Shown: positions 1 to 64,000 of the stretch, one piece after another | How the letters are laid out: each line of letters starts with the position of its first letter | How positions within the stretch are numbered: position 1 is the first letter of the stretch | Assembly (NCBI GenBank): GCA_013373205.1 | Contig: JABXIG010000011.1 | Location: forward strand, 62,001-126,000 | Source of the DNA: Methylocystaceae bacterium | Lineage (GTDB): Bacteria; Pseudomonadota; Alphaproteobacteria; Rhodospirillales; Terasakiellaceae | Length of the DNA stretch: 64,000 bases | Direction: 5' to 3' | Made by a program: the position numbers and the translations under genes | The notes under the pieces: model-generated | Seen by the model: the letters and a program-made list of their open reading frames with translations, nothing else | Told to the model about the DNA's origin: nothing | Databases searched by the model: none

Positions 1-277
1 CTTCCAAACCGCTGAATATTTGTATGAACATGGCATGGTCGATATGGTGGTGCGTCGCAAGGACTTGCGCCCAACCTTGATCCAGGTTTTAAGCCTGTTG
101 CGCAATACGAAACCAGCTGGTGAGCTGGTGGAATTGAATGGGGACGAAGGTCAGGTCGCTTCTGAAGAAGTTGACAACATCAACGATATCCCCCCGCCAC
201 CGGACATCCGTCGTCCTGATGGGGAGCCAATTGGCGATGAAGAGGACAGCATCGATGGGGAAAAACCCAAAGACTAG
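1..277 (+). CDS. accD: Acetyl-CoA carboxylase carboxyltransferase subunit beta, C-terminal end (partial)
   Basis: The reading frame is already open at base 2 and ends at a TAG at 275-277, so only about 91 C-terminal residues are present. The segment [17 protein letters not shown] followed by a basic RRKDLR stretch is typical of the end of the AccD carboxyltransferase (crotonase-fold) domain, which transfers the carboxyl group from carboxybiotin to acetyl-CoA in fatty acid synthesis. The last 45 residues form an acidic, proline-containing tail, which is variable in this family. folC starts inside the 3' end of this gene, and accD-folC is a common gene pair in proteobacteria, which supports the call. 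Confidence 0.88.
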
Positions 278-1550
278 CCACGAACTGCTTGCGCATGTGG
301 CCGGACTGCATGGCAAAGATATTGACTTGGGTCTTGATCGCTTTCGGGACCTGCTTGCCCGTCTTGGTAATCCCCAGGATAATCTGGCGCCCGTCATTCA
401 TGTGGCGGGCACCAATGGTAAAGGCTCAACCATCGCGTTTTTACGCTCTATGCTTGAAGCGGTGGGCTATCGCATTCATGCCTTTACGTCTCCTCATTTG
501 ATCGAGCCGCGCGATTCTATCGTGGTGGATGGGGAAGAACTTTCAGAAAAAGAATTTGCTTTCCTGTTGGAAGAAGTTGTTCGCGCTAATGATGGCGCGG
601 CCCTTACCGTGTTTGAAGCGATTTCGGCAGCTGCTTTTCTGGCTTTTTCGCGGCACAAAGGCCATGTGGTTCTACTGGAAACCGGGATGGGTGGTATAGG
701 GGATACAACAAATGTGGTCGAACAACCTGCCCTGACGGTCCTGACTCCGATTTCCATGGATCATACAGATTTTTTAGGTAAGACCTTATCCGAAATTGCA
801 GCCCATAAGGCGGGGATTTTAAAACCTGATGTGCCTTGTGTGATGGCGGCGCAGGAAAAAGAGGTTTCCCAGGTTGTGCGCAGCCGCGCCAAGGAATTAG
901 ACGTACCCATTTATCGTGAGGGTCGCGACTGGTTTGTCAAAAAAGTGGGACGCCGTATGGTTTTTGAAGGATGGGACGGTGATTATGCCTGGCCTTTACC
1001 GGGGCTGGAAGGTGACCATCAGATTAATAACGCAGGCCTATCGCTGGCCTGTCTGGAAGTGATGAAAAATCGTTTCAACCTACCCGAAGAAGCAGTGCGT
1101 CATGGCTTGCAGTCTGTCGATTGGCCCGGACGGTTGGAACGCTATGAAGCCGGTAAGGTTTTGCCAGAAAACTGGGAACTCTGGCTGGACGGTGGTCATA
1201 ATGAAGCCGCGGCCAAGGTGTTGCATCAACAGATCAAAAAATGGCACGACAAGCCTGTTTATGTTGTTTTTGGCATGCTCAAACGCAAGAACAGTAAGAG
1301 TTTTTTACGGGAAATTTCGCGTCATGTGGACCATGTTTATACCGTGCCAATCCCCACACAGAAAAGCAAAAAAGCGGACAAATTGGCTGCACAGGTGGAA
1401 GCTACGGGCGGGGATGCGACGGCGTGTGAAAATTTATCTATTGCCCTTGATTGCATAAGGTCGCAACGCAAAGATAAATCAGCCCGGGTTTTGATTTGTG
1501 GGTCCCTTTATCTGTTAAGTGCCTTTTATGAATTACACGCAGAGTCTTGA
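255..1550 (+). CDS. folC: Folylpolyglutamate synthase / dihydrofolate synthase
   Basis: This Mur-ligase-fold enzyme would add glutamate to dihydropteroate or tetrahydrofolate in the cytoplasm, using ATP. The protein has 431 residues, normal for FolC. The ATP-binding loop AGTNGKGST lies at about residues 51-59, TSPHL follows at about 78-82, and the SMDHTDFLG metal/phosphate motif at about 167-175. The ATG at 255 is preferred over an in-frame ATG at 138 because the latter would add 39 residues unrelated to FolC and lie deep inside accD. The chosen start overlaps accD by 23 bases, implying translational coupling. It is the most canonical of three neighbouring folC-like genes. Confidence 0.92.
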
Positions 1551-2652
1551 TCTGATCTTTCAAAGCTATCTTGCTGCCAAGCCGATGATTGTGGGTAAGC
1601 TGGATCGTGAGGTGAGAAAACCTGACATCCTTTTGGATGTGGCGCGTAAGCTTGACATATTACCGGACCCTCGCTGTGTGATCAAAGTGACGGGCAGCAA
1701 GGGCAAAGGCACGGTTGCGCGCCTGTGTGCCCAAGGTCTCTCTCATTATGATAAGACGGGTATAGTTCTGTCCCCCGAAGAAATCAGCCATTTAGACCGT
1801 ATGCGTATTAATGGCCTATCGATTACAGAAGAACGGTTTATCCGATGCTTTCAAACGGTCTGGGCCGCAATTGATCTGCCAAAACCACCTGCCTACCTAT
1901 CGCCCTATGGTCTGTTTTTGCTGATTGCGTTGCAATGGTTCAAGGAAGAAGGCGTGACCAATATCGTGATCGAAACCGGACGTGGGGTCAAATATGACGA
2001 AGGCGGTCAGATGGCTGCGCGTCTGGGGATCGTGACCTCTATCTTTTTTGAACACCCAAGCTATCTGGGTCCAACTTTGGAGGACATCCGCGCGGATAAA
2101 CTTTCTATTTCTGAGAGTTGCACAGATGTCATTGTTGCGGATGATCACATGCCCACAGGTGATTTGGTGCCGGGTTGGTATGAAAAATCACAACAGCTTG
2201 CCCGTCAGGCCTTGGCACAGTTTTTAGGACATGATGTTGATTTACCGGATGGGCCTTGTGCTTCTTTTGGTTATCGTGAGATTGATGGGCGTTCGTTTTA
2301 TTATGAAGGAATGATTGCGCTTGAAAGTGCGGATAAGGTTTTTTTACAAAAACTGATCAAACGCCATAAGGGCTCTGTTTGTTTTTATATCTCTTTGCCC
2401 GATGATAAAGATTTTGGCGGGGTTTGCGACCTTTTAGAAAGTTTGGACTGTGATAATCGACATATCATTATGACAGGGGAGCGAGGCGTCTTGTCATACG
2501 ATCAAGCACGCGGCAAAACCCTTGCGTATGAAGGGCCGTATGATGATGTGGAAGCCATTCGCCAAAGGTTAAAGTTTGGCGACCATGAGGTTTGTTATTT
2601 CATAGGGACCCAGACGTTTTTACGTTTGATCAAACAGGCGTATTTTCTATGA
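1528..2652 (+). CDS. Divergent Mur-ligase/FolC-like protein (second of three in tandem)
   Basis: A 374-residue protein with a recognisable Mur-ligase central domain: a P-loop TGSKGKGT at about residues 55-62, and a later FFEHPSYLGPTLEDIRADK stretch that corresponds to the DHT-LG-T-EIA-K motif of FolC. The family EVGLGGR motif is altered to ETGRGVKYDEGG, and the TSPHL folate-loop signature is replaced by LSPEEISH, so folate may not be the substrate. The start is taken as the ATG at 1528; a GTG at 1519 is an alternative. It overlaps folC by 23 bases and shares a TATGA junction with the next gene, so all three are likely co-translated. The reaction cannot be named; an ATP-dependent amide-bond ligase is the reasonable inference. 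Confidence 0.75.
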   Translation: MNYTQSLDLIFQSYLAAKPMIVGKLDREVRKPDILLDVARKLDILPDPRCVIKVTGSKGKGTVARLCAQGLSHYDKTGIVLSPEEISHLDRMRINGLSITEERFIRCFQTVWAAIDLPKPPAYLSPYGLFLLIALQWFKEEGVTNIVIETGRGVKYDEGGQMAARLGIVTSIFFEHPSYLGPTLEDIRADKLSISESCTDVIVADDHMPTGDLVPGWYEKSQQLARQALAQFLGHDVDLPDGPCASFGYREIDGRSFYYEGMIALESADKVFLQKLIKRHKGSVCFYISLPDDKDFGGVCDLLESLDCDNRHIIMTGERGVLSYDQARGKTLAYEGPYDDVEAIRQRLKFGDHEVCYFIGTQTFLRLIKQAYFL

Positions 2653-3758
2653 ATGGCCTTAATCAGTTGCTTAACTTCCCTCGGTTTGGGGCTTCAGGTG
2701 TCAATAAACGTATGGCCCTGTTATGTCAGGGCATAGATCAGGTGCCGGCGATTAAAATTGTCGGATCAAACGGCAAAGGCACTACCGCCCATTTAGTGGC
2801 AGAGATGGCACAACGGATGGGCAAAAAGGTCGGCCTTTACACCTCGCCGCATCTTTTAAAGGTCAATGAACGCATCAAAGTAAACGGTCTGGATATTTCT
2901 GATCGTGATCTGGATGATCTCTTATTGTGGGCCTGTGCGCGCACTGAGGCATTAGACGGGGTTGGGCGGTTTGAAATTTTAACATTGGCGGCAATTGAAT
3001 ATTTTACCCGCTGCAATGTTGACCTAGCGGTGATGGAAATTGGTTTGGGTGGTCGGTTTGATCCTGTGCGCATCGCCCGTGGTAATATCTCAGTGATGAC
3101 GTCGCTCGATCTGGAACATACAGCGATTTTGGGGAATCGTCTGGAAGACATTGCCAAAGAAAAAGCCGCTGTGTGCCAAAGTGGGGATGTGCTTCTTAGT
3201 GCTGTTGGGGGGATCGAAGCCTGCCTGCCCGATGGTGTGGCATATGTCGATCTTTCTCAGCCTGCTTTATCGCCTTTGCAAAGTAATGCCCGATTGGCCG
3301 CCCATGCCTTGAAACGTCAGTTCGGTTTGGCAGATTTACCCGATACGTTTGGGGTGAAGGTGCCGGGGCGGTTGCAGAAATTATCAAACGATCCCCCGCT
3401 TTATGTGGATGTCGCCCATAGCCCCGCGGCGGTGAAGACGGTGCTGGATCATTTTAAAGATCGCCCGATTAGTCTGGTCTGTGCGGCGCGCACTGATAAA
3501 GATGTACAGGCCCTTGATCATGTTTTCCATCACGTCATCGCAATCCAGCCAGATGAGACAATGAAACCAGCCGATGCGATCTTATCCGGTTTTTTATCGC
3601 CTAAAAAAGATAAGGCCCAAGATGTCGCTGAGGCCTTGTCTTTGGCAAAAGAACATTTGGCAGATCATGGAATGATTCTTTGCTTAGGCGGCTTTGGATT
3701 GGTCGGGCGCGTTATGGCCCATATACGCGGTACTCACTATGATGTGATTTCCTTGTGA
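2649..3758 (+). CDS. FolC-like Mur ligase (third of three in tandem)
   Basis: A 369-residue protein closer to FolC than its upstream neighbour. It has the P-loop GSNGKGTT at about residues 39-46, YTSPHLLKVNERI, MEIGLGGRFDP and LDLEHTAILG, all FolC/Mur hallmarks in the correct order. It is about 60 residues shorter than the canonical folC upstream. The ATG at 2649 overlaps the previous stop codon (ATGA), a strong sign of translational coupling, and replaces a longer TTG-initiated frame. By family it should join an amino acid, probably glutamate, to a carboxylate using ATP. Whether it is a second folylpolyglutamate synthase or a ligase for another product cannot be decided here. Confidence 0.78.
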   Translation: MNGLNQLLNFPRFGASGVNKRMALLCQGIDQVPAIKIVGSNGKGTTAHLVAEMAQRMGKKVGLYTSPHLLKVNERIKVNGLDISDRDLDDLLLWACARTEALDGVGRFEILTLAAIEYFTRCNVDLAVMEIGLGGRFDPVRIARGNISVMTSLDLEHTAILGNRLEDIAKEKAAVCQSGDVLLSAVGGIEACLPDGVAYVDLSQPALSPLQSNARLAAHALKRQFGLADLPDTFGVKVPGRLQKLSNDPPLYVDVAHSPAAVKTVLDHFKDRPISLVCAARTDKDVQALDHVFHHVIAIQPDETMKPADAILSGFLSPKKDKAQDVAEALSLAKEHLADHGMILCLGGFGLVGRVMAHIRGTHYDVISL

Positions 3759-3783
3759 AGGGGGAAGCTGTCATCATGACGGT

Positions 3784-4473
3784 ATGAAAAAAATTATCCT
3801 CATATCCTTCTTCGGCCTGATCCTTGCAACCCAATCGGCTGTGGCAAATGATCGTCTGGCGGTTGTTGAACTCTTCACCTCCCAAGGCTGTTCCAGTTGT
3901 CCGCCTGCCGATGCGTTCTTGGGTGAATTGTCCATGCGATCCGATGTGCTGGCTTTGGCTTACCATGTGGATTATTGGGATTATATCGGCTGGAAAGATG
4001 CCTATGCGCAATCGGCCTTTACCCAAAGACAACGAGAATACGCATATACGTTTCAGCTACGTTATATTTATACCCCACAAATGGTTGTTTCCGGTAATTT
4101 TGAAACATCAGGGACAAAGCGACGCAGCATTATTGCAGCCATTGAAAAACAGCTTTCTGACACATCGGATATTGAACTTGAACGCACCGGATCAGAACTT
4201 CTTTTGCACGGGCCTTCGTCTTCTGTACCCTTGCAAGTCTATCAGGTGAGCTATTTTAAAGAAAAGACGACGGTGGTGCGCCGGGGGGAAAACCGTGGAA
4301 AAACCCTGAGCGAATATAATATCGTGCATTCCCTTGAAAAAATTATGGATTGGTCAGGCGGAGAAAAACGCCTCAACATTCAGTTCAGTCAAACAGACCC
4401 GAATCTTGGTCATGCGGTCTTTGTGCAACGAGAGAATGATTTGAAAATTCTCGCCGCGATCAAATTAAATTAA
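3784..4473 (+). CDS. DUF1223 family exported thioredoxin-like protein
   Basis: A 229-residue protein with an N-terminal signal peptide (about residues 1-21, basic MKK start, hydrophobic core, ending near VAN). The mature part begins with VVELFTSQGCSSCPPAD, the signature of the DUF1223 family, with a CSSC pair at about residues 36-39 resembling a thioredoxin active site. YHVDYWDYIGWKD and the later YTPQMVVSG are also family hallmarks. The protein is therefore expected in the periplasm; its reaction is unknown. It follows the folC-like genes after 25 bases and faces htpG across a shared terminator. Confidence 0.85.
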   Translation: MKKIILISFFGLILATQSAVANDRLAVVELFTSQGCSSCPPADAFLGELSMRSDVLALAYHVDYWDYIGWKDAYAQSAFTQRQREYAYTFQLRYIYTPQMVVSGNFETSGTKRRSIIAAIEKQLSDTSDIELERTGSELLLHGPSSSVPLQVYQVSYFKEKTTVVRRGENRGKTLSEYNIVHSLEKIMDWSGGEKRLNIQFSQTDPNLGHAVFVQRENDLKILAAIKLN

Positions 4474-4483
4474 TAAAAAACGA

Positions 4484-4517
4484 AAAGGGCCGTTTGTCTG
4501 AAAACAAGCGACCCTTT
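4484..4517. terminator. Bidirectional terminator between the DUF1223 gene and htpG
   Basis: A 14-bp stem (arms 4484-4497 and 4504-4517, one C-A mismatch and one wobble) with a 6-base loop lies between two convergent genes. On the minus strand it is followed by a T-rich stretch (complement of 4471-4486), so it should end htpG transcription well and the plus-strand unit less strongly. Confidence 0.8.
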
Positions 4518-4541
4518 AAAATGACTTGATGAAAGAGGAAA

Positions 4542-6407
4542 TTACATCAGGCCCTTTTCCATCACACTGGTCATGCGTTTGGAAAAGGCGCTCATGTCCG
4601 GGATATTTTCGCCTTCAATGATACGGGCTTGATCCAGCAACAGATGTGCCGCATCGTCAATGGTCTGGCTGGTACCATCTGCTGACAGATCAACCAGCTT
4701 TTTCACCAACGAATGGGTCGGGTTCAGCTCCAGAATTGGGGCTTCTTCGGGCACGGTTTGACCATGTTGCTTGAGCATACGTTGCAGATTGCGATCCATC
4801 GCACTTTCGCTGGCAACGATACAAACCGCACTGTCTGTCAAACGATCTGTTGAGCGCACTTCTTGGACCGCATCACCAAGGACAGCTTTGAAGGCTGCAC
4901 AAAGACGATCCACGCCATCTTTATCGGCGGCGTCTTCTTTGTTGTCATCCTCAGCGTCATCACCGTCCTTTTTAATCTTGGACAGATCAGCACCGCCTTT
5001 AGTGATTGACTGGAAGTTCTTTTCTTCAAACTGGCCTACACCGGGGATCCAGAATTCATCGATCGGGTCGGTCATGAACAGAACTTCCACGCCCTTGGCT
5101 TTAAAGCCTTCCAGCTGTGGTGATTTTTTCAAGGCTTCGATATCGTCACCGGAAATATAGAAAATCTGATCCTGACCTTCTTTCATCCGTGCCACATAAT
5201 CTGTAAGGCTCACCCAGTCATCACCATGTGTGGATTTAAAGCGAGCAAGTGCGAGATTTTCTTTTTGGTGCGCGAAATCTTCGTAAATGCCTTCTTTCAT
5301 GACGGCGCCGAAGTTTTCCCAGAATTTGGCATAGCCTTCGGCGTCTTTTTCGGCCTTTTTCTTTAATTCACTAAGGATTTTCTTGGTCAGGCCTGTCTTG
5401 ATTTTTGCTAATACCGGGTTGTGCTGCAGCATTTCACGCGATACGTTTAGCGGCAGATCGCCACTGTCGACCACACCGCGCACGAAACGCAGATATTGTG
5501 GGATCACCTCGTCACAGTCATCGGTAATAAAGACGCGATTGACATAAAGTTTCAGGTGGTTTTTGCGTTCCGGTGTGAACAAATCCATCGGGCGCGAACC
5601 GGGAATGAATAACAGGTTTGTATATTCAATCACCCCTTCGACTCTATTGTGCATGGTCAGCCAAGGATCATCAAAGGCATGGGCGACATGATGATAGAAT
5701 TCTTTATATTGTTCTTCGGTGATGTCTTTGGCCGGACGTGTCCAGATGGCAGATGCACTGTTCAGTGTTTCTTCTTCTTCACCCAACAGAATAATGGGTA
5801 GATCGATATGATCTGAATAAGTGGTGACAATGGTGCGCAGACGCATGTCTTCCAAAAACTCGGATTGGTCATCACGCATGTAAAGCACGATGGTTGTACC
5901 GTGGCCGTCGCGGGTCGCGTCTGTGATGGTATAGTCACCTTCGCCTGTGCTTTCCCATGCCCAGGCTTTGTCTTCGCCAGCCTTGCGGGTGGTGACGACG
6001 ACTTTTTCAGCGACCATAAAGGAAGAATAGAACCCGACACCAAACTGGCCAATCAGATTGACATCGCCCTTGTCGGATTCTTCAGCAGCCTTGATAAAAG
6101 CTTCGGTACCGGATTTGGCAATGGTCCCCAGATTATTAATGAGATCATCGTGGTTCATACCGATGCCGTTATCGGCAATGGTTAGTGTTTTTCTGTCTTT
6201 GTCCACTTTCAGCGTGATGCGAAAGTCCGAATCGCCTTCGCTCAGATCAGAATTTGTCTGGGATTCATAACGTAACTTGTCGCACGCATCCGATGCGTTG
6301 GAGATGAGTTCGCGTAGGAAGATCTCTTTATTGCTGTAAAGTGAATGGGTCACGATGTGCAGAAGTTTGCTGACCTCTGCCTGAAACGAAAGTTTTTCCT
6401 CAGTCAT
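4542..6407 (-). CDS. htpG: Molecular chaperone HtpG (Hsp90 family)
   Basis: A cytoplasmic ATP-dependent chaperone of 621 residues, the usual bacterial Hsp90 length. The N-terminal GHKL ATPase domain shows the conserved SLYSNKEIFLRELISNASDACDKLRY, DNGIGM, and GQFGVGFYSSFMVA segments. The middle domain contains VFITDDCDE and YLRFVRGVVDSGDLPLNVSRE, as in E. coli HtpG. The ATG at 6407 is used; an in-frame TTG at 6419 would add four residues (MKNT). An AGGGG at about 6424-6428 fits neither start perfectly, being 15 bases from the ATG and only 3 from the TTG. The gene is monocistronic, with a terminator downstream and a possible heat-shock-type promoter upstream. Confidence 0.96.
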   Translation of the reverse strand: MTEEKLSFQAEVSKLLHIVTHSLYSNKEIFLRELISNASDACDKLRYESQTNSDLSEGDSDFRITLKVDKDRKTLTIADNGIGMNHDDLINNLGTIAKSGTEAFIKAAEESDKGDVNLIGQFGVGFYSSFMVAEKVVVTTRKAGEDKAWAWESTGEGDYTITDATRDGHGTTIVLYMRDDQSEFLEDMRLRTIVTTYSDHIDLPIILLGEEEETLNSASAIWTRPAKDITEEQYKEFYHHVAHAFDDPWLTMHNRVEGVIEYTNLLFIPGSRPMDLFTPERKNHLKLYVNRVFITDDCDEVIPQYLRFVRGVVDSGDLPLNVSREMLQHNPVLAKIKTGLTKKILSELKKKAEKDAEGYAKFWENFGAVMKEGIYEDFAHQKENLALARFKSTHGDDWVSLTDYVARMKEGQDQIFYISGDDIEALKKSPQLEGFKAKGVEVLFMTDPIDEFWIPGVGQFEEKNFQSITKGGADLSKIKKDGDDAEDDNKEDAADKDGVDRLCAAFKAVLGDAVQEVRSTDRLTDSAVCIVASESAMDRNLQRMLKQHGQTVPEEAPILELNPTHSLVKKLVDLSADGTSQTIDDAAHLLLDQARIIEGENIPDMSAFSKRMTSVMEKGLM

Positions 6408-6449
6408 TGTATTTTTCAAAAGCCCCTAAGTTGAAAATGGATGTGCATG

Positions 6450-6479
6450 GATATGTTCAAAAAAAAGTCATGACGCAAG
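6450..6479 (-). promoter_or_regulatory. Possible htpG promoter, heat-shock sigma-like
   Basis: On the minus strand a CTTGCG hexamer (6479-6474) stands 18 bases from CATATC (6455-6450), about 45 bases before the htpG start. CTTG at -35 with a C-rich/AT -10 resembles alphaproteobacterial RpoH promoters, which would suit a chaperone gene. This is a by-eye match only. Confidence 0.35.
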
Positions 6480-6626
6480 CCCTGAATGTAAAGAATCTGC
6501 AAAAATGCATCTCTTATGTTGCCAATGATAGATTTTGCAGGTATGAGAAGGGGAATTTCGTCAATTGTAGCGCCTAAACAGGGCTGCTGCGCACCTTATC
6601 TAAAGAATTTAAAGGCTCGAGTTAAA

Positions 6627-6986
6627 ATGCAGTCTCCATTGCAAATTGTTTTTCGCGACGTAGATCATTCAGACGCTGTAGAAGAGCGTATCCGCGAAAA
6701 AGTAGAAATGTTGGAAAAACATTCTGATAAAATCGTAAGCTGCCGCGTGACAGTCAGCGCACCGCATAAAAGCAAAACTAAAGGCAATATGTATGACATT
6801 CGCCTTGACGTTTCGCTGCCAGGCGAAGAAATCGTTGTGAACAAAACACACAATGACGATCATGCACACGAAGATGTATACGTTACAATCCGTGACGCTT
6901 TTGATGCGGCCCGTCGCCAAATCAAAGAATGGGTTCAACGCAATCGCGGTGAAGTAAAACAGCATGATGATGTTGCTGTTGGCTGA
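6627..6986 (+). CDS. hpf: Short-form ribosome hibernation promoting factor (HPF/RaiA family)
   Basis: A 119-residue protein of the sigma-54 modulation / ribosome-associated inhibitor family, which binds the 30S decoding region in stationary phase. It begins MQSPLQIVFRDVDHSDAVEERIREKVEMLEK, with the beta-alpha arrangement typical of the family, and contains YDIRLDVSLPGEEIVV and a DVYVTIRDAFDAARRQIKEW helix. It has no C-terminal dimerisation domain, so it is the short type (long HPFs have about 190 residues). The ATG at 6627 has an AAAGG about 11 bases upstream; the longer open frame back to 6516 lacks family similarity in its extra residues. A strong terminator follows. Confidence 0.85.
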   Translation: MQSPLQIVFRDVDHSDAVEERIREKVEMLEKHSDKIVSCRVTVSAPHKSKTKGNMYDIRLDVSLPGEEIVVNKTHNDDHAHEDVYVTIRDAFDAARRQIKEWVQRNRGEVKQHDDVAVG

Positions 6987-7018
6987 GCTTTAAAGCTTCC
7001 CTTCAAAGAATTTTAAAA

Positions 7019-7051
7019 ACTCGCTCCTTTAATTAAGGGGCGGGTTTTTTT
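7019..7051. terminator. Rho-independent terminator after hpf, bidirectional
   Basis: An 11-bp GC-rich stem (7019-7029 with 7035-7045, two wobble pairs) with a 5-base loop is followed by a run of seven T on the plus strand. An A-run before the stem makes it usable on the minus strand too, where it would end the rubredoxin gene. Confidence 0.9.
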
Positions 7052-7055
7052 ATGG

Positions 7056-7313
7056 TCAAAGTTCAATAAAGTAACTTTTTGGTGATCCACAAACCGGACA
7101 GATCCAGTCTTCGGGCAGGTCTTCAAAGGCCGTACCAGAAGGTATGGGATGATCACCGTTGAGATTATCTTCATCCCCTTTTTGCGGATCATAAATATAA
7201 GGATCACATTCATTGTAGGTGCATTCCCATTTCGATGGGGGTTTTGCTTGAAGAAGCCCCGGAAAAAGAAAGACCATTGGCAGAGCAAAGAAGCAGCGTC
7301 TTGAAAACATCAT
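7056..7313 (-). CDS. Rubredoxin with a twin-arginine-type signal peptide
   Basis: An 85-residue protein. Residues 1-23 look like a Tat signal: SRRCFF at 4-9, a hydrophobic stretch, then LQA before the mature start. The mature part is rubredoxin-like: [41 protein letters not shown], with metal cysteines at 31, 36, 72 and 75. The first pair is spaced C-x4-C rather than C-x2-C; this spacing is known from Desulfovibrio desulfuricans rubredoxin-2. A one-iron electron carrier folded in the cytoplasm and exported by Tat is the inference. The ATG at 7313 has AGGTG about 9 bases upstream; the longer TTG-started frame is unlikely. Its electron partners are unknown. Confidence 0.82.
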
Positions 7314-7643
7314 GTCGGCACCTGTGAAGCACAGCAAAAGTGTCAGACGATTCTAGTCCTAAAGCCATAAAAGGCAAGGGGAGTTATGTGATATTCCCTT
7401 TACAATACCCCCTCGATTTAGTAGGAAAACGCCCCTGACTTTAAATGTTTGTTTTCTAATTTTCGTCTTATTCTCCATGTTTAAATACACACAAAAAAAA
7501 TGTATTTGACAAATAATTAACAAACATTATTGTGCAATTAATTTGAAGGCTTGGATTCGTGCCTTCATAATGTCTTAAACCTGAACTATATGGTTCACTA
7601 TTGCCCGTATGGATGGGCATGAAGTACTGCTAAGAGAGAGAAA
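7314..7643. other. AT-rich divergent promoter region between rubredoxin and fpr genes
   Basis: This 330-base gap holds no convincing gene. It is AT-rich from about 7380 and contains a sigma-70-like promoter (7506-7533), then two small stem-loops in the fpr leader: GAAGGC/GCCTTC at about 7545-7566 and GCCC/GGGC just before position 7620. The start of the region must also carry the rubredoxin promoter, but I see no clear hexamers for it. Confidence 0.6.
7506..7533 (+). promoter_or_regulatory. Sigma-70-like promoter for fpr
   Basis: A perfect TTGACA (7506-7511) is followed after 16 bases by TATTGT (7528-7533). The predicted transcript would have a leader of about 100 bases before the fpr start codon, containing two short inverted repeats. 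Confidence 0.55.
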
Positions 7644-8417
7644 ATGGCTTTTTTCCAGGAAGACGTTCTAGAAGTTAAACATTGGAATGACACGTTGTTC
7701 AGTTTTAAGACAACACGTTCAGATGCCTTGCGTTTTCATAACGGTCATTTTGTGATGATCGGTCTGGAAGTTGAAGGTAAACCTTTGATGCGCGCTTATA
7801 GTATTGCAAGCCCAAACTATGAAGAATATCTGGAATTTTTTAGCATTAAAGTGCCGAACGGGCCGTTAACGTCACGTTTGCAGCACCTGAAAAAAGATGA
7901 CAAAATTTTGGTCAGTAAAAAGCCAGTGGGTACATTGGTGATTGATGATCTGACACCTGCGAAAAATCTATTTCTCTTTGCAACCGGGACTGGCTTGGCC
8001 CCATTCCTGAGCATTATCCGCGATTTTGAAACCTATGAACGGTTTGAAAAAATCATCCTGTGCCATGGTGTGCGTTATGTGAACGAACTGGCCTATCAGG
8101 ATTACATTATGAATGAGCTGCCGAATCACGAATATCTCGGTGAGATGATTTCTGAAAAGCTGGTTTACTATCCGACTGTGACGCGTGAGTCTTATCACAA
8201 TCAGGGTCGCATCACCCATCTGATCGAAAATGGTAAATTATGTGAAGACTTGGGCCTACCACAACTGAACCCAGAAACAGATCGTGCCATGATCTGCGGG
8301 AGCCAGTTGATGAATGAAGACACCTGTAAAATCCTTGATAGTCTGGGCTTTAAAGCTTCCGACCATACAGGACATGCCGCAGATTATGTGATTGAACGCG
8401 CGTTTGTAGAACGTTAA
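7644..8417 (+). CDS. fpr: Ferredoxin--NADP(+) reductase
   Basis: A 257-residue FAD enzyme of the subclass common in alphaproteobacteria (about 258 residues). It exchanges electrons between NADPH and ferredoxin or flavodoxin in the cytoplasm, often in oxidative stress or to feed Fe-S metabolism. The FAD-binding RAYSIASPNY sits at about residues 52-61, the glycine-rich LFATGTGLAPFLSI NADP loop at about 112-124, and AMICGSQLMNEDT near 215. The ATG at 7644 has AGAGAGAG as a ribosome site. A strong terminator follows, so it is probably transcribed alone. Confidence 0.94.
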   Translation: MAFFQEDVLEVKHWNDTLFSFKTTRSDALRFHNGHFVMIGLEVEGKPLMRAYSIASPNYEEYLEFFSIKVPNGPLTSRLQHLKKDDKILVSKKPVGTLVIDDLTPAKNLFLFATGTGLAPFLSIIRDFETYERFEKIILCHGVRYVNELAYQDYIMNELPNHEYLGEMISEKLVYYPTVTRESYHNQGRITHLIENGKLCEDLGLPQLNPETDRAMICGSQLMNEDTCKILDSLGFKASDHTGHAADYVIERAFVER

Positions 8418-8443
8418 GTTCCTATAAGAATAGCAACTTAAGC

Positions 8444-8475
8444 CCCTGCCTTCTACAAAGGCAGGGTGTTTTTCT
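8444..8475 (+). terminator. Rho-independent terminator after fpr
   Basis: A perfect 9-bp stem, CCCTGCCTT (8444-8452) with AAGGCAGGG (8458-8466), a 5-base loop, and a T-rich tail (TGTTTTTCTTTT). Confidence 0.92.
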
Positions 8476-8503
8476 TTTGCAATTTTGACGGATATGTATA
8501 TAC

Positions 8504-8520
8504 ATAAGGTCTAACCTTAT
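8504..8520. promoter_or_regulatory. Perfect 7-3-7 palindrome upstream of the copper-uptake genes, candidate operator
   Basis: ATAAGGT (8504-8510), spacer CTA, ACCTTAT (8514-8520) form a perfect inverted repeat 21 bases before the start of the small CxxCxxC protein gene. A TTGACG lies at 8485-8490, so the palindrome covers the expected -10 and start region, where a repressor or MerR-type activator would bind. The AAGGT/ACCTT half-sites recall metal-responsive operators, but no regulator gene is adjacent. Confidence 0.5.
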
Positions 8521-8540
8521 AGTAACTGGAACGTCATTTT

Positions 8541-8948
8541 ATGGCAGTGAAACTGAAACAGCTTATGAAAGCCGGGCGCGCTGATATATCAGCTGTGCTG
8601 TTGATTGCTTTCCTGTTCCAGCTTTTAATGCCCATTGTCGTGCTCGCGGGTGAACGATCCGCGGATAGTGATTTCGAAACAGCGCTGCGTGCGAGTATTT
8701 GTCGCGTTTTTGTTGATGCAGACACCTCCCAAAGCCCCGATCAGCCTGCCCAAACCGATGGTTTTGTATGCGAATCGTGTGTGCTTTGTGCGAGCGCAGC
8801 CATATTGGATAACGACCTCCTTCCCGAAGTCGTCACTGCCAACCCACTAGCCGGGCTCCCCCAGTCCATAGAAGGGGTGGATCAAAGACAGGTCGCTTTT
8901 TCTTTAAAAGCCAGACCGTCCGCCCCGCGCGCCCCACCATACATTTAA
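8541..8948 (+). CDS. Small membrane-anchored or exported CxxCxxC protein, DUF2946-like
   Basis: A 135-residue protein with a hydrophobic N-terminal segment (about residues 18-36, VLLIAFLFQLLMPIVVLAG) and a CESCVLCASA motif near residue 76, followed by a C-terminal tail rich in Ala, Pro and Arg (RPSAPRAPPYI). This layout fits the DUF2946 family, short proteins with a CxxC motif that often sit beside TonB-dependent copper receptors, as here. Metal handling at the membrane is an inference; no biochemical role is established. It precedes the receptor by about 160 bases containing inverted repeats. Confidence 0.6.
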   Translation: MAVKLKQLMKAGRADISAVLLIAFLFQLLMPIVVLAGERSADSDFETALRASICRVFVDADTSQSPDQPAQTDGFVCESCVLCASAAILDNDLLPEVVTANPLAGLPQSIEGVDQRQVAFSLKARPSAPRAPPYI

Positions 8949-8964
8949 GCTCTCCTCCCTCATT

Positions 8965-9073
8965 GGTGGAAGGGCCTTATTTATTGCCACCTCTTTAAGG
9001 TGCTTTCATCATTGAGAAAGCACGAGAAAAGAGGAAAGCGTTGCCTTATGCGCGCCTCCCTTTTCTCGTGCTT
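8965..9073 (+). promoter_or_regulatory. Leader with mutually exclusive hairpins before the TonB receptor
   Basis: Three inverted repeats lie between the small CxxCxxC gene and the receptor. GGTGG (8965-8969) can pair with CCACC (8987-8991). GTGCTTTC (9000-9007) can pair with GAAAGCAC (9016-9023). A perfect 14-bp pair joins 9018-9031 with 9060-9073. The second and third share bases 9018-9023 and so cannot form together. The loop of the large hairpin exposes a GAGG followed six bases later by an in-frame TTG at 9041. This is the layout of an attenuator or translational switch; the T-rich tail after the big stem is weak. Confidence 0.55.
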
Positions 9074-9109
9074 AATTTTCAAAAGATTTTTCTGAATATA
9101 TCCGAGTTT

Positions 9110-11185
9110 ATGAATATGAAACGTAACACGCTGTTATGGGCAACGGCTTTGTGTAGCTGTATGCCTGCAATCCCTTCTTTTGCAAATGATGTTCCGGTCT
9201 TGCCCGAAGTGGTGAGTGAAGGCGAAGCACCTGAAGCCAGCCGATTGATCCTTAATTTCGAAGATGAAGTTAACATCCCGGCACGCGATGGCGGTGATTT
9301 GTTGAAATCCTTACCCGGCGTATCGGGTAGCCGTATGGGCAGCCATGGTGTCGATCCCTTTATTCGGGGTCAGAAGCAAACCCAGATTAATATTATTGAT
9401 GATGGGGTGACGGTCATTGGGGGGTGCCCTAACCGTATGGACCCGCCGTCGGCCTTTTTATCTTTGGAAGGCAATGACGAACTGATTGTGGAAAAAGGCT
9501 ATAGTTCGGTTGAGCATGGCGCAGGTGGTTGTGGCGGTACGGTCATGACACGGCGCAACGCCCCAACGTTTGAAGAAGGTCGCACAACGAAATTTTCTGC
9601 AGGCGGCGGTTATGATAGCAACGGGGATGCCCGTGATGTTTATGTAAAAGGGTCGTTTTCTTTTGAAAACGGCGGATATGTTCGCGCCAATATTGAAAAG
9701 AAAATGTCGCGTTCTTATGAAGATGGGAATGGCAAGGATGTGCGCTCTGGCTTTAAAAACCATGGTGGACGTTTTGATGTGGGCTTTAACCCAACTGATG
9801 AAACAAGCATGACCTTTGGTGTTCAGATCGATGATACGTCTGATGCATTGTTTGCCGGTGCTGGTATGGATGCGCCGGAATCTACATTGATGGCTTTACG
9901 AAGCAAGGTGGATCAAAAAGTTGATTTTGGTGTGTTTAACCAGTTAACGGCTTCGGCTTATGTCAGTCAAGTTGAACATACCATGGATAACTACTCATTG
10001 CGTGATCGTGCTTTGGCGATGGGTATGTTGACCGAATCTGATACTCAGGTCCTTGGGGCAAAGCTTTCTTTGGAAGGCACAGGGTTGCTTGCGGGCGTTG
10101 ATATGAAAATCGCCAGTCAGGATGCCTTGCGCTATATGGGGGCACAAACCAACATTTATGCGGCGGGCAATGAACATGCCTATATGTGGCCGGGGGTACG
10201 AACTGACCAATTTGGCCTATTTGGTGAAAAAGAATATCAACTGGCAGAAACGTCCAAAGTGAAAGTGGGCTTGCGTTATGATTACATCGGAGTAGATGCC
10301 GGAAAGGCTGAAACAATTTCGTCACGCACAAACCGTTCGGCCAGTGATGTTTATCAGATGTATTACGGCAAGCGTTGGGATAATAAATCCGAACACAACT
10401 TTGGTGGTCTTGTCCGTTTCGATCAGGATATCACCAAGGATTGGGGGCTAAACCTGTCTCTGTCTCGTGTCGTGCGCACGGCTGATGCGACAGAACGCAC
10501 TATGGCGGGCGATCATGCTACAGCTTCGCTTCGTTGGGTCGGTAATCCGGATATTGACCCGGAACAACATCATCAAATCGAATTGGGAACAGTTGTTCAG
10601 AAAGAAACTTGGGATATGTCGGGTTCTGTTTTTTATAACAAAGTCAGCGATTATATCCTTCGTGACAAGGCGCGCGGACAGGATGGTGTCTTGTTATCTG
10701 ATAATGCCACTATTTACCGTAACGTAGATGCGACGTTGATGGGGGCAGAATTTGCCAGTCATTTGGATGTGAACGAAAATATCGGCTTCGGTTTCAATGC
10801 GGCATACACCTATGGTGAAAATGACGAAGATAATCGGGCGCTGGCTCAAATCGCCCCGTTGGAAATCGGTGCAAGCACTGAATATACCACTGCGGACTGG
10901 ATGGCTGGTCTTCAAATGCGTGCGGCGGCGAAACAGACCCGCGCGGATATCGAAGCCGGAAATAACAGCGGTCAGGATTCAGGTGAGACAGGTGGATATG
11001 CTGTCTTTGATATCTACGGCAAAATCTGGGCGTTTGAACCGTTTGATGTCGCCTTGGGCGTCACTAACGTCTTTGATAAAACCTACGCCAACCACTTGAA
11101 TCGGGCCAGCAGCTTTGACAATGAAGTGTCACAGGTGAATGAACCGGGTCGTTCATTCTTCATTCGGGTCAATGCAGACTTCTAG
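9110..11185 (+). CDS. TonB-dependent receptor, copper type (OprC/NosA-like)
   Basis: An outer-membrane receptor of about 691 residues that would import a metal using TonB energy. A signal peptide (MKRNTLLWATALCSCMPAIPSFA) is followed by a plug domain with GGDLLKSLPGVSGSRMG, DPFIRGQ and GGCPNRMDPPSAF; the CPNRMDPP stretch is diagnostic of the TonB-dependent copper receptor family (OprC, NosA). The C-terminus ends in FFIRVNADF, a normal barrel end with terminal Phe. The ATG at 9110 (or 9116) fits the signal peptide. A TTG at 9041 has a better ribosome site and is in frame, so a longer leader is possible. It overlaps the tonB-like gene by 14 bases. Confidence 0.87.
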   Translation: MNMKRNTLLWATALCSCMPAIPSFANDVPVLPEVVSEGEAPEASRLILNFEDEVNIPARDGGDLLKSLPGVSGSRMGSHGVDPFIRGQKQTQINIIDDGVTVIGGCPNRMDPPSAFLSLEGNDELIVEKGYSSVEHGAGGCGGTVMTRRNAPTFEEGRTTKFSAGGGYDSNGDARDVYVKGSFSFENGGYVRANIEKKMSRSYEDGNGKDVRSGFKNHGGRFDVGFNPTDETSMTFGVQIDDTSDALFAGAGMDAPESTLMALRSKVDQKVDFGVFNQLTASAYVSQVEHTMDNYSLRDRALAMGMLTESDTQVLGAKLSLEGTGLLAGVDMKIASQDALRYMGAQTNIYAAGNEHAYMWPGVRTDQFGLFGEKEYQLAETSKVKVGLRYDYIGVDAGKAETISSRTNRSASDVYQMYYGKRWDNKSEHNFGGLVRFDQDITKDWGLNLSLSRVVRTADATERTMAGDHATASLRWVGNPDIDPEQHHQIELGTVVQKETWDMSGSVFYNKVSDYILRDKARGQDGVLLSDNATIYRNVDATLMGAEFASHLDVNENIGFGFNAAYTYGENDEDNRALAQIAPLEIGASTEYTTADWMAGLQMRAAAKQTRADIEAGNNSGQDSGETGGYAVFDIYGKIWAFEPFDVALGVTNVFDKTYANHLNRASSFDNEVSQVNEPGRSFFIRVNADF

Positions 11186-11942
11186 TTTTGATCCGCATAT
11201 GATGAGGACGGTGGGGCTGTCAGTCGACCTTCCCGCCGTCCATCGCCTGAGCTTTGCTTTAGGCGCATTGGCTTTGCATGGCCTTTTGTTATTATTTTTC
11301 CTGTTGAATATTGATGGTGAAGCGGGGCTGGCAGATGTCGTTCAGCCAGAAGCTGAAGAAATAGTTTTTTTTGTGGAAACTGTGGTCCCGCAAGTGATTG
11401 AAGAAAAGGTGATTGAGCCGGAAGTGGAAGAAGAAATCTATGAAGAAGTGCTTGAAGATACGGTCGAGGAAGAACAAGCAGAAGTCATAGAAGAAGCCCC
11501 TGAAAAAATTGAAAAACCACAACCGCCCAAACCACGGATTGTTGTTCAAAGACCAACACCAAAACCGGCTATCCCAAAACCTGTTCAAACACTTGTTCAG
11601 AAGCCGGTACAAAAAATAAGTCTTGCCCGGCAGGTCAAATCGGCCAAACCGGGTTTTGTAAAACCCAGTTTTCCGGCCTATTTAAAAAACCCACCACCGA
11701 ACTACCCAAAAAATGCAAGAAAACGGCACATGGAAGGCGTGACGCAGTTGTGGGTGCAAATCAGTGAAAAAGGTTTGGTCCTCAGTCTGAAAGTCCATAA
11801 GTCTTCGGGTCATTCACGTTTAGATCAGGAAGCCGTAAAAGCCGTAAGAACATGGCGTTTTATACCTGCCAAAAAACAGGGCTACCCCGTTATCGGTGAA
11901 GTGATTGTCCCTATTCGGTTTAAGTTAAAAACAGAAACATAA
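11172..11942 (+). CDS. tonB: TonB family energy-transducing protein
   Basis: A protein of about 256 residues that would couple the proton-motive force to outer-membrane receptors. A single membrane segment lies near residues 26-46 (ALGALALHGLLLLFFLL), followed by a very acidic Glu/Val-rich stretch and a Pro/Lys-rich spacer (PKPRIVVQRPTPKPAIPKP) that spans the periplasm. The C-terminal domain has PNYPKNARKRHMEGVTQLWVQISEKG and LDQEAVKAVRTWRFIPA, matching the TonB C-terminal fold. Its start overlaps the receptor's last codons, so the two are translated together and TonB is probably dedicated to it. No ExbB/ExbD genes are nearby. ATGs at 11139 and 11199 are alternative starts. Confidence 0.87.
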   Translation: MQTSSFDPHMMRTVGLSVDLPAVHRLSFALGALALHGLLLLFFLLNIDGEAGLADVVQPEAEEIVFFVETVVPQVIEEKVIEPEVEEEIYEEVLEDTVEEEQAEVIEEAPEKIEKPQPPKPRIVVQRPTPKPAIPKPVQTLVQKPVQKISLARQVKSAKPGFVKPSFPAYLKNPPPNYPKNARKRHMEGVTQLWVQISEKGLVLSLKVHKSSGHSRLDQEAVKAVRTWRFIPAKKQGYPVIGEVIVPIRFKLKTET

Positions 11943-11952
11943 AACGAAAAAA

Positions 11953-11974
11953 CACACCATCTTTAGACAGTGTG
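11953..11974. terminator. Bidirectional terminator between tonB and the outer-membrane protein gene
   Basis: CACAC (11953-11957) pairs with GTGTG (11970-11974) and an inner TCT/AGA extends the stem. The flanks carry an A-run on the left and TTTT on the right, suiting two convergent genes. Confidence 0.6.
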
Positions 11975-11999
11975 CTTTTGCGCGTTTATTAAGGCTTTC

Positions 12000-12614
12000 T
12001 TAGAAGCGATAGTTGATGCCAGCAGACAGGACATTAACATCGGCACTGCCAAGGACGTAGTGTTCATATTCTGCCCGCAGGTTAAGTCCACCAATAATTG
12101 TCAGTTCAGCCCCGGCACCTACAACAGCATCAAAGCCGCTTTCATTGTCGTCAGCACTCGTTGTGGCAGAGTTGAGGCTTGCATCTACATCCCAGCGATG
12201 AAGGCCACCTTTCACAAAAGGACGAACGGCCCCCATTTTATATCCAAGCGTCCCGGACAGGCCAAAACTTTGGCCACTGATTGAAATGTCGGCGTTTTGG
12301 TTGAAAGTATAGTTTGTTCCATCGATGGAAAAGGTTGAACCATTATTCCCTGATAAACTTGCTTCCCCAAAATTGATGTAATGGATTTCAGCACCTAAGT
12401 ATTTGTTAAATTGAAGGCCACCATAGACTTTGTAAGAAATATCTTCTTCATCTAGGGTGGCTGTCCCTTCTGTGATCCCTGTATCTGTCGAACTACGACC
12501 AACGGATCCACCAAGATAGAATAATTCAGCCCCTCGTTTGGTTTTATAATCTCCTGCGAAGCTGACGGATGAGGCCATTACTAAAGCCGTCGTCAGGAGG
12601 AATGTTTTTTTCAT
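12000..12614 (-). CDS. Outer-membrane beta-barrel protein
   Basis: A 204-residue protein with a clear signal peptide (MKKTFLLTTALVMASSVSFA, cleavage before GDYK). The mature part is rich in Gly and alternating aromatic/polar residues, with strands such as AELFYLGGSVGRSS, ISYKVYGGLQFNKYLGAEIHYI, GTLGYKMGAVRPFVKGG and a final NVLSAGINYRF ending in Phe. This is the pattern of an eight-stranded OmpA-like/OMP_b-brl barrel. It is expected in the outer membrane; no specific ligand or role can be named. It is transcribed toward tonB from its own promoter region at about 12620-12700. Confidence 0.82.
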   Translation of the reverse strand: MKKTFLLTTALVMASSVSFAGDYKTKRGAELFYLGGSVGRSSTDTGITEGTATLDEEDISYKVYGGLQFNKYLGAEIHYINFGEASLSGNNGSTFSIDGTNYTFNQNADISISGQSFGLSGTLGYKMGAVRPFVKGGLHRWDVDASLNSATTSADDNESGFDAVVGAGAELTIIGGLNLRAEYEHYVLGSADVNVLSAGINYRF

Positions 12615-12767
12615 TACCGATCCTTAAGTTATTATATGCACACTTATACTAATGATTTCATTCTTAAGAGGAATTTATCAAGAAAACCTTAACGGGTAAA
12701 CTTTAACATTATTCAAATTTTTGAATTCTTGCGCTTTTAGATAAACTCGGTCATTGTCAGCCGCGTT

Positions 12768-15269
12768 ATGCAAATCGATACTTCTTCACGGGCGCGCATT
12801 TCAGCTGTGCTCGGTCCCACCAATACAGGTAAAACCTATCTCGCGCTGGAACGGATGATGGGTCATGCGACGGGCATGATCGGTTTTCCGTTGCGATTGC
12901 TCGCGCGTGAAAATTATGATCGGGTGGTGGCCGTTAAAGGGGCTGCGCAAGTGGCCTTGATTACCGGCGAAGAAAAGATCATTCCGCCGCACGCGCGCTA
13001 TTTCCTTTGCACGGTTGAATCCATGCCGCTGGAACGCGATGTCGAATTTATTGCCATTGATGAAATCCAGCTTTGTGGTGATCCAGATCGCGGTCATATC
13101 TTTACTGATCGATTGCTGAATGCACGTGGTCGTAGCGAAACCATGTTTATGGGATCGCGCACCATCGCCCCTTTGATCCGCCAGTTGGTCGATGAGGTGG
13201 AATTTGAAGAACGGCCGCGCTTTTCCAATCTGACTTACACCGGGTCCAAAAAAATCACGCGTCTGCCCAATCGGTCGGCCATCGTGGCGTTTTCCGCCTC
13301 CGAAGTTTACGCCATTGCGGAATTGATCCGCCGACAAAAGGGTGGGGCGGCGGTTGTGTTGGGGGCGCTCAGTCCACGTACGCGCAATTCGCAAGTGGAA
13401 CTTTATCAAGCCGGTGAGGTGGATTATATCGTGGCGACCGATGCCATCGGCATGGGCTTGAATATGGATGTGGATCATGTTGCCTTTGCCGCTTTATCCA
13501 AATTTGATGGTCGCCAGATGCGCGGGCTCACCCCGTCCGAAACCGCACAAATTGCAGGGCGTGCCGGACGATATATGCGCGATGGGACCTTTGGGGTCAC
13601 GGGGGATTGCCCGGATATGGATCCGGAAGTGGTGGATCGTCTGGAAGCACATGAATTTGAAACGATTGAGCAGATTTACTGGCGAAATTCACGCATTCGT
13701 TTCACCAATCTTGAAACATTGCAGATGGATTTACGCGCAGGCCCACAAAGCCGCAATTTGGTCCGCCCTCGCCTGCCGGAAGACGAAATTACGTTGGATT
13801 TTCTGGTGAAAAATCAGGATATCACAGCCCAAGCGAGCCACCCCAAACGGGTCAAACTGCTGTGGGATGTGTGTCAAATCCCGGATTTTGCAAAGACCAT
13901 GTCCGACAGCCACCCGCGTTTACTCGGGCAGCTTTATCTGCATCTATGTAGCCATAAAAATATTCTGCCGACCGATTGGGTGGCAGGCCATGTGCAGCGA
14001 CTGGATCGCACGGATGGCGATATCGATACACTGACGCAACGTTTGGCGGGTATTCGCACATGGACCTATATTTCTCAACGGGGACAATGGTTGCGAGATC
14101 CAAACCATTGGCAGGATGTGACGCGTGGGATTGAAGATAAGATATCTGATGCGCTGCATGAACAATTAACCAAACGCTTTGTGGATCGACGCACCTCGAC
14201 TTTAATGAAAAAACTGAAAGACCGCGAAGATTTGATGGCCGGGGTGACAAAATCCGGGGACGTTTTGGTGGAAGGGCACTTTGTCGGGCGCTTGGCAGGG
14301 TTTCATTTCGCCGCAGACGAAACCGATAACCCTCATGCCAAGCGGGCAGTCAACTCTGCGGCGCTGAAAGCGTTAAGACAGGAAATGGATCGCCGTGTCA
14401 GCTTGTTTGAAGATGAAAAGGACGATGTTTTTTCTTTGCGCGATGATGGGTATATTCTGTGGCGATCACATGCCTGTGGTCGCTTGTTTAAAGGCAATGA
14501 CCTGCTGCACCCAAGATTGGAAACCTTAAACTTCGATTTAATTGATGAACCGTTGCGCCTGCGGGTCAAGGCACGATTGCAACGCTGGTTGGACAGGACG
14601 GTTCAATCCTTGCTGGCACCGCTTTTCAAATTGGAAAAAGCGGACGTGAGCGGCACGGCACGCGGGATTGCCTTTCAGGTGCGCGAAGGGTTGGGGTCCT
14701 TGGCACGTAAAGACGTAGCCGACCTAATCGAGGGGGTAAGCCATAAAGAGCGCAAGATATTGCGCAAATGTGGCCTGACCTTTGGGCGCGAAAGCCTTTA
14801 TTGTCCGAAATTGCTAAAAGCGGCCGCCGTAAAACTGCGTGCGGACCTGTGGGTGATTTATAACAGTCCGGAGATCACGCCCGCCTTTCCGGCAAATGGT
14901 GTGACGTCTTTTGCCTATAAACAGGGGATGCCAAACGGATTTTATGAAACGATTGGCTATCGTCGTTTTGATCAATTGTGCCTGCGCCATGATATGATTG
15001 AACGCATCGCTGAACTTGCTTGGGAGCGAACAAAAAAGAATAAGGCGCCCGTTGATGGGGATTTTGTCTCGCTCGCTGGATGTTCTAACGTTCAGATGGG
15101 CGAGATTTTGAAACGGTTGGGCTATTTTGTTGAGAAAAAGGACGAGGCGCTTTTCGTTGGACGTAAGAAACACCATATAAAGAAAAAGGCGGCATCATCC
15201 AAAAGGGTACGAAAACCGAAGGTCGCCCCGGATTCACCGTTTGCCAAACTGAAACACTGGAACAAATGA
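12768..15269 (+). CDS. SUV3-type RNA/DNA helicase
   Basis: An 833-residue superfamily 2 helicase of the alphaproteobacterial group related to mitochondrial SUV3. Motif I is GPTNTGKT at residues 16-23, motif II is IDEIQLCGD (about 97-105), and the second RecA domain has VATDAIGMGLNMDVDHVAF and the motif VI stretch QIAGRAGRY. The mitochondrial relative unwinds RNA for degradation; the bacterial role is less certain. The ATG at 12768 leaves motif I 15 residues from the start, normal for this group. Lys-rich residues end the protein. The stop codon overlaps the start of the S4-domain gene (ATGA), a conserved pairing that suggests a joint RNA-related function. Confidence 0.88.
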   Translation: MQIDTSSRARISAVLGPTNTGKTYLALERMMGHATGMIGFPLRLLARENYDRVVAVKGAAQVALITGEEKIIPPHARYFLCTVESMPLERDVEFIAIDEIQLCGDPDRGHIFTDRLLNARGRSETMFMGSRTIAPLIRQLVDEVEFEERPRFSNLTYTGSKKITRLPNRSAIVAFSASEVYAIAELIRRQKGGAAVVLGALSPRTRNSQVELYQAGEVDYIVATDAIGMGLNMDVDHVAFAALSKFDGRQMRGLTPSETAQIAGRAGRYMRDGTFGVTGDCPDMDPEVVDRLEAHEFETIEQIYWRNSRIRFTNLETLQMDLRAGPQSRNLVRPRLPEDEITLDFLVKNQDITAQASHPKRVKLLWDVCQIPDFAKTMSDSHPRLLGQLYLHLCSHKNILPTDWVAGHVQRLDRTDGDIDTLTQRLAGIRTWTYISQRGQWLRDPNHWQDVTRGIEDKISDALHEQLTKRFVDRRTSTLMKKLKDREDLMAGVTKSGDVLVEGHFVGRLAGFHFAADETDNPHAKRAVNSAALKALRQEMDRRVSLFEDEKDDVFSLRDDGYILWRSHACGRLFKGNDLLHPRLETLNFDLIDEPLRLRVKARLQRWLDRTVQSLLAPLFKLEKADVSGTARGIAFQVREGLGSLARKDVADLIEGVSHKERKILRKCGLTFGRESLYCPKLLKAAAVKLRADLWVIYNSPEITPAFPANGVTSFAYKQGMPNGFYETIGYRRFDQLCLRHDMIERIAELAWERTKKNKAPVDGDFVSLAGCSNVQMGEILKRLGYFVEKKDEALFVGRKKHHIKKKAASSKRVRKPKVAPDSPFAKLKHWNK

Positions 15270-15646
15270 GCGAAACACTACGTATTGATAAATGGCTGTG
15301 GCACGCCCGCTTCTTTAAAAGCCGCACATTGGCAGCCAAGTTTGTACAATCCGGCAAGGTTCGGGTGAATGGCAGCGCCATTTCCAAAGCCCATGTGGCC
15401 TTAAAATCCGAAGACGTGCTGACCTTCCCACTCGGGCCGCATATCCGCTTGATCCGTGTTATTGCCATGGGGGAACGCCGTGGTCCTGCACCCGAAGCGC
15501 GCACATTGTACGAAGACCTAGACCCCCCGCAACCAAAACCAAAGAAGCCTAAGGACCCTATTGTTGCCGAACGCGATCCCGGCACAGGCCGCCCGACCAA
15601 ACGAGAGCGTCGCAAGATGGATCAATGGTTGGAAGATGCGCAGTAA
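15266..15646 (+). CDS. S4-domain RNA-binding protein, Hsp15-like
   Basis: A 126-residue protein starting MSETLRIDKWLWHARFFKSRTLAAKFVQSGKVRVNG, a textbook S4 RNA-binding domain (about residues 4-65) as in Hsp15 (HslR), which binds stalled 50S subunits carrying nascent chains. The C-terminus is basic and Pro-rich (PQPKPKKPKDP and TGRPTKRERRKMDQW). It starts within the stop codon of the SUV3 helicase gene, so expression is coupled. A ribosome-recycling or RNA-handling role is inferred from the family. Confidence 0.88.
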   Translation: MSETLRIDKWLWHARFFKSRTLAAKFVQSGKVRVNGSAISKAHVALKSEDVLTFPLGPHIRLIRVIAMGERRGPAPEARTLYEDLDPPQPKPKKPKDPIVAERDPGTGRPTKRERRKMDQWLEDAQ

Positions 15647-15859
15647 TCAGGGATCAATAGTCTCATCCTTATCCCGATTGTGCTTTTTTCTAAGGTAAAG
15701 CGCGCCAACGATGACGAGGATCCAGATGCTGATGCCGAAGAGACCGAGTCGTGCGTCGGGGTCTTTTTCGATGACGAACATGGAAAAAGCAATGCCGAGC
15801 AGGAAAATGATGATGCCAAAGACCACCATGTCCGCTTTAAATTCGGGTCGTTTCTTCAT
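15647..15859 (-). CDS. Small two-helix membrane protein, unknown function
   Basis: A 70-residue protein with a basic start (MKKRPEFKAD), two hydrophobic segments (about residues 11-29, VVFGIIIFLLGIAFSMFVI, and 37-56, LGLFGISIWILVIVGALYL), and a charged C-terminal tail (RKKHNRDKDETIDP). The opposite-strand frame over the same bases is highly acidic and lacks a fold signature, so the minus-strand frame is preferred. The gene ends one base after the S4 gene's stop and lies downstream of the DUF938 methyltransferase on the same strand, 17 bases away. I do not recognise a family. Confidence 0.6.
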   Translation of the reverse strand: MKKRPEFKADMVVFGIIIFLLGIAFSMFVIEKDPDARLGLFGISIWILVIVGALYLRKKHNRDKDETIDP

Positions 15860-15876
15860 AATTCATTGATATACAT

Positions 15877-16476
15877 TTATTCTAAATGAAAGACCAAGGA
15901 AAAATTATTGGCGGGCATCTCCACAATTTGGGAAAGAATCAGCCCGTTCTTTCGGGCTTCGGCTTCGACATCTTCCATATGGCGCACACCAAAACGCGCG
16001 TCTTTTTCTTTAAGCCAGCCCTCAAAACTCACGTTGGATGGTGCTGTGTGTTGCCCGTTTCTTTGATAGGGGCCATAAAGATAGAGAAAGCCGTTTTCCT
16101 TTAACAAGCTTCCTGCTTTTTTCATCAGTCCCACGGTTGCTTCCCACGGGCTGATATGGACCATATTGATACAGAGGATACCATCCATCATGGGCAGGTT
16201 CCATTCTTCTTGCGTTGTATCAAGCTGGCGGGGTGGTTGAATGTTGGTTAATCCAGTGTGATGTGTCCAGGCCTGAATGCTGTTTAGACAGTCTGCTTCA
16301 AGGTCACTGGGGTAAAAGGTGATTCCCTTATGTTTTTCAGCGAAATGGACGATATGCTCACCACTACCACTGGCAATTTCCAGGCAATGTCCTTCGGGCG
16401 GAAAAATATTTTCCAGCACAGTTAAAATTGCGTCGCAATTTCTTTTTGTAGCGGGGTAGAATAGTCGTTTATCCAT
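15877..16476 (-). CDS. DUF938 family SAM-dependent methyltransferase
   Basis: A 199-residue protein beginning MDKRLFYPATKRNCDAILTVL, then LEIASGSGEHIVHFA (SAM-binding motif I, about residues 33-47), GILCINMVHISPWEAT, and LYGPYQRNGQHTAPSN, which are hallmarks of the DUF938 family of class I methyltransferase fold. The substrate is unknown. No catalytic motif is missing. The upstream gap to fdxA holds its promoter; the small membrane protein gene follows it. Confidence 0.85.
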   Translation of the reverse strand: MDKRLFYPATKRNCDAILTVLENIFPPEGHCLEIASGSGEHIVHFAEKHKGITFYPSDLEADCLNSIQAWTHHTGLTNIQPPRQLDTTQEEWNLPMMDGILCINMVHISPWEATVGLMKKAGSLLKENGFLYLYGPYQRNGQHTAPSNVSFEGWLKEKDARFGVRHMEDVEAEARKNGLILSQIVEMPANNFSLVFHLE

Positions 16477-16742
16477 CTAATTAAATCCTTCCTTTTCAAT
16501 AAGATAGAACGAACTAGGGATGGTTACAAGGTTTGTAATAGATCTAAGTCGCAATAGCGGTAAAAAATATGCAATAACCATAATATTCATATGGTTGCTG
16601 TCCTTATAAGATTGTGCTAACTCAAAGCCATTGGTGGGGAAAGCAAGTTGTTTTCCTGACAGGTTATTATTAACGATTCGCCTTTTGTGGTGACCGATTC
16701 GCGGCCATATATGCGAAGGCATTCAAAAAAACGGAGATTCAG

Positions 16743-17078
16743 ATGACCTACGTTGTCGTGGAAAACTGTATTAAATGTAAATACACTGACTGTGTCGAGG
16801 TCTGCCCGGTCGATTGCTTCTATGAAGGTGAAAACTTTCTAGTCATTAACCCGGACGAATGTATCGATTGTGGTGTATGTGAGCCGGAATGTCCTGCCGA
16901 GGCAATCCTGCCTGATACCGAGGACGGTATTGAAAAATGGCTGGAAATTAACCAGAAATACGCTGAAGTCTGGCCTAACATTACAGCCAAAAAAGACCCG
17001 ATGGATGGGGCTGACGACCAAAACGGTAAGTCCGGCAAAGAAGCCGATCTTTCCGAAGCACCGGGTGCAGGCGATTAA
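16743..17078 (+). CDS. fdxA: 7Fe ferredoxin FdxA ([3Fe-4S][4Fe-4S])
   Basis: A 111-residue cytoplasmic electron carrier. It starts [29 protein letters not shown]; the first cluster region has Cys 9, 17 and 21 pattern typical of a 3Fe cluster plus C-terminal [16 protein letters not shown] for the 4Fe cluster. The C-terminal extension ([13 protein letters not shown] and an Asp/Gly-rich tail) is normal for alphaproteobacterial FdxA. The ATG at 16743 has GGAG about 6 bases upstream. A terminator follows at 17114. Upstream (16477-16742) is AT-rich with no gene I can support. Confidence 0.94.
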
Positions 17079-17113
17079 GCTTTAACCTGCTGCATTGCAA
17101 AAGAAATTAAGGG

Positions 17114-17150
17114 ACCTGCTTTCCTGCCGTCTTGGGAAAGCGGGTTTCTG
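17114..17150 (+). terminator. Terminator after fdxA
   Basis: An 11-bp stem with one wobble (17114-17124 with 17135-17145) and a 10-base loop, followed by TTTCTG. Confidence 0.75.
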
Positions 17151-17211
17151 TCATGTTTTTGTAACTTAGGTCTGTATTTTAAGACCAACTTGTGTTATAC
17201 ACTAATACAGT

Positions 17212-17238
17212 AGCCGGTTCCATGCGGGGCCGGTTTTT
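17212..17238 (+). terminator. Second stem-loop plus T-run downstream of fdxA
   Basis: A 10-bp stem with three wobble pairs (17212-17221 with 17226-17235), a 4-base loop and T5. It has the form of a rho-independent terminator, yet fdxA already has one 65 bases earlier, so it may end a separate short transcript. Confidence 0.6.
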
Positions 17239-17240
17239 GA

Positions 17241-17356
17241 CCGTCCGGAGCCGAATACCCCTGTCAAACTTATGACTCCTGATGGCCGCCTAACCTTATA
17301 TAGATGACTTCTGTCAATGTTCAGTCCTTCCGCTTAAACTTGCGGACGGTTTTTTT
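17241..17356 (+). ncRNA. Candidate structured small RNA ending in its own terminator
   Basis: The segment is closed by a perfect 7-bp pair, CCGTCCG (17241-17247) with CGGACGG (17343-17349), directly followed by seven T. Inside are short hairpins such as GTCA/TGAC (17263-17276) and a competing local CCGC/GCGG stem (17330-17345). A closing stem that doubles as terminator is seen in several bacterial small RNAs. No known family (6S, SRP, tmRNA) could be matched by eye, and the 5' end is a guess. Confidence 0.35.
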
Positions 17357-17409
17357 GTCCCTGAATTTTGGCTGAATTCTTCTATACAATGAAGAGTGAG
17401 AGAAAAAAT

Positions 17410-17916
17410 ATGGCTCAAAACCTTCCGTTCGATTCTGGTGATTTCGTTGTATATCCGACCCATGGCGTCGGCCGCGTTGTCGGTGTGGAAACTCAGGAAA
17501 TCGGTGGTCACGAATTGCAGTTGTTCGTGATTACATTCGAACATGAACGCATGACCCTTCGCGTTCCCGTTGGTAAAATTAAAGCGGCTGGCCTGCGTAA
17601 ACTCAGCACTGGTAAAGTCATGGAAAGCGCCATGACCACCCTCAAAGGGAAAGCTAAAGTTAAACGCACGATGTGGAGCCGTCGCGCTCAGGAATATGAA
17701 GCAAAAATCAATTCTGGTGATCCGGTTCAAATCGCAGAAGTTGTCCGCGATCTTTACCGCAATGTGGGTCAACCGGACCAGTCTTTCTCTGAACGCCAAA
17801 TCTATGAAGCAGCCCTTGAGCGTTTGGCCCATGAAGTTGCGGCTGTTGAAAATATCGACAAAGAAGCAGCAACAGAAAAGCTGGAAGATGTACTTCAGAA
17901 AGAAAAAGCTGCATAA
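17410..17916 (+). CDS. carD: CarD/CdnL family RNA polymerase-binding transcription regulator
   Basis: A 168-residue protein. MAQNLPFDSGDFVVYPTHGVGRVVGVE opens the RNA-polymerase-interacting (Tudor-like) domain, and residues from about 65 on (RKLSTGKVMESAMTTL, KRTMWSRRAQEYEAKINSGDP, SFSERQIYEAALERLAHEVAAVE) form the helical DNA-contacting domain. CarD stabilises open promoter complexes, especially at rRNA and growth-related promoters. ATG at 17410 chosen because the family similarity begins there; in-frame starts at 17389 and 17368 are weaker. A strong terminator follows. Confidence 0.92.
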   Translation: MAQNLPFDSGDFVVYPTHGVGRVVGVETQEIGGHELQLFVITFEHERMTLRVPVGKIKAAGLRKLSTGKVMESAMTTLKGKAKVKRTMWSRRAQEYEAKINSGDPVQIAEVVRDLYRNVGQPDQSFSERQIYEAALERLAHEVAAVENIDKEAATEKLEDVLQKEKAA

Positions 17917-17940
17917 GCTTTTCTTGCATAACGTCTTTTT

Positions 17941-17982
17941 AAAAGGCAGGATGGACTTAAAGGTTCTCCTGCCTTTTATTTT
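17941..17982 (+). terminator. Terminator after carD
   Basis: A perfect 11-bp stem, AAAAGGCAGGA (17941-17951) with TCCTGCCTTTT (17967-17977), followed by ATTTT. Confidence 0.92.
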
Positions 17983-18011
17983 GTGGTCGCGCTAAAGGGA
18001 TAAACAGGCCG

Positions 18012-18812
18012 ATGTCGAAAGACACAAAATTTGCAGAACTGGTTGGGAAAAAACGCATCTGGGCGGTTGCAAGCATCCATGGTGAGTTGGAAAAGCTTAA
18101 AAACCTGCATGGACAGCTAGCGAATCATTTTTTGCCCGGCGATGCTTTGATCTATATGGGGAATATTTTGGGTCGTGGTCCAGACGTCGCGGGCACCATT
18201 AATGAAGTCTTGAACTTTCGTCGTCTTGTGATTTTACAAGAAGGCGCGGAAATAGATGATGTGATTTTCCTGCGCGGCTGTCAGGAAGAAATGCTCTATA
18301 AATTGCGTCACATTCCCTTTGCCAAAGAACCGGAAGAGGTCTTGACCTGGATGGCCGGACAAGGGGTGGAAAGCACCTTGCGCGCCTATGGCACATCTTG
18401 CGAAGAAGGTATCCGTGCGGCCAACGAGGGTATGAGCGTGGTGACCAGCTGGATGAATGCCCTGAAAGCTGAAATGCATAAACAGGATGGTCACGAACAA
18501 TATATGGATGCGCTTAAACGTGCTGCTTACACAGCCGATAAAAAGCTCTTGTTCGTAAACGCCAATATTGCCCCGGATATGCCGCTCGATGCCCAAAGCG
18601 ATGCCTTTTGGTGGGGAACTCAGGAATTCAGAGAATTCGATTACCCCTTTGGTGGGTTCGAACGCACCGTGCGCGGATACGACCACCGCCACGAAGGCTT
18701 TCACATGGCAGACCATCAACTCTGCATCGATGCCGGCTGTGGCTTTGGCGGCACGTTAGTTTGCGTCTGCTTCGAAGAGAACGGTGCCTTGGTGGAACGC
18801 ATCGAGGTTTAG
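18012..18812 (+). CDS. Degenerate metallophosphoesterase (probable pseudo-phosphatase)
   Basis: A 266-residue protein that follows the layout of PPP-type serine/threonine phosphatases but has lost metal ligands. Where active enzymes have GDIHG it has ASIHG (residues about 20-24); GDxxDRGPD has become GNILGRGPD (about 50-58); GNHE has become GCQEE; the histidine region reads RGYDHRHEGFHM. Three of the metal-binding Asp/Asn/His positions are changed, so catalysis is unlikely. A regulatory or ligand-binding role is possible. It lies 95 bases after carD beyond a terminator. The general fold assignment is good; the function is unknown. Confidence 0.65.
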   Translation: MSKDTKFAELVGKKRIWAVASIHGELEKLKNLHGQLANHFLPGDALIYMGNILGRGPDVAGTINEVLNFRRLVILQEGAEIDDVIFLRGCQEEMLYKLRHIPFAKEPEEVLTWMAGQGVESTLRAYGTSCEEGIRAANEGMSVVTSWMNALKAEMHKQDGHEQYMDALKRAAYTADKKLLFVNANIAPDMPLDAQSDAFWWGTQEFREFDYPFGGFERTVRGYDHRHEGFHMADHQLCIDAGCGFGGTLVCVCFEENGALVERIEV

Positions 18813-18920
18813 AGGGCTGACTGAAGTTGCCAATGCTCTCTTTATTATCTGTATTCTACTATTTCATTTCTTTAATTCGATTAGTCTTATCAACTTTTAA
18901 AGAGGAAGAAGGGTGCGATA

Positions 18921-18957
18921 AAATTGTCTTTACTGGACAAAAATAAAGTGCAATTTT
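18921..18957. repeat. Inverted repeat upstream of the lipoprotein gene
   Basis: AAAATTG-T-CTTTA on the left (18921-18933 approx.) mirrors TAAAG-TG-CAATTTT on the right (ending 18957), leaving a loop of about 11 bases. It could end the upstream transcript or be an operator; there is no strong T-run. Confidence 0.4.
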
Positions 18958-19010
18958 AAGGAATGAACTATGCGCTCTCATTCACTTTATAATTGTTTTA
19001 AAGAGGTCTG

Positions 19011-19607
19011 ATGTTTTATCGAAAATATAATTATTTCATTATTTTTGGCGTTATTCTTTTGTTGGTCAGCGGCTGTACCAAATCATATGTAGACCCAACA
19101 TATGGTAAAACGTCTTACGATGATATTGAGCGTCGAGCTGATCCCTTTAAGTGGCAAATTCAAGTCGAATTTCAGCGCAATGGAGAACCATATCCACAGG
19201 CAAACGAACTAGTCTATGCACAAGTGGAACGTATTGTAAGAGCGAGTGGGCTCGCTGTTCCCGTCGAGAGAGCTAATAAAGCAACACTAAAAATTATTTT
19301 GAATAATGTGGTGGATCTTGGTGAAGCCGCTGCAAAGGGATTCGGGACAGGACTGACTTTCGGTTTAGCCGGAAGCACGGTCACGGACTATTATGAAATG
19401 GATGTAACTTTAACTGATGGAGACATGGTTATTAAGAAGCCCAAGTATAAACACGCTATTCATTCTACGGTCGGTAATGCCTCTGCTCCTATTGGATTAT
19501 CCCCAGTCCCAGTTAATGAGGCATTCTCCATTGTCTTAGAAGAAATGGTTTTGAATGCTTTAAAAGACTTGGAAATAGAATTAAAAGAGCAAATGCCGAG
19601 GGATTAA
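19011..19607 (+). CDS. Predicted lipoprotein, unknown function
   Basis: A 198-residue protein with a lipoprotein signal: hydrophobic residues 9-19 and lipobox LVSGC with Cys 22. The mature protein contains ANKATLKIILNNVVDLGEAAAKGFGTGLTFGLAGSTVTDYYEMDVTL and resembles generic lipoproteins that bear a glycine-rich segment; I cannot name a family. The ATG at 19011 has AAAGAGG upstream. It stands alone, with lower GC than its neighbours, between carD-region genes and purB. An inverted repeat (about 18921-18957) precedes it. Confidence 0.7.
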   Translation: MFYRKYNYFIIFGVILLLVSGCTKSYVDPTYGKTSYDDIERRADPFKWQIQVEFQRNGEPYPQANELVYAQVERIVRASGLAVPVERANKATLKIILNNVVDLGEAAAKGFGTGLTFGLAGSTVTDYYEMDVTLTDGDMVIKKPKYKHAIHSTVGNASAPIGLSPVPVNEAFSIVLEEMVLNALKDLEIELKEQMPRD

Positions 19608-19801
19608 TAGATATAGCTTTAACGTTTATGTCAATTTGGGACATGATCAGAAAAAAGAGCGGATAGCATTCTAAAGTATGGAACAGATTTGTTTACTTGA
19701 CAATCCGAAGTGAAATCGAACTTTCGCCTCTTTCCATTGCAATATTGTGGGCTTTTCTGTATGACAGGCGCAACATCGTCTGATTTTTGAGGAGCCACCC
19801 T

Positions 19802-21196
19802 ATGATCCCGCGCTATTCCCGTCCTGAAATGACTTCTATTTGGGAGCCTGCCAATAAATTCCGTATCTGGTTTGAGATTGAAGCTCATGCTTTGACTAAG
19901 ATGGAAGAACTGAATGTTGTGCCGAAAGGGACGTCCGATGTGGTTTGGTCCAAGGGCCAGAAGGAATATACGCCGGAACGGATCGCGCGCATTGACGAGA
20001 TCGAACTTGAAGTCAAACATGATGTCATCGCATTTCTGACCGAACTGGCAGAAAATGTTGGAGATGAAGCGCGTTTTGTGCATCAGGGTATGACCTCTTC
20101 TGACGTATTGGACACATGTCTTTCTGTCCAAATGATGCAAGCAGCCGACATTTTGTTGGCTGATCTGGACCGTCTGCTCGCTGCGTTGAAAAAACGCGCC
20201 AAAGAAACCAAAGATATGGTGTGTATCGGTCGTTCCCACGGGATTCATGCAGAACCTGTGACCATGGGGCTGAAGTTTGCCCGTTTTTATGCAGAAATGG
20301 ATCGTAACCGTAAACGTCTTTTACAAGCGCGTGAAGAAATTGCGACTTGTGCCATTTCTGGTGCGGTTGGAACCTTTGCCAATGTGGACCCGCGCGTTGA
20401 AGAATATGTCGCTGATAAAATGGGGCTGACACCAGAGCCGATTTCGACACAAGTCATCCCGCGTGACCGTCATGCTAATTATTTCTGCGTACTCGGTACT
20501 ATTGCGTCATCCATCGAAAATATCGCTATTGAAATTCGTCATATGCAACGCACCGAAGTGCGCGAAGCACAGGAATATTTCGCGCCTGGCCAAAAAGGTT
20601 CAAGTGCGATGCCGCACAAACGTAACCCGATCCTGACAGAAAACCTGACAGGTCTTGCCCGCACGGTTCGTATGGCGGTGACGCCTGCGTTGGAAAATGT
20701 TGCCCTTTGGCACGAACGCGATATTTCCCATTCTTCCGTTGAACGTATGATCGCACCGGATGCGACTGTGACATTGGATTTTGCCTTGGGCCGTCTGGCG
20801 GGCACCATTGAAAAGCTGGTTGTTTATCCACAAAACATGCTGGATCATATGAACAATTTTGGCGGCATCCATGATGCACAACGTGTTCTACTATTCTTGA
20901 CGCAAAACAATGTGTCTCGTGAAGATAGCTATCGTATCGTGCAACGCAACGCCATGCGCGTATGGAAATCTTACGGCATCGACCCGGATAACCCGGATGG
21001 GAAAGTCGAGTTGGACGAAGTCGAAAAAGAAGCTGCAAAATATGACAACCGTTTGTTCTTCTTCCTGTCCAAGGATGAAGGGCTGACTGAGCATTTGAGC
21101 GTTGAACAGCTGAAAGCCCTGCTGGATGAAGATTCTGTTTCTTATCACACCAAACGTGTTGATGTGATCTTTGAACGGGTCTTTGGCAAAGACTAA
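19802..21196 (+). CDS. purB: Adenylosuccinate lyase
   Basis: A 464-residue cytoplasmic enzyme of the fumarase/aspartase superfamily. It cleaves SAICAR to AICAR and adenylosuccinate to AMP in purine synthesis. The sequence begins MIPRYSRPEMTSIWEP, carries HQGMTSSDVLDTCLS (about residues 92-106), GRSHGIHAEP with the acid/base His, and the signature loop GSSAMPHKRNPI (about 263-274). The ATG at 19802 has GGAG seven to eight bases upstream; an earlier in-frame start at 19787 lacks one. A strong terminator follows. Confidence 0.96.
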   Translation: MIPRYSRPEMTSIWEPANKFRIWFEIEAHALTKMEELNVVPKGTSDVVWSKGQKEYTPERIARIDEIELEVKHDVIAFLTELAENVGDEARFVHQGMTSSDVLDTCLSVQMMQAADILLADLDRLLAALKKRAKETKDMVCIGRSHGIHAEPVTMGLKFARFYAEMDRNRKRLLQAREEIATCAISGAVGTFANVDPRVEEYVADKMGLTPEPISTQVIPRDRHANYFCVLGTIASSIENIAIEIRHMQRTEVREAQEYFAPGQKGSSAMPHKRNPILTENLTGLARTVRMAVTPALENVALWHERDISHSSVERMIAPDATVTLDFALGRLAGTIEKLVVYPQNMLDHMNNFGGIHDAQRVLLFLTQNNVSREDSYRIVQRNAMRVWKSYGIDPDNPDGKVELDEVEKEAAKYDNRLFFFLSKDEGLTEHLSVEQLKALLDEDSVSYHTKRVDVIFERVFGKD

Positions 21197-21224
21197 GTCT
21201 TGATCGCTGTATAAATCTTTAAGA

Positions 21225-21260
21225 AGGGTTGGTTTGCTTGATTGCTCCAACCCTTTTTAT
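21225..21260 (+). terminator. Terminator after purB
   Basis: A perfect 9-bp stem, AAGGGTTGG (21225-21233) with CCAACCCTT (21248-21256), followed by a T-run. Confidence 0.93.
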
Positions 21261-21338
21261 TTGATATGACGTCTAACCTATTCTCTTATCTTATCTGCCT
21301 GCGCACATAGGATTGCGCAAAGGCTGGAGTATGAACAT

Positions 21339-22505
21339 ATGACAAGCGTCACCAAACCAAGCCAAAAGCCAAATAATCCGAACTTTTCTTCTGGTCCCTG
21401 TTCTAAACGCCCGGGCTTTACGTTGGATGCGTTGAAGGATGCGCCGCTGGGTCGATCCCACCGTGCGAAGATTGGCAAGGATAAGCTGGCGGAAACGATT
21501 ACGCGCACCAAAGAGATTTTAGGTTTGCCAGAAGATTATCGTTTGGGGATTGTCCCGGCCTCGGATACAGGGGCGGTGGAAATGGCGCTGTGGTCTTTGT
21601 TGGGTGCACGCGGTATTGACATGTTCCAGTGGGAAAGTTTTGGCAAAGGCTGGGTTGGCGATGTGAAAAACCAGCTTAAGCTGGACGATGTGCGCGAATT
21701 TGTTGCTGATTATGGTCAGTTGCCGGATTTTAGCCAAGCTGATTTTAGCCGTGATGTGGTCTTTACCTGGAACGGGACGACATCTGGTGTATGCGTACCC
21801 AATGGCTATTGGATTTCTGATACCCGTGAAGGCCTGACCATCTGTGATGCGACCTCGGCGGTTTTTGCGATGGACATTCCATGGAACAAGATCGATGTCT
21901 TGACCTATTCCTGGCAGAAAGTGATGGGTGGTGAAGGTGCGCATGGGGTCTTGGTTCTGTCCCCGCGGGCTGTGGAACGTCTGGAAAGCTATACGCCAGC
22001 CTGGCCGATGCCGAAAATTTTCCGCATGACCAAGGCGGGTAAATTGATCGAAGGCATTTTTGAGGGGGCAACGATTAACACCCCATCCATGCTGTGCGTA
22101 GAAGATGCACTGGATGGCTTACGCTGGGCGGAAACTATTGGCGGGCTTGAAGGGTTGAAAAAACGTTCTCAAGCGAACCTTGCGGTTTTGGAAGACTGGA
22201 TTGCAGGACAAAATGACTTTGCCTTTTTGGCAGATAATAAAGCCATTCGGTCCAATACATCGGTGTGTCTGTTAATTACTTCCGATTGGTTTAAAGTCTT
22301 AAGTGAGGAAGATAAAACTAAAGTGTCGAAAAAGCTGGTTGCCTTGCTGGATCAAGAAGGTGCGGCCTATGATATCGGATCTTATCGGGATGCCCCTGCG
22401 GGCTTGCGCATCTGGTGCGGGGCAACGGTGGAAGCCGATGATCTCAAACTGTTGACCCCATGGCTTGATTGGGCATTGGATCAAGTTAAAGCAGACTATT
22501 GCTGA
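21339..22505 (+). CDS. serC: Phosphoserine aminotransferase (alphaproteobacterial type)
   Basis: A 388-residue PLP enzyme converting 3-phosphohydroxypyruvate and glutamate to phosphoserine in serine synthesis, and also able to serve pyridoxine synthesis. It begins with [20 protein letters not shown], has [26 protein letters not shown], and the PLP-lysine region [13 protein letters not shown] (about residues 191-203). The overall pattern matches the class V transaminase subgroup seen in alphaproteobacteria. GGAG lies 8 bases upstream of the ATG. The expected partner serA is not adjacent on the downstream side. Confidence 0.93.
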
Positions 22506-22665
22506 TAAATCATTTTTGCTTCAATGTGTTGTCCCGGTGTAAATTCGGGATGATTTAGTTTGTCTGCACCTAAACCTGTGGTTTTTGCTTGTTTGTATTT
22601 TCTGAAAAGAATACCATTTCATAAAAATATAAAACGATGACAGGTTAGGTTTAGGAGACAAGCAC

Positions 22666-23916
22666 ATGAAGCATGTGATTTTAGGGGCGGGCCCGTGTGG
22701 GGTGAACGCGGCACAGACTTTGCGCAAACAGGACCCGGATTGCGATATTGTTCTGGTGGGGGATGAACCGGAATTGCCCTATTCACGCATGGCTATCCCG
22801 TATCTTTTGGTTGGTAATATCGAAGAAAGCGGCACCCATATCAAACGTTCGGACAGTTTTTACAGCGATAGCCGCATCACTTTACGCCAGAACCGGGCTG
22901 AAACAGTCGATACAGAGCACAAAAAAGTCACCTTGTGTAATGGCGATGTGGAAAGTTATGACAAATTGCTGGTCGCTACAGGATCACGTCCAGTAAAGCC
23001 ACCGATTGAAGGGTTGGATCAGCCCGGTGTGCATCATTGCTGGACGCTGGAAGATGCTCGCAGGATTGTTGAACTGGCCCATGAAGGCGCGCATGTGGTC
23101 TTGCTGGGCGCGGGCTTTATCGGTTGCATTATCTTAGAAGCGCTGGCCTTGCGCAAGGTCAAACTGACAGTGGTGGAAATGGGGGATCGCATGGTCCCGC
23201 GCATGCTGGATGACACGGCGGGCAATATGCTGAAAGACTGGTGCCAATATAAAGGCGTCAGTGTTCATACCAACACGAAAATTACCAAACTTGAACCGAA
23301 TAAAGGCTTTGAGGAAGATACATTGTTGGTCGATCTGGATAACGGCCATCAGGTTCCGGCCCATCTGGTCGTGGTCGCGGCAGGGGTCGTTCCAAATGTG
23401 GAATTTTTACAGGAAAGTCAGGTTAAGCGTAAAAACGGCCTGTTGATTAATTCGAACATGATGACAACGGCAACCGATGTGTATGCCGCAGGGGATGTCG
23501 CCCAAGGGCTTGATTTTTCAACAGGGGGGATGTCTGTTCACGCTATCCAGCCCACGGCAACTGAACATGGTCGTATTGCGGCGTTGAATATGTCAGGTGT
23601 GCCGACGGCTTATCAGGGCTCACTTGTTATGAACGTTCTGGATACCTTGGGCCTGATTACAGCGTCTTTCGGTTTATGGGACGGGGTTGACGGCGGGGAT
23701 CGTGCGGTTTGCCTTGATAAGGAAAATTATCGCTATATCCGTCTGGAATTTGATGGCAACGTCCTGGTTGGTGCACAAGTGGTTGGTCGAACGAACCACG
23801 TAGGTGTCTTGCGTGGTCTGATTCAAAGTCGAATAGATTTATCGCGTTGGAAAGATAAATTGATGAAAGACCCGCACCGCATTATGGAAGCTTATATCGC
23901 CTGCACCCAACATTAA
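22666..23916 (+). CDS. NAD(P)/FAD-dependent oxidoreductase, AOR FAD-subunit-like
   Basis: A 416-residue flavoprotein with two Rossmann motifs: FAD binding at the N-terminus (MKHVILGAGPCGVNAAQTL) and NAD(P) binding near residues 143-156 (HVVLLGAGFIGCIILEA). A third block, TDVYAAGDVAQG (about 266-277), closes the FAD site. It belongs to the class that includes nitrite-reductase-type and rubredoxin-type reductases. The next gene encodes a MoaD-like carrier and the following ones a tungstate-type transporter. That order resembles the accessory part of bacterial tungsten aldehyde oxidoreductase operons, where such a flavoprotein links the enzyme to NAD. The assignment to that role is inference. 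Confidence 0.8.
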   Translation: MKHVILGAGPCGVNAAQTLRKQDPDCDIVLVGDEPELPYSRMAIPYLLVGNIEESGTHIKRSDSFYSDSRITLRQNRAETVDTEHKKVTLCNGDVESYDKLLVATGSRPVKPPIEGLDQPGVHHCWTLEDARRIVELAHEGAHVVLLGAGFIGCIILEALALRKVKLTVVEMGDRMVPRMLDDTAGNMLKDWCQYKGVSVHTNTKITKLEPNKGFEEDTLLVDLDNGHQVPAHLVVVAAGVVPNVEFLQESQVKRKNGLLINSNMMTTATDVYAAGDVAQGLDFSTGGMSVHAIQPTATEHGRIAALNMSGVPTAYQGSLVMNVLDTLGLITASFGLWDGVDGGDRAVCLDKENYRYIRLEFDGNVLVGAQVVGRTNHVGVLRGLIQSRIDLSRWKDKLMKDPHRIMEAYIACTQH

Positions 23917-23941
23917 CCAAAGCGAAAGGCATGTCTGTTTC

Positions 23942-24193
23942 ATGAAGATGACCTTGAAACTTTATGCGCAATTGGGCAAGTACCTGCCAGAAGGCACCCC
24001 TGCGAATGAGGCGGTGATTGACATTGCACCCGATGCATCTGTCTTGGATGTGCTAAACCGTTTTCAGGTCCCCTTGGAAATGTGTCACCTTGTTTTGGTG
24101 AATGGTAATTATCTGGCGCCAGAAAGTCGGGCAAGTCACCTTTTGCAGACAGACGATCATCTGGCCGTTTGGCCGCCTGTAGCCGGGGGATGA
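23942..24193 (+). CDS. MoaD/ThiS-family sulfur carrier protein
   Basis: An 83-residue ubiquitin-like protein ending in PPVAGG. The C-terminal Gly-Gly is required for thiocarboxylation by a MoeB-type enzyme in MoaD and ThiS. It has the beta-grasp pattern: MTLKLYAQLGKYLPEG, a central SVLDVLNRFQVP helix, and HLLQTDDHLAVWPPV. It would donate sulfur, most probably in molybdopterin/tungstopterin synthesis given the adjacent transporter genes. It starts 25 bases after the oxidoreductase gene and its stop overlaps the next ATG. Confidence 0.85.
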   Translation: MKMTLKLYAQLGKYLPEGTPANEAVIDIAPDASVLDVLNRFQVPLEMCHLVLVNGNYLAPESRASHLLQTDDHLAVWPPVAGG

Positions 24194-24507
24194 TCTTGGC
24201 TGATTATGTGGAAATTACCCGTGAAATGGGGACCAATCATAAAGATTTCTTGCGCTTGTTGCCAAGATCGGTCCCTGATGCCCATCTGGTTGTCACAGGC
24301 AATGAAAGCGATGGGGCCAAAATTGTGATTGAGGATGCCCCCCTTGGGCGAATTGAAATTGATCTATCGGCAGTGGGGGAAAGACGCATCGCTTTAATCT
24401 GTCTTCCCGTGACCCATGTGCGTTTTCGTTTTTTCGGGTTGGACCAGAAAAGCGCACATGCAGAATATGAACGTATGTCCAAATATTTTCAACGCGGCGG
24501 GGGCTGA
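24190..24507 (+). CDS. Small protein of unknown function in the MoaD/tungstate cluster
   Basis: A 105-residue soluble protein whose ATG overlaps the MoaD-like stop (ATGA), so it is translationally coupled to it. It contains DYVEITREMGTNHKDFLRLLP at the start, a beta-rich middle (HLVVTGNESDGAKIVIEDAP), and ends in YFQRGGG. I do not recognise a family. In tungsten aldehyde oxidoreductase operons small accessory genes occupy this place. The C-terminal glycines may or may not be functional. Confidence 0.7.
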   Translation: MILADYVEITREMGTNHKDFLRLLPRSVPDAHLVVTGNESDGAKIVIEDAPLGRIEIDLSAVGERRIALICLPVTHVRFRFFGLDQKSAHAEYERMSKYFQRGGG

Positions 24508-24513
24508 TTACAA

Positions 24514-25221
24514 GTGGGGGAGTTTTCATCGGCCTTTGCAGCCGCTTTTCAATTGATTACGACACTGGATGCAAATCTGGTTGAAATTGTCTGTCTGTCC
24601 TTGCAGGTCAGCTTAAGTGCGGTTTTAATCGCGGCTGTCATCGGTTTGCCATTGGGCGCGGCTTTGGTGTTGTTGCCCATTCCAGGCAAGCGCGCCGTTG
24701 TGGTCTTTTTAAATGCTCTTATGGGACTGCCACCGGTGGTCGTGGGCTTAATCCTTTATCTGATTTTATCGCGTTCCGGCCCGTTGGGGGTGATGGGATT
24801 ACTTTTTACACCTGCGGCTATGATTATTGCGCAGGTGGTATTGATTACCCCGATCATTGCCGCCCTGACCCGTCAGGTGGTGCAGGAACTGTGGGCGGAA
24901 TATCGTGAACAATTACTGTCTTTGGGATGCAGCCGAAAATCGGCGATTTTTACTTTACTGTGGGATGGGCGTTTCAGTCTGATTACGACTGTTTTGGCAG
25001 GCTTTGGACGTGCCAGTGCAGAAGTCGGCGCGGTGATGATTGTCGGGGGGAATATCGATCATGTCACCCGCGTCATGACGACAGCAATTGCCCTTGAAGT
25101 CAGTAAAGGCGATCTCGCTCTTGCGCTGGGTTTAGGAATTATTCTACTGAGTTTGTCTTTAGGGATTAATGCCACCGCTTTCTTATTGGGTGAGTTTGCG
25201 AAAAAGAGGATCGGCGCATGA
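24514..25221 (+). CDS. tupB: ABC transporter permease, tungstate/molybdate type (TupB-like)
   Basis: A 235-residue integral membrane protein with about five to six hydrophobic segments (for example residues 26-50, 64-90, 95-120). The EAA-like loop reads ELWAEYREQLLSLGCSRKSAIFTLLWDGRFSLITTVLAGFGRASAEVGAVMIVGGNI, typical of TupB/ModB-family permeases, with the phrase GRASAEVGAVMIVGGNI characteristic of the tungstate type. Start is a GTG with a GGGGG about ten bases upstream. It overlaps the ATPase gene by four bases. No periplasmic binding protein (TupA) gene is adjacent. Confidence 0.8.
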   Translation: MGEFSSAFAAAFQLITTLDANLVEIVCLSLQVSLSAVLIAAVIGLPLGAALVLLPIPGKRAVVVFLNALMGLPPVVVGLILYLILSRSGPLGVMGLLFTPAAMIIAQVVLITPIIAALTRQVVQELWAEYREQLLSLGCSRKSAIFTLLWDGRFSLITTVLAGFGRASAEVGAVMIVGGNIDHVTRVMTTAIALEVSKGDLALALGLGIILLSLSLGINATAFLLGEFAKKRIGA

Positions 25222-25994
25222 GTATTCTGCCTTTAGAAGTAACCAATCTATGCTTCGAAGCCCGTGGCAAGCGTCTGGTTAAAGAAGCAACATTTAGGAT
25301 TGAGGCTGGCTCGCGCACCATGATTTTAGGTGCTAACGGAGCGGGTAAAAGCTTGTTGCTGCGCCTGTGTCATGGTCTGTTGGATGCGTCGGAGGGGCAA
25401 GTTAGTTGGAATGGGGATGTCGATTTCACAGACGTTTCGCGAAAACAGCAGGCAATGGTGTTTCAGCGCCCAGTGATGTTACGTCGCACGGCCTTGGCTA
25501 ATATTGAATATGCCCTGAAACTGCATCATGTCGATCAGACGGAACGCCGCGAACGCGCATTTGCTGTATTGAAAAAGGTCGGGCTTGCCCGTTTGGCAGA
25601 TCAGCCCGCCCGGGTTCTTTCATATGGAGAACAGCAACGTCTTGCCATGGCCCGGGCTTGGGTGATAAAGCCGAAAGTTCTGTTTTTGGATGAACCAAGC
25701 GCCAGTTTGGACCCAAGTGCGACCCACAGTATCGAAGAAACCATTGAAGCGATTGCCTCAGAAGGCACGACGATTATTATGACCACGCACGATCTTGGTC
25801 AGGCCAAACGGTTAGGGACAGATGTGATGTTTATCCATCGCGGCCGAATTTTGGAACAGGCCCGCGCGGCTGATTTTTTTTCCGGTCCTGAAAATGATTT
25901 GGCACAGGCATTTTTGCGTGGAGATTTATTGTGGTGGAAACGAAAGAAACCTTATCCCGGTGGCGGGATTGATCATCAGGTCAGTCGCGGGTAA
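25218..25994 (+). CDS. tupC: ABC transporter ATP-binding protein, tungstate/molybdate type (TupC-like)
   Basis: A 258-residue ABC ATPase. Walker A is LGANGAGKS (about residues 37-45), the signature is LSYGEQQRLAMARA (an LSGGQ variant, about 134-147), Walker B is VLFLDEPSASLDP (about 153-165), and the switch histidine is in TTHDLGQ. It would energise import through the overlapping permease. Its last 14 bases overlap the end of the convergent response-regulator gene. The substrate, tungstate or molybdate, is inferred from the permease and the sulfur-carrier neighbour. Confidence 0.85.
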   Translation: MSILPLEVTNLCFEARGKRLVKEATFRIEAGSRTMILGANGAGKSLLLRLCHGLLDASEGQVSWNGDVDFTDVSRKQQAMVFQRPVMLRRTALANIEYALKLHHVDQTERRERAFAVLKKVGLARLADQPARVLSYGEQQRLAMARAWVIKPKVLFLDEPSASLDPSATHSIEETIEAIASEGTTIIMTTHDLGQAKRLGTDVMFIHRGRILEQARAADFFSGPENDLAQAFLRGDLLWWKRKKPYPGGGIDHQVSRG

Positions 25995-26739
25995 CTTTGG
26001 CAGTGAAGATATAACCACGGTTACGTATGGTTTTAATAAATTTGGGTGTTTTGGGGTCTTCTTCTATTTTTTTGCGAAGACGGGTGATTTGCACATCAAT
26101 GCTACGATCAAAGGCGGGGGTGTTGTTGCCGTGGACGAGATCAAGCAGTTGATCGCGGCTTAAAACCCGGTTGGGATGATCCATGAAGGCTTGCAGTAAG
26201 GTAAATTCTGTACTGGACAGATGCGGTTGCGTGCCATCCGGGCCAACGATTTCCAAAGAAGAAATATCCACTTTCCAGCCATCGAAATCATAGGTTCCTG
26301 CATCAAAGCCGGTATTCAGTGGGGGGAGTGGCTCGTTCGTTTTTGCCGTTACAACGCTTGCGGGTGTTGCTTGGGTGCGCCGGATGACGCTGCGTACGCG
26401 TGCTAAAAGTTCACGTGGTTCAAATGGTTTACCCAGATAATCATCGGCACCGACTTCCAGACCGATAATACGTTCTGTTGTCTCACCCCGACCACTTAAG
26501 ATGACAATACCGATGTTGCAGCGGCTTTTAATTTCACGGGTTAAAGAAAGACCGTCCATATCCGGCAGGCCCAAATCGACAATGCACAAATCAATATCCG
26601 TATCAGAGATGATATTCAAAGCAGCTTGGCCTGAATTGGTGACGCTGGTTTTAAATTCCGCATCTTCAAGACAAGCTGTTACCACATCGGCAACGATGGG
26701 ATCATCTTCTACGATCAGGACATGCTTGGTTTCCACCAT
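25981..26739 (-). CDS. OmpR/PhoB-family response regulator
   Basis: A 252-residue DNA-binding regulator. The receiver domain (about residues 6-120) has the acid pocket EDD, phosphoacceptor Asp in CIVDLGLPDMDG (about residue 55) and Lys in LGKPFEPRE. The C-terminal winged-helix domain (about 150-248) has LSSTEFTLLQAFMDHPNRVLSRDQLLDLVHG and FIKTIRNRGYIFTAK. No sensor kinase gene is adjacent, so it is an orphan in this window. It converges on and overlaps the tungstate-type ATPase gene by 14 bases. Target genes cannot be named. Confidence 0.92.
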   Translation of the reverse strand: MVETKHVLIVEDDPIVADVVTACLEDAEFKTSVTNSGQAALNIISDTDIDLCIVDLGLPDMDGLSLTREIKSRCNIGIVILSGRGETTERIIGLEVGADDYLGKPFEPRELLARVRSVIRRTQATPASVVTAKTNEPLPPLNTGFDAGTYDFDGWKVDISSLEIVGPDGTQPHLSSTEFTLLQAFMDHPNRVLSRDQLLDLVHGNNTPAFDRSIDVQITRLRKKIEEDPKTPKFIKTIRNRGYIFTAKVTRD

Positions 26740-26816
26740 GGATCACAAATTCTTTTATTGAAATATTTTGAAATAATATGTGGCAAAAGCTTTGTGCGCA
26801 ATAGTTAAGGCTCCTG

Positions 26817-26842
26817 AAATGGATACAAAATCCATTTTTTTT
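26817..26842 (+). terminator. Plus-strand stem-loop with T8 between msrA and the response regulator
   Basis: AAATGGAT (26817-26824) pairs with ATCCATTT (26830-26837) and a run of eight T follows. It has terminator form on the plus strand, opposite to both flanking genes. It may end an antisense or read-through transcript from the tungstate operon. Confidence 0.45.
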
Positions 26843-26879
26843 CATCATAGGGTAATCGTTAAGGATCCAAGTTCTTCTT

Positions 26880-27362
26880 TTAGTAACAAGATCCACGGCG
26901 TCCGGTCTTTTCAAAATATTGCTGATGGTACTCTTCTGCCCGATAAAACGGGCTCGCAGCAACCACTTCGGTCACAACCGGGGCACCAAAGGTGTTGTGA
27001 TTGTTTAAAAAGGTGACGGCGTTTTCGGCCCGTTTTTTTTGTTCGTCCGTATGATAATAAATGCCTGATCGATATTGCGTGCCCACGTCCGGCCCTTGCC
27101 GGTTTAAGGTGGTGGGGTCATGCATCTTGAAAAACGCTTCCAACAGGTCTTCATAGGATATCCGGCTGGGATCATATACCAATTGGACGGCTTCTACATG
27201 GCCTGTTGTTCCGGTGCAGACCTGTTGATAGGTCGGGTTCTCCGTCTGGCCCGATGTGTAGCCAACTTCAGCATCAACCACGCCATCGAGATCGCGAAAG
27301 CGCGCTTCCACACCCCAGAAACACCCGGCGCCAAATGTTGCTTTTAGATATTCTTTTGTCAT
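26880..27362 (-). CDS. msrA: Peptide-methionine (S)-S-oxide reductase
   Basis: A 160-residue repair enzyme that reduces methionine-S-sulfoxide in proteins. The catalytic loop GAGCFWGVE has Cys 14, and downstream are GYTSGQTENPTYQQVCTGTTGHVEAVQLVYDP, a near-perfect family signature, plus the C-terminal GRRGSCY providing the resolving cysteine. ATG at 27362 with AGGA at a good distance upstream; the track-length TTG-type extension adds only five residues. It is transcribed toward the response regulator with a 140-base gap. Confidence 0.95.
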   Translation of the reverse strand: MTKEYLKATFGAGCFWGVEARFRDLDGVVDAEVGYTSGQTENPTYQQVCTGTTGHVEAVQLVYDPSRISYEDLLEAFFKMHDPTTLNRQGPDVGTQYRSGIYYHTDEQKKRAENAVTFLNNHNTFGAPVVTEVVAASPFYRAEEYHQQYFEKTGRRGSCY

Positions 27363-27452
27363 CTCGTCTTTCCTCATTTGTTCTAGGCCCTGACCCTAGA
27401 AAGAGATAAGCTTTGTTTTCACAAACGCCAAGAGGCTTTATAAGTTTTCTTT

Positions 27453-28517
27453 ATGGATGACATTAAACAGACAATCACGACTTTGGCCTTGGAAATGGGC
27501 TTTGATGCTGTTGGTTTTTGCCGTGCTGAAACCAGCGATCAGGCCAAGGCGGACTTGCGCGAATTTAATGCCCGTGGCCTATATGGCACCATGGATTGGA
27601 TGCAGACGACAGAAGAGCGCCGCGCGGACCCAAAGGTCCTGTGGGAGGGGGCAAAATCCATCATTGTCTTGGGGATGAATTACGGGCCGGATTATGACCC
27701 GATGGAGAGGTTACAGGATAAAGACACAGGCGTGATCAGCTGTTATGCGCAAAACCGTGATTATCACGATACGGTCAAAAAACGCTTAAAACGACTGGCA
27801 CGAGAGATGATGGCACGCTGGCCCGAAGATGAGTTAAAAGTCTTTGTCGATACCGCCCCGGTCTTGGAAAAACCCATTGCCGCACAAACCCCGGTGGGCT
27901 GGCAGGGCAAGCATAGCTGTATTGTATCGCGCGAATTTGGCTCCTGGCTGTTTTTGGGCGAAGTTTATACGACGCTTGACCTTGAACCGGACATACCGGA
28001 AAAGAACCATTGCGGCAGTTGTTCTTCCTGTCTGGATATTTGTCCTACCGATGCTTTTATCGCGGAAGGTCAGATCGATGCACGGCGTTGCATTTCTTAT
28101 CTGACGATTGAATATGATGGGGTGATTGACCCCGAACTCGCCTTGAAAATGGATAATCGAATTTATGGCTGTGATGATTGTCTGGCCATCTGTCCGTGGA
28201 CAAAGTTCGCGAAAGAAACAACAGAAAAAGATTTTATGCCGCGCGATGATTTTCGTCAGCCTGATCTGGGGATGCTTGTTGAATTTGATGATCCGACATT
28301 TCGGGAATTTTTTCGCGCCTCCCCGGTTAAACGGATCAAGCGCCACCGTTTCATTCGCAATGTCCTGATCGCCATTGTGAATGGCGCACGGGTTGACTTA
28401 ATCAATCCGGTGAAACGTCTGGTGGAGGATGAGCATGAGGTTATTTCCCAAACCGCAAAATGGTGTTTAATGCAGCTTGAAGACATGCTAGACAAAGAAG
28501 CACAGTCAAAAATCTAA
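27453..28517 (+). CDS. queG: Epoxyqueuosine reductase
   Basis: A 354-residue cobalamin-dependent Fe-S enzyme that makes the last step of queuosine synthesis in tRNA anticodons. Two 4Fe-4S motifs are visible: [16 protein letters not shown] (about residues 187-202) and [14 protein letters not shown] (about 238-251). [10 protein letters not shown] and the [23 protein letters not shown] block (conserved catalytic region) precede them, and the C-terminal HEAT-like tail is present. Length fits QueG. It is followed at 16 bases by thyA, so the two may share a transcript. Confidence 0.95.
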
Positions 28518-28533
28518 AAGGCCATTCATCGCC

Positions 28534-29328
28534 ATGAAGCAGTATCTGGACCTCATGCGCCATGTGCGCGACACAGGTGTCTATAAAAGTGACCGTACCG
28601 GAACCGGGACCTATAGTGTCTTTGGTTATCAGATGCGCTTTGATCTGTCTGAAGGTTTCCCCTGTGTGACCACCAAGAAACTGCATTTGCGTTCCATCAT
28701 TCATGAACTTTTGTGGTTCTTAAAAGGCGATACCAATATCAAGTATCTTAAAGAGAATAAGGTGTCGATCTGGGATGAATGGGCCGATGAAAATGGTAAT
28801 TTAGGTCCGGTTTATGGTTATCAGTGGCGGTCCTGGCCGACGCCGGAGGGCGGGCATATTGATCAGATCAGCAAACTTGTCGATCAGATTAAAAACAATC
28901 CGGATTCGCGCCGTTTGATCGTGTCTGCCTGGAATGTGGCAAATGTGGATGATATGGCTTTGCCACCGTGTCACTGTTTGTTCCAGTTTTATGTGGCCGA
29001 AGGCAAATTATCCTGTCAGCTTTATCAACGCAGTGCCGATATCTTTCTAGGTGTGCCGTTCAATATTGCTTCTTATGCATTGTTGACCATGATGATTGCA
29101 CAAGTTTGTGATCTGGAAGTCGGCGATTTTATCCATAGTTTTGGCGATGCCCATCTTTACGCCAACCATATGGAACAGGTTGACCTACAATTGGCCCGCA
29201 CACCAAAGACATTGCCGACGATGAAGATCAACCCGGATGTCAAAGACCTGTTTGATTTTACCTATGATGACTTTGAATTGGTTGGTTACGAACCAGAAGC
29301 ACATATCAAAGCCCCGGTGGCGGTCTGA
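28534..29328 (+). CDS. thyA: Thymidylate synthase
   Basis: A 264-residue enzyme, the same length as E. coli ThyA, methylating dUMP to dTMP with methylenetetrahydrofolate. Recognisable blocks are [17 protein letters not shown], the DRTGTG phosphate loop, [12 protein letters not shown] with the nucleophilic Cys (near residue 149), and [17 protein letters not shown]. The stop codon shares its A with the folA start, giving translational coupling, which makes sense because thyA produces dihydrofolate and folA recycles it. Confidence 0.97.
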
Positions 29329-29831
29329 TGCGTATTTCAATGATTGTGGCTGTGGCTGAAAATGGGGCCATTGGCAAAGACAATAAAATGCTCTGGCATA
29401 TCCCGGAAGATTTTAAATATTTTAAAGCCACGACCATGGGCAAGCCCATGATTATGGGACGCAAAACCTTTGACAGTATCGGTCGCCCTTTACCCGGTCG
29501 CTTGACGATTGTCGTCACACGCGATCAAAACTGGTCTGCGGATGGGGTGGTTGTTGTGCATGATCTGGATGCGGCTTTGTCGGCAGCTTTTGCCGAGGCA
29601 GAGGATAAAAATGCCGATGAAGTGATGATTGTGGGGGGCTCGCAGATCTATGCTCAGGCTATGGATCAAACAGATCGGATTTACTACACCGAAGTCCATC
29701 AGTCTTATGATCATGATGCCAGCTTTCCCGCACTGGATAAGACGGTTTGGCAGGAAGTCAGTCGGAAAGATCATGAAAATGACCAAGCGGGAAAACCCAG
29801 CTATAGCTTTGTCGTTTTAGATCGCAAATAA
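29328..29831 (+). CDS. folA: Dihydrofolate reductase
   Basis: A 167-residue enzyme reducing dihydrofolate with NADPH. Family hallmarks: MIVAVAENGAIGKDNKMLWHIPEDFKYFK near the start, MGRKTFDSIGRPLPGR (about residues 43-58), and VMIVGGSQIYAQAM (about 100-113). Its ATG shares a base with the thyA stop codon. Together with the folC-like genes far upstream this is part of a complete folate-cycle gene set in the window. Confidence 0.96.
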   Translation: MRISMIVAVAENGAIGKDNKMLWHIPEDFKYFKATTMGKPMIMGRKTFDSIGRPLPGRLTIVVTRDQNWSADGVVVVHDLDAALSAAFAEAEDKNADEVMIVGGSQIYAQAMDQTDRIYYTEVHQSYDHDASFPALDKTVWQEVSRKDHENDQAGKPSYSFVVLDRK

Positions 29832-29867
29832 ACTTTAGGTTACATGGTCTATTTTTTGCTGGATGCA

Positions 29868-29890
29868 CCCTTAACGATAATGCTTAAGGG
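29868..29890 (+). promoter_or_regulatory. Small hairpin covering the ribosome-binding site of the next gene
   Basis: CCCTTAA (29868-29874) mirrors TTAAGGG (29884-29890); the right arm is the AAGGG likely used as ribosome site for the ATG at 29900. Folding would hide it, so translation may be modulated. Confidence 0.4.
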
Positions 29891-29899
29891 ATAGAAATC

Positions 29900-30304
29900 A
29901 TGGATATTATGGTTAATGGTCGCTCCATCAGTGTTGATATTACGTTGACGAAATCAGCTGATCCGACAAAACAAAAGGCACAAGGTACGGATTTCGCAGA
30001 ACTGTTGTCGCAGCAAAATGAAGTAAAATCGCAGATTCTTGAAAAAGGGTTTGGGAAATATATTAGTGACGTGCAGCAAGAAAAGCTGGAAAAAGAAATC
30101 CGTGAAAAAGTACTCACGGCGTTAGGCTTAAGCGAAGAGCAGTTTAATCAATTACCAGCTAAACAGCGCACAGCTATCGAAGACGCAATTCAAGAAGCGA
30201 TTCAGCAGGAAATGCAAGCACGTGCTGAAGAAGAAAGTGCAGAAACACAAAAAAAGATGTCTGGTGTCACCATGCCGTTAGTCGCGGGATTGTCTGTGTC
30301 ATAG
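29900..30304 (+). CDS. Conserved hypothetical protein, coiled-coil rich
   Basis: A 134-residue soluble protein I do not recognise. After a short beta-like start (MDIMVNGRSISVDITL) it is highly charged and rich in Gln, Glu and Lys, with DVQQEKLEKEIREKVLTALGLSEEQFNQLPAKQRTAIEDAIQEAIQQEM, suggesting amphipathic helices or a coiled coil. No signal peptide or membrane segment. It follows folA by 68 bases and is separated from the next convergent lipoprotein gene by a long inverted repeat. The AAGGG ribosome site lies in a hairpin. Confidence 0.65.
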   Translation: MDIMVNGRSISVDITLTKSADPTKQKAQGTDFAELLSQQNEVKSQILEKGFGKYISDVQQEKLEKEIREKVLTALGLSEEQFNQLPAKQRTAIEDAIQEAIQQEMQARAEEESAETQKKMSGVTMPLVAGLSVS

Positions 30305-30338
30305 TATGGGGGTGTGGCTAGCTTGAGAGTAGAGCAAC

Positions 30339-30377
30339 CAAGAGAACAATGATCGGTCAAACCACATTGTTCTCTTG
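30339..30377. terminator. Long perfect stem-loop between convergent genes
   Basis: CAAGAGAACAATG (30339-30351) and CATTGTTCTCTTG (30365-30377) form a perfect 13-bp stem with a 13-base loop. It separates two convergent genes. There is no T-run on either side, so it may act with Rho or as an mRNA-stabilising structure. Confidence 0.7.
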
Positions 30378-30385
30378 TCGCAGGT

Positions 30386-31357
30386 TTAGCTAGCTGGAAC
30401 GCAGATGTGCTCGCTGTTGACTTTCAGACTTGCACCTTTTTCAATGACATTGCTGAGGCGTGTGCAGGCTCGTTGAAGGTTTTTATCCCATCGGGCCCAG
30501 TCTGCTGCAAAGTCCCCTTTGCAGAGATCGGACGGGGCTTTTTTAGGGGCACTATCTTCGCGTTGTTGGACACAATTTAGATAATTGCGCAGGTCCATTT
30601 GATTTTTGCCATATAAGTTTTTAAGGATTGTAAAGTTTAAAACCAGATTCCTGATTGATTGCATGTTTGTGGATAGATTGGCAGATGTTACGGTTTTTAA
30701 AAGAGCCGAGGTTTTGGCAAGGCCGCGTAAGAAGCGTTTGAAACCAGGTTTTTGAGCGCGGCGGATGATGTCAGCCGTCCGAATAATTCTGTCCAAATAT
30801 TCAAGTTCATAAATGGCTTCTTTAAACTCTGGCCTATGGGAAAAGTCTTCGTCCCATGTTGTGAATTCATTTTTATCACCGCGAAAAAGTTCTTTTGCTT
30901 TTTTAGAAGCCACACGCAGGCTGCGTTCCGTTTTTTGAATTGCACCTAAAACTTCCTGAGCATCTTCGGCACTATCATTATAATCCGGGTTTTTGATAAT
31001 TTGTAAGTCTTTGACTTTGCCATCAAATTTATAGGCGGCATATTCGGTTAGCATAGTTAAGACGGCATGATGACGTAAAAGAAGAAGTTCTTTTCGGGCT
31101 TCATCTTTTTTTGGTAAATCATCTGGGCCGAGATAGCATCGGAAAAAATCTTTTAAGCTTTGGCGGGCGTGAATTTGTGCCTCTTTGTCATCAAGTTTAT
31201 TTGCTTTTTCAGCAGTAACTTGATCAGAAACGTTTTCTTTCCAGCATTTGTTAAGTGCTGCATCTTTTATGTCGATCTGCTTTTGGCCTGTCAAAGCACA
31301 ACCACTAAGAAAGGCAGGCACTAATAGAAAAGGAATAATCTTACGTCTTAATTTCAT
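30386..31357 (-). CDS. Predicted lipoprotein, unknown function
   Basis: A 323-residue protein with a lipoprotein signal: MKLRRKIIPFLLVPAFLSGC, lipobox LSGC with Cys 20. The mature part is mostly helical and charged (for example KDFFRCYLGPDDLPKKDEARKELLLLRHHAV), with several other Cys residues (RCYLG, NCVQQ, LCKGD, ICVPAS), which could form disulfides in the periplasm. I do not recognise a family. It reads toward the 29900-30304 gene and sits downstream of lysK on the same strand, separated by the lysK terminator. Confidence 0.72.
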   Translation of the reverse strand: MKLRRKIIPFLLVPAFLSGCALTGQKQIDIKDAALNKCWKENVSDQVTAEKANKLDDKEAQIHARQSLKDFFRCYLGPDDLPKKDEARKELLLLRHHAVLTMLTEYAAYKFDGKVKDLQIIKNPDYNDSAEDAQEVLGAIQKTERSLRVASKKAKELFRGDKNEFTTWDEDFSHRPEFKEAIYELEYLDRIIRTADIIRRAQKPGFKRFLRGLAKTSALLKTVTSANLSTNMQSIRNLVLNFTILKNLYGKNQMDLRNYLNCVQQREDSAPKKAPSDLCKGDFAADWARWDKNLQRACTRLSNVIEKGASLKVNSEHICVPAS

Positions 31358-31466
31358 GGGGTATCTCCATAAGAGCGGGGGATGAAATCTCAGCAGACAA
31401 GTAAGAGGAATATCTTTTTAGGATTTAAGTTTTATAGTTAATCATCTTTTAGTTTAATGTATGTGC

Positions 31467-31496
31467 AAAAAAAAGACCACTCAAAATTGAATGGTC
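31467..31496 (-). terminator. Terminator after lysK
   Basis: On the minus strand GACCATTC (31496-31489) pairs with GAGTGGTC (31482-31475, one G-T pair), then eight T (complement of 31474-31467). Confidence 0.93.
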
Positions 31497-31521
31497 TCAT
31501 TTTTATATATTTTTGAGTGTT

Positions 31522-33126
31522 TTAAGCGTCTAGGCTTTCACCTGCGAGAACTTTACCGATCAGTTCAGCACTCTTATCAAGACCGTAAAGTGCGAAGAAG
31601 GACCCCATGCGCGGGCCGGTTTCCTGACCTAACAGCGTTTCATAAAGGGCACCAAACCATTCGCGCAGGTTTTCATAATTATGGTTTTTACCAACCGTGT
31701 ACACTTCGGTCTGAACATCTTCTCCTGACATATCTGCGGGGAGTGTTTCCAGTTTGGCTTTTAATTCTTCCAGAGCCGCACGTTCAGTGTCAGTCGGTGT
31801 ACGGAAATTTTTGTTCGGTTTGACAAAATCCTCGTAATAATTGATCGCATAGCCGACCAGCTTATCCAGCATGGGTGAATTCTCAGCAGATGCATCCGGG
31901 TTATAGCGTTTGATAAAGTGCCAGATGACATCTTTGTCTTCGGTATGGAGTACAGACACCAGATTCAACAGGATATTAAAGCTAAGCGAATGGGAATCTG
32001 CAGGCGGATGACCATTATGAATATGCCAAGCCGGGTTATCTAATTTTTTGGTATCTTCCAATTGGTCGAATTTTTGCACATGGCTGATATATTCATCCAC
32101 GGCTTTCGGGATCACATCAAAATGCAAGCGTTTGGCTGTCTTGGGTTTTTGGAACATAAAGTAAGACAAAGTTTCCGGCGGGGCATAGCGCAGCCATTCT
32201 TCCATGGACAGGCCGTTGCCTTTGGATTTTGAAATTTTCTCACCCTTATCATCCAAGAATAGCTCATAAGTGAAATCAACCGGGGGGCGCCCGCCGATGG
32301 CGCGACAGATTTTTGACGATAGCTTTTGCGATTCGATCAAGTCCTTCCCGGCCATTTCGTAGTTTACACCCAGCGCGGCCCAGCGCATGGCCCAGTCGGC
32401 TTTCCATTGGCATTTTACTGCGCCGCCTGTGACTTTGGTTTCGACTTCTTTACCGTCTTCGTTCAGATACACCATAGTCCCTGCATCGGGGTTGGTGGAT
32501 ACGACTTTGGCCAGCAAGACTTTGCCTGTTTCGACGTCAACCGGAAGCAACGGGCTGTAAGTGGCACGGCGTTCTTCCCCCAATGTTGGGCGAATGATGT
32601 TACAAACGGCTTCATGGTTTTTGAGAATGGACAGCAATGTTTCGTCAAAAATGCCTTCTTTATAGCATTGGGTCGCACTGCGAAATTCATACTCAAACCC
32701 AAACTGGTCAAGGAATTCACACAGGCGATTGTTGTTATGTTCCCCAAAGCTCGGGTGCGTACCAAAGGGGTCAGGGACCGCGGTTAAAGGTTTACCCAGA
32801 TGAGGTTCGAGTAATTCTTTGTTGGGGATATTGTCTGGTACTTTGCGCAGACCATCCATATCATCAGAAAAAGCAATGAGCTTGGTTGGCATATCGTCGG
32901 ACAGAATTTGAAAGGCGCGCATGACCATGGTGGTACGTGCAACTTCGCCGAAAGTGCCGATATGGGGCAGACCGGACGGGCCATAGCCTGTTTCAAACAG
33001 GACATAGCCTTTTTCCGGAAGTTTACCGTTCAAGCGTTTAAGGATATTGCGGGCCTCGACAAATGGCCAGGCTTTGGAATGATGTGCGGCTTCTTTTGCA
33101 TGAAGTGCAGGGGCGTCGGACGGCAT
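31522..33126 (-). CDS. lysK: Lysine--tRNA ligase, class I
   Basis: A 534-residue class I LysRS, the form found in archaea and alphaproteobacteria (sometimes named lysS) rather than the class II form of E. coli. The HIGH-like motif is LPHIGTFGE (about residues 53-61) and the KMSKS-like motif is KISKSKGNGLS (about 291-301). It charges tRNA-Lys in the cytoplasm. The gene ends in a strong terminator. Upstream (33127-33346) is a divergent promoter region shared with the 33347 gene. Confidence 0.97.
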   Translation of the reverse strand: MPSDAPALHAKEAAHHSKAWPFVEARNILKRLNGKLPEKGYVLFETGYGPSGLPHIGTFGEVARTTMVMRAFQILSDDMPTKLIAFSDDMDGLRKVPDNIPNKELLEPHLGKPLTAVPDPFGTHPSFGEHNNNRLCEFLDQFGFEYEFRSATQCYKEGIFDETLLSILKNHEAVCNIIRPTLGEERRATYSPLLPVDVETGKVLLAKVVSTNPDAGTMVYLNEDGKEVETKVTGGAVKCQWKADWAMRWAALGVNYEMAGKDLIESQKLSSKICRAIGGRPPVDFTYELFLDDKGEKISKSKGNGLSMEEWLRYAPPETLSYFMFQKPKTAKRLHFDVIPKAVDEYISHVQKFDQLEDTKKLDNPAWHIHNGHPPADSHSLSFNILLNLVSVLHTEDKDVIWHFIKRYNPDASAENSPMLDKLVGYAINYYEDFVKPNKNFRTPTDTERAALEELKAKLETLPADMSGEDVQTEVYTVGKNHNYENLREWFGALYETLLGQETGPRMGSFFALYGLDKSAELIGKVLAGESLDA

Positions 33127-33346
33127 GATCGCGGAATCCTTAAATATTAGATGACAAATTGGAGTGATAGCCCTATGTAAAGGGCTGGCAAACCTACGCG
33201 AGAAGGTGAAGGTTCGTCAATAGTTTGCCTTAATGGGATTGCTATTGTTTCGAGTTTAATGTGATGAATTTCACTAAACCTTGAATTTTTTCTAAAATGA
33301 TTCCATAATGTAGAAGACAGAATGTATTTTTTAGGAGAGAACTCCG

Positions 33347-33835
33347 ATGGGTAACAACATGACAATTACGTCCTCCGATGGGCGCGTGGATATTGTACAC
33401 GCTCCGGACGGACTAACCACAGATGCAGGCGGTGAACAAGGATTTCAGCAAGGAAGCGGTCATCCGGATGAAATTGAAGATATCGTCAGCATCGGTATTG
33501 CACTGACCACAGCCGAAAAACTGAGAGATGCGAAAGACGAAATCGAGCTTATGAAAGTGCTCGGTATCGATGAAGAGAAAGCGCGTGAGATGATCGGGCT
33601 GCATTATCAAGAACTTCCGGGTGAACGAATGGGTAAAGAGGATTATCTCTTTGATGCCGTTCGCGAAGTTGTGATTGATATGCTTTCTGCAAGTCTTGGC
33701 AATGAAGATGAAGTTGCGATTTTCCGTGGCTTTGAAGTGCGTCTTGCCGATAAGATTCGCGAAAAAGAGAGCGATCCGACCAACCGTGATCCGAACAAGG
33801 TTAATAGTGTTGATGGGGAAGATGGTTCTGAATAA
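33347..33835 (+). CDS. Conserved hypothetical protein, acidic
   Basis: A 162-residue, acidic, soluble protein I do not recognise. It starts MGNNMTITSSDGRVDIVHAP, contains the helical block HPDEIEDIVSIGIALTTAEKLRDAKDEIELMKVLGIDEEKAREMIGLHYQELPGER, and ends in a Asp/Asn-rich tail (SDPTNRDPNKVNSVDGEDGSE). No signal peptide or membrane segment. The ATG has TAGGAGAG upstream. It is divergent from lysK and followed by a stem-loop before the DinG-like gene. Confidence 0.68.
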   Translation: MGNNMTITSSDGRVDIVHAPDGLTTDAGGEQGFQQGSGHPDEIEDIVSIGIALTTAEKLRDAKDEIELMKVLGIDEEKAREMIGLHYQELPGERMGKEDYLFDAVREVVIDMLSASLGNEDEVAIFRGFEVRLADKIREKESDPTNRDPNKVNSVDGEDGSE

Positions 33836-33869
33836 GAACTGTTGCTAACCCATCTGTATGTTCTAAAGC

Positions 33870-33893
33870 GCGCCAACATATTTGTGTTGGCGC
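33870..33893 (+). terminator. Stem-loop after the 33347-33835 gene
   Basis: GCGCCAACA (33870-33878) pairs perfectly with TGTTGGCGC (33885-33893) around a 6-base loop. No T-run follows, so termination is likely but not certain. Confidence 0.6.
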
Positions 33894-33979
33894 CTATTGG
33901 CGTGCCCGATTCGCGAAAAAAATAATGTTGGTGTCGTCTTGGGCTGGTGTTTCTTAAAAAGGGGCAGTATTGTGGGCCC

Positions 33980-36739
33980 ATGTTAGAAGATGCCAACTTG
34001 CATAACCCAAACTCTGCCCCGATTCGCATGCCAGCAACACCGGTTCTGGTCGCGCATGTTCGTTCTTGCGGATGGCTCAGTCAGGAAGGCGAGCTGGAAA
34101 CCCTTTCCCTGAAAGAAGGTGCGCGCCGTCTGTCCACCAGCGAAACCCCGGTTCTGGTTTTACATGCATTGGCAACGGCCCGGCGTTTGCGCTGTGGCCC
34201 TTTTCCCCGTCTGGATATTTTAGAACTTTTTGCCTTTACCCGTCCGGCTGAATTTTGTCTGCCTACACCTAAAGGCCTGTCCGAGGCTCTGGGGCTTGCT
34301 CGACCACACTCCATTGAAGATGAAGTCGAAACACTGGTTATGGCATGTCAGCAATTGTTGACGGAACTTCGCCAGAAATCCTCTAAAGATTTGCAGACTT
34401 TGGCCTGGGCAATGAAAACAGGCGGGTGGTCCTGGGGTAATATTGTTCTTCGGGCGTTGGGCGCAGACGGGGAAGATGCCCCGCACAGTGGGGCATTGCT
34501 GCGTTCTTTACAGGTGTGGCATCGTTTGAAAGAATGGGTCGAATCGGCCCCGCCGCCACAGCCGGGTCATCTGCCCGTTGAACCCGTTGAAGCGCGTGCC
34601 CGACTGGATCAGTTGCTGACAAGTGGGTCTGAAGAACGCGCAGAACAAAAAGATTATGCTGGATGTATTACCGAAGCCTTTCAGGCCCCCAATGCCAAGG
34701 CAGAACCCGCGATGGCTTTGGTCGAAGCCGGTACCGGGGTTGGCAAGACCCTAGGCTATATTGCACCGGCCAGTGTGTGGGCGGCGAAAAATCAGGGGGC
34801 AGTCTGGATCAGTACCTTTACCCGTAACCTGCAACGTCAGCTGGATGGGGAACTGGACAGGCTCTATCAGGATAAAAATGAAAAGAAGCGCAAGATTGTG
34901 ATCCGAAAAGGGCGGGAAAACTATTTTTGCCTGCTGAATTTTGAAGAAGCTGTCTCGCGCCTGCGTCTGCGCGCGGATGATGCCCCTGCTTTGGGGTTGA
35001 TGGCGCGTTGGGCCTTGGCCAGTCGGGACGGTGACATGATCGGGGGAGATTTCCCATCCTGGTTGAAGGAACTGTTGGGGGCGCGTCTGACGGTGGATAT
35101 GACCGATACGCGTGGGGAATGTGTCTATTCCAGCTGTTCGCATTATTCCAAATGTTATATCGAAAAAACCGTGCGCCGGGCGCGTCGTGCTGAATTGGTG
35201 GTGGCCAATCATGCCTTGGTGATGATTCAGGCAGCCTTGGGTGGGACCGAAGAAGCCATGCTGCCCACCCGGTATATTTTTGATGAGGGTCATCACGTTT
35301 TTGATGCGGCTGACAAGGCTTTTTCGGCGCATCTCTCGGGGCAGGAAGGGGCCGATTTGCGTCGGTGGCTGATCGGGGCAGAAGAAAGCAGCCGATCACG
35401 CGCGCGCGGCCTGAAAGCGCGCATTGAAGATCTGGTGGCAGGACGCGAAATGGAAGAAGCCTTGGACGGTATTATCAATGCAGCGCGCATCTTACCGGGT
35501 CCAAGCTGGCATCAGCGTATTTCCGGCGGGGAGCCCTATGGGGCTTTTGAAAGTTTTTTAGGTCGGGTGCGTCAACAGGTCTATGCCCGTGATATTAATA
35601 CAGGATCGCCTTTTTCATTGGAAGCCGCCATCCATCCCCCAGTGGAACATTTGTTGGAAGCCGCTGAACGTTTAAAGGTTGCTTTGGATAAAATTCGCGT
35701 GCCGTTACAGTCCCTGATGAAAGGGCTGATGGCCTTGATGGATGAAGAAGCGGATGAAATAGATACGGCAACCCGTCAACGTATCGAAGCCGTCTGTGCC
35801 AGTCTGGAACGGCGCGGGGTGCAACAGGTTCTGGCATGGCAATCCATGCTGGACAGTTTGTTTAGTGAAACCCCACCGCAGTTTGTGGATTGGTTTTCGG
35901 TTGATCGCATGGACGGGCGCGATATGGATGTGGGGATGCATCGTCATTGGGTGGACCCGACGTTACCATTTGTAGAAGAAGTGGTTGAAAAATCCCATGG
36001 GGTGGCGATTACATCGGCTACCTTGCGAGATGGCAGTGGCGATGACGAGGCAGACTGGAAAGTGGCAAGTGCGCGTACAGGCGTGTCCCATTTGGCAAAA
36101 CCAGCTGTTATGCATGCGGTGAAATCGCCTTTTGATTACCCCAATCAAACCAAGGTCTTTATTGTGGACGATGTCAGAAAAGGTGATATGGACCAGATGG
36201 CAACGGCTTATCGTGAGCTGTTTTTGGCTGCAGGCGGGGGCGGGCTAGGGTTGTTCACCGCTGTTAATCGTCTCCGCAGCGTTTATCAGAAAATTGCTGA
36301 ACCATTAGATCGCACAGGCATTCAGTTGTTGGCCCAGCATATTGATGCCATGGATGTGGGCACACTTATTGATATTTTCCGCGCCGAAGAAAGCAGTTGT
36401 CTTTTGGGGACGGATGCTGTGCGTGATGGGGTGGATGTGCCGGGCGATTCGCTACATCTGATCGTGTTTGATCGTGTGCCTTGGCCGCGCCCAACCATTT
36501 TGCATAAGGCGCGTAAACGATCTTTTCCCGGTCGCTCCTATGATGAGATGATTGCACGGCTGCGTATGAAACAGGCCTTCGGTCGATTGGTGCGGCGCAA
36601 AAGTGATCGCGGTGTGTTTGTGATGCTGGACCGCCAAACCCCCAGCAGAATGTTAGGTGCTTTCCCTGAAGGGGTAGAGGTCGTGCGCTGTGGCTTGGCC
36701 GAAACCATTAAGGGCGTGCATGAATTTTTGCACCCTTAG
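33980..36739 (+). CDS. dinG: DinG/XPD-family ATP-dependent DNA helicase with N-terminal extension
   Basis: About 919 residues. The helicase core has Walker A VEAGTGVGKTLGY (about residues 250-262), STFTRNLQRQLDGEL (motif Ia), and FDEGHHVFDAADKAF (motif II). Four cysteines in CLLNFEE and ECVYSSCSHYSKCYIEK resemble the Fe-S domain of XPD/DinG. The C-terminal motif VI is QAFGRLVRRKSDRGV. The first ~230 residues (with LDILELFAFTRPAEFCLPTPKGLSEALGL) may be a degenerate exonuclease-like domain. Start is set at ATG 33980; GTG 33947 and ATG 34028 are alternatives. It converges with the kinase gene and overlaps it by four bases. Confidence 0.86.
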   Translation: MLEDANLHNPNSAPIRMPATPVLVAHVRSCGWLSQEGELETLSLKEGARRLSTSETPVLVLHALATARRLRCGPFPRLDILELFAFTRPAEFCLPTPKGLSEALGLARPHSIEDEVETLVMACQQLLTELRQKSSKDLQTLAWAMKTGGWSWGNIVLRALGADGEDAPHSGALLRSLQVWHRLKEWVESAPPPQPGHLPVEPVEARARLDQLLTSGSEERAEQKDYAGCITEAFQAPNAKAEPAMALVEAGTGVGKTLGYIAPASVWAAKNQGAVWISTFTRNLQRQLDGELDRLYQDKNEKKRKIVIRKGRENYFCLLNFEEAVSRLRLRADDAPALGLMARWALASRDGDMIGGDFPSWLKELLGARLTVDMTDTRGECVYSSCSHYSKCYIEKTVRRARRAELVVANHALVMIQAALGGTEEAMLPTRYIFDEGHHVFDAADKAFSAHLSGQEGADLRRWLIGAEESSRSRARGLKARIEDLVAGREMEEALDGIINAARILPGPSWHQRISGGEPYGAFESFLGRVRQQVYARDINTGSPFSLEAAIHPPVEHLLEAAERLKVALDKIRVPLQSLMKGLMALMDEEADEIDTATRQRIEAVCASLERRGVQQVLAWQSMLDSLFSETPPQFVDWFSVDRMDGRDMDVGMHRHWVDPTLPFVEEVVEKSHGVAITSATLRDGSGDDEADWKVASARTGVSHLAKPAVMHAVKSPFDYPNQTKVFIVDDVRKGDMDQMATAYRELFLAAGGGGLGLFTAVNRLRSVYQKIAEPLDRTGIQLLAQHIDAMDVGTLIDIFRAEESSCLLGTDAVRDGVDVPGDSLHLIVFDRVPWPRPTILHKARKRSFPGRSYDEMIARLRMKQAFGRLVRRKSDRGVFVMLDRQTPSRMLGAFPEGVEVVRCGLAETIKGVHEFLHP

Positions 36740-39045
36740 TTTTCATTCTCTTCCAGGACACGCGTAATTTCTGCAAGTGTAGAGGCCACATCAATTGGTT
36801 TGGTGAGATAGGCTTTAAAGCCCAGCTCCCGTCCACGGTCAACTTCGCGCGGCATGGCATTTGCTGTTAGGGCAATGACCGGGATATCTGACATATCGGG
36901 ATCATCACGCATAACTTCAAAGGCTTCAAATCCATCCATGCCCGGCAGGTTGATGTCCATGAGAACCAGATCCGGTTTATTGCTGCGGATCAGTTCCAAC
37001 CCTTCTTCGGCTGTACCGGCTTCAACAAAATTTGTGCGTGGTAATTGGGTCAGAAGTTCGCGCATCAAACGCATATTGGCTGGATTGTCTTCAACATAAA
37101 GAATGGTCTTGTTGCCATCCAGACGCTTGGGCAGGTCGTCCAGATTGTCTTGTTTTTGCGGTTTGTCATGAATAATGACTTCATCGGAAAGCGGCACATC
37201 AACCCAGAAGGTACTGCCTTCCCCCAGTTTACTGTCGACACCGATTTCACCACCCATGATTTCAATCAGGTGTTTGGTGATGGTCAAGCCAATCCCGGTG
37301 CCTTCAATATCAGTATTTTCAGCATTCAGGCGATTGAACGGCTGGAAGAGCTGTTCAAGATTTTCATCTTCAATACCATAGCCTGTATCTGTGACCGTAA
37401 AGCGCCAGAAACCACGGGGCCCAGGAGAGCTGTCGAGTGTCACATTGCCGTTGGAAATGTTATATTTAATGGCATTGGACAACAGGTTAGACAGGACCTG
37501 TTTAAGACGTGTGAAATCCCCGATGACATAATTATTCGGTTCTTCCTGTCCGGTGCGGGTGATGGTGATGTTTTGCTCAGCTGCGTAAGCTTCGATCATA
37601 TCGACACATTCATTAACCACACTATCTGGGTCGATGTTTTCAATCGACAGGCTGATCCGTCCGGATTCGATCTTAGCAAGATCAAGCACTTCGTTAATCA
37701 GTTCCAAAAGCAGGTTTCCGGCCTTTAAAACATGTTCGATATATTCGGATTGTTTGTCCGATAACGGGTGGCGCTGATCCATCAATAATAATTGGGCAAA
37801 ACCCAAAATGCCATTCAGTGGTGTGCGCAACTCGTGGCTCATGCGGGATAAGAATTCTGATTTTGCCCGGTTGGCTTTTTTCGCATCGGTGGTTGCGGCC
37901 TGCAGTTCGTGGGTGCGTTCTTCGACGCGATGTTCCAGTTCATCGCGGGCACGGCGCAATTCACGTTCGGCACGTTTGATCTCGGTAATGTCTGTCTGGA
38001 TACCCACGCGTCCCCCTGCATGGGTCGGACGTTCACGGATCAAAAGATGACGGCCATCTGTCAGGGCGACTTCGATTGATCCGCTGGTATCCCAGTTATA
38101 GGCACTGCGTAGATCGTGGTAGGAGCGCCCAAAGTGGTCAACTGCAGGCACGACGCCGCGTTCAATATCCAATTCGATTAAGCGGCTATATTCGATACCC
38201 GGTTCAATATCTTCGTCGTTATATTCGTAGAAATCTTTAAACCGGGTATTGCACAAGACCAGTTGCTGCTGATTGTCAAACAGCACAAAGGCTTCTGAAA
38301 TATTTTCAATCGCATCTTTCACACGCGCTTCGGCTTCGACAGCGGTGTTTCTTGCAGAACGCAGTGCAGCATCGGTTTCCACCTGATGTTGCATCATGTC
38401 GTTGAAGGCGGTGATGACCTGACCAATTTCGTCAGACGATTCCCACTTAACAGCTTCAAAATGATCTGCAGCCTTGGCCCGACGGATCCCTTTCAACAGC
38501 AAATCAAGGGGCTTGCCGATCAGGCGTTGGGAGGCGACAAACGTTCCCCCCACCAGAGATGCGGCCAGAAGGACAAGAATGAAACTATCAAAAATAAGAC
38601 GTTCCAGAGCCTGATTTTTGACCTGTTCATCATCAAAGATCAAAATCAGTTTGCCGACTACTTCGTCGCGTTCAGAACCGGAGAAGATAATATCACGCGA
38701 AATTTTTAATTCATCGGACGTTGGCTTGATATCTTGTGGGCCGACATGTTCCAACACATGACCATAGTCATCCAGCAGTGTTCCGCTGATGAAATAAGGG
38801 TTGTTGGCAAGAGTGCTCATGGCCAGACGGATGGATTGTTCGTCAAAATTCCAGACCGGAACGGACAGGGTTGAGCTTTGAAATTCAGCAATTTCCTTGA
38901 TCTGGTCATGCAGGCGTTTATTCGCATTGTGGTAATTGCGATATTCAAAAGCTGTAAAGAGAACGACCATACTGACGCCAACAACAAGCAGGTATGTCGC
39001 CAGTAATTTCGTTCTTAATGTCCATGTCCGTTTAGTTTCGGGCAT
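36736..39045 (-). CDS. Membrane hybrid sensor histidine kinase/response regulator
   Basis: A 769-residue protein. Two membrane segments (about residues 11-31 and 151-171) flank a periplasmic domain of 120 residues; then a HAMP-like linker (to about 225), a PAS domain (about 245-350), a coiled linker (360-390), HisKA with MSHELRTPLNG and H404, a HATPase_c domain with TGYGIEDE and GTGIGLTITKHL, and a C-terminal receiver (about 640-760, DLVLMDINLPGMDG). It senses something outside the inner membrane; no output regulator is adjacent. It lies directly before the sulfur-oxidation genes on the opposite strand, so a regulatory link is possible but unproven. Confidence 0.92.
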   Translation of the reverse strand: MPETKRTWTLRTKLLATYLLVVGVSMVVLFTAFEYRNYHNANKRLHDQIKEIAEFQSSTLSVPVWNFDEQSIRLAMSTLANNPYFISGTLLDDYGHVLEHVGPQDIKPTSDELKISRDIIFSGSERDEVVGKLILIFDDEQVKNQALERLIFDSFILVLLAASLVGGTFVASQRLIGKPLDLLLKGIRRAKAADHFEAVKWESSDEIGQVITAFNDMMQHQVETDAALRSARNTAVEAEARVKDAIENISEAFVLFDNQQQLVLCNTRFKDFYEYNDEDIEPGIEYSRLIELDIERGVVPAVDHFGRSYHDLRSAYNWDTSGSIEVALTDGRHLLIRERPTHAGGRVGIQTDITEIKRAERELRRARDELEHRVEERTHELQAATTDAKKANRAKSEFLSRMSHELRTPLNGILGFAQLLLMDQRHPLSDKQSEYIEHVLKAGNLLLELINEVLDLAKIESGRISLSIENIDPDSVVNECVDMIEAYAAEQNITITRTGQEEPNNYVIGDFTRLKQVLSNLLSNAIKYNISNGNVTLDSSPGPRGFWRFTVTDTGYGIEDENLEQLFQPFNRLNAENTDIEGTGIGLTITKHLIEIMGGEIGVDSKLGEGSTFWVDVPLSDEVIIHDKPQKQDNLDDLPKRLDGNKTILYVEDNPANMRLMRELLTQLPRTNFVEAGTAEEGLELIRSNKPDLVLMDINLPGMDGFEAFEVMRDDPDMSDIPVIALTANAMPREVDRGRELGFKAYLTKPIDVASTLAEITRVLEENEN

Positions 39046-39345
39046 TTTGCTGTTTCCCCGCAGCGATAAACGTTGGTTTAAAAATTGAGTTTAAGTGCTT
39101 TGTTCAAAACTACAACTTGATTTTTTACCTTTGTGCCATTTTATACAATAATAAGATGTTTTAGCGTTAATGAAACCACTATTGCACTTGCGAAAAACAC
39201 ACGTGTCTTGTGTTCAAATCACATTGTACTGCAATCTTGGTGTGGTATTTATATTATAAAAACATTATAAAAAAGTATACTTAATTAGCAAATTTATATG
39301 TTATGAATAATATGTAAACCAATAAATTTAATAAGGGGGGCGTGT
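39046..39345. other. AT-rich divergent promoter region upstream of the sulfur island
   Basis: This 300-base gap is very AT-rich (particularly 39230-39330) and holds no gene. It should carry promoters for the kinase (minus) and fccA (plus). A TATACT at about 39277-39282 could be a -10 for fccA, but I find no clear matching -35. An ACACGTGT-type palindrome occurs at about 39199-39206. Confidence 0.5.
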
Positions 39346-39945
39346 ATGAGCCACGAAATAAGCAAGGCAAAATTGTTGGCAGTGGGACTGCTGGCATGGT
39401 CGTCTTTTTCAAACGGAGCCCTTGCCGAAATGGCAAGTGCTGAGACACTGGCTGCACCTTGTGCAGGGTGTCATGGGCCGAACGGATCAAGCTATGGGCC
39501 GGCAACGCCGACCATTGCGGGAATTACACAGGATTATTTCTTGTCATCTATGAATGATTATATCAGCGGAGAGCGTAAATCGACTGTTATGGGTCGAATC
39601 GCCAAGGGCTACAGTGCTGAAGAAATCAAAGTTATGGCAGACTATTTTGCGAAACAAAAGATCGTGCGTTTCCCGCAGGAAGTGGATGCTGCGCTGGTCG
39701 AAAAAGGCCGCAAGCTGTTCCAGAATTATTGCGAAAAATGTCATGAAGACGATGGTTATCTGGCTGATGGCATCGGTGTTATGGCGGGGCAAACCAAACA
39801 GTACCTCCATTTCATGGTGAATGATTTCTTCTCTGGTGATCGTGAATGGAGCAAGAAGCAGAAAAAGAAAATGCAAGCGTTGATGGATGATCATGGTCAG
39901 GAAGGCTATGACGCCGTTCTTGATTATATGGCCTCAAAGAAATAA
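39346..39945 (+). CDS. fccA: Diheme cytochrome c, FccA/SoxE-type sulfide dehydrogenase subunit
   Basis: A 199-residue exported protein: signal peptide to about residue 27 (ending GALA), then two c-type heme motifs, CAGCH (about residues 39-43) and CEKCH (about 130-134). Its directly following neighbour is an FCC-type flavoprotein, so it is most likely the diheme cytochrome of flavocytochrome c sulfide dehydrogenase, receiving electrons from FAD. A very good ribosome site (AAGGGGGG) precedes the ATG. Alternative: a generic c-type cytochrome of the sox cluster (SoxE). Confidence 0.8.
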   Translation: MSHEISKAKLLAVGLLAWSSFSNGALAEMASAETLAAPCAGCHGPNGSSYGPATPTIAGITQDYFLSSMNDYISGERKSTVMGRIAKGYSAEEIKVMADYFAKQKIVRFPQEVDAALVEKGRKLFQNYCEKCHEDDGYLADGIGVMAGQTKQYLHFMVNDFFSGDREWSKKQKKKMQALMDDHGQEGYDAVLDYMASKK

Positions 39946-39963
39946 GGAAGGGAGACTTATAAA

Positions 39964-41268
39964 ATGACGAAATTTAATCGCCGGAGTTTCCTCCAGTTAA
40001 CAGGGGCGGCAGCTGTTACAGGTGCTGCTGTTATGGGCGCACCAAGCATTGCAAAAGCTGCGGGCAAAAAAGTTGTGATCGTGGGCGGTGGCCCGGCTGG
40101 CGCAACAGTTGCCAATTATCTGCGCATGATGGATATGTCCATTGAAGTCACCTTGATCGAAGCCAACAAAAATTACTATACTTGCTTTATGAGCAATGAA
40201 GTCCTGGGCGGTAAACGTTCTATGGACGGGATCCGTCAGGATTACACCGGCCTTGAAAAAGCAGGTGTCAAAGTCGTTTATGATATGGTTACCGGCATTG
40301 ACGGGGCGAAAAAGAAAGTCATGACCAAGGGCGGTCAGACGTTTGAATATGATCGTTGTGTTGTTGCACCAGGTGTAGATTTCAAGTTTGACAAATATGA
40401 AGGCCTGGATGCCGAGGTGGCGGAAACGAAAATTCCACATGCCTGGAAAGCTGGTCCGCAAACGGCACTGCTGCGCAAACAGATTGAAGCCATGCCTGAC
40501 GGTGGTGTGTTCACCATGGTGGCTCCACCCAATCCGTTTCGCTGCCCCCCTGGACCGTATGAACGTGTTAGTCTGATTGCGAATTATTTCAAAAAGCACA
40601 AACCTAAATCCAAGATTTTGATTGTGGATCACAAGGATAAATTCTCCAAGCAGGGACTCTTTACCCAGGCGTGGAAAAAGTTTTATGGCTTTGGCACCGA
40701 TAATTCCATGATCGACTGGATGAAGGGAACCGACGTCGGGACCATCACGGGGGTCGATGTGGATGGCATGGCTGTGACCACTGACTTTGAAGAATATAAA
40801 GGCGATGTGATCAACTTTATTCCGGCGCAAAAAGCAGGACCAATCGCTTTTGCAGCAGGTCTGACTGATGATACGGGCTGGTGTCCTGTCGATAAGGTCA
40901 GCTTTGAATCGAAAATGGTGCCGGGTATTCACGTTCTGGGTGATGCGGCCATTGCAACCAAAATGCCGAAATCCGGTTATGCGGCCAATTCACAAGGTAA
41001 AGTGACGGCTTCTGCCATTGCAGCCGCCTTGAATGGCAAGACACAGGGTGTGCCGTCTTATGTGAATACTTGTTATTCCATCGCGGCAGATGACTGGGCT
41101 TTCTCGGTTGCTGCTGTCTATAAATATGACAAGGAACAAGACATTATCGCTGGCGTTAAAGGCGCAGGCGGTTTGTCACCTATGGATGCCTCGGCTGAAG
41201 ATCGTAAGCGCGAAGTTGCTTATGCCTACAGCTGGTACAACAATATCTGTAAAGATATCTGGGGCTGA
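39964..41268 (+). CDS. fccB: FccB/SoxF-type flavoprotein, sulfide dehydrogenase FAD subunit
   Basis: A 434-residue protein with a Tat signal (RRSFLQLTGAAAVTGAAVMG at residues 6-25, giving export of a folded FAD protein). An FAD Rossmann motif VVIVGGGPAGATVANYL starts at about residue 36. CP/CPPGPYE (PFRCPPGPYERV) and the C-terminal GDAAIATKMPKSGYAANSQGK are hallmarks of the flavocytochrome c sulfide dehydrogenase flavoprotein. It would oxidise sulfide (or sulfur-carrier thiols) and pass electrons to the diheme cytochrome upstream. It follows fccA by 18 bases and is followed by a terminator-like stem. Confidence 0.87.
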   Translation: MTKFNRRSFLQLTGAAAVTGAAVMGAPSIAKAAGKKVVIVGGGPAGATVANYLRMMDMSIEVTLIEANKNYYTCFMSNEVLGGKRSMDGIRQDYTGLEKAGVKVVYDMVTGIDGAKKKVMTKGGQTFEYDRCVVAPGVDFKFDKYEGLDAEVAETKIPHAWKAGPQTALLRKQIEAMPDGGVFTMVAPPNPFRCPPGPYERVSLIANYFKKHKPKSKILIVDHKDKFSKQGLFTQAWKKFYGFGTDNSMIDWMKGTDVGTITGVDVDGMAVTTDFEEYKGDVINFIPAQKAGPIAFAAGLTDDTGWCPVDKVSFESKMVPGIHVLGDAAIATKMPKSGYAANSQGKVTASAIAAALNGKTQGVPSYVNTCYSIAADDWAFSVAAVYKYDKEQDIIAGVKGAGGLSPMDASAEDRKREVAYAYSWYNNICKDIWG

Positions 41269-41282
41269 TCCAAGACGAAAAG

Positions 41283-41320
41283 AGAGACAGTTTTTCTTGG
41301 GAAGAAAGGCTGTCTCTTTT
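41283..41320 (+). terminator. Stem-loop after fccB
   Basis: AGAGACAG (41283-41290) pairs with CTGTCTCT (41310-41317), with further A/T pairing outside the core (GAAAA/TTTTC). It separates fccAB from the NapC-like gene; readthrough is possible since all genes have the same direction. Confidence 0.7.
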
Positions 41321-41396
41321 CATAAAAATCAGAAACGGCGCGCAATATAACAGCAACAAAAGGGGCACCTGCGTGTCAGCTGGGAGATAAACAACT

Positions 41397-41939
41397 GTGT
41401 TCAAATGGTTGAAGAAAAGTGGTGTCAAACTAGCACTGGCTATAGGGTCTGTGACGACATTGATGGCCATTATCGTTGGGGGTGTGGTCATTGAGGGGAC
41501 AAATTCGCTGGAATTTTGTGTGTCCTGTCATTCCATGGAACAGACGGTCTATCAGGAATATAAAAAGAGCCTGCACTACAAGAATGAATATGGCGTGCGC
41601 GTGGAATGTCCCGATTGCCATGTCCCTCAGGTCTATCCTGACAAGTTGATCGCCAAGGTGATTGCGGCCAAGGATGTGTTGCATGAAATTCTAGGGACCA
41701 TTGATACCAAAGAAAAATTTGAAACCCATCGCCTGCGCATGGCTGAACGGGTTTGGGCCAAGATGGAAGCTACAGAATCGCGTGAATGTCGTAACTGCCA
41801 TTCATTCGATGCAATGGATTTGGAAGAAATGGGCCGTCGGGCACAGCGCAAACATCCCCAAGCCATGCAGGATGGCAAGCATTGTATCCAGTGTCACAAA
41901 GGTGTGGTTCATGAATTGCCAGAAGATTATGAAGATTAA
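41397..41939 (+). CDS. NapC/NirT-family membrane-anchored tetraheme cytochrome c
   Basis: A 180-residue cytochrome starting with GTG (ribosome site GGGAG ten bases upstream). One N-terminal membrane anchor (about residues 10-33) is followed by four CxxCH motifs: CVSCH, CPDCH, CRNCH and CIQCH. NapC/NirT relatives exchange electrons between the quinone pool and periplasmic cytochromes. Here the next gene encodes a soluble tetraheme cytochrome, so it probably links that protein to the membrane. Direction of electron flow (to or from quinone) cannot be read from the sequence. Confidence 0.87.
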   Translation: MFKWLKKSGVKLALAIGSVTTLMAIIVGGVVIEGTNSLEFCVSCHSMEQTVYQEYKKSLHYKNEYGVRVECPDCHVPQVYPDKLIAKVIAAKDVLHEILGTIDTKEKFETHRLRMAERVWAKMEATESRECRNCHSFDAMDLEEMGRRAQRKHPQAMQDGKHCIQCHKGVVHELPEDYED

Positions 41940-41959
41940 GACGGGGCCAGAGTGAAACG

Positions 41960-43282
41960 ATGATCGCACGATTTTTTAAACAATGCACAGTGGCTCTGTT
42001 GGTTTTACTGATAATACAAGGGGCACAAGCCGAAGAACAGGTACTGGACACTGATGCCTCCATCGCACGTGGCGGGCGCTTATATAATGATTGGATGATC
42101 GAACTGGATGATCGGGCACCGGAAAAAGCCAATCCGAATTTTACCAAAAAAACAGATGACATTGCCCAAAGCTGGCGTTGTGTCAGTTGTCATGGTTGGG
42201 ATTATAAGGGGGCGAATTCTCAAAAAGGGATTATGGGAAAAAGCGGGGCAAATCCAGCTGATATTGTTGCTGTGTTAGAGGATGACAAACACGGTTATCA
42301 GGAATATCTGGATCGCGATGACCTGCTAGATATCGCCCGTTTTATATCCCTTGGCATGGTTGATATGGATGACATGGTGGAACGCGCCACCGGAAAAGCC
42401 AAAGCCTATGGTCTTGCGCAACGTCCCTTTTTTGAAACGGTTTGTGCCATGTGCCATGGCGCAGAAGGCCAAAACCTGCCGGGTGTTTCCTTAGGGCGTT
42501 TTGCCAATCAACAACCCTATCTGACGCTTCATTCTATCTTCAACGGACATCCCGGTGCAGTCATGCCGTCTTTGCGGGCTTTTGATAATAAAAAGCTGGT
42601 GAAGCTTCTGGCCTATATGCAGACCCTGCCGGAAAATTCTTCGCTGGTTTCCATCGTGCGTGGTGGGCGTTTGTATGACAACTGGTTTATGGAAACAGGG
42701 CGCGACGTGCCTGAAGGCTTGCATCCGGCTTATCCGTCCTACCGAAAGGTGGAAGTGAAGGAAAAACAAACATGGCTGTGCATGGAATGTCATGGTTGGG
42801 ATTATCGCGGAAAAGACGGGCACTACAGTGAAGGTAAACATTTCACCGGGATTATTGGGATCACGGCCAAACAGGGTGCAGATGTAAAAGAGCTGATTAA
42901 AATTTTGCGCAATGATACCCATGGCTATGGCGCGTTACTTTCACGAACGGACTTGCTGGATTTGGCCAATTTTGTGCGCGAAGGGCAAGTGGATATGGAT
43001 GATTATATCGACCCCAAAAGCAAAAAAGCCAAAGGCAATTATCAGGAACATGCCAAATTCTATCCCACCCTTTGTGGCAATTGTCATGGGGTGAAAGGAC
43101 GTGCCATTCGCACTATGGGGGCATTGGGCCGTGTGGCGAATGATGATCCGTGGAAAGCACTGCACAAAATCTTAAACGGTCACCCGGCTGAAGAGATGCC
43201 GGCATGGCGATCATTGGATAAAGAAACAATTAAAGACTTGATGGGTTTTATTCAGGCCCTACCTAAAAAGAAACGGTCTTAA
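41960..43282 (+). CDS. Tetraheme cytochrome c made of two duplicated diheme units
   Basis: A 440-residue exported protein (signal peptide to about residue 24, ending AQA). Two homologous halves, about residues 30-225 and 230-435, each contain RGGRLY-(N/D)-W, a CxxCHGWDY heme motif, and a later CxxCHG heme motif: CVSCHGWDYKG, CAMCHG, CMECHGWDYRG and CGNCHG. Further repeated features are DLLDIARF/DLLDLANF, VDMDD, NGHP and MP-LR/MP-WR. It follows the NapC-like gene by 20 bases and precedes the YqeB-family gene by 17, so all three are one operon. I know no named family; an electron carrier in sulfur oxidation is inferred. Confidence 0.82.
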   Translation: MIARFFKQCTVALLVLLIIQGAQAEEQVLDTDASIARGGRLYNDWMIELDDRAPEKANPNFTKKTDDIAQSWRCVSCHGWDYKGANSQKGIMGKSGANPADIVAVLEDDKHGYQEYLDRDDLLDIARFISLGMVDMDDMVERATGKAKAYGLAQRPFFETVCAMCHGAEGQNLPGVSLGRFANQQPYLTLHSIFNGHPGAVMPSLRAFDNKKLVKLLAYMQTLPENSSLVSIVRGGRLYDNWFMETGRDVPEGLHPAYPSYRKVEVKEKQTWLCMECHGWDYRGKDGHYSEGKHFTGIIGITAKQGADVKELIKILRNDTHGYGALLSRTDLLDLANFVREGQVDMDDYIDPKSKKAKGNYQEHAKFYPTLCGNCHGVKGRAIRTMGALGRVANDDPWKALHKILNGHPAEEMPAWRSLDKETIKDLMGFIQALPKKKRS

Positions 43283-43299
43283 AAGGTAACAGGGACGTT

Positions 43300-44208
43300 A
43301 TGAACGAAAGAACAACAACCACTGAAAGCCGAAAGCACCCGATCTGCGTGATCCGGGGTGTCAGCGATGTGGGCTCGGCCATTGCCTGGAAACTGTTTCA
43401 CGCCGGTTTTATTGTGGTCAGTCACGAAAACAGACAGCCACGCACCATTCGACGCAAAATGGCGTTCTGTGACGCGTTATGGACCGGGGAAGCCGTTCTG
43501 GATGGGTTAAAGGCTCACCGTGTGGATCGACTGGAAGATGTGATGAAAGTTGCAAGCCCCAGACAATCGATTGCGCTTTATGCCGGACCATTTGATGCTT
43601 TGTTGGATCAGGTGAAACCAGATGTGATTGTTGATGGCCGCATTCATAAGTTTTCTACTGTTGAAACGTTAAAAGACCGTGCGCCTTTGACCATCGCAGT
43701 TGGCCCCTGCTTCGAAGCTGGCGTGCATGTGGACTATGTGGTCGAAAGTTGTTGGGGGGATGATCTGGGCAGAGTGATCAGCCAAGGATCAGCGGTTGAA
43801 CCTGTGCCTGTCCCGCCGCGACTGAATGGTGTGGGCTGGGAAAGGTTTGTTCGATCTGACCGTGCCGGTCGTTTTGAAAGTGATCTCAGCATTGGTGAAT
43901 ATGTTGTTGCTGATCAGATCATAGGTCATCTGGATGGTCATGCGGTGAAAGCGAGTATTGCGGGCTATTTACGCGGTTTGCTTCATCCCGGCTTAAGTGT
44001 GCTCAAAGGTGAAAAATTGTGCGAAATCGACCCGCGGGAAAATCAGGCACATTTTATTGGTTTGGCGGAAAGGCCAAGTGAAATTGCCGATGGAGTCTTG
44101 CGTGTGGCTTGTCAATTTATGCAAGTTTACACTGTGAAAAAAGGGGTAAAAGATCATTTATATCAATATGATCCGGAATTATTAACAAATAATATAAAAA
44201 TAAGTTGA
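43300..44208 (+). CDS. YqeB/EF2563-family molybdoenzyme maturation protein
   Basis: A 302-residue cytoplasmic protein. It has the N-terminal Rossmann-like region VIRGVSDVGSAIAWKLFHAGFIVVSHENRQPRTIRRKMAFCDALWTGEAVLDGL, then KPDVIVDGRIHK, TIAVGPCFEAGVHVDYVVES, DDLGRVISQGSA and IAGYLRGLLHPGLSVLKGEKL. These blocks fit the EF2563 / YqeB family, known from selenium-dependent molybdenum hydroxylase gene clusters, where it is thought to serve enzyme maturation. Here it sits between cytochrome genes and soxX in the sulfur island, with no molybdenum hydroxylase visible. A role in maturing SoxC (a molybdenum enzyme) is an inference. Confidence 0.78.
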   Translation: MNERTTTTESRKHPICVIRGVSDVGSAIAWKLFHAGFIVVSHENRQPRTIRRKMAFCDALWTGEAVLDGLKAHRVDRLEDVMKVASPRQSIALYAGPFDALLDQVKPDVIVDGRIHKFSTVETLKDRAPLTIAVGPCFEAGVHVDYVVESCWGDDLGRVISQGSAVEPVPVPPRLNGVGWERFVRSDRAGRFESDLSIGEYVVADQIIGHLDGHAVKASIAGYLRGLLHPGLSVLKGEKLCEIDPRENQAHFIGLAERPSEIADGVLRVACQFMQVYTVKKGVKDHLYQYDPELLTNNIKIS

Positions 44209-44230
44209 ATTTTAGATTATTATAATATTA

Positions 44231-44246
44231 GAATGTTTGAGTATTC
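44231..44246. promoter_or_regulatory. Weak inverted repeat before soxX, candidate operator
   Basis: GAAT (44231-44234) and ATTC (44243-44246) are separated by eight bases. Sulfide-responsive ArsR-type repressors of alphaproteobacteria (SqrR/BigR) use short palindromes of comparable size, but the orientation differs from the ATTC-N8-GAAT I recall for SqrR. No regulator gene is nearby. Confidence 0.2.
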
Positions 44247-44289
44247 GCTTTGTTTGGGGAAGTCAGGGGCAAGGTGAATAAAATTTAAA

Positions 44290-44310
44290 AGAGCCCAAAA
44301 GAATGGCTCT
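44290..44310 (+). promoter_or_regulatory. Hairpin directly before the soxX ribosome site
   Basis: AGAGCC (44290-44295) pairs with GGCTCT (44305-44310), flanked by complementary A/T bases. It ends six bases before the strong GGGAGG of soxX. It could affect soxX translation or 5' stability. Confidence 0.4.
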
Positions 44311-44325
44311 AAAACGGGAGGAAAT

Positions 44326-44829
44326 ATGATTTATCATATGTTGAAACGACAAGTGGCGTGTGCTGCTGGTTGTGCGGCACTGGTTGGTGTTGTTTCTGGC
44401 GCCTCTTCTGCCCTGGCCGAAGGTAGCCTTGAACGTGTAACGGAACCAAATCTCAAGCCTTACACAATTGTGGATGGGACTTCGATCCCCCAATCATTTA
44501 CCGGTAAAGCCGGAAATGCGGCCAATGGCAAAAAGCTGTTTGTCCATCGCAAAAAAGGGAACTGTCTGACCTGTCATACAGCCCCGATCCCTGAAGAAGA
44601 ATTCCATGGTCAGGTTGCACCGGATCTGGATGGTGTCGCAGATCGTATGAGCGAAGGTGAAATTCGCCTGCGTCTGGTTAATCCCAAGCTGGTTAATCCG
44701 GATACCCCCATGATGGCTTATTACAAGACCCATGGACTTCATCAGGTAAAGAAAAGTTTTATCGGAAAACCGATGTTGAACGAGCAGGAACTCGAAGACA
44801 TCGTTGCTTATCTGATGACGCTAAAATAA
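44326..44829 (+). CDS. soxX: SoxX, monoheme cytochrome c subunit of SoxXA
   Basis: A 167-residue exported cytochrome with signal peptide (about residues 1-31, ending ALA) and one heme motif, NCLTCHTAP (about residues 84-92), plus PDTPMMAYYKTHGLHQV carrying the axial Met, and VAYLMTL at the end. These are SoxX hallmarks. With SoxA it couples thiosulfate to the SoxY carrier cysteine in the periplasm. It opens the soxXYZABCD set; the excellent GGGAGG ribosome site supports the ATG at 44326. A hairpin lies immediately upstream. Confidence 0.93.
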   Translation: MIYHMLKRQVACAAGCAALVGVVSGASSALAEGSLERVTEPNLKPYTIVDGTSIPQSFTGKAGNAANGKKLFVHRKKGNCLTCHTAPIPEEEFHGQVAPDLDGVADRMSEGEIRLRLVNPKLVNPDTPMMAYYKTHGLHQVKKSFIGKPMLNEQELEDIVAYLMTLK

Positions 44830-44896
44830 CCCTTTAAATGATCACGTTTTTGCGTCGAAGACATCCTTCACGCAAGGTATTTATGAGAGGCCTTTA

Positions 44897-45370
44897 ATGA
44901 CCCAAGTAACTAAAAAATCCAAGGTAAGCCGCCGCGATATGTTGAAAATCGCTGGTGTGGGTGCGGTGACGGTTGGTGCTGTTGCACTAACAGGCAATGC
45001 CCAAGCCAAGCCGGAAGATGTGAACGCCTATTTCAAAAAAGTCGGTGTGGATGCGGCAAAAGCATCCAAAGTGACTGTTGATGGTCCTGAAATCGCAGAA
45101 AACGGTAATACAGTGCCGATTGAAATTTCTGTCGATGCGCCAATGACAGAGAAAGAATATGTCAAAACAATTTATGTAGCTGCTGAAGGTAACCCGACCC
45201 CGGAAGTTGTGACCTTTAATCTGACGCCTGCCTCAGGTGAAGCCCGCGTGAAGTTCCGGATGCGTTTGGCGACAACGCAAAAAGTACGTGCGGTTGCCAT
45301 GATGAATGACGGCAGCACGTTCACAGGTGAGAAAGAAATTAAAGTGACCATCGGCGGCTGCGGCGGCTGA
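44897..45370 (+). CDS. soxY: SoxY, thiosulfate carrier subunit
   Basis: A 157-residue protein with a Tat signal (RRDMLKIAGVGAVTVGAVALTG, about residues 14-35), used because SoxYZ is exported folded. The mobile C-terminal arm ends with GGCGG; its cysteine carries the sulfur intermediates of the Sox pathway. The core has PIEISVDAPMTEKEYVKTIYV and a beta-rich fold. It follows soxX by 67 bases and precedes soxZ by 38. Confidence 0.95.
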   Translation: MTQVTKKSKVSRRDMLKIAGVGAVTVGAVALTGNAQAKPEDVNAYFKKVGVDAAKASKVTVDGPEIAENGNTVPIEISVDAPMTEKEYVKTIYVAAEGNPTPEVVTFNLTPASGEARVKFRMRLATTQKVRAVAMMNDGSTFTGEKEIKVTIGGCGG

Positions 45371-45408
45371 TCTGGCTTAAACGATAAAGATTATAAGGAT
45401 TTGAGAAT

Positions 45409-45741
45409 ATGTCAAAAGCACCGAAGCCTCGCGTAAAAGCACCTAAGTCGGCCTCAAAAGGGGATGTTGTCACGATTAAGACGACCATTTCACACCGTAT
45501 GGAATCAGGCATGCGTAAAGGTAAAGATGGCAAGCTGATCCCACGGCAGATCATCAATAAATTCGAAGCACTGTTTAATGGCAAGCAGATCATGAGTGCA
45601 AATATGTTCCCGTCGATCTCGGCCAACCCGTATCTTGATTTTGATATGCTGGTAGAAGAAGCCGGTGAGTTTGAATTCAAATGGTATGACGATAACGGTG
45701 AAGTCTACAGCAAAAAGGCGAAGATGAAGCTCAAGGGCTAA
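45409..45741 (+). CDS. soxZ: SoxZ, SoxYZ partner subunit
   Basis: A 110-residue immunoglobulin-like protein without signal peptide; it is co-exported with SoxY. PRVKAPKSASKGDVVTIKTTISHRMESGMRKGKDGKLIPRQIIN and SANPYLDFDMLVEEAGEFEFKWYDDNGE are diagnostic of SoxZ. It forms the SoxYZ carrier on which thiosulfate is bound and processed. A perfect hairpin separates it from soxA. Confidence 0.95.
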   Translation: MSKAPKPRVKAPKSASKGDVVTIKTTISHRMESGMRKGKDGKLIPRQIINKFEALFNGKQIMSANMFPSISANPYLDFDMLVEEAGEFEFKWYDDNGEVYSKKAKMKLKG

Positions 45742-45765
45742 CCGTCTTCGGGGGGAGATGGGGGA

Positions 45766-45789
45766 GCCCTTTGATTTTTATCAAAGGGC
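45766..45789 (+). promoter_or_regulatory. Perfect hairpin between soxZ and soxA
   Basis: GCCCTTTGAT (45766-45775), loop TTTT, ATCAAAGGGC (45780-45789): a perfect 10-bp stem without a T-run. It may set mRNA stability or partial termination, giving more SoxXYZ than SoxAB. Confidence 0.6.
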
Positions 45790-45825
45790 AATGCCTTATA
45801 AAAAATAAACTGGGAGGTTCATCAA

Positions 45826-46671
45826 ATGATGATGAAGAAGAGCAAACAACCTATCGCCCTTGCGCTTGGACTGATGCTGGGGGTTGCCACAACTGGCGCG
45901 CTGGCAGAAGACTACGTCCATATTGCTCCACCGAGCGAACCTGTAGCCGAAGGCCTTGAAGGGTATACGAGTGGTGATGCGCGCAGTGGCTTTACCTATG
46001 CCAGCGAAGAAACTCGCACATTGCAGGAAGATGATTTTGAAAACCCGGCCTTTTTATGGGTGGAAAAAGCGCAAGAGCTTTGGGACACCGTTGAAGGCGA
46101 TGCGGGAAAATCCTGTCAGTCCTGCCATGGTGATGTGGAAAGCATGAAAGGCGTGGGCGCGGTTTATCCCAAGTTCGACCCGGAAGTGGGTGATCTCTTA
46201 AACTTGGAAAAACGCATCAACCTGTGTCGCAGTGAAGGCATGCAGGCCACACCCTGGAAATGGGAATCTGATGAATTGCTGGGGATGACGGCACTGGTGA
46301 AAATGCAGTCACGCGGCATGCCGGTTAATGTGGCAATCGATGGTCCAGCCAAGGAATATTTCGATAAAGGGCTAAAATTCTATAACACCCGCATTGGCCA
46401 AATGGATATGGCCTGTAAGCACTGTCATATCGATCAAAATGGCACTTACATGCGGGCAGAATTGCTCAGCCAAGGTCAGGCCAACGGTTTCCCAACCTAT
46501 CGTCTGAAATGGCAGAAACTTGGGTCACTGCATCGTCGTTTCCGTGGCTGTAACAATAATATCCGGGCAGCGAAATTGAAAAATGGATCACCCGAATATA
46601 TGGCACTGGAACTTTATGTCACTTGGCGTGGTAACGGTTTGCCGATCGAAGCGCCGTCGGTGCGTAAGTAA
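45826..46671 (+). CDS. soxA: SoxA, diheme cytochrome subunit of SoxXA
   Basis: A 281-residue exported cytochrome with signal peptide (about residues 1-27, ending ALA). Two heme motifs are visible, CQSCH (about 102-106) and CKHCH (about 200-204), together with the catalytic Cys in HRRFRGCNNNIRA (about 243) that becomes a cysteine persulfide. SoxXA joins thiosulfate to SoxY oxidatively. Diheme SoxA is the form found with SoxCD. It lies between two perfect intergenic hairpins. Confidence 0.95.
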   Translation: MMMKKSKQPIALALGLMLGVATTGALAEDYVHIAPPSEPVAEGLEGYTSGDARSGFTYASEETRTLQEDDFENPAFLWVEKAQELWDTVEGDAGKSCQSCHGDVESMKGVGAVYPKFDPEVGDLLNLEKRINLCRSEGMQATPWKWESDELLGMTALVKMQSRGMPVNVAIDGPAKEYFDKGLKFYNTRIGQMDMACKHCHIDQNGTYMRAELLSQGQANGFPTYRLKWQKLGSLHRRFRGCNNNIRAAKLKNGSPEYMALELYVTWRGNGLPIEAPSVRK

Positions 46672-46694
46672 TAAACAAAAGCTCTGAATAAAAG

Positions 46695-46729
46695 GCGGTT
46701 TTGTCGATCTTACGAGGAGACAAAACCGC
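46695..46729 (+). promoter_or_regulatory. Perfect hairpin between soxA and soxB
   Basis: GCGGTTTTGTC (46695-46705) pairs with GACAAAACCGC (46719-46729), a perfect 11-bp stem with a 13-base loop, and no long T-run. It may terminate part of the transcript or stabilise the upstream mRNA. Confidence 0.6.
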
Positions 46730-46805
46730 TTAATGAGACGGAGTCTATAACTGAAATGTCAATTTCAGGTTGATTTTTGAAACTATTTTTAGAAGGCCAT
46801 GATTG

Positions 46806-48494
46806 ATGCTTTCGAGACGTGATTTTCTTCAAGTGGCTGCAGCAAGTGCAGCAATGCTCCCGGCAGCGGGATCGCTAGGTCATGCGGCCAGCGCCCAAAA
46901 ATTGACGCAGGAAGAATTGTTGAAGTTTGACACAAAAGGTCAGGTGACCTTGTTGAACTTTACCGATATCCATGCGCAACTGAAGCCGCTTTATTTCCGT
47001 GAACCTTCGGTCAACTTAGGTGTGGGTGAGGTTCATGGATTGGTTCCGCATATTACAGGTAAAAAACTTTTGGACCATTATGGTCTGGTTGCGGGTACGC
47101 CCAATGCGTATGCCTTTACCTCGGTTGATTTTGCAGAACTGTCCAAACAATATGGTCGTGTTGGTGGGGTTGCCCAAATGGCGACCTTGGTGAAAGCCAT
47201 TCGTGCCGAACGCCCAGATAACACCTTGTTGATCGACTGCGGTGATACGTGGCAGGGGTCTTATACGTCGCTGCAAACCGACGGCGAAGATATGGTCGAT
47301 GTCTGTAACAAGTTGGGTGTGGACGCGATGACGGCCCACTGGGAATTTACCTATGGTCAGGATCGGGTTCAGGAACTTGTTGAAAAATGTAACTTCCCGT
47401 TCTTGTGCGGTAACGTGCAGGATACGGAATGGGAAGAAGACGTCTTTGAACATACTGCTTTCTTTGAAAAGGGTGGGGTGAAGGTTGCCCTGATCGGTCA
47501 GGCGTTTCCTTACACACCTGTTGCCAATCCGCGCTATATGATGCCGGAATGGTCCTTTGGTATTCGTCCTAATAAATTGCAGGAACGTATCGATGATGCC
47601 AAAGCCGAAGGGGCTGAACTGATTGTCGTTGCCTCCCACGATGGCTTTGATGTGGATCGCAAACTGGCGGCGACAGTTTCGGGTATTGATGTCTTGTTGA
47701 CAGGTCACACCCATGATGCGGTGCCAAATGTCATCAAGGTCGGTGATACATTAATGGTCGCTTCTGGGTCGCACGGGAAGTTTCTGGCCCGTCTGGATTT
47801 GAAAGTGGAAAATAAGAAAGTCGTCGATCACAGTTTCAAACTGATGCCGATTTTCTCCGATGTGATTTCACCGGATGCTGAAATGCAGGAACTGGTCGAT
47901 ACAATCCGCGCCCCCCATAAAGGCGTTCTGGAAACAGTGGTCGGTCAGACCGAAGGTTTGCTCTATCGTCGGGGTAATTTCAACGGAACCTTTGACGATT
48001 TGATCTGTCAGGCCTTGTTGGAAGGCCGCGATGCTGAAATTTCCATGTCACCGGGTTTCCGTTGGGGGTCCAGTCTGCCACCGGGGGGATCGATCACTCT
48101 GGAAGATATTTATAACCAGACCGCGATCACTTACCCCAATGCATATCGATCAAAAATGAGCGGAAAAATGATCAAGGACATTTTAGAAGATGTCGCAGAT
48201 AACCTGTTCAATGTGGATCCGTTCTATCAACAAGGCGGGGATATGGTCCGCATTGGCGGTATGGGATACACCATTGATATTCATAAACAGATGGGCAATC
48301 GCATTTCCAATATGGTCCATCTGAAAACCGGAAAACCCATCGAAGCGTCCAAGGAATATGTGGTTGCGGGCTGGGCATCGGTTAATGAAGGGACCGAAGG
48401 ACCACCAATCTGGGATGTGGTGTCCGGTTATGTCGAAAATCATCAAACCATCAACATTCCTGAAAACCAAAATGTAAAAGTTATAGGGGCTTAA
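46806..48494 (+). CDS. soxB: SoxB, dimanganese sulfate thiohydrolase
   Basis: A 562-residue metallophosphatase-fold enzyme. A Tat signal (SRRDFLQVAAASAAMLPAAG, about residues 3-22) exports the folded enzyme. The metal sites show in NFTDIHAQLKP, DCGDTWQGSY (family DGGDTWQGS, here with Cys) and VASHDGFDVD plus LLTGHTHDAVP. SoxB hydrolyses the sulfate group from the SoxY-bound thiosulfonate. ATG at 46806 is three bases after an in-frame TTG; the AAGG ribosome site fits the ATG. It overlaps soxC by one base. Confidence 0.95.
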   Translation: MLSRRDFLQVAAASAAMLPAAGSLGHAASAQKLTQEELLKFDTKGQVTLLNFTDIHAQLKPLYFREPSVNLGVGEVHGLVPHITGKKLLDHYGLVAGTPNAYAFTSVDFAELSKQYGRVGGVAQMATLVKAIRAERPDNTLLIDCGDTWQGSYTSLQTDGEDMVDVCNKLGVDAMTAHWEFTYGQDRVQELVEKCNFPFLCGNVQDTEWEEDVFEHTAFFEKGGVKVALIGQAFPYTPVANPRYMMPEWSFGIRPNKLQERIDDAKAEGAELIVVASHDGFDVDRKLAATVSGIDVLLTGHTHDAVPNVIKVGDTLMVASGSHGKFLARLDLKVENKKVVDHSFKLMPIFSDVISPDAEMQELVDTIRAPHKGVLETVVGQTEGLLYRRGNFNGTFDDLICQALLEGRDAEISMSPGFRWGSSLPPGGSITLEDIYNQTAITYPNAYRSKMSGKMIKDILEDVADNLFNVDPFYQQGGDMVRIGGMGYTIDIHKQMGNRISNMVHLKTGKPIEASKEYVVAGWASVNEGTEGPPIWDVVSGYVENHQTINIPENQNVKVIGA

Positions 48495-49840
48495 TGGGGA
48501 AGCAAAATATGGATAAATCAAAAACAAACAGCCGAGTCATTATGGCTCAGGCAGAAAGGGAAAGCGCACAGCTGGAACCAACCCGTCGCGCGTTTTTGCG
48601 TGGTAGTGCTGCGGGCATTGGTGCGGTTGCTGCCATGGGGGCAACAGGCGGGGCAGCGATGGCCGCGGGCAATCCTGAAAACCTGCCGCCGAACGTTCCG
48701 GAATGGTCAAAAATGTTGGGCGACAGTGTGACGGCAGAACCTTATGGGATCCCGTCCCAATATGAAAAGAATGTACATCGTCGTACGGTGCCGTGGCTGA
48801 CACCGACCGGGGAAAGTTCGATTTCTTTCACACCGATTCAGGACCTACATGGCATCATCACGCCAAATGGTTTGCATTTTGAACGCCACCATGGCGGCTT
48901 TCCGCATATCCCGAAGGAAGATTTCCGCCTGATCGTACATGGCATGGTTAAGAATGAACGGATGTTCACCCTGCAAGACCTGATGCGTTTCCCGCAAGTT
49001 TCGCGCATTCACTTTGTCGAGTGTCCGGCAAACTCGGGCGCGGAATGGCGCGGCGCGCAGATGGATAAGCTTCAATTCACCCACGGGATGGTCAGCTGCT
49101 GTGAATGGACGGGTGTTAAAGTCTCCACCCTCATGGAAGAATTGGGCGTAAAGCCGGGGGCTAAATGGGTGCTGGCAGAAGGCGCCGATGCGGCAGGTAT
49201 GAGCCGGTCTATCCCGATTGAAAAGCTGGGGGATGACTGTATTTTGGCTTATGCTCAAAATGGCGAAATGCTGCGCCCTGAACAGGGCTATCCACTGCGT
49301 CTGATCGTACCGGGTTTTGAAGGCAATATGAACGTCAAATGGATCCGTCGTCTGGAATTTGGCGATCAGCCTTGGCATCACCGCGAGGAAACATCGAAAT
49401 ATACCGACACCATGTATAACGGGAAATCGCGCCGTTTTACTTGGTCGATGGATACAAAATCCGTGATCACGTCACCTTGTCCGGAATATCCGATGTTGGG
49501 GAAAGGCTATCACCAAATCCGGGGTCTGGCCTGGACCGGGGCAGGAAAGATTAAAGGGGTCGATATATCCGTTGATGGCGGCAAAAACTGGATGCCAGCC
49601 CGTCTGGAAGGGCCTGTCTTTAACAAGGCCCTTACACGGTTTGTGTTTGATTGGGAATGGAACGGTCAGGAAGTCTTGCTGCAAAGCCGGGCTTATGACG
49701 AAACAGGCTACGTCCAGCCCACCATTGATCAGTTGCGTGAAATCCGTGGAACATGGTCGATCTATCACAACAATTCCATCCATACATGGTTGGTTCAAAA
49801 AAGCGGGGAGGTTCTTAATGTACAAGTTTCCGGTAAGTAA
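48494..49840 (+). CDS. soxC: SoxC, sulfur dehydrogenase molybdenum subunit
   Basis: A 448-residue sulfite-oxidase-fold molybdenum enzyme. The Tat signal TRRAFLRGSAAGIGAVAAMGA (about residues 31-50) is preceded by a hydrophilic leader, allowing later ATGs (48509, 48542) as starts. The molybdenum-ligand cysteine lies in HFVECPANSGAEW; RLIVPGFEGNMNVKWIRR is another conserved block. With SoxD it oxidises the SoxY-bound sulfane sulfur. It begins inside the soxB stop codon. Its presence predicts full oxidation of thiosulfate to sulfate without sulfur globules. Confidence 0.95.
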   Translation: MGKQNMDKSKTNSRVIMAQAERESAQLEPTRRAFLRGSAAGIGAVAAMGATGGAAMAAGNPENLPPNVPEWSKMLGDSVTAEPYGIPSQYEKNVHRRTVPWLTPTGESSISFTPIQDLHGIITPNGLHFERHHGGFPHIPKEDFRLIVHGMVKNERMFTLQDLMRFPQVSRIHFVECPANSGAEWRGAQMDKLQFTHGMVSCCEWTGVKVSTLMEELGVKPGAKWVLAEGADAAGMSRSIPIEKLGDDCILAYAQNGEMLRPEQGYPLRLIVPGFEGNMNVKWIRRLEFGDQPWHHREETSKYTDTMYNGKSRRFTWSMDTKSVITSPCPEYPMLGKGYHQIRGLAWTGAGKIKGVDISVDGGKNWMPARLEGPVFNKALTRFVFDWEWNGQEVLLQSRAYDETGYVQPTIDQLREIRGTWSIYHNNSIHTWLVQKSGEVLNVQVSGK

Positions 49841-50483
49841 ATTTGCGTTGGGCCTCGCGCTCGGTGGATTTTTAATCACATCACAAGCCTTTGCGGGTGA
49901 TGAAATGAAATATGGCTTCGGGGTTAAGCCTAGTGATGAAGAAATTGCCGGATGGGACATCGATATCCGTCCCGATGGTAAAGGTTTGCCCGAAGGCAGT
50001 GGCACCTATGATGAAGGCGAAGCCCTGTTTGCAGAACATTGCGCCGCCTGCCACGGTGACTTTGCTGATGGTGGAGGCGGGCGTTATCCGCCGCTGGTTG
50101 GCGGAACACCGGGGGAATTATCCCAAGCGGTTCGCCCCGGTCAGCCACATAAGACGATCGGGTCTTACTGGCCTTACGCATCGACTGTGTTTGATTATAT
50201 CAAACGGGCCATGCCGTTTGGTAATGCGCAGTCTTTAACCAATGATGAAGTTTATGCCATCACAGGCTGGCTGTTGGCTGAAAACGATTTGCATGATTCA
50301 GATGAGCCGATGAATGCAGAAGCCTTGAAAAAGGTTGTGATGCCAAACGTCGACGGTTTCTTTGATGATCCGCGCCCGGATGTGAAAAACCCGCATTGCA
50401 TGAAGGATTGCTTCAAAACGGTTGAGATCAAATCCAAGGCGACCTTGGGTGTGACCCCGACTGGTGAAGACGCACTGCGTTAA
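49818..50483 (+). CDS. soxD: SoxD, short monoheme cytochrome subunit of SoxCD
   Basis: A 221-residue exported cytochrome with signal peptide (about residues 1-25, ending AFA) and one heme motif, CAACH (about residues 75-79). The sequence PPLVGGTPGELSQAVRPGQPHKTIGSYWPYASTVFDYI and the C-terminal NPHCMKDCFKTVEIKS are SoxD hallmarks. The diheme SoxD of Paracoccus is about 380 residues; this one lacks the C-terminal heme domain. Start ATG 49818 has GAGG seven bases upstream and overlaps soxC by 23 bases. A very strong terminator follows. Confidence 0.93.
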   Translation: MYKFPVSKFALGLALGGFLITSQAFAGDEMKYGFGVKPSDEEIAGWDIDIRPDGKGLPEGSGTYDEGEALFAEHCAACHGDFADGGGGRYPPLVGGTPGELSQAVRPGQPHKTIGSYWPYASTVFDYIKRAMPFGNAQSLTNDEVYAITGWLLAENDLHDSDEPMNAEALKKVVMPNVDGFFDDPRPDVKNPHCMKDCFKTVEIKSKATLGVTPTGEDALR

Positions 50484-50499
50484 ACTTTTTAATGAATGG

Positions 50500-50538
50500 G
50501 AGTGAAGATTGTTTAACAATCTTCACTCGTTTTCTTTT
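50500..50538 (+). terminator. Terminator after soxD
   Basis: A perfect 12-bp stem, GAGTGAAGATTG (50500-50511) with CAATCTTCACTC (50517-50528), a 5-base loop and GTTTTCTTTT. It ends the soxXYZABCD unit. Confidence 0.94.
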
Positions 50539-50549
50539 ATAATGGTTCT

Positions 50550-50921
50550 ATGATGAACGAATTAAAACTGATTGCGATAATCACTGTGATGACAGTAGGC
50601 GGGATGTCCAAAGCCTTTGCCGATCAGATGGTTTTTGTTCATTCACCGGGCTGTATGTATTGTCAGATGTGGCGTGAAGAAATTCTGCCGATTTATCACA
50701 AGACGGCAGAAGGAAAACGCTTGCCTTTGCGGGAAGTTAATCTGGATAAGGGTATGCCGGATGATCTGAAAGATTTGGCTTATCCGAGTTTTACGCCGAC
50801 CTTTATTATTGTCGATAGTGAAAACCACGAGGTCGGGCGTATCTTAGGATATAATCCTGAATTTTTCTGGGGCTTCGTGCAGAAATTTATCCGCAAAATA
50901 GACCCCAAATTTGAATCCTGA
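50550..50921 (+). CDS. SoxS-like periplasmic thioredoxin
   Basis: A 123-residue protein with signal peptide (about residues 1-24, ending AFA) and a thioredoxin-type active site SPGCMYCQMW (Cys about 35 and 38), followed by PLREVNLDKG and the cis-Pro block SFTPTFIIVD. This fits SoxS, which in Paracoccus reactivates the SoxY carrier cysteine. It starts 11 bases after the soxD terminator stem and is followed at 13 bases by a DsrE-like gene, so these thiol genes form a second transcription unit. Confidence 0.82.
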   Translation: MMNELKLIAIITVMTVGGMSKAFADQMVFVHSPGCMYCQMWREEILPIYHKTAEGKRLPLREVNLDKGMPDDLKDLAYPSFTPTFIIVDSENHEVGRILGYNPEFFWGFVQKFIRKIDPKFES

Positions 50922-50934
50922 AGATAGGTAATTT

Positions 50935-51411
50935 ATGATCATTTTGTTGCGCAGCCTTTTAATTGCTTTCTTGTTGATGGGGCCGAGTATGGGGCTGGCA
51001 CAGGAGCGAAGCACAGGTCTGCCCAATGATACGGAAATGGCCGATCCGGCACCCGATTGGGATAATCCGCGCAAGATTGTTTTGCAGGTGACCAGCAAGG
51101 ACGAATTTCACGTCAATAATGTTTATTACAACGCGATCAATCTGCAAAAATTTTATGGAACGGATAACGTCAAAATTGCCATTGTCTTCTTTGGGCCGGG
51201 TATTCGATCCATTTTAACAGAAAGCGCAATTTCTCCTGAACGCGTTAAAAGCCTGCAGGATTACGAGATTGAATTTATCGCCTGTAACAACACCATGACA
51301 ACGATTGGTAAAAAGCCAAAAGACTTATTGGCAGACATTCGGGTGGTGACGTCGGGCATTGCCGAGATTATCGAGAAAAAAGAAAAAGGCTGGCATTACA
51401 TTATCCCCTGA
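50935..51411 (+). CDS. Exported DsrE-family protein
   Basis: A 158-residue protein with signal peptide (about residues 1-22). The mature part has RKIVLQVTSKDEFHVNNVYYNAINLQKFYG, VFFGPGIRSIL and FIACNNTM with a conserved cysteine near residue 120, typical of the DsrE/DsrF-like family. Family members in the cytoplasm carry sulfur on cysteine; the exported ones are little studied. It lies between the SoxS-like and SoxW-like genes with short gaps, so it probably acts on sulfur intermediates or thiols in the periplasm. Confidence 0.8.
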   Translation: MIILLRSLLIAFLLMGPSMGLAQERSTGLPNDTEMADPAPDWDNPRKIVLQVTSKDEFHVNNVYYNAINLQKFYGTDNVKIAIVFFGPGIRSILTESAISPERVKSLQDYEIEFIACNNTMTTIGKKPKDLLADIRVVTSGIAEIIEKKEKGWHYIIP

Positions 51412-51424
51412 GTAGGAGGTCTGA

Positions 51425-51994
51425 ATGAAAAGTTTTTTAAGTGCCCTTTGGGGTTTGGTTTTCTCTTTGTCTGCTGCACAGGCAGACGAAGTCCCGGTCA
51501 ATGAATTTGGCCTGTATCATCAGGACTGGTTTTTGGAAAGCTTTCTGGATATGTCAGAAGACTTTCAAGGGGCGCGTGATGCAGGAAAGCGGTTTGTCAT
51601 CATATGGGAACAAAAGGGCTGCCCTTATTGCAAGGACTTACACGCAAAAACCTTATCGCAGGATAATATCAAAACCTATATGCAGGATAATTTTGTTGTC
51701 TTGCAAATGAATATTTGGGGCGACCGCGAGGTAACAGATTTTGATGGCACGGAAATGACGGAAAAAGACTTTGCCGCCAAAAACGGCATTGCCTTTACAC
51801 CGACGGTACAGTTTTTACATGAAGATATAAAGGGTAAAGATGGGTTGGCACGCGAAGCCGCACGTCTTCCCGGTTTTTTCCGCCCTTTTCACTTTAAAGC
51901 CATGCTGAATTATGTGCATGAGAAGATGTATGAGACAGATAAGCCGTTTCAACGCTATATCGTTGAACTGGCGCAAAGTGGGCAGAAGCCTTAA
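51425..51994 (+). CDS. SoxW-like periplasmic thioredoxin
   Basis: A 189-residue protein with signal peptide (about residues 1-20) and a thioredoxin-like motif EQKGCPYCKDLH (Cys about 66 and 69), then FVVLQMNIWGDREV and the cis-Pro segment IAFTPTVQFLHED. This fits SoxW, the thioredoxin that receives electrons from the membrane protein SoxV (CcdA type). The CcdA gene lies immediately beyond it on the opposite strand, overlapping by four bases, which supports the partnership. The AGGAGG ribosome site is close to perfect. Confidence 0.82.
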   Translation: MKSFLSALWGLVFSLSAAQADEVPVNEFGLYHQDWFLESFLDMSEDFQGARDAGKRFVIIWEQKGCPYCKDLHAKTLSQDNIKTYMQDNFVVLQMNIWGDREVTDFDGTEMTEKDFAAKNGIAFTPTVQFLHEDIKGKDGLAREAARLPGFFRPFHFKAMLNYVHEKMYETDKPFQRYIVELAQSGQKP

Positions 51995-52737
51995 TTCAGT
52001 CCATTAAGGATGGGGAAGGTTTCTAGCAACCAAGCTGTGATGAGGGTCAGGCTACCTGTCAGCATCAACAGGCCGGTTAAGACAAGTAACACGCCCATGG
52101 CAATTTCGACTTTATGTAAGTGTCTACGAAACTTGCCTAAGAACGTCATGAACTGGGCACTTAGGGCGGCGGCTAACAAAAAGGGAAGACTAAGACCTGC
52201 GGCATAGATGGCAAGCAGGATAACACCATCGCTGAGTTCCCCCATGCCGCCTGCGACCATAAGAATGCTGGATAGGACCGGGCCTACACATGGAGTCCAG
52301 CCAAAACCGAAGGCAAGACCCAAGATAAAGGCACCGATCAGTCCGGCGGGTTTTTGATCTGGGTGAAACCGTTTTTCGAAATTGAGAAAGGCAATTTTAA
52401 ACAGTCCCATATAATGCAGACCAAAGATGACGATAATTGCCCCGCCAACCATGGCAAGTGTCTGTTTATATTGGGCAATAGCTTGACCTAATCCAGTTGC
52501 GGCAGCGCCCATGGCAATGAAGATGCTGGATAGGCCCAGCACAAAGGCAAGTCCGGCCAATAGAACATTTTTACGGTTAAAGCCGTCTTCGCCTTTTTTG
52601 TCGGGGGCGGTCAGTTGTTCCAGTGAACTGCCGCTGATAAAGCAGAGATAGGCGGGGACCAAAGGCAGGATGCAGGGTGATAAAAATGTCAGTAAACCGG
52701 CCGAAAAAGCCGCAACAAAGGAAACGTCTAAACCCAA
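51991..52737 (-). CDS. soxV: CcdA/SoxV-type membrane thiol-disulfide transporter
   Basis: A 248-residue integral membrane protein with about six membrane helices. The two hallmark cysteines appear in FLSPCILPLVPAYL (about residue 22) and GWTPCVGPVLSSI (about residue 148). CcdA/SoxV proteins carry reducing power from cytoplasmic thioredoxin to periplasmic partners, here most likely the SoxW-like and SoxS-like proteins. Start is TTG at 52737 with GGGAG seven bases upstream. It is convergent with the SoxW-like gene (4-base overlap) and divergent from the hydrolase gene. Confidence 0.87.
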   Translation of the reverse strand: MGLDVSFVAAFSAGLLTFLSPCILPLVPAYLCFISGSSLEQLTAPDKKGEDGFNRKNVLLAGLAFVLGLSSIFIAMGAAATGLGQAIAQYKQTLAMVGGAIIVIFGLHYMGLFKIAFLNFEKRFHPDQKPAGLIGAFILGLAFGFGWTPCVGPVLSSILMVAGGMGELSDGVILLAIYAAGLSLPFLLAAALSAQFMTFLGKFRRHLHKVEIAMGVLLVLTGLLMLTGSLTLITAWLLETFPILNGLN

Positions 52738-52842
52738 AGCAATACTCCCAACAATAACTGGATCATGATATTAGAATAATATAAATTAGTAACAATTAAA
52801 ACTTTAATCGGATCAATCCGATATAAACAGGTGAGGTATCAT

Positions 52843-53733
52843 ATGCATAAATTGATATGCAGCTTATTGGCGGGGCTTTGGCTTGTGTCTGCGGGACAGG
52901 TGCATGCAGAAGAGGTCAGTCTGAAATTGCCAAACGGGTTAACGGCTTTTGGCAGTTTGGACTTGGCCGATGGTAAAAGCTTAAAAGAAGATGGGGTTGT
53001 TTTATTTGTTCATGGCACCCTTGCCCATAAAGATATGGCGCTGGTGGCAGCCCAACGCAGCCTTTTAAATGAACGCGAGATCAATGTGCTGGCAATCAAT
53101 TTAAGTCTTGGGCTTGATAAGCGCACAGGTATGTATGATTGTGCAGTTCCTCATACACATAAGCATAGCGATGCAATGGATGAAATTGCAGGCTGGATTG
53201 ACTGGTTGAAAGAACAGGGCTCAAGCACCATTATTCTTACAGGGCATTCGCGTGGGGCTAATCAAGTGGCTTGGTTCGCGGCAGAACGCGATGTCAGCGC
53301 GGTTGAAAAAATAGTGCTGATTGCCCCGCAAACATGGGAAGAGGGCAAGGAAAAGGCTTCTTATAAAAAACGTTATAACAAAGATCTGACGCCCATTTTA
53401 AAAGAAATGACAGAGGCGAAATCAGATGAGATGAAATCAGGTGTGGATTTTATTTATTGTGCGGATACGACTGTGAAAGCGGATAGTTTCGTCAATTATT
53501 ACACACCGGATCAACGCTTTAATACACCGGATTTGTTGGCTAAAATCAACAAACCCGTGCTGGTAATTGCAGGAAGTGCGGATCAGGTTGTCAGTGACCT
53601 TCCGGAAAAAATGGCGAAGGTAAAACAGGATCATGTGCACTTTCAAACTATCGAAGATGCAGGTCATATGTTTATTGATTTTGCAGGTGAGGACTTAGCC
53701 GATGCAATCGCAGAATTTTTGCACGGCACATAA
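52843..53733 (+). CDS. Exported alpha/beta hydrolase, unknown substrate
   Basis: A 296-residue protein with signal peptide (about residues 1-22, ending VHA). The alpha/beta-hydrolase fold is shown by VVLFVHGTLAHKD (oxyanion-hole HG), nucleophile serine in LTGHSRGANQVA (about residue 139), an acidic block VLVIAGSADQVV, and the catalytic His in DAGHMFIDF near the C-terminus. No sulfur-specific motif is visible. ATG 52843 is preferred to GTG 52831 because GAGG stands six bases upstream. It is followed by a rhodanese gene in the same direction at 10 bases. Confidence 0.8.
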   Translation: MHKLICSLLAGLWLVSAGQVHAEEVSLKLPNGLTAFGSLDLADGKSLKEDGVVLFVHGTLAHKDMALVAAQRSLLNEREINVLAINLSLGLDKRTGMYDCAVPHTHKHSDAMDEIAGWIDWLKEQGSSTIILTGHSRGANQVAWFAAERDVSAVEKIVLIAPQTWEEGKEKASYKKRYNKDLTPILKEMTEAKSDEMKSGVDFIYCADTTVKADSFVNYYTPDQRFNTPDLLAKINKPVLVIAGSADQVVSDLPEKMAKVKQDHVHFQTIEDAGHMFIDFAGEDLADAIAEFLHGT

Positions 53734-53743
53734 AGGATTACAA

Positions 53744-54343
53744 ATGATGAAAAATATTTTCTTTCTGGCCCTTTTTGGCCTGTTGCTTCAATTCACCAAC
53801 GCTTCTGCCCAAGAAGTCGGGATCGGTGGCGGGATCAGCAACATTCTGGTAGAAACCGAAGATGGACCGATCAAGATTGAACGCATTCAGGATACCTCCA
53901 ATGTGATTACAGGTGATTTCGCTAAAACCTCGCGTCCCTGCCCACCTTTTTGTATTCAACCCATGAAAGTTGCTGATGGGGTGGAGACCTATGGGGAACG
54001 TGAATTGATCGATTTCTTAAAAAATAAAGAAGGGGTTCTGGTCGACGCCCGTACAGAAAACTGGCATCTCAATGGCACCATCCCCAGTTCTGTCAACATC
54101 CCTTATGTAGAAATCACACAGCGCATGGATGAATTGGGTTGCCAGAAAAAAGAAAATGGATGGGATTGTTCAAAGGCTAAAAAGATTGCGCTTTATTGTA
54201 ATGGTCCATGGTGCGGACAATCCCCTATGGCGATTAAAAGTCTTTTGCGTGAAGGTTATCCGGCAAGTCTGATGAAATATTATCGGGGCGGCATGCAGGC
54301 GTGGCAGGCGCTGGGCTTGACTGTGGTTGAAGGCAGCCTCTAA
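53744..54343 (+). CDS. Exported rhodanese-like protein
   Basis: A 199-residue protein with signal peptide (about residues 1-22, ending ASA). A rhodanese domain occupies about residues 80-195: GVLVDARTENWHLNGTIPSSVNIPY and the active-site loop LYCNGPWCGQSPMAIKSLL with Cys in CNGPWCGQS, then YYRGGMQAWQALGL. Rhodaneses move sulfane sulfur between thiols. The N-terminal part has a RPCPPFCIQPM segment with two more cysteines. It is co-directional with the hydrolase and closes the sulfur island. Whether it uses thiosulfate or persulfides is unknown. Confidence 0.85.
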   Translation: MMKNIFFLALFGLLLQFTNASAQEVGIGGGISNILVETEDGPIKIERIQDTSNVITGDFAKTSRPCPPFCIQPMKVADGVETYGERELIDFLKNKEGVLVDARTENWHLNGTIPSSVNIPYVEITQRMDELGCQKKENGWDCSKAKKIALYCNGPWCGQSPMAIKSLLREGYPASLMKYYRGGMQAWQALGLTVVEGSL

Positions 54344-54358
54344 GTTAAATGTGTTGTT

Positions 54359-57049
54359 TTAAGTGGGGGTCTTGTCAGGGCGACCCTCACTTTCCAAAAG
54401 AGCATTCATGGCCGTGGTTAATTCATCAATCGATACGGGCTTTTGAATGAAATAATCCACGCCGATTTCTGCTGCATTTTCGATGCTAATATTGGCATCA
54501 TAGCCGGACATCATGATGATTGGTATTTCTTGGTTGATCTCACGGATAGCCCTGATCATTTGGTCGCCGGACATTTTAGGCATGGTCTGATCCGTCAGGA
54601 TAATCTGATATTTATCAGGATTGGTTACAAAATCATCCAGTGCTTCGATACTGTCGGTATAGCTTTGATATTCATACCCAGCTTCTTCCAGAAGGTCTTC
54701 GATAAATTGTGTATTAATCAGTTCATCATCGACAATCAAGGCGCGTTCATGATTGCCCAAAATCATGGCATGAGATGATTCGTTTCGTTCGATGGGCAGG
54801 TTGGTGATGGGTAGGTAGACTGTAAAGCGTGAACCGACGCCGGGTTCACTTTCAACCTGAATATCACCATTATGGTTTTGCACAATGCCATGAACCATAG
54901 CAAGCCCCAGACCTGTTCCTTCACCACTTTTTTTGGTGGTAAAGAAGGGGTCGAAAATCCGCGTTTTGGTATCACCATCCATGCCATGCCCCTCGTCTTT
55001 AACAGTGATTTTCAGATAAGGTCCAACATGCAGGGTGGGGTGTAAATCAGCGACATCCGCTGTGATGTTTTCTTCTTCCAGAATGACTTCCAGCACGCCA
55101 CCTTCGGGATGCATGGCCTGATTGGCATTGGTGCACAGGTTTAGGATCAATTGTTGAATTTGTGTATCATCCGCTACTACAGGCGGGCAGTCATGGGGGA
55201 TATGTTGTTTTATTTCAATGTTGGCCGGGGTGGTCGATTGGACCAGTTGCATGGCCTCAATTAGGGTCGGTGCTAAGTGAGTGCTGATCATTTCGCCTTC
55301 TGTGCGTTTTGAAAAGGTCAAAATTTGCTTGATCATGCTCGCTGCGCGGTTGGCGGACTTTGCAATTTGTTGAATGCGCGCATGGTTTGGATCATCTTCT
55401 GGAATGCGCGAGGATAACAGGGATGAATACCCTAATATCGGTGTCAGGATATTATTGAAATCATGGGCAATACCTCCGGCCAAGGTGCCGATGGTTTCCA
55501 TCTTCTGTGCTTGGCGCAACTGGCTTTCCAGTTTCTTTTGTTTTTCTTGCTGAAGTTTGCGCGCAGAAATGTTTGTGATAAAGGCGACGCTGCGTAAATT
55601 TTCATGTTCTGCTTTTGGCAGGACGGTGGAGTTAATTTCAACCGGGATAGGTTCCCCTGATTTTGCCAGAAGGCGTACTTCATATGATTGATGAGAGGTA
55701 TGATTTGTTTTGTCACGCCGGCTCAGCCAGAACTCAAGATCTTCAGGGTATATGAAATCTGTAATGGGGCGGTTAAACATGTCTTCGCGTTTATAGCCGA
55801 GCATTTCGTAAAGGGATGAATTGATATCGGTGATCTCCATCTTATCCAGATCGCCAATGACAAATCCTTCAGACGTGGCTTCGATAATGGCGCGCAAACT
55901 GCCTTCAGAGGCTTGCAGGGCATCTTCTGCTTGTTTGCGTTCGGTAATATCCTGACCTGAACTTAGAACCCCGATGGCGTTGCCGAATTCATCGCGTTCA
56001 ATCGAGTTGTGCCAGAAAAGCAATCGTCGTTCGCCCGTCTTGGTAATAACTTCATTTTCAAAATAAGAAGATTTATCAGGTTCGCCGGCTCGATAAGGGG
56101 GTTTGAAAAGGTCACCAAATAGTTTGCGTAACTTTGGGTGTTCATTTGGTGGGATGGCGATGTCAAACCAATCTCGCCCCACAATGTCTTCAACATCATA
56201 TCCCAAGAGGTCCAGACCACGTTGGTTTAGCATGACGATATGACCGTATTGATCCAGCTTTAAAATAATGGCCTCAGCAATGGTCAGGTAACGTTCTGTT
56301 TCTTCTTTTTGAGCTTTTAGTTTTGTTTCCGCGATATCTTTTGAACGTAGGTGCGATCCGATAATGCTTAAAAGTTTATTGCCGGCGTTGGTGACTTCTT
56401 CAAATTCGGTATTGGCAAGATGGGGCGCCAGACGTAGAGAGCTGTTGGCAGGTTTTGCCGGGTCGATTTCTTTAAAATCATGTGCAAGACGGTGAAGCGG
56501 GCGCGTTACGGTTTTATAGAAAACAAAGAGTAAAAGCACGGAAAGCAAAAAACTTTCCAGCATGGTTGCACCAAAAATATAGAGGGAACGATGCAAGAAT
56601 GCTTGGGCTGTTTCGTGGGGAGTAACCTTAACCCGAAGGCTGCCAATAATATCCTGACCACTGTCTTGAAGGCGTAATGGGCGCATGAAATGGTATTCCT
56701 CATCAAAGAGGTGTTTTGTGATCTCTTCATAAGGACGTGCGCCCATGTAGCGCACAAGAGTTGTCATGGTTTTCTTGTTCTCGTCCTTAATTTCGACGCT
56801 GGTGATGGGATCAAATTCAAACAGTCCCGCAGCAATTTCTGCGGCTAAGTCACTATCGAAGGTATAAACGGCTTTGGTTGCTGCTTTTTCAACAGAGTTG
56901 ATGACCTCCTCCACACGTTCATTCAATGTGGCAAGGCGGTGGTGATAATCCTGAAAAACCTGAATCGAACTCACTGTCCCCCCCATGAGCAGGGTTAGCA
57001 AAACGACGGTTTTTGTCATTTCATAGGCGATGGATTTACGTTTTGTCAT
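54359..57049 (-). CDS. Membrane hybrid sensor histidine kinase with two PAS domains
   Basis: An 896-residue protein. Two membrane segments (about residues 12-32 and 155-178) bracket a periplasmic domain; a HAMP-like region and two PAS domains follow (starting near 255 and 380; the second is followed by a PAC-like stretch), then HisKA with LAGGIAHDFNNILTPILGYSS, a HATPase_c domain with DEGHGMDGDTKTRIFDPFFTTK and GTGLGLAMVHGIVQNHNG, and a receiver domain (about 765-885, IILTDQTMPKMSG). It is the second hybrid kinase flanking the sulfur genes. Its stimulus and output partner are unknown. Confidence 0.92.
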   Translation of the reverse strand: MTKRKSIAYEMTKTVVLLTLLMGGTVSSIQVFQDYHHRLATLNERVEEVINSVEKAATKAVYTFDSDLAAEIAAGLFEFDPITSVEIKDENKKTMTTLVRYMGARPYEEITKHLFDEEYHFMRPLRLQDSGQDIIGSLRVKVTPHETAQAFLHRSLYIFGATMLESFLLSVLLLFVFYKTVTRPLHRLAHDFKEIDPAKPANSSLRLAPHLANTEFEEVTNAGNKLLSIIGSHLRSKDIAETKLKAQKEETERYLTIAEAIILKLDQYGHIVMLNQRGLDLLGYDVEDIVGRDWFDIAIPPNEHPKLRKLFGDLFKPPYRAGEPDKSSYFENEVITKTGERRLLFWHNSIERDEFGNAIGVLSSGQDITERKQAEDALQASEGSLRAIIEATSEGFVIGDLDKMEITDINSSLYEMLGYKREDMFNRPITDFIYPEDLEFWLSRRDKTNHTSHQSYEVRLLAKSGEPIPVEINSTVLPKAEHENLRSVAFITNISARKLQQEKQKKLESQLRQAQKMETIGTLAGGIAHDFNNILTPILGYSSLLSSRIPEDDPNHARIQQIAKSANRAASMIKQILTFSKRTEGEMISTHLAPTLIEAMQLVQSTTPANIEIKQHIPHDCPPVVADDTQIQQLILNLCTNANQAMHPEGGVLEVILEEENITADVADLHPTLHVGPYLKITVKDEGHGMDGDTKTRIFDPFFTTKKSGEGTGLGLAMVHGIVQNHNGDIQVESEPGVGSRFTVYLPITNLPIERNESSHAMILGNHERALIVDDELINTQFIEDLLEEAGYEYQSYTDSIEALDDFVTNPDKYQIILTDQTMPKMSGDQMIRAIREINQEIPIIMMSGYDANISIENAAEIGVDYFIQKPVSIDELTTAMNALLESEGRPDKTPT

Positions 57050-57283
57050 GGGACCCCTGAGGACAATTACCAGACTTTCAGCATATATTTTTTATCGGGT
57101 GATGATCTAATAAATTTTATTAACCAATTAAAAATTATTATATGTAAGGATATGTTAGTCTTGTGGTTGGAAAAACGTCAATATGGTTATTTCAGACGTG
57201 GACCTTTGCTTAAAAGAAGGTTAGGGTTCTACCAACTGTTTGCAATAATAGATAAAAATTGATTAAATAAGGTCCAAGGGCGT

Positions 57284-59482
57284 ATGCCAGAAATTCGAAA
57301 AGTAAAAGTATCCACAGGCATTGAATGGGTCGAAGTGCCCGCGGCCGGTGTCTATATTTTATGTGGCTGCCCCCCTGACAGTGTCAAACATCTCATGAAA
57401 CTGGGACTGATTGTTCCGACAGAACGTGAGGGCTGGACCTTTGAAACAGGACCCAATGCGATTTTGCTGTCTGATATTATTTTGCAAAATGGCAGCTTTA
57501 CCAATATGGCAGAATTTCCGGTTCTGCAGATGCTGTATCGTCAGGGAACCCTTATCCCCAATCACCCTAACAACACCGGTGTGAAACCGATTTTGATCGG
57601 TGCACAGGATCAGATCAATGCGCAGATGGAATATATCCATCGCGGTAATTATGGTCTGGTCAGTGAAGAAGAAATGATGGCCTGCGGCGTGAATGCCGAA
57701 GATGCCAAAACAATGATGCGTATGAAACTGCGTTTTGCTTTTGGTGCGATCCATCATCCTAGTGCGTTGCTGGATAGCCGGGTGATACAGGATGGTCCGG
57801 TTGAAATCCAAAACGGGGTCTATGTGCAACGCGTCGCATTGAACCGTTTTGAAATTTCTTATGGCACTGAAAGTGTGCAGGTGAATTTAAATCTCGGTAA
57901 TCTGGAACATTATGTACCATCGTACCCTTTGGGCTATCATCAGGTGGAACGCGATAGTTTTTCCATTATTCATAGTGGGGACGGCGATGGATGGGATGTA
58001 AACCGTCCAACCATGTCCAGTGTGATTTTCTATCAGGGTAAAATTTATCTGGTGGATGCGGGACCGAATGTACGCGTGACGTTGCAATCACTTGGCATCG
58101 GGATCAGCGAAGTTGACGGGATTTTCCATACCCATTCCCACGATGACCATTTTGCCGGATTGCCTGCCTTTATCAGGTCTGATCGTAAAATCAATTATTA
58201 TGCCGCACCTTATGTGCGCGCCTCGGTGGCTAAAAAACTGGCGGCTTTGCTTTCTGTGGATGAAGCGCGTTTTGCCGATTTCTTTAACATTCATGACCTT
58301 GATGTGGATGTCTGGAATGATGTTGGTGGTCTGGAAGTCCGTCCGCGTCTGTCGCCTCATCCGGTTGAAACGGCGGTTATGCAGTTCCGTGCCTTAGGGC
58401 CGGATGGCTATAAAACCTATGGACATTATGCCGATATCGTTTCCTTGGATGTTTTAAAAGGTATGGTCACGGATGATGACGAGGCCCCCGGCGTTTCCGA
58501 AGAATTCTATGATATGATCCGCGATCATTACCTTGAACCGCTGGATGTGAAAAAGATTGATATTGGCGGCGGGCTGATTCATGGCGAAGCCAGTGATTTT
58601 GCGGGGGATAAATCCGGCAAGATGATCTTGTCACATACAGCGTTGCCATTACGCCCGGATCAACGCGAAATTGGTTCCGGTGCGCCTTTTGGGACAACGG
58701 ATGTGCTGATCCCGTCTTATCAGGACAATACCCGACGTTATGCCTTTGAATATTTGCAGGATTATTTTCCGACAATCCCAACTCATGCCCTACGGACCTT
58801 GATGAATACGTCGGTTGTGACATTCAATCCGGAAACGATCTTGCTCAAAGAAGGTGAAGAAGTCGAAAACATTTTCCTTTTGCTGACAGGCTCGGTGGAA
58901 CTTTTAAAAACCTCCAGCGATATGCATGCCCTCGTTTCAGCAGGGTCCCTTGTTGGGGAAATGACAGCTTTACATCAGTTGCCATCAATGGAAACCTATC
59001 GTGCGCTGACTTTTGTTGAGGCCTTGAAAATTCCAACCAAGCTGTATCGTGAAGTTGTAGATAAATATCAGTTGTTTGGCGATATTATTCGTTTGATGGA
59101 AGGCCGTGAGTTTTTGCAGGCAACCTGGTTGTTTGGGGAATCGCTGTCCTATAGTACACAAAATCGAATCGCCGATGAGATGATCTGTCATCATATGGAG
59201 GCTGGCGAACTCTTCAGTAGCGGTGAAGATAAAGGCGTGTGTATCATCCGTCAGGGCGAAGCCACCCTCTATCACAAAGGCGAAGAGGTGGAGACTTTGG
59301 GGCGTGGTGATTTCTTTGCTGAAGATAGCGCAGTGTTTGACCGCAACAGTGAATTCACTATCAAAATCCAAGCTGGTGGAGTTGAGTTTTGCAGTATTTC
59401 CGCCGAAACTTTAAAAGACATTCCCATCGTACAATGGAAATTGATTGAAAGTGTCGAACGGCGCCGTTATCTGCTGGCCTGA
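57284..59482 (+). CDS. Metallo-beta-lactamase-fold protein with C-terminal cNMP-binding-like domains
   Basis: A 732-residue cytoplasmic protein. Residues 1-200 are a conserved-looking N-terminal region of unknown type (MPEIRKVKVSTGIEWVEVP). The MBL-fold domain has the metal motif HTHSHDDH with H284, H286, D288 and H289. Downstream, LPLRPDQREIGSGAPFG is also hydrolase-like. Two cyclic-nucleotide-binding-like segments follow: one near 500-600 (FNPETILLKEGEEVENIFLLLTGSVELLKT, SLVGEMTAL) and one near 640-725 (MEAGELFSSGEDKGVCIIRQGEATLYHKGEEV, GDFFAED). It may be an MBL hydrolase or redox enzyme gated by a ligand. The 3' end overlaps the YdjM-type gene by 16 bases. Confidence 0.78.
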   Translation: MPEIRKVKVSTGIEWVEVPAAGVYILCGCPPDSVKHLMKLGLIVPTEREGWTFETGPNAILLSDIILQNGSFTNMAEFPVLQMLYRQGTLIPNHPNNTGVKPILIGAQDQINAQMEYIHRGNYGLVSEEEMMACGVNAEDAKTMMRMKLRFAFGAIHHPSALLDSRVIQDGPVEIQNGVYVQRVALNRFEISYGTESVQVNLNLGNLEHYVPSYPLGYHQVERDSFSIIHSGDGDGWDVNRPTMSSVIFYQGKIYLVDAGPNVRVTLQSLGIGISEVDGIFHTHSHDDHFAGLPAFIRSDRKINYYAAPYVRASVAKKLAALLSVDEARFADFFNIHDLDVDVWNDVGGLEVRPRLSPHPVETAVMQFRALGPDGYKTYGHYADIVSLDVLKGMVTDDDEAPGVSEEFYDMIRDHYLEPLDVKKIDIGGGLIHGEASDFAGDKSGKMILSHTALPLRPDQREIGSGAPFGTTDVLIPSYQDNTRRYAFEYLQDYFPTIPTHALRTLMNTSVVTFNPETILLKEGEEVENIFLLLTGSVELLKTSSDMHALVSAGSLVGEMTALHQLPSMETYRALTFVEALKIPTKLYREVVDKYQLFGDIIRLMEGREFLQATWLFGESLSYSTQNRIADEMICHHMEAGELFSSGEDKGVCIIRQGEATLYHKGEEVETLGRGDFFAEDSAVFDRNSEFTIKIQAGGVEFCSISAETLKDIPIVQWKLIESVERRRYLLA

Positions 59483-60486
59483 TCTTTTCCTAAAATCATC
59501 TTTAAAAATTGGTCGCGTTCTACCTTTCCGGCACGTTCATTGCTAATAAATTTAACGTGGTTGGACGCATCTGCTTTAGGGTCCAGTTCGATAAACCATA
59601 AAGGCTTGATCTGGTTGGGCAGGAAGGAATAACGAAGATCAATCACCCGGTTGTCATGGGTTGGATCTTTAGCGATATAGCCTTTTGAGAACCAGCGAAA
59701 TCGTTCAATATCTTTTGCTTGCTGACTGTCTGGATCAAGCCAGGGCAGGTCTTTTTTAATATTTAGGCGGGTAATGGATTGCCCCACAAGAATGTCTGGT
59801 GTGAGCCCTGCACGTACGGCATCAACGTAAAATCGTCCCTCATACTCATAAATGATTTTCCAGAGATAGAGATTGCCAAAACTTGGTTTGGCATGAATGC
59901 TCTCAGGAGCATGACCGCGCGAGCTGGCAAGGTCAAACCCCGTTATGCTCGCACGATGGTTCTGTAAGGCCCCCAAGCAGAGATAAACGACCATCCAGGC
60001 AAGGCCAAGCTGTGCAAATCGTGCGCTGCCTTTGATCGCTGCAAAAATAACCAGAATGAGTGTCGGCAGGGTAAATAGCGGGTCAATGATCGAAATAATC
60101 CGCCAATCGATGCGCTGGTCACTAAAGGGCCAGAACAACATGGTCCCATAAGAGGTCGCCGCATCCAAAAGGCCGTGGGTGGCATAGCCCAATGTGCAAA
60201 ACAGAAAGGTCAGCTTAAACGGGATGTTTTTTCGTCTTGTAAGCAGGATATGGAAAAACAAGGCGCAGATAAAGCCGCCAATTGGAATGAAAATTATCGA
60301 ATGGCTGAACTGACGATGATATTCCAGATAGAGTAGAGGGTCATGGTCGGATCGAATAAAACTATCCAAATCCGGCGCCATTCCGCCAAGCCATCCTAAC
60401 AGCCCCGCCCAGAAAAAATATTTCTTTTTCTGCTGTAAAGCCTGAGGCAAAACCGCCCCGACAACCCCTTGCGTCACCGGATCCAT
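59467..60486 (-). CDS. YdjM-family membrane-bound metal-dependent hydrolase-like protein
   Basis: A 339-residue protein. It starts MDPVTQGVVGAVLPQALQQKK, then GWLGGMAPDLDSFIRS and EYHRQFSHSIIFIP, the Asp and His residues typical of the YdjM/DUF457 family of membrane metal-dependent hydrolases. At least four hydrophobic segments occupy the first 185 residues; the rest is soluble. E. coli YdjM is an SOS-regulated inner-membrane protein of unknown activity. ATG 60486 is used; GTG 60492 is two codons upstream. It overlaps the MBL-cNMP gene at the 3' end. Confidence 0.8.
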   Translation of the reverse strand: MDPVTQGVVGAVLPQALQQKKKYFFWAGLLGWLGGMAPDLDSFIRSDHDPLLYLEYHRQFSHSIIFIPIGGFICALFFHILLTRRKNIPFKLTFLFCTLGYATHGLLDAATSYGTMLFWPFSDQRIDWRIISIIDPLFTLPTLILVIFAAIKGSARFAQLGLAWMVVYLCLGALQNHRASITGFDLASSRGHAPESIHAKPSFGNLYLWKIIYEYEGRFYVDAVRAGLTPDILVGQSITRLNIKKDLPWLDPDSQQAKDIERFRWFSKGYIAKDPTHDNRVIDLRYSFLPNQIKPLWFIELDPKADASNHVKFISNERAGKVERDQFLKMILGKDQASR

Positions 60487-60516
60487 GAACACCTAACACC
60501 AAACAGAAAAGGTGGG

Positions 60517-60593
60517 TGGTAGGGCAGGAGGGACTTGAACCCCCGACCAGACCGTTATGAGCGGTCGGCTCTAACCAACTGAGCTACTGCCCC
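60517..60593 (-). tRNA. tRNA with CAU anticodon (tRNA-Met elongator or tRNA-Ile2)
   Basis: On the minus strand the 77-base sequence folds as a tRNA: acceptor GGGGCAG with CTGCCCT, D-arm with AGCTCAG and GGTTAGAGC, anticodon stem GACCG/CGGTC around loop CTCATAA (anticodon CAT at 60559-60557), T-arm with GGTTCAAGTCC, and an encoded CCA end. The anticodon alone cannot separate elongator Met from Ile2 (lysidine-modified); the TGGTCG/GGTTCAAGTCC pattern slightly favours Ile2. Confidence 0.9.
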
Positions 60594-60603
60594 ACAGAAA
60601 GTT

Positions 60604-60634
60604 GTGGCGTGAATTTAATCAAAACTCACGCCAC
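60604..60634 (-). terminator. Stem-loop after rpoD
   Basis: GTGGCGTGA (60604-60612) and TCACGCCAC (60626-60634) form a perfect 9-bp stem with a 13-base loop between the rpoD stop and the tRNA gene. On the minus strand the tail is ACTTTC, so termination is plausible but not strong. Confidence 0.6.
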
Positions 60635-60652
60635 GTCAAGTCTTTGAATGAA

Positions 60653-62713
60653 TTAATAATCCAAGAAGCTACGCAGTTTGCGTGAACGGCTGGGGTGTTT
60701 CAGCTTACGCAAGGCTTTGGCTTCGATCTGACGGATCCGTTCGCGGGTCACAGAGAACTGCTGGCCGACTTCTTCCAGAGTGTGATCTGTGTTCATGCCA
60801 ATGCCGAAACGCATACGCAGGACACGTTCTTCACGAGGTGTCAGGGATGACAGAACGCGCGTAGTTGTGTTGCGCAGATTGGATTGAATAGCCGCATCCA
60901 GTGGCTGAACCGCGTTTTTATCTTCGATGAAATCACCCAGATGACTATCTTCTTCGTCACCAATTGGCGTTTCAAGGGAGATCGGTTCTTTCGCAATCTT
61001 CAGGACCTTGCGGACCTTTTCCTGCGGCATTGAGAGCTTTTCTGCCAATTCTTCCGGTGTCGGCTCACGACCGATTTCATGCAGCATCTGGCGGCTTGTA
61101 CGCACCAGCTTGTTGATGGTTTCGATCATATGGACCGGGATACGGATCGTGCGGGCCTGATCCGCGATAGAGCGGGTGATGGCCTGACGGATCCACCATG
61201 TTGCGTAAGTAGAGAATTTATACCCACGACGATATTCGAACTTATCAACCGCTTTCATCAGGCCGATATTACCTTCCTGAATGAGATCAAGGAATTGCAG
61301 GCCACGGTTGGTGTATTTTTTGGCAATGGAAATTACGAGGCGCAGGTTGGCTTCGATCATTTCTTTTTTCGCCCGGTTGGCTTCACGCTCACCTTTTTGT
61401 ACAGTGGAAACGATGCGGCGATACTCTGCAATCGGCAAACCAACTTCGCCGGCAACTTCGGTTACACGTGCACGCAGTTTGACGATTTCATCTTCGTGAC
61501 GTTCTGCAAAGCGCTGCCAGCCTTTTGCAGGAAGCTGCGAGACACGTTCCAACCAGTTCGGGTCCAGTTCGTGACCGTAGTATTGCTTGAGGAAGTCCAC
61601 ACGAGAGACACGGCAGCCTGTGGCCAGACGTAACATGCGGCCTTCACAGTTCATCAATGCCTTGTTCAGACCATACAAGTGGTCCATTAATTCTTCGATA
61701 CGGCCATTGTTCAGGTGAACTTCTTCCATCAGAACGACCAGCTCGTGACGCAGCTTTTCAATGCGTCGTTCGATGGTTGCTGAAACTTTTTCACCTTTAC
61801 CCAATGTTGTCAGGCGCTGTTCCTGTGACTTATGCAGTTTATCATAAGTCTTGGCGATTTTTTCAAAGGTTTCAACAACCTGCGGCAGGAGCTGTTCTTC
61901 CATGGCGGCGAGGGAAACGTTATTTTCCTCAGCACCGTCATCATCGCTGATGCCTTCTTCATCGCCTTCGCCATCTTCAGATTCGTCACTGTCATCCAGA
62001 TCATCATCATCTTCAGGTCCGGCGTCCACACCTTCGGGGGCTTCGATTTCTTTTTCATCATCGTCGTCATCATCAGATGAATCGATGTCAGCTGTTATGC
62101 TGTCTGGATCAGTGTCTTCTTCGATCTCTTTGGCTGCGGCTTCAACTTCTTCAGTGTTCGGGCCACCACCATATGTGGTTTCCAGATCGATAATGTCGCG
62201 CAGCAAAATGTCGCCATTGATCAGTGCATCGTGCCATTCTACGATAGAACGGATGGTAATGGGGCTTTCGCAAATGCCACCGATCATCATTTCACGACCC
62301 GCTTCGATGCGTTTGGCAATCGCGATTTCACCTTCGCGTGACAGTAATTCTACGCTGCCCATTTCGCGCAGATACATGCGCACGGGGTCATCGGTGCGCC
62401 CTGTGTCATTTTCGTCGATGTTACCGGACTTGTCTTCGGTTTCTTCGGCTTCGTTGTCGTCTTCGGCTTCTTCGTTTTCAACAACGTTGATGCCCATTTC
62501 AGACAAAGCAGACATGGTGTCTTCGATCTGTTCCGAAGACATCTTGTCAGGCGGCAGCGCCGTATTTAATTCGTCATAAGTGATAAAACCGCGTTCTTTG
62601 CCCTTTGCGAGCATCTTCTTAACGGCGGCACCAAGGGAATCAAGAAGTGGGCCATCACCGCCTTCTTCTTGTTTGGTTTTTGCTTCGGTTTGGTTTGCAG
62701 CTTTCGCAGACAT
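60653..62713 (-). CDS. rpoD: RNA polymerase primary sigma factor RpoD
   Basis: A 686-residue sigma-70 housekeeping factor. Region 1.1-like N-terminal part includes [21 protein letters not shown]; region 1.2 has [32 protein letters not shown]; region 2 has [58 protein letters not shown]; region 4 has [29 protein letters not shown] long acidic insert (DDDDDDEKE and [21 protein letters not shown], about residues 200-265) occupies the non-conserved region. The gene lies between dnaG and a tRNA, the normal setting for rpoD. Confidence 0.97.
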
Positions 62714-62819
62714 GCGATTCCCCGTGAAACTTTAAAATCTATCTATTCAGCGCATACTTCAAAAAAACTTAAAGAGCAGACTCTAATAAGTAAGATGCGC
62801 CATGAATATGTAAAGAGCG

Positions 62820-64000
62820 TTAATCAAACAAATCTTCTTCATTCAATTTAAAAGAATGTCCAACGCCAGCATCTTCCTCGTCGGTATCAACCATCCCCAT
62901 CAGTTTCTGGTGAGCCTGAAATTGACTCAGGGCCTGCGGGGTCATTTCCTGTTCGAGCCTGCGTTTCAATTCTTTAAACTCCATCGCCAGGTCACGTTCG
63001 TTCATATAAAGAGTGAACGTGTGGTCCCAACCACGAAGCACGTCGTCTATCGGGCGATCAGGATGCAAAAAAGTCTCATGCCCGATAAACTTTCCTCCAT
63101 TGGGAGCGTGAAATTTAGCGAGTAGAGATTTCAGCGGTTCTGAAAACCCGTTGGTGTTGAGGTGGTCCTGAAGCGCGCGAGAATCAAGGCCCAAATCCCC
63201 ATCGACGGTCTTTAAAACTTCCTGACGAAGTTTGTCAAGCGAATCGGACATGAAATTCAGCAGCCCTAAACGCTCTCCAACCTCGTCCATAATCTGTGGG
63301 TGTAAAATGACAGCGGCCAAGAGTAAGGTTTCCCGCCAGTTTTGTGCATTCACTTTGGTGCCTAGGCTACTTTTTGCTTCCAGATGCGTGTGGTGATTTT
63401 TTTTCTCGAAACGCCAATCTTTTTTCCAGGTTGAGGATTTTCCACCTTTTTTCGCGTTAATTTCCTTCCACATCCGGTCTTTTAAGGCGGCAAGAAAATG
63501 TTTTTTCACCGATTCGTCTTCAATTTGGAAGGCATGTTTCTTCAATTGATCTTCCAAAAGGGCACGATCTTCGGCGGTTTCAAAATTCTTATCTTTGCTT
63601 TCTATGCGCCAAAGAAGTTCGGATAAGGGAATGGCCTCATCCAGAACAGTTTGCATGGCCGCACTGCCTTCTGCCTTGATCAGGCTGTCCGGGTCTTCAC
63701 CCTCTGGCAGATGGACAAATTTCAGTCCAAAGCCGGGTTTCAGGTGGGGCAAGGCCCGTTCTGCCCCGCGCGCGGCAGCACGTTGTCCAGCGGCATCGCC
63801 ATCAAAACACAGTGTGGGATGTTTGCTCATGCGCCAAAGAAGCAGGATCTGTTCTTCCGTCAGGGCTGTGCCCAAGGGAGCGACGGCATTGGGAAAACCA
63901 CCCTGCGCCAAGGCGATGACGTCCATATAGCCTTCGGTGACAATGATTTCTTCTTTTTTGTGGGCTGTTTCACGCGCTTGGGCCAGACCATAAAGGATGG
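62820..64000 (-). CDS. dnaG: DNA primase, C-terminal part (continues past the right edge)
   Basis: The frame is open through base 64000, so the N-terminal zinc-binding domain and start lie beyond the window. Visible parts are the TOPRIM segments IIVTEGYMDVIALAQ and PTLCFDGDAAGQRAAARG with its acidic metal ligands, PLGTALTEEQ, then an alpha-helical C-terminal region (helicase-interacting). The C-terminus is acidic (DTDEEDAGVGHSFKLNEEDLFD). It makes primers for replication. It sits 106 bases upstream of rpoD on the same strand, the classic dnaG-rpoD arrangement. Confidence 0.95.
   Translation of the reverse strand, partial: ILYGLAQARETAHKKEEIIVTEGYMDVIALAQGGFPNAVAPLGTALTEEQILLLWRMSKHPTLCFDGDAAGQRAAARGAERALPHLKPGFGLKFVHLPEGEDPDSLIKAEGSAAMQTVLDEAIPLSELLWRIESKDKNFETAEDRALLEDQLKKHAFQIEDESVKKHFLAALKDRMWKEINAKKGGKSSTWKKDWRFEKKNHHTHLEAKSSLGTKVNAQNWRETLLLAAVILHPQIMDEVGERLGLLNFMSDSLDKLRQEVLKTVDGDLGLDSRALQDHLNTNGFSEPLKSLLAKFHAPNGGKFIGHETFLHPDRPIDDVLRGWDHTFTLYMNERDLAMEFKELKRRLEQEMTPQALSQFQAHQKLMGMVDTDEEDAGVGHSFKLNEEDLFD

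Follow-up and report, generated by a model that had tools for sequence, protein, structure and literature searches.

A YqeB-like gene in the sox island of Terasakiella: a selenium-independent family member with a possible molybdenum-related role

Background

What does a gene of the YqeB/EF2563 family, known from clusters for selenium-dependent molybdenum hydroxylases, do in an island of genes for sulfur oxidation (sox)? The question is raised by the 64,000-nucleotide stretch of DNA analysed here (the window), which belongs to the genus Terasakiella and has a yqeB-like gene at 43300..44208 on the forward strand, 17 bases behind the preceding open reading frame (end 43282) and 117 bases ahead of soxX. 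The original prediction was that it encodes a maturation factor for SoxC, or a selenium/sulfur insertion protein put to a new use.

YqeB is one marker gene for calling selenium-cofactor use in genomes. On xanthine and on uric acid, a C. difficile strain deleted for yqeB is reported to behave as selD mutants do (PMC11448449). Zhang et al. 2008 (PMC2432076) set the SelD-linked HP1 (EF2563) subfamily apart from other homologues and suggest extra HP1 functions for organisms without SelD. YqeB homologues with no link to selenium are thus known already, and the sox setting is, as far as we found, what is new: we found no published account of a yqeB-like gene at a sox locus in the open-licence literature, and the part of PMC12453579 available, on Terasakiella and sox or thiosulfate, has nothing on such a gene.

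We compared six Terasakiella genomes, namely the window's own (G000) and G001 to G005, of which G002 is Terasakiella pusilla DSM 6293 and G004 is a metagenome-assembled genome (MAG) labelled Methylocystaceae HF-Dia15.

Results and discussion

A YqeB superfamily protein in a sox island

The open reading frame at 43300..44208 (302 amino acids, ATG start) is a real gene: the same gene is found in the same place in three other Terasakiella genomes at 61–66 % protein identity, which is beyond chance. As originally predicted the protein is homologous to YqeB/EF2563. TIGR03309 (matur_yqeB) is the one NCBIfam family to which it has a match at E 0.001, with 202.6 bits (E 7.1e-60) over essentially the full length (profile positions 2–252 of 256), though under the curated cut-off of 220 bits. 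The full-length match and the shared core columns place it in the wider YqeB superfamily, and we conclude that it is a member of this superfamily outside the curated selenium equivalog. It has no Pfam match to E 0.1, XdhC_C included, and so differs from the XdhC/CoxF maturation factors, which are likewise found in molybdenum-hydroxylase clusters. A sequence search of the PDB revealed no relative (three matches to E 10, the best 0.11). The protein is probably cytoplasmic, since inspection by eye shows no signal peptide.

The gene is preceded on the same strand by a c-type cytochrome with two matched heme domains (39346..39945; PF00034, PF13442) and a flavocytochrome c sulfide dehydrogenase flavoprotein (39964..41268; PF21706, PF09242), which we take to be SoxE-like and SoxF-like respectively, then by a NapC/NirT-type cytochrome (41397..41939; PF03264, 219.1 bits) and, directly upstream, a 440-amino-acid c-type cytochrome (41960..43282; PF13442, PF00034) composed of two similar CHGWDY-type halves with four CxxCH motifs by eye. 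Downstream, again on the forward strand, soxX (44326..44829; TIGR04485, 76.4 bits, cut-off 61), soxB (46803..48494; TIGR04486, 835.5 bits, cut-off 550) and soxC (48494..49840; TIGR04555, 642.3 bits, cut-off 420) all exceed their cut-offs, which bears out the predicted sox setting. The soxY, soxZ, soxA and soxD genes of the island are presumed from gene order; its thioredoxin-, DsrE- and DsbD-like genes are named from Pfam and a rhodanese-like gene from reading.

The claim that SoxC is the only molybdenum enzyme of the window agrees with the profile searches. PF02738 (the xanthine oxidase (XO)-type hydroxylase) has no match in the window's genome, PF00384 has none on the window's contig, and the single other SoxC-profile match in the genome, at 24 bits, lies beyond the window (C53:201179). 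Of the genes in the island that were run through the NCBIfam and Pfam libraries, none came out as a molybdate or tungstate transport gene.

Conservation of the linkage within the genus

A scan of genome contigs found five loci, close relatives in T. pusilla DSM 6293 and HF-Dia15 among them, and a search of 60 relatives yielded YqeB matches in seven, the window's genome counted. Within the genus the carriers are G000, G001, G002, G004 and G005 (four of the five congeners), while G003 has neither yqeB nor SoxC. The two further matches fall in another genus of the order, with 30–31 % identity and XdhC-, YqeC- and MobA-like neighbours; a profile search confirmed YqeC in both genomes.

SoxC is found above cut-off in G000, G001, G002 and G005, and in all four of these genomes yqeB keeps its position in the sox island. 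Confinement of this position to one strain had been named beforehand as grounds for giving up the original prediction, and it is not what we see. In G001, G002 and G005 the order is that of the window from the first cytochrome through the thioredoxin-like genes, apart from a longer overlapping frame in G005 that masked soxY/soxZ in a simple gene caller (soxY itself was seen); the position after the final thioredoxin-like gene is taken by the DsbD-like gene in the other genomes and by an unmatched frame in G001. This shared order suggests that the linkage of yqeB and sox is probably as old as these species.

Selenium

One reading is that this is a genuine selenium-cofactor YqeB acting on SoxC or on another enzyme with labile selenium. 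The homology itself speaks for it, as does a SelD match of 307.5 bits in the window's own assembly, the only one there above cut-off. This SelD gene is located at the end of a 14.5-kb contig (L053, C3, 5000-14510) where the GC content is 0.71–0.74 versus 0.475 in the window, so it may be foreign or contaminating. By eye, the contig also bears DNA-methyltransferase-like genes. SelD is above cut-off in two genomes outside the six, G008 and G053, and in none of G001 to G005; the best score below cut-off in the four other yqeB carriers is 59.7 bits. YqeC (TIGR03172) is absent at E 0.001 from all six Terasakiella genomes and present in G008 and G053.

Within the genus, PF02738 and PF13478 (XdhC_C) are above cut-off in G002 and G004 only, with two matches each per genome; G003 has one XdhC_C match below cut-off (21.8 bits), and the carriers G000, G001 and G005 have no match to either family. 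G000 therefore lacks the combination of an XO-type enzyme and XdhC that marks a selenium-dependent molybdenum hydroxylase. The advice to look for selD or hydroxylase genes elsewhere in the genome thus had a divided outcome, a strong SelD on a doubtful contig end and no XO-type hydroxylase. As a separate observation, a gene set in which XdhC accompanies a fused XO-type protein recurs in similar form in G004 (L055) and G002 (L056), genomes that are without YqeC, and by eye these sets also hold AOR-like and amidohydrolase-like proteins.

To place the protein in its family we built a maximum-likelihood tree with a midpoint root from 23 rows, consisting of ten selenium-type proteins, five from Terasakiella and eight other homologues. 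The ten selenium-type YqeBs (E. coli, Peptoclostridium, Collinsella, Natrinema and six others) form one clade with 100/100 support; SelD-, YqeC- or XdhC-like neighbours are present at the loci of five of these six others, the surroundings of G582 being left out. The five Terasakiella rows form a separate clade (100/100) on a branch of 1.37, and the remaining eight homologues make up a third (91/95). Midpoint-rooted and with three groups, the tree is silent on which two are sisters. By identity, the window protein is at 31–37 % to the selenium-type proteins and 33–40 % to the other selenium-free ones, neither being clearly nearer.

The window protein shares with YqeB/EF2563 (TIGR03309) full-length homology, including G20 and G22 of the glycine-rich start, R51-R52, K117, R225-G226 and D244-P245-R246. 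It differs in lacking the selenium-type motifs, whose columns we defined as those fixed in 9 or 10 of the ten selenium-type rows: A116, N119, G122 and T123 of the AKRN.GT stretch are changed (HKFSTVE), as are R152 and H154 of RGHDLG (WGDDLG) and S256, D257, K258 and A259 of SDKA (AERP). Some replacements are common to the window protein and the other selenium-free homologues, namely W152 (five of eight), E242 (all eight) and E257-R258-P259 (seven, eight and seven of eight). V147 and G153 are selenium-type columns that the window protein retains and the other selenium-free homologues do not.

A score below cut-off, a position outside the selenium-type clade, the lost motifs, the absence of YqeC from the genus and of SelD above cut-off from four of the five carriers, together with the frequent lack of an XO-type hydroxylase, all argue against selenium insertion. 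That part of the prediction is not upheld, and we regard a selenium role as highly improbable.

A resemblance is found to the HP1 'other homologs' of PMC2432076 (e.g. Burkholderia vietnamiensis), which likewise fall outside the SelD-linked subfamily and have no HP2/YqeC partner. They differ in that the Terasakiella proteins are a third lineage in the tree and do not form one group with them.

SoxC maturation

We next considered SoxC as the client. In an evenly drawn set of 385 alphaproteobacterial genomes, with the SoxC and YqeB lists taken as one set, SoxC is above cut-off in 41 genomes and YqeB has a match at E 0.001 or better in six, where one match is a 47-residue fragment. Only the window's genome is on both lists: 40 of the 41 SoxC genomes have no YqeB match, so SoxC has no general need of YqeB. 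YqeB is similarly rare in the phylum set (4 of 398 genomes, the window's own counted, one match being weak). In the other direction, G004 has yqeB and no SoxC. A general SoxC maturation factor, as originally proposed, is refuted by these distributions.

A narrower version is that the protein is an accessory of SoxC or SoxCD in Terasakiella only, where it would load or protect the molybdenum cofactor. The identical position in all four SoxC-bearing congeners favours this version, as do the status of SoxC as the molybdenum enzyme of the locus and the molybdenum theme among selenium-free relatives (see below). Besides the distributions just given, it is weakened by the pace of divergence, YqeB being among the least conserved genes of the island (61–66 % identity) versus 89–93 % for SoxC, and by the chemistry of the client. 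SoxC belongs to the sulfite-oxidase family, whose molybdenum centre has no inserted sulfido ligand, which leaves nothing obvious for a sulfur or selenium insertion step to do. We consider such a dedicated accessory unlikely.

Across the six genomes YqeB accompanies SoxC or XO-type enzymes wherever either occurs (5/5) and is absent from the genome with neither (1/1), a pattern that with six genomes is too small to lean on. PF00384-type enzymes as clients that track YqeB were rejected, given that all six genomes have such proteins, G003 included (lengths judged by eye). PF00384 has three to six matches per Terasakiella genome, some of which, e.g. NuoG-like ones, may bind no molybdenum; the five in G003 suggest that such molybdoenzymes need no YqeB.

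An intact yqeB in a genome that has lost the island

The MAG G004 (90 % complete) has no SoxC-profile match above 20.1 bits. Between the histidine kinase and the gene past the island (L040:10121-12526), yqeB is its only intact island gene. The upstream cytochrome gene has decayed to pieces of 45–54 bases with 78–81 % identity, and downstream a stretch that by eye resembles an insertion sequence is joined by a remnant of the rhodanese-like gene, its final 185 bases, which align at 77 % identity and with one gap of 7 bases. The yqeB frame, at 299 codons with a TTG start as called, is intact amid this deletion, showing that yqeB can persist after its sox neighbours are gone, at least temporarily. 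At 0.26, its terminal branch in the protein tree does not exceed those of the four other Terasakiella proteins (0.26–0.34).

We simulated neutral decay and obtained chances of no stop codon of 0.22, 0.05 and 0.014 at 0.05, 0.10 and 0.15 substitutions per site, a weak test in which the time since deletion is assumed and insertions and deletions are outside the model. Pairwise dN/dS of yqeB is 0.14–0.21 in eight of ten pairs, the two undefined pairs both involving G004; near-saturation of synonymous sites makes these values rough. Simulation and dN/dS agree, weakly, with continued constraint on yqeB.

These results bear on the possibility that yqeB is a passenger left over from a set of molybdenum-hydroxylase genes and lying by chance between sox transcription units, with no role in sulfur oxidation and with XO-type clients where these are present. 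The XO-type and XdhC genes of G002 and G004 and the low conservation of YqeB would fit such a history. The three carriers without XO-type or XdhC_C matches do not fit, as their frame is nonetheless intact and looks constrained, and we judge a passenger to be quite improbable.

Electron transfer or sulfur handling

Alternatively the protein might act in electron transfer for sulfur oxidation or in cytoplasmic handling of sulfur, tied to the NapC and 440-amino-acid cytochrome pair and not to molybdenum. The yqeB frame opens 0–17 bases past the cytochrome stop in the four SoxC-bearing genomes, the true starts being unsettled (in T. pusilla the homologous part of YqeB begins 114 bases past that stop). 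In addition, Cys57 and Cys151 are invariant in the five Terasakiella proteins (Cys151 is not seen in the three Acidobacteria rows), and TauE-type permeases adjoin two selenium-free relatives.

Other observations speak against it. Relatives of the 440-amino-acid cytochrome, half-length and longer, occur in 11 other genomes of the alphaproteobacterial class set, with NapC adjoining in three of the 11 loci; YqeB is near none of them and none of the 11 genomes is YqeB-positive. In G004 the cytochrome gene is decayed while the yqeB frame is intact. We hold this alternative to be rather unlikely. Among these loci, that of G111 (L070) has a longer version of the cytochrome, a 702-amino-acid open frame with three matched stretches, beside a NapC match.

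Some selenium-free relatives adjoin molybdate/tungstate-type transport genes

The surroundings of other selenium-free relatives offer a further clue. In Thermomicrobium roseum an HTH-PBP protein, ModA (130.6 bits, cut-off 62.5) and an ABC permease stand with the YqeB-like gene (196.9 bits to TIGR03309). On Paraburkholderia pBN2 a WtpA-like binding protein, a molybdate/tungstate-type permease and an ATPase accompany the YqeB-like gene (173.3 bits) and TauE. At two of three Acidobacteria loci the YqeB-like gene is accompanied by a binding protein with weak likeness to TupA (45 bits, cut-off 400) and, by eye, a TonB-type receptor; one of the two also has TauE, and the other (L037), judged by eye, has a SelD-like gene in convergent orientation. 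By eye or annotation, no molybdate or tungstate uptake gene is present at G374, at Methylovirgula or at the Acidobacteria locus nzgw, where the contig ends just after the gene; none is present at a Methylocella relative outside the tree.

Transport components of the molybdate/tungstate type are therefore found at four of the seven selenium-free loci examined (the eighth tree row, G602, was left out), suggesting that the YqeB-like protein is probably connected with molybdenum. We found no publication in the open-licence literature that pairs YqeB with molybdate transport. The pBN2 sequence is 100 % identical to a stretch of a B. vietnamiensis G4 plasmid over the aligned 62 %, and is presumably the gene of PMC2432076. 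This copy differs from the window protein in standing beside a molybdate/tungstate-type transporter, not sox, and the two share about 37 % identity.

Predicted structure

An AlphaFold2 model built from six sequences has middling confidence (pLDDT 75, pTM 0.70). It predicts a Rossmann-like N-terminal part (about residues 12–134) and a biotinyl-like barrel (about 175–247). The barrel superposes on biotinyl-type domains, for example BCCP (5gu9) with Z 11.0 and rmsd 1.1 over 65 residues. A looser match, spanning about residues 10–280, is to Rossmann chains of the dehydrogenase type, with Z up to 11.2 and rmsd 3–5 over 132–158 residues among the matches listed, and the best Foldseek E-value among the matches listed for the model is 2.5e-4. 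XdhC is not among the matches listed, which does not count against it as a related fold. That C. difficile YqeB resembles biotin carriers is already noted in PMC11448449. At positions 212–218, in the hairpin, the five Terasakiella proteins read DGHAVKA, DDHPVCA, DEKTILA, DGKTILA and GGKPVLA, and they share no carrier lysine.

A conserved element between yqeB and soxX

An AT-rich element of about 42 bases (44205..44246, forward strand) lies ahead of soxX, beginning with the stop codon of yqeB. It is nearly identical in four Terasakiella genomes and is partly retained in the sox-less MAG G004, and a search of the window for its core with up to three mismatches finds a single occurrence. The TTGAAT-18-TAGAAT arrangement inside it is alone no better than chance (one found versus 1.7 in shuffles). 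From its sequence and conservation we regard the element as a probable candidate for a sox promoter or operator. On this reading the upstream unit would end with yqeB.

Proposed role

Taken together, our tentative preference, held at somewhat less than even confidence, is that the gene encodes a selenium-independent protein of the YqeB superfamily whose accessory function is general, relates to molybdenum (or tungsten) and is not dedicated to SoxC. Such a protein would consist of a nucleotide-binding, Rossmann-like part followed by a biotinyl/lipoyl-like barrel without a conserved carrier lysine, as predicted by the model, and it may bind the molybdenum cofactor or a precursor with no tie to selenium. 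Its gene would be the last of a unit of SoxEF-like, NapC and cytochrome genes, and soxX would be transcribed from its own conserved promoter region. The location in the sox island would then reflect co-expression with the respiration of sulfur oxidation rather than a step of the Sox reaction. The conserved linkage in all four SoxC-bearing congeners suggests some sox-related role and counts against a general molybdenum accessory. Molybdenum handling is nevertheless our likeliest guess for the task of the protein.

A bolder hypothesis, which we think distinctly unlikely, is that a selenium-free branch of YqeB has been recruited to sulfur oxidation, where it handles molybdenum or its sulfur adducts in cells exposed to sulfide and thiosulfate. 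It might, for example, keep molybdenum usable for SoxC and other molybdenum enzymes when thiomolybdates form. If this were true, the ancestral function of YqeB would concern molybdenum, and the use of selenium would be a later speciality.

Conclusions

In Terasakiella a YqeB relative is kept although YqeC is absent, SelD is mostly missing and an XO-type hydroxylase is often missing as well, and homology to this marker alone therefore does not indicate selenium use. With a single gene and a type strain, T. pusilla, the genus offers a simple setting for finding the core function of the YqeB family.
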